From: an uncultured Eubacterium sp.
GTDB lineage: Bacteria; Bacillota; Clostridia; Peptostreptococcales; Anaerovoracaceae
Reading direction: 5' to 3'
Assembly (NCBI GenBank): GCA_900542385.1
Contig: UQNP01000046.1
Coordinates: 1 to 11,570 of the forward strand
DNA length: 11,570 nucleotides
Each line of letters opens with the position of its first letter. Within the stretch, counting starts at the first letter, position 1. Positions 1 through 11,570 of the stretch are shown here, in pieces. Below the pieces are notes generated by a model. The model had not been told where the DNA came from and did not search any database. It saw nothing but the letters and a program-made list of their open reading frames with translations. The position numbers and the translations under genes were made by a program.

Positions 1-2302
1 CAACCTGCTCTTTCATAAAAGATTTTACGGCATCATGCTTTTCAAAATAGGCGTTTATATATTCATCCGCCTCTTTTCTCGTTATATTCAGCTCAGAAGA
101 AAGTCCGAAGGCGCTCATGCCGTAGATAACTCCGAAGTTCACAGCCTTAGCTCTGCTTCTTTCCTCAAGAGTTATTTCATCTTCAGGTATCCCAAGAACT
201 CTTGATGCTGTAGCCCTGTGTATGTCTTCTCCGTTATTGAAGGATTCTATGAGAGATTCATCTCCCGACATGTGCGCCAGCACCCTCAGCTCGATCTGGG
301 AATAATCCGCACCGACAAGGACGCAGTTTTCATTTTCAGGTATGAAGGATTTTCTTAGCTGTCTGCCCAGCTCCTGTCGAATAGGGATGTTCTGAAGATT
401 AGGCTCTGTACAGCTTATTCTTCCTGTAGTCGTTACAGTCTGATTGAAATGGGCATGCACTTTACCGTCTTCTCTGTTTATGAGCGGTATCATCCCGTCC
501 ACATAAGTACTCTTGAGCTTGGAAAAAGTCCTGTACTCCAATATTGCCGGAACTATGGGATGCTTATCCTTTATTCTCTCAAGTATATCTGCACTGGTGG
601 AATATCCTCGTTTTGTTTTTTTACCTGCCGGAAGATCAAGATCCTCAAACAGTATTTCTCCAAGCTGCAGCGGAGAATTGATATTGAAATCTTTACCCGC
701 GTATCCGTATATCTTTCGACTGGTTTCATCTATTTTTTCAGTCAGCTCCTCACCGAACTTGAAAAGAGTCTGCCTGTCTACTCTGAATCCTTCCTTTTCC
801 ATGCCGGCCATTACTTCCACCAGCGGAAGCTCTACATTGTACAGGACATTCTCAAGTTTTTCCGCTTCTATTTTTTTCTGCTGAAGCTTCTTAAGATTCA
901 GCACAGCAACACATACTTCAAGGCCGTAATCCATGCAGTTCCTGACAGCATCGGAAAACATATCCAGCTGGCTGTTCCTCTCGTCAAAAGATTTCTCATC
1001 TTCCACGGTTATATGAAAATACTCGTTTGTAAGAGCCGAAAGGCTGTAATTGCTCCTTCCTGAGTCCAGTACATACTGTGTTATTTCCGTATCGAAGGAA
1101 GTATTGAAGCTCTTCACCCCGCTGTACATTAGCAGAAAATAATCATTTTTTAATCCGTGACCTTCAAAAGACAGATCCTGTGAATCAAGCCACTGGAAAA
1201 ATTCATCTATTTTACCACATTCAAAATAATAGTACATTCTGCCGCTCAGCACAGCCAGCCCGTCAGCTTTCGCTCTTTCAAGATGTGAGCCGTTTCCAAA
1301 AACTTTTATTATAACTGTCTTTTCAAGTTCTATGTTTTTAAGCTCATCGGCACTTTGTACAAGCACCTTTTCAAAATCCTTGGGATCTGTAATGTCAGTA
1401 TTTTCTGCGGCTTTCTCGGCACTGTATCTGTCCTGCGCCGAAACATTGAGCTTCTTCAGGAATTTATTGAACTCCAGCTTCGTATACAGAGGAATCAAGG
1501 CGTCGTAATCCGGTTCTCCAAGCACGTATTCATCAAAATCTATATCTATAGGTACGCTTGTGTTGATCGTGGCCAGTCTTTTGCTCATCACCGCAAGCTG
1601 GATATTATCCTCCACCTTTTTCCTCGTTCCCGCAGGAGTTATATCCTCTGTATTCTGCATCATATTTTCTATGCTGCCGAACTGTTTTATCAGCTTGGAC
1701 GCAGTTTTCTCTCCTACTCCCGGTATCCCCGGTATATTGTCGGACTGATCTCCCATAAGGCCTTTATAATCTATAAACTGTTTAGGCGTAAATCCATATT
1801 TTTCGATCATCGCCTGTTCATCGTATATCTCAAATTCAGATACACCTTTTCTCGTTATTATGACTTTGGTTATTTCAGATGCCAGCTGCAATTCATCTTT
1901 GTCTCCCGTAACGATATAGGGCTCAAAACCTTCTTTCTCAGCTCTTTTTACTACTGTGCCGATGATGTCGTCAGCTTCAAAGCCTTCCATCTCTATCTGC
2001 TTTATCTTCATTGCCGCCAGGACATCTTTCAGAAGCGGTATCTGCATAGCAAGCTCCGGCGGCATTTTCTTTCTTCCCGCCTTATATGCATCGTACTCCT
2101 TGTGTCTGAAAGTAGGCGCTTTCATATCGAAAGCCACCGCCATATGAGAAGGTTCGTAATCACGCTTTATCTTCTCGAGCATATTTATAAATCCGAATAT
2201 ACCATGGGTAAATATTCCCTCCTTGGTTATCATCGGATTTCTCATGGCATAATACGCCCTGTTTATAAGGCTGTTTCCGTCTATAACTGCTATCCTACTC
2301 AT
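1..2302 (-). CDS. polA: DNA polymerase I (3' end outside the window)
   Basis: Family A DNA polymerase for Okazaki-fragment processing and repair. The frame is open from ATG 2302 to the window edge, 767 codons with no stop. The N-terminal 5' nuclease (about residues 1-290) shows the opening MSRIAVIDGNS, EADDIIG, VTGDKDELQL and the helix-hairpin-helix GDQSDNIPGIPGVGEKTAS. A 3'-5' exonuclease-like domain (about 300-470) follows, but it is degenerate. Asp387 aligns with the E. coli Asp424 position. The first D-x-E motif is absent, and the last catalytic Asp appears to be Gly460 in MDYGLK. The polymerase domain has motif A DYSQIELR (Asp666) and motif B RSRAKAVNFGVIYG (Lys719). Motif C and roughly the last 110-130 residues lie beyond position 1. 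The start overlaps the peptidase stop as ATGA, with AAGGAG 5 nt upstream, so translation is probably coupled. Identity is certain; loss of proofreading is inferred from an alignment made by eye. Confidence 0.96.
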   Translation of the reverse strand, partial: MSRIAVIDGNSLINRAYYAMRNPMITKEGIFTHGIFGFINMLEKIKRDYEPSHMAVAFDMKAPTFRHKEYDAYKAGRKKMPPELAMQIPLLKDVLAAMKIKQIEMEGFEADDIIGTVVKRAEKEGFEPYIVTGDKDELQLASEITKVIITRKGVSEFEIYDEQAMIEKYGFTPKQFIDYKGLMGDQSDNIPGIPGVGEKTASKLIKQFGSIENMMQNTEDITPAGTRKKVEDNIQLAVMSKRLATINTSVPIDIDFDEYVLGEPDYDALIPLYTKLEFNKFLKKLNVSAQDRYSAEKAAENTDITDPKDFEKVLVQSADELKNIELEKTVIIKVFGNGSHLERAKADGLAVLSGRMYYYFECGKIDEFFQWLDSQDLSFEGHGLKNDYFLLMYSGVKSFNTSFDTEITQYVLDSGRSNYSLSALTNEYFHITVEDEKSFDERNSQLDMFSDAVRNCMDYGLEVCVAVLNLKKLQQKKIEAEKLENVLYNVELPLVEVMAGMEKEGFRVDRQTLFKFGEELTEKIDETSRKIYGYAGKDFNINSPLQLGEILFEDLDLPAGKKTKRGYSTSADILERIKDKHPIVPAILEYRTFSKLKSTYVDGMIPLINREDGKVHAHFNQTVTTTGRISCTEPNLQNIPIRQELGRQLRKSFIPENENCVLVGADYSQIELRVLAHMSGDESLIESFNNGEDIHRATASRVLGIPEDEITLEERSRAKAVNFGVIYGMSAFGLSSELNITRKEADEYINAYFEKHDAVKSFMKEQV

Positions 2303-3282
2303 TTATTCTCCTTCTTTATATCGCTCATAGCTTTGAATCCGTACGCTGACCTCGCATATCTGACACCGTTGTTTACAGCCTTGCCCATCACATATGCTCC
2401 CAGGTCTCCAAGCGCATCCTGATTTACTTCCACGTCGCCTCTGGCCATAAAAAATATAGTATCTCCGTCTGCCGACGTGTGCACCGGCTTTATAGCATCG
2501 GCGTATCCATCGTGAGCCATCGACGCAAGTTTGCTGCACTGTGCTTTTGAAAGGGCTGCGTTCGTTATTATACATCCTATGGTCGTATTGCCTTTGAACA
2601 CATTTTTCTTAGCTTCTGCCGAGTTCCACATCGCATTCCGTGTGCTGACGATCCTGCTTCCGTCTTCGCTCAGAAGTCCCGCCATAGGCTCTCCCGTATC
2701 AACATCGTACACATCTCCCAGACAGTTTACAGCAACTACCGCGCCCACTTTCAGATTCCCTGTCTTCAATGCGTAAAAGCCCAGTCCGCCTTTCATCAGC
2801 CGTTCTTTACCCATGAATTTTCCCACTGTAGCGCCTGTGCCTGCTCCGTAATTTCCCATCTGCGGCTCGTTTTTTTCAGATTCAATGCAGGCGTTGTATC
2901 CCATATCTGCATCAGGCCTGCACTTAGCATCAGCGGTGATAAGATCAAAAAGACATGCGCCGGATACTATAGGGACCTGCCCTGCACCTGTATCAAAGCC
3001 TATTTCATTTTCTTCAAGATACTTCATCACTCCTCCTGAAGCATCAAGACCGAATGCGCTTCCTCCCGAAAGCACTACTGCATACAAAGCTTCGCACATA
3101 CTGACAGGAGAAAGCAGATCCGTCTCTCTCGTGGCGGGACCTCCTCCTCTTACATCTACACCGCCTACTGCGCCTTCATCGCATATTATTACAGTGCAGC
3201 CTGTACCTCCTCTGACATTTTGAGCATTGCCTATACGAAAACCTTCTATACTGTTTATGCTTATCTCTTCTATAACACTCAC
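2299..3282 (-). CDS. P1-family (DmpA/ThnT-like) self-cleaving peptidase, 327 aa
   Basis: N-terminal-nucleophile hydrolase of MEROPS family P1 (L-aminopeptidase/D-esterase group). These enzymes cut themselves into alpha and beta chains, and the new N-terminal residue becomes the nucleophile. Visible family features are VGGVDVRGGGPATRETD (about residues 39-55), LSGGSAFGLDASGGV (71-85), GNYGAGTGATVGK (143-155) and GNTTIGCIITNAALSKAQ (231-248). By analogy with ThnT, the expected cleavage is Asn232/Thr233, making Thr233 the nucleophile; this is inferred. There is no signal peptide, so it is probably cytoplasmic. The start is GTG at 3282, with AAGGAG 7 nt upstream, only 17 bp after the FNT stop. 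Its TGA overlaps the polA ATG. The natural substrate is unknown; D-amino-acid peptides or amides, or beta-peptides, are known for relatives. Length is normal for bacterial members. Confidence 0.92.
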   Translation of the reverse strand: MSVIEEISINSIEGFRIGNAQNVRGGTGCTVIICDEGAVGGVDVRGGGPATRETDLLSPVSMCEALYAVVLSGGSAFGLDASGGVMKYLEENEIGFDTGAGQVPIVSGACLFDLITADAKCRPDADMGYNACIESEKNEPQMGNYGAGTGATVGKFMGKERLMKGGLGFYALKTGNLKVGAVVAVNCLGDVYDVDTGEPMAGLLSEDGSRIVSTRNAMWNSAEAKKNVFKGNTTIGCIITNAALSKAQCSKLASMAHDGYADAIKPVHTSADGDTIFFMARGDVEVNQDALGDLGAYVMGKAVNNGVRYARSAYGFKAMSDIKKENK

Positions 3283-3299
3283 AGCTGTTCTCCTTATCC

Positions 3300-4133
3300 T
3301 TAAATATCCTTTTTGCCCAGCTTCCTATGTACCGTCCAATATGTCATGCCTACGAATATGCCGCCTCCCGCTATATTCCCGAGAGTTACCGGCAGCAGAT
3401 TCTTAATGAAAAAATTAGCTGCCGTAAGACATGAGGCATCCACACCTGCAAGCTGAACAAACATATCGTTTTGTGCAGCGGCTATGCCGGCAGGAATGAA
3501 ATACATATTGGCTACGCTGTGCTCAAATCCGGAGAGCACGAAAAGTCCTATACAAAACCATATCGAAAATATCTTGCTCACCGTCTCTGAGGCTCCTGTA
3601 GCCATCCATACTGCAAGGCATACGAGCCAGTTGCACATTATTCCAAGTATAAACGCTCTTGCAAAATCCAGATTGACTTTAGTATACGCCGTTTTTACGA
3701 CAGCAGCTCCAAGAAGACCGTCCCCTGTATCCCACAATCCTGAAGCGGAAATCAGAAGCACTATGATCAATGATCCTGCCATATTGCCAAAATATACGAT
3801 GACCCAATTCCTCAGCATCTGAGAAACCTTTACCTTCCTATCCATAACTCCTGTTATCATCATACAGTTGCCTGTAAATAACTCAGCGCCGCAAAGCACT
3901 ACCATCATAAGTCCTACAGGAAAAACAGCCGCGGAGACCAATTTACCTATCCCCACCGTTGCTGCATCCGCTGTAAGATTGAATGATGCCATAGCTGAAG
4001 CCTGAGCGCCGAAAGCTATATAGGCTCCTGCCAGCACTGCTAAGATCAAAAGTTTCAAGAATTTTCCGGAAGCCTTATCCACGCTGCTTTCCGAAACTGC
4101 ATTTAAAATTTCTAGTGATGTTAGTGATTTCAA
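3300..4133 (-). CDS. FNT-family formate/nitrite/hydrosulfide channel, 277 aa
   Basis: Pentameric inner-membrane channel of the FNT family (FocA, NirC, HSC), passing small monovalent anions such as formate, nitrite or hydrosulfide. About six hydrophobic segments are visible. Family motifs are LAGAYIAFGA (34-43), CGAELFTGNCM (81-91, with the omega-loop Thr87), GIMCNWLVCLAVW (164-176) and GFEHSVANMYFIPAG (202-216), whose His205 matches the central gating/protonation histidine of FocA. LPVTLGNIAGGGIFVG (247-262) is the last conserved helix. The start is TTG at 4133, chosen because GGAAG lies 7 nt upstream and the N-terminus is the usual short amphipathic leader. It is the first gene of a probable operon with the peptidase and polA. 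No formate lyase, nitrite reductase or sulfite reductase gene is nearby, so the substrate cannot be assigned. Confidence 0.94.
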   Translation of the reverse strand: MKSLTSLEILNAVSESSVDKASGKFLKLLILAVLAGAYIAFGAQASAMASFNLTADAATVGIGKLVSAAVFPVGLMMVVLCGAELFTGNCMMITGVMDRKVKVSQMLRNWVIVYFGNMAGSLIIVLLISASGLWDTGDGLLGAAVVKTAYTKVNLDFARAFILGIMCNWLVCLAVWMATGASETVSKIFSIWFCIGLFVLSGFEHSVANMYFIPAGIAAAQNDMFVQLAGVDASCLTAANFFIKNLLPVTLGNIAGGGIFVGMTYWTVHRKLGKKDI

Positions 4134-4172
4134 TTTTCTACTTCCTTATACTAAAATTATTGCAATAAAAAT

Positions 4173-4198
4173 ACCTGCACGGATCATACCGTGCAGGT
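4173..4198 (-). terminator. Hairpin terminator after htpG, overlapping the FNT leader
   Basis: Perfect 10-bp inverted repeat, ACCTGCACGG and CCGTGCAGGT, around a 6-nt loop. On the minus strand it is followed by ATTTTTATT (4172-4164), so it is an intrinsic terminator for htpG, whose stop codon ends 20 bp before the stem. There is no T tract on the other side, so it acts in one direction. The predicted start of the FNT transcript falls on the edge of this stem (see the promoter at 4202-4230). Confidence 0.88.
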
Positions 4199-4201
4199 TG
4201 A

Positions 4202-4230
4202 ATTATACCATATCGGCTCTATTTTGTCAT
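4202..4230 (-). promoter_or_regulatory. Probable sigma-A promoter for the FNT-peptidase-polA operon
   Basis: On the minus strand, -35 ATGACA (4225-4230, 5 of 6 to consensus), a 17-bp spacer ending in TGG, and a perfect -10 TATAAT (4202-4207). The -35 box lies inside the last codons of htpG and the -10 just after its stop. The expected transcript start, near 4195, is inside or next to the terminator hairpin. The hairpin would then form the 5' end of the mRNA, or stop it early. Prediction from sequence only. Confidence 0.65.
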
Positions 4231-6123
4231 TAACCGGCATACAGCATTTGAAAATGCTACAGGATCTTCTATAGGCAGACCTTCTATCAGCAGAGCCTGA
4301 TCGTACAGAAGTTTTGCATACTCAGCCAGATCGTCCTTGTTTTCGTTATATACTTTACCGAGCACTTCAAATACAGGATGCTCAGCATTTATTTCGAGCA
4401 CGCGTTCTGCTTTTACTTTCTGATCTGTAGGCATGGAATTGAGGACTTTCTCCATCTCTATGGAAAGACCGCCCTTTGCGGTAAGACATACAGGATGACT
4501 CTTCAGTCTGTGAGTCAGTTTTACGTCGCTTACCTTTCCATCAAGAGCTTCTTTCATGCACTCAAGCATATCCTTGCTGTCCTCCGACTGCTTTTCATTT
4601 TTCTTCTTTTCTTCTTCGCTTTCTTCTATGTCCAGATCATCGGCAGATACAGACTTGAATTCCTTTTCTTTGAAATCGTGCATTACCTGAAGCGCAAATT
4701 CATCAACGTCGTCCGTCAGATACAGTATTTCATATCCCTTATCCTTAAGCAGTTCCGTCTGCGGAAGCTTATCGGTCTTTTCAGTATTTTCTCCTGCCGC
4801 GTAGTAGATGTATTTCTGATCCGGCTTCATCCTCTCCACGTATTCATCGAGAGTAACAAGTTTCTTTTCGCTCGAGGAGTAGAACATAAGAAGATCCTGC
4901 AGAGCTTCTTTGTTCATACCGTAATTATCGTATATACCGTATTTAAGCTGAAGTCCGAAGTTATTGAAGAACTCTGTATACTTTTCTCTGTCGTTTTTCA
5001 GCATCTGAAGCAGTTCGCTCTTTATCTTCTTTTCCAATCTCTTTGCTATCGCCTTGAGCTGTCTGTCATGCTGCAGCATTTCCCTTGAAATGTTCAGAGA
5101 CAGATCCTGCGAATCCACGAGACCTCTTACAAAACTGAAATAATCCGGCAGCAGATCGGCGCATTTATCCATGATCAAAACTCCCGAAGAATAGAGCTGC
5201 AGACCTTTTTCATATTCTTTAGTATAGTAATTGTACGGAGCTTTTGACGGTATGAAAAGCAGTGCCGTGTAGCTTACCACACCTTCAACGTCTGTATGTA
5301 TGACCTTGGCAGGGTCTGTGAAATCAAAGAATTTTTCTTTATAAAATTCATTATAATCTTCATCTTTGAGGTCATTCTTATTTCTCTTCCAGAGAGGAAC
5401 CATGCTGTTGAGCGTTTCAAGCTCGTAATACGTTTCATATTCCTGTTCCTCAGGTTTTTTATCTTCATCTCCCTTTTTCAGGCGATGTTTTTCAGCCATC
5501 ATCTTTATCGGGTAATGTATATAATCGGAATATCTCTTTACCAGTTCTCTGATCCTGTATTCATCCAGATATTCACTGTATTTCTCATCTTCCGTATCTT
5601 CTTTAAGCTTAAGTGTTATTTCCGTACCGTTCGATTCCTTATCTGCTTCTTTCACAGTATATCCGTCGGCGCCTGAGGATTCCCACTCATAAGCCGTATC
5701 TTCACCGTATGCTTTGCTCAGCACAGTTACCTTGTCGCTTACCATGAAAGCCGAATAAAATCCGACTCCGAACTGTCCTATGATATCTATCTCATCCTTT
5801 TTATCCATAGCAGCCTTAAAATCTAAAGATCCGCTTTTGGCTATAGTGCCAAGGTTTTTCTCAAGTTCCTCTTTGCTCATGCCCATGCCGTTATCGATTA
5901 TCCTGAGAGTCCTCTCCTCCTTATCTCTTTCGATCAATATGCAGAAATCATCTCTGGATATACCTGTATCTCCGCTGGTAAGTCCATGATAATAAAGTTT
6001 ATCTATAGCATCGCTTGCATTGGAAATGAGCTCCCTCAAAAAAATCTCCTTATGAGTGTATATGGAATTTATCATCAGATCCAAAAGTCTCTTTGATTCT
6101 GCCTTAAATTGTTTTTTAGCCAT
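4219..6123 (-). CDS. htpG: Molecular chaperone HtpG (Hsp90), 634 aa
   Basis: Bacterial Hsp90, a cytoplasmic ATP-dependent dimeric chaperone. The N-terminal GHKL ATPase shows [16 protein letters not shown] (Glu31, Asn35 and Asp39, the catalytic/Mg/ATP residues), DNGMGM (Asp77), GTIAKSGS and the lid [13 protein letters not shown], ending near GTEITLKL. The middle domain includes [51 protein letters not shown] split over about residues 310-350, and the C-terminal dimerisation domain runs to the end. A highly charged acidic/lysine stretch ([13 protein letters not shown]) sits between the middle and C-terminal domains. I place the start at ATG 6123, not at the in-frame ATG 6156. The latter lies within the CIRCE element and has no ribosome site, whereas AAGGGAG stands 7 nt before 6123 and the resulting N-terminus [18 protein letters not shown] fits the family. 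E. coli HtpG is 624 aa. Confidence 0.97.
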
Positions 6124-6145
6124 TTTATATCTCCCTTCAAATTTA

Positions 6146-6172
6146 TTAGCACTCATTATAAAAGAGTGCTAA
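6146..6172. promoter_or_regulatory. CIRCE operator (HrcA binding site) upstream of htpG
   Basis: Perfect match to the CIRCE consensus: TTAGCACTC (6146-6154), a 9-bp spacer ATTATAAAA, GAGTGCTAA (6164-6172). HrcA represses through this site and is released on heat shock with GroE help. It begins about where the htpG transcript should start and ends 22 bp before the chosen start codon. No hrcA, dnaK or groE gene is in the window. Confidence 0.97.
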
Positions 6173-6176
6173 TACT

Positions 6177-6205
6177 ATAATACGCCTGCTCCTGCCAAAA
6201 ATCAA
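6177..6205 (-). promoter_or_regulatory. Sigma-A promoter of htpG
   Basis: On the minus strand, -35 TTGATT (6200-6205), an exact 17-bp spacer, and -10 TATTAT (6177-6182). The predicted start near 6170 falls at the first bases of the CIRCE element, the usual geometry for HrcA repression. The CIRCE spacer also reads TATAAT on the minus strand, but it has no good -35 partner. Confidence 0.85.
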
Positions 6206-6216
6206 GTGCTGTATAT

Positions 6217-6242
6217 AAAAAAACGCCAAATCACAGATTTGG
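6217..6242 (-). terminator. Hairpin terminator formed by the second 28-bp repeat copy
   Basis: On the minus strand the 7-bp stem CCAAATC / GATTTGG with a 3-nt TGT loop is followed, after CG, by seven T (6217-6223). It would stop transcripts entering from the yebC/small-RNA side, 12 bp before the htpG -35 box, and so insulate the heat-shock promoter. The stem is fairly weak (A/T-rich). Confidence 0.7.
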
Positions 6243-6251
6243 GCAGGGCAT
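6224..6251. repeat. 28-bp direct repeat, copy nearest htpG
   Basis: Identical over 28 bp to 6308-6335. It contains the palindrome CCAAATC-ACA-GATTTGG followed by GCAGGGCAT. This copy abuts a run of seven A (plus strand) and doubles as a terminator on the minus strand. Confidence 0.97.
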
Positions 6252-6254
6252 TTT

Positions 6255-6291
6255 CCACAGTAGACCGCCACGCGCTGAAGCGCTGTGGTCT
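6255..6291. repeat. GC-rich hairpin between the two 28-bp repeats
   Basis: Stem CCACGCGC (6268-6275) with GCGC-T-GTGG (6280-6288), loop TGAA, one bulged T, extended outward by AGA/TCT (6262-6264 with 6289-6291). CCACAG at 6255-6260 can pair instead with CTGTGG at 6283-6288, so two exclusive folds are possible. No open reading frame or known RNA family is recognised. Confidence 0.6.
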
Positions 6292-6307
6292 TTGCGTTTG
6301 ACCTGCG

Positions 6308-6335
6308 CGCCAAATCACAGATTTGGGCAGGGCAT
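6308..6335. repeat. 28-bp direct repeat, copy nearest the small RNA
   Basis: Exact second copy of 6224-6251, offset 84 bp. It begins directly after the small-RNA terminator on the minus strand. Here the palindrome is not followed by a T tract, so this copy is not itself a terminator. Confidence 0.97.
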
Positions 6336-6363
6336 AAAAAAATCCCGAGATGCCGTCGAGGAT
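6336..6363 (-). terminator. Intrinsic terminator of the predicted small RNA
   Basis: On the minus strand ATCC-(T)-CGA pairs with TCGGGAT (7 bp with one bulged T, 7-nt loop CGGCATC) and runs directly into seven T (6336-6342). Together with the structured region before it, this marks the 3' end of a transcript that is not protein-coding. Confidence 0.75.
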
Positions 6364-6482
6364 ATAATTCACGCCCTATCTTTCAATAGGGGGGTGCCCT
6401 GTTTCCGCTTCTGTCGTCCTCACAGGAGGCATGACATAGGCTGACGAAAACGCAGGCTCCCAATGTCGCAATGTAGGTTGAA
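6336..6482 (-). ncRNA. Predicted structured small RNA, family not recognised
   Basis: No open frame of useful size, yet the segment is rich in local pairing and ends in an intrinsic terminator. On the minus strand, 5' to 3', I see three hairpins. The first is GACAT/ATGTC (6463-6467 with 6433-6437), enclosing an inner CTG-CG/CG-CAG stem with a TTTT loop (6441-6455). The second is TGCC-CTGT with ACAGGGCA (6422-6431 with 6395-6402, 2-nt bulge). The third is CCCTAT/ATAGGG (6386-6391 with 6374-6379). A 9-bp inverted repeat, TATAATTCA/TGAATTATA (6479-6487 and 6363-6371), brackets them. The 5' end is uncertain: TATAAT at 6482-6487 could be its -10, but its -35 is poor, and transcription could instead begin at the promoter near 6559-6587. 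I compared it by eye with SRP RNA, 6S RNA and T-box and found no convincing match. Confidence 0.5.
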
Positions 6483-6558
6483 TTATAATACCCTAACGCA
6501 CATTTCAGGATAATTTTATCGTTTTATTTTACATACATTTATTATATATTATACGTAA

Positions 6559-6587
6559 ATTATAATTCTGTGACACACAGAATTCAA
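6559..6587 (-). promoter_or_regulatory. Promoter with a palindromic spacer, downstream of yebC
   Basis: On the minus strand, -35 TTGAAT (6582-6587), a 17-bp spacer, and a perfect -10 TATAAT (6559-6564). It would direct transcription into the small RNA region from about 6552. The 21-bp palindrome at 6564-6584 fills the spacer. It starts 28 bp after the yebC stop codon. Confidence 0.55.
6564..6584. repeat. Perfect 21-bp palindrome: operator candidate or weak yebC terminator
   Basis: Arms AATTCTGTG and CACAGAATT around ACA (plus strand). As RNA it is a 9-bp hairpin with a 3-nt loop. On the minus strand it is followed only by the mixed ATAATTT, so it would be a weak terminator for yebC. As DNA it sits exactly between a -35 and a -10 box, where a repressor or MerR-type regulator could bind. 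It does not match the CIRCE, Fur, LexA or Rex consensus. Confidence 0.6.
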
Positions 6588-6612
6588 GACATTTTTTACG
6601 ACATATGTAGTA

Positions 6613-7347
6613 CTAAAGTTCTATGCTGTCGAGATCAACGCCGCAGTTATGATGTACCTTCTGAACATCGTCATTGTCTTCGAGGATATCTATCATTTTC
6701 TTGAGCATTTTCAGATCATGCTCATCCTTAGGTGTCGCCTCCATAGACGCCACGAATTCAACATCTGAATCGACGATCTCATATCCCGCATCTATGACTG
6801 CCCCATGTACTGCCGTATAATTTTCAGGTGTCGTCTGGATCTCATAGCTGTCATCATGAGTGATCATATCGTCAGCTCCAGCCTCGAGAGCTACTTCCAT
6901 GAGAGCATCTTCATCTATGTCATCAGCTTTCTCGATTATTATTATTCCCTTTCTGGAGAACATATATGATACGCATCCCGGAGCCCCGAGGTTCCCGCCG
7001 TGCTTATCAAAAGTGGATCTTACAGCAGACGTAGTCCTGTTCCTGTTGTCAGTAAGAGCCTCAACTATAACTGCAACGCCTCCAACGCCGTATCCTTCAA
7101 AGCTGAGTTCTTCGTAAGTCTCTCCTTCCAGCTCGCCGGACCCCTTTTTCACAGCCCTCTTGATATTATCATTAGGCATTCCTATCGATTTAGCCTTTTC
7201 TATAGCAACTCTGAGCGTCGCATTATAATCAGGATCTCCTCCTGCCTTTGCCGCAACTATTATCGCCCTCGTATATTTTGTAAACATTGCCGCACGCTTT
7301 GAATCCTGCGCAGCTTTTCTTCCTGCTATTGTACCATGTCTTCCCAT
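6613..7347 (-). CDS. yebC: YebC/PmpR (TACO1) family translation regulator, 244 aa
   Basis: Member of the YebC/TACO1 family, long annotated as transcriptional regulators. Recent work on bacterial and mitochondrial members supports a ribosome-associated role in easing stalling at proline-rich stretches. The diagnostic N-terminus MGRHGTIAGRKAAQDSKRAA, then GGDPDYNATLRVAIEKAK (about 36-53), MPNDNIKRAVKKG (57-69), the central ALTDNRNRTTSAVRSTFDKHGGNLG and GCVSYMFSRKG, and the C-terminal DNDDVQKVHHNCGVD are all present, covering all three domains at normal length. The start at 7347 has AGGAGGTG 5 nt upstream. It is preceded by its own promoter (7389-7417), and no terminator is visible after the large gene upstream, so both read-through and independent expression are possible. 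Confidence 0.96.
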   Translation of the reverse strand: MGRHGTIAGRKAAQDSKRAAMFTKYTRAIIVAAKAGGDPDYNATLRVAIEKAKSIGMPNDNIKRAVKKGSGELEGETYEELSFEGYGVGGVAVIVEALTDNRNRTTSAVRSTFDKHGGNLGAPGCVSYMFSRKGIIIIEKADDIDEDALMEVALEAGADDMITHDDSYEIQTTPENYTAVHGAVIDAGYEIVDSDVEFVASMEATPKDEHDLKMLKKMIDILEDNDDVQKVHHNCGVDLDSIEL

Positions 7348-7388
7348 GGAGACACCTCCTAACTACGATAATTAAATTTCACCTAACG

Positions 7389-7417
7389 ATTATACACCTT
7401 AACAGTTCCCAGTTCAA
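7389..7417 (-). promoter_or_regulatory. Sigma-A promoter of yebC
   Basis: On the minus strand, -35 TTGAAC (7412-7417), a 17-bp spacer, and a perfect -10 TATAAT (7389-7394), in the 78-bp gap between the large gene and yebC. The transcript should start near 7382, giving a leader of about 35 nt. The ribosome site can form a small hairpin with the bases before the start codon (GGAG-GTGT-CTCC, 7349-7360). Confidence 0.8.
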
Positions 7418-7425
7418 GCTCTAAG

Positions 7426-10400
7426 CTACAGGCTCTCCTTGCCTGCCGTCTGCAGCTTGTTCTGATTGTATTTCACCTTTTTGACCGCTTTTTCTCTGAT
7501 ACTTTCAGCACCGTGTGCTTCATGGATATGATCCTGATCCAGTCCCTGCTCTTTTTTAGCAAGATTTTTATGAGCTGTCGCCATCATCAATTTTATCCTG
7601 TTGAGCTGATTTACGTCAGAAGCGCCCGGATCGTAGTCGATGGCGGCTATATTAGCCATTGGATTTCTCTTTCTCAGCGCCTTCATCATTCCTTTTCCCG
7701 TGACATGATTAGGGAGACATGCAAAAGGCTGCATACATACTATGTTTTCGACTCCGTCATCTATCAGATCTACCATCTCACCGGTAAGCAGCCAGCCTTC
7801 TCCGCACTGATTGCCTATGGAAATTATTTCAGACGCTTTCTTCGCTATATTTTCTATGTACATAGGCTCATGGAAACGCTTGCTTTCCCTGAGTGCTTTT
7901 CTCAGCGGTTTTCTGAAATGCTCTATTACAGCGATAGCCGCTTTATTTCCCATCATCATAGCATAGCTGCCTGAAAGTGTTTTATGATTGAACTCTTTGC
8001 TGTGCATACCATAGAGGAGAAAATCGGTAAGATCCAACACGACAGCCTCACCGCCTTCTTTTTCTATGATATTGACTATATCGTTATTGGCATTCGGATG
8101 ATATTTTACCAATATTTCTCCGACAACGCCTACTTTAGGTTTTTTCACATCTAACAGCGGCAGATTGTCGAAATCCTCTGTTATGGCTTTAATGTTGCGC
8201 TTATATTCGCCGTAATTGCCTGTCACCAGATTTTCCTTTGCTTTCTGGGTCCACTTTTCATACAAAGCGTTTGCAGATCCCTTTTCAGCTTCGTACGGTC
8301 TTACAGCATACAGCACTCGCATCAGCAAGTCTCCGTACATAACGCCCATGAGACACTTTTTGATTATTACCGGTGTGAACTTGAATCCCGGATTGCTTTC
8401 AAGTCCTGCCATATTTATGGATATTACAGGTATCTGCTGCATATCCAGGTCCTTCAATGCTTTTCTCAGAAGAGACACATAGTTGCTCGCTCTGCATCCT
8501 CCTCCTGTCTGACTCATAAAAATACCGACTTTATCAAGATCCACATCTCCCGACTTGAGATAGGATATTATCTGTCCAAGTGTGACTATCGTAGGATAGC
8601 ATGCATCGTTGTTTATGTATTTGAGTCCTTCATCCACCGCATTTTTATCTACGGTAGGAAGTCTTTTTACTTTATATCCTTCACTTCCTATAGCTGCTTC
8701 AAGGAACTGGAAATGTATAGGGGACATCTCAGGTATCAAAATAGTGTAATCTTTTCTCATCTCTTTTGTGAAATACACTCTTTCGTATGAGCTGTTGTCC
8801 TCCTTGTGACGCACTTCATTCTTTTCCCTTTCATCCATAGCAGCTTTCAGGGATCTTATCCTTATCTTTGCAGCTCCCATGTTCGTGCCTTCGTCTATTT
8901 TGAGCACAGTGTAGAGCTTATTGTTTTTTTTCGTTATCTCTTCTACCTGATCAGTAGTAACGGCATCAAGACCGCATCCGAAAGAATTCAGCTGCACTAT
9001 CTCCACATCATCAGTAGTACCCACAAATGCAGCCGCCTTATACAGCCTTGAATGGTACATCCACTGATCCAGCACTCTTATAGGACGCGGCAGATTGCCA
9101 AGGTGCGATACCGAATCCTCCGTAAGTACGACCATATCAAAGGATGTTATGATCTTATCTATACCGTGATTGATCTCAGGGTCAAGATGGTAAGGCCTTC
9201 CTGCCAGCACGATAGCTTTTTTGCCGTTCTCCCTGGCATAAGCTAAAGCCTCCTCGCCCTTTTTCCTGATGTCTTCTTTCACTTTAAGATCCTCTGCTCT
9301 CGCAGCTTTTATCGCAGCTTTTATTTCACTCCTTGCGACGCCCTTATCGCCGAGCAGCTTGTAAAGCTCTCTTTCAAGATAATCATCGTTGTCATACGGA
9401 AGGAAAGGATGAGAAAACACTACTTCGTTCTCTTCGAATATATCATCCATATTTCCTGCTATAACTTCCGGATATGTGGCAACTATAGGACAGTTGTAAT
9501 GGTTAGGTGCGCTTTCATCTTCTATGCGCTCGTAGTTTATGCTCGGATAGAATATCCATTTCAGGCCGTTCTGTACGAGCCATTTAACATGACCGTGCAC
9601 CATCTTGGCAGGATAGCATGCCGTATCGGAGGATATGGTCTCCATACCCTTCTCATACATTTCTTTGCTTGATGTAGGCGAAAGCACTACTCTGTACCCC
9701 AGTTCAGTGAAAAATGTATGCCAGAACGGATAGTTCTCATACATATTGAGCACCTTAGGGATCCCGACAGAGCCCCTTGCAGCTTTTTCCTCCGGAAGAG
9801 GATCATACCCGAACAATCTCTCAAATTTATACTCATAAAGATCAGGAATACGGTTTTCCTCTGCGGAAACCTTTCCCTCACCTCTTTCACATCTGTTGCC
9901 TGTGAAGAATCTGCTTCCGTCGTTGAATTTGTTTATGGTCATCATGCAGTTGTTTTCACATCCTCTGCATCTCACATGACTTATATCTACGCTGAAAGCA
10001 TCTATCTCATCAGGTTTAAGCAAAGTCGAAACATCATCAGCAGAAGAGTTGTCTCTTGCTATCAGTGCTGCTCCGTACGCTCCCATAAGTCCTGCAATAT
10101 CAGGTCTTACTATCTCCTTGCCCAGTATATCCTCTATGGCTCTGAGCACTGCATCGTTGAGGAAAGTTCCTCCCTGTACTACTATTTTATCTCCTGCATC
10201 CTCCGGATTTCTCAGCTTTATTACTTTATAAAGCGCATTTTTGATCACAGAATAAGAAAGCCCCGCAGATATATCTCCGATGGTCGCTCCTTCTTTTTGA
10301 GCCTGCTTTACCTTTGAATTCATGAACACGGTACATCTCGTTCCAAGATCCACCGGCGAATCTGCAAATAAAGCTTCCGACGCAAAATCTTTTACATCCA

Positions 10401-11570
10401 TGTTTACAGACTTTGCATAAGTCTCTATAAAGGACCCGCATCCCGAAGAACATGCTTCGTTGAGCATTATGTTATATATAGCTCCGTCCTTTATCCTCAT
10501 GCACTTCATATCCTGTCCGCCGATATCGAGGATAAAATCAACTCCCGGCAGGAATTCCTCCGCCGCTTTATAATGCGCCATCGTCTCTATCTCACCAAGA
10601 TCGGCTTTGAACGCAGCTTTTATAAGGCCCTCGCCATATCCTGTAGTTGTGACTTTAGCTATATATGCGTCCTCAGGAAGCAATGAATACATTTCTTTGA
10701 GCATATTCATCGTAGCTTCCAAAGGCTTTCCTTCGTTATTTTTATAATATGAATAGAGAAGATTTTTATCTTCATCTATAAGGGCCGCTTTAGCAGTAGT
10801 CGAGCCGGCATCTATTCCGAGGAACACCCTGCCCTTAGCATCCTTTATATTTTTTCTTTTTATCGTATGCTGCTGATGTCTGCTCTTGAATTTTTCATAA
10901 TCCTCCTCATCTTTGAAAAGAGGAGCCGTATGCTTCGTGTCTGAAAGCGCCGACGGATCAGCATTTTCAATTTTTTCTATTATATCTGCAAACTGCACCT
11001 CATCGTATTTTGCAGAATTTATCGCAGCCCCTATGGCGACGAAGTACTCCGAGTTTTCAGGGAATATTATCTCATCTTCTTTTAAGCCGAGCGTCTCTAT
11101 AAACCTGACGCGAAGTTCTGAAAGAAACGAAAGCGGTCCTCCAAGGAATGCAACATTTCCCTTTATAGTATGTCCGCACGCCAGTCCGCTTATGGTCTGA
11201 TTTACAACCGCCTGAAATATTGATGCCGCAAGATCCTCTATGGATGCGCCCTCATTGATGAGCGGCTGTATGTCAGTCTTTGCGAATACTCCGCATCTGG
11301 CGGCAATAGGATATATCATCTTATGTTTTTTAGCGGCTTCATTGAGTCCCATAGCGTCTGTATCCAGCAAGACTGCCATCTGGTCTATGAAAGCTCCGGT
11401 GCCTCCGGCGCATGTACCGTTCATCCTCTGCTCTATAGTCTGTCCGTAGAACGTTATCTTGGCATCTTCTCCGCCAAGCTCTATAGCAACGTCAGTCCGC
11501 GGTATCAGCTTTTCCACAGCCGCACTGCAGGTTATAACTTCCTGTTCAAAAGGTATGCCGAGGATCTTGG
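7426..11570 (-). CDS. Giant 2-hydroxyacyl-CoA dehydratase activase-type iron-sulfur protein (5' end outside the window)
   Basis: Fusion related to the ATP-dependent activators HgdC/BadF/BcrA and their dehydratase partners, which drive low-potential electron transfer in anaerobes. The frame stays open to the window edge (1381 codons visible). The GTG at 11517 is an internal Val, because the upstream codons read [17 protein letters not shown], so the true start and the first phosphate-binding motif are missing. Numbering from that Val: activase module 1 to about 170 has CAGGTGAF (Cys36) and RCGVF (Cys75). Activase module 2 (231-488) has [27 protein letters not shown] (Cys356/360) and RCTVF (Cys395). 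A Cys cluster CRGCENNC (517-524) plus Cys543 follows. A DUF2229-like module (588-870) has DTACYPAK (Cys634) and FGCGLD (Cys848). A second dehydratase-like module (924-1300) has DACYPT (Cys973), GGGCRAS (Cys1008), QCGEG (Cys1238) and FACLPN (Cys1267). The C-terminal tail is charged. Substrate unknown; no CoA-transferase or separate dehydratase gene is in view. Confidence 0.9.

Follow-up and report, generated by a model that had tools for sequence, protein, structure and literature searches.

We identify a 6S RNA (SsrS) gene on the minus strand of DNA from an uncultured Eubacterium, lying between yebC and htpG at positions 6514-6338 of the window, by which we mean the whole 11,570-nucleotide stretch that was analysed. 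We assign a probability of about 97% to the best explanation of this locus, namely that it encodes 6S RNA in a Clostridia-like bacterium; the promoter-mimicking mechanism is one that we infer from the RNA family. The structured minus-strand RNA is real but of an already-known kind, an ordinary 6S gene with good support. Its membership of the family rests on sequence, structure, covariation, a template block, and occurrence in relatives. RF00013 (6S RNA, SsrS) was the sole match at the gathering threshold in the window (cmscan, Rfam 15); it spans the complete model (1-187 of 187), reaches 69 bits (gathering score 46.4; E 2.8e-12), and defines an RNA of 177 nt. An earlier note on this DNA had left the RNA unassigned, finding no likeness by eye to 6S as a whole, and held that a confident match to a known family would make it real but not new. 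The Rfam search that it proposed returned just such a match and overturns the reading as an unassigned RNA. The note's view that this is a structured, stand-alone RNA working in trans rather than a riboswitch fits the 6S identification.

The extent of the RNA was where the earlier description went astray. It had been placed at 6336-6482, an interval that omits 32 nt of the 5' end, as the RNA extends to about 6514. The 5' partner of its 3' end, reported as absent, lies within the omitted part: nt 4-24 (about 6491-6511) form a closing stem with the 3' end containing CGGCATCTCGGG. Because the interval stopped at 6482 and so removed this strand, the RNA seemed unfamiliar. The case shows how a familiar RNA can go unrecognised when half of its closing stem is cut away. 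The full 177 nt fold with a minimum free energy of -60.7 kcal/mol (z -3.27; 1 of 200 shuffles as good), against z -0.57 for the truncated 147 nt of 6336-6482 (51 of 200 shuffles as good). The minimum free energy fold of the full RNA has the 6S shape of closing stem, large 5' bubble, 3' bubble hairpin, and apical stem; the closing stem, large central bubble, and apical stem are present in this fold, in the RNAalifold consensus, and in the pair counts. Much of what had been seen by eye survives in this structure. ORFs of at least 60 aa are absent between yebC and htpG, in line with the claimed lack of coding capacity, and the three hairpins are recovered in the fold of the stretch as the apical stem, the 3' hairpin, and the bulged terminator hairpin. 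The 9-bp bracketing repeat, described without coordinates, probably corresponds to the helix of nine pairs that flanks the central bubble (nt 28-36). The 11-nt string CGGCATCTCGG is present on the minus strand from 6355, and its likeness to the 3' end of E. coli 6S was a hint in the right direction.

Covariation in relatives, which the note had suggested looking for, is found. The window and the 30 best-scoring of 91 family 6S matches were aligned with MAFFT on sequence alone, and RNAalifold placed 50 pairs on these 31 sequences; in 30 of the pairs, both partners have changed in one or more sequences. Bases were paired in 95.7% of alignment cells versus 87.0% after shuffling (0 of 500 shuffles reached the observed value) and 34-46% when the structure was slid by 1-3 columns, with a covariation score of 0.344 versus 0.169 shuffled and 0.052-0.075 slid; these controls favour the counted structure, which was derived from the same alignment. 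The closing helix comprises 18 pairs, 11 with double changes, and the weakest helix, in the apical arm, is paired in 82.0% of cells. Because the relatives were picked as best-scoring by the Rfam 6S model and the structure came from their own alignment, the covariation is not wholly independent of that model. We consider it very improbable that the RNA belongs to a different, unknown family and merely resembles 6S. Such a view could draw on the interval 6336-6482, which folds no better than shuffles once the 5' strand of the closing stem is missing; it conflicts with a full-length RF00013 match well over the gathering score and with covariation across the closing stem. It also conflicts with a permissive Rfam scan of 6150-6650 (E <= 1), where the only matches beyond 6S were two to mir-4520, which at 18.7 and 18.2 bits fall far under that model's gathering score of 90. 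A search of plasmid records with 6200-6620 gave no match.

The 5' central bubble of the 6S RNA carries AACCTAC (6473-6479, minus strand), the predicted product-RNA template, which is intact in all 60 6S sequences compared (the window and the 59 best-scoring loci). The predicted product would read GTAGGTT... on the plus strand from 6473, its start site being our own placement, and short product RNAs would be expected to begin GUAGGUUGAA, or one nucleotide earlier. If synthesis begins at the last C of AACCTAC (nt 42), the predicted sequence is GUAGGUUGAAUUAU, which places GG at 4/5 and AA at 9/10; an alternative start one nucleotide earlier moves GG to 5/6 and AA to 10/11. In the available part of PMC8414754, product RNAs of lactic acid bacteria have GG at 5/6 and AA at 9/10, those of E. 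coli and others have GG at 4/5, and a conserved A lies just upstream of the product start. A43 is conserved at 90% or more in the family 6S alignment. The chosen start, nt 42, is close to nt 40, given for B. subtilis 6S-1 in the portion of PMC8876501 consulted.

By analogy with the family, for which the accessible sections of PMC8414754, PMC8876501, and PMC3649979 describe a promoter-mimicking decoy released by product-RNA synthesis, we propose that the window RNA is likely a promoter-mimicking decoy for housekeeping RNA polymerase. Polymerase binding, product-RNA synthesis, and a growth-phase role are what we infer for it from other 6S RNAs. The rod-shaped RNA with its central bubble would look like an open promoter and would bind the holoenzyme of housekeeping sigma factor and RNA polymerase, whose promoters would then be transcribed less in stationary phase or under stress. 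During recovery, a short product RNA copied from the bubble by the polymerase would refold the 6S RNA and free the enzyme.

Comparison with known systems, as described in the parts of the cited papers available to us, places the window RNA close to B. subtilis 6S-1, which it resembles in length, closing stem, 5' central bubble, apical stem, the 3' bubble hairpin of the free RNA, and AA at 9/10 of the predicted product (PMC8414754, PMC8876501). It differs from the 6S-1 type in its position beside yebC and, with the chosen start, in having GG at 4/5 rather than 5/6. B. subtilis has two 6S paralogues (PMC8414754), whereas in the family and genus sampled here every genome with a 6S match has one copy. 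The 6S RNAs of lactic acid bacteria belong to the same family and share with the window a canonical structure and strong gene-order conservation, but usually lie between rarA and uspA, whereas the window 6S follows yebC (PMC8414754). Ms1 RNA of Actinobacteria is structurally related to 6S (PMC9130861) and likewise an RNA polymerase binder, but one that binds the core enzyme (PMC9130861, PMC4191392); the only gathering-level match of the window RNA is to 6S. The 177 nt of the window RNA are also close to the C. difficile 6S bands of about 200 and 175 nt (PMC3649979).

6S RNA is widespread in relatives. Sixteen loci were reached via htpG, the best of them (L001) with a copy 68% identical, and closer copies were found at later loci (up to 78%, L083). 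Matches to 6S at E <= 0.001 occur in 12 of the 16 genomes, 10 of them over the cut-off. With the same E limit but stricter filters, which lose weak matches, the family of G001 shows 6S in 91 of 119 genomes (85 over the cut-off) and the genus of G083 in 41 of 49 (40 over the cut-off), always as a single copy; for the class of G083 the count is 124 of 148 (117 over the cut-off), some genomes having two or three copies. The 28 family genomes that gave no 6S match under these filters include G001 itself.

The neighbourhood of the gene is conserved on its upstream side. In the window, yebC (6613-7347, minus strand; NCBIfam NF001030.0, 293.6 bits) precedes 6S and htpG (4219-6156, minus strand; NCBIfam NF003555.1, 721.7 bits for 4219-6123) follows it. 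Of 59 loci, the best-scoring ones only (30 from the family and 29 from the genus), 43 have a yebC that shares the strand of 6S and ends 6-191 nt upstream of it (median 44 nt). In L057 yebC lies about 1 kb upstream, and it was not found in the other 15, among them L034 and L087, whose upstream sequence is short. In comparison 6S loci, which span about 3 kb or less and are of unstated kinship, yebC was seen in 0 of 12 (L017-L028) and 0 of 30 (L156-L185). Since 43 of 59 family loci contrast with 0 of 42 comparison loci, the link between yebC and 6S looks like a trait of this bacterial family. What lies downstream varies (L029-L087) between htpG, a formate/nitrite transporter, polA, a homologue of the window ORF at 2299-3282, and none of these; yebC on the upstream side is commoner. 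The order yebC-6S-htpG with htpG within about 100 nt occurs in five loci (L056, L070, L072, L075, L085), whereas a dispersed repeat widens the distance from 6S to htpG in the window. Our literature search, which largely excluded subscription journals, found no paper naming 6S RNA and yebC jointly, and neither yebC nor htpG appears in the available main text of the C. acetobutylicum 6S paper PMC3879012; we regard the gene order as a modest, minor novelty. It could help to find divergent 6S genes that fall below the cut-off in relatives. Further upstream in the window, an ORF at 7426-11568 encodes at least 1363 aa, is open at the window edge, and matches acyl-CoA dehydratase activase (TIGR00241) in two stretches; a homologue is present in 32 of the 59 family 6S loci.

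The proximity of yebC bears on how 6S arises rather than on its identity. The RNA could be a piece of the yebC 3' UTR, cut from a yebC-6S transcript and lacking a promoter of its own, but we hold this to be unlikely. In seven of the 59 loci (L031, L035, L059, L060, L064, L082, L086), a gap of 6-18 nt separates the yebC stop from 6S, and their promoter-like sites do not stand out from shuffled sequence (38-88% of shuffles are equally good), as processing would have it. The promoter scan was, however, also silent at longer gaps (L076, L077, and L078 among them) and in L083, where no yebC is nearby (93% of shuffles as good), and its silence is for that reason weak evidence. In the window itself, the 98-nt gap between yebC and 6S contains a promoter-like site, the consensus match TTGAAT-17-TATAAT (6559-6587, minus strand), equalled in 2 of 100 mononucleotide shuffles of the upstream stretch. 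Processing is also disfavoured by exact copies of TATAAT within 70 nt upstream in 23 of 59 sequences, where mononucleotide shuffling predicts 5.8; these 59 comprise the window but not L087, whose upstream stretch is too short. More broadly, 6S may be a long-standing neighbour of yebC in this family that some species process, promoterless, from a yebC-6S transcript; we offer this tentatively and think it rather doubtful. If true, a global polymerase regulator would be tied in its level to that of a conserved gene of the YebC/PmpR family. The 98-nt gap of the window also holds a perfect 8-bp palindrome, ATTCTGTG-ACA-CACAGAAT (6565-6583; 0.01 expected in the window), which covers the spacer and the last two -35 bases of the best promoter-like site for 6S and may possibly be an operator or a weak terminator of yebC.

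On its other side the 6S RNA is bounded by a predicted intrinsic terminator (6336-6360, minus strand), which shares sequence with the 3' strand of the closing stem; its stem is bulged, and its seven T, as noted earlier, lie at 6342-6336. A typical 6S RNA, of roughly 200 nt or somewhat less, is a discrete transcript with a promoter of its own; what the window shows of this is a length of 177 nt, a terminator-like site, and a consensus promoter match. The RNA does end before the htpG promoter, as had been claimed: a promoter-like site for htpG lies at 6205-6177 (minus strand), followed by a perfect CIRCE operator, TTAGCACTC-N9-GAGTGCTAA, at 6146-6172 (mean 0.00 in 200 shuffles). Because the RNA stops at the terminator-like site before both, a riboswitch or leader RNA for htpG is ruled out. 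The CIRCE operator presumably places htpG under HrcA control. The likelier start of htpG is at 6123, to judge from the Shine-Dalgarno-like AAGGGAG that precedes it.

Between 6S and htpG, two identical 28-nt copies lie 84 nt apart (6224-6335) and belong to a dispersed REP-like palindrome that is separate from 6S, although one copy adjoins the T-run of the 6S terminator. The DNA of 6150-6345 finds matches in 28 of 197 family genomes, with at most four candidates scored per genome. A strict core pattern occurs in 14 of the 197, with 18 matches in G094 and 14 in G068, and its reversed control matched in none of them; at least two single core matches (G022, G195) look like chance. The 28-nt repeat had no exact match in viral contigs. 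A Y1 transposase (PF01797) as maker of the repeat was considered and shows no clear link, because it is absent from G068, which has 14 copies, and matches 2, 3, and 11 times in G083, G018, and G027, all of them free of the repeat. By eye, the inner stem is mostly AAA/TTT or GTA/TAC and the outer arms co-vary in many copies. In a plain count, 13 of 40 distinct copies, the window's included, carry a run of at least four A shortly after the core.
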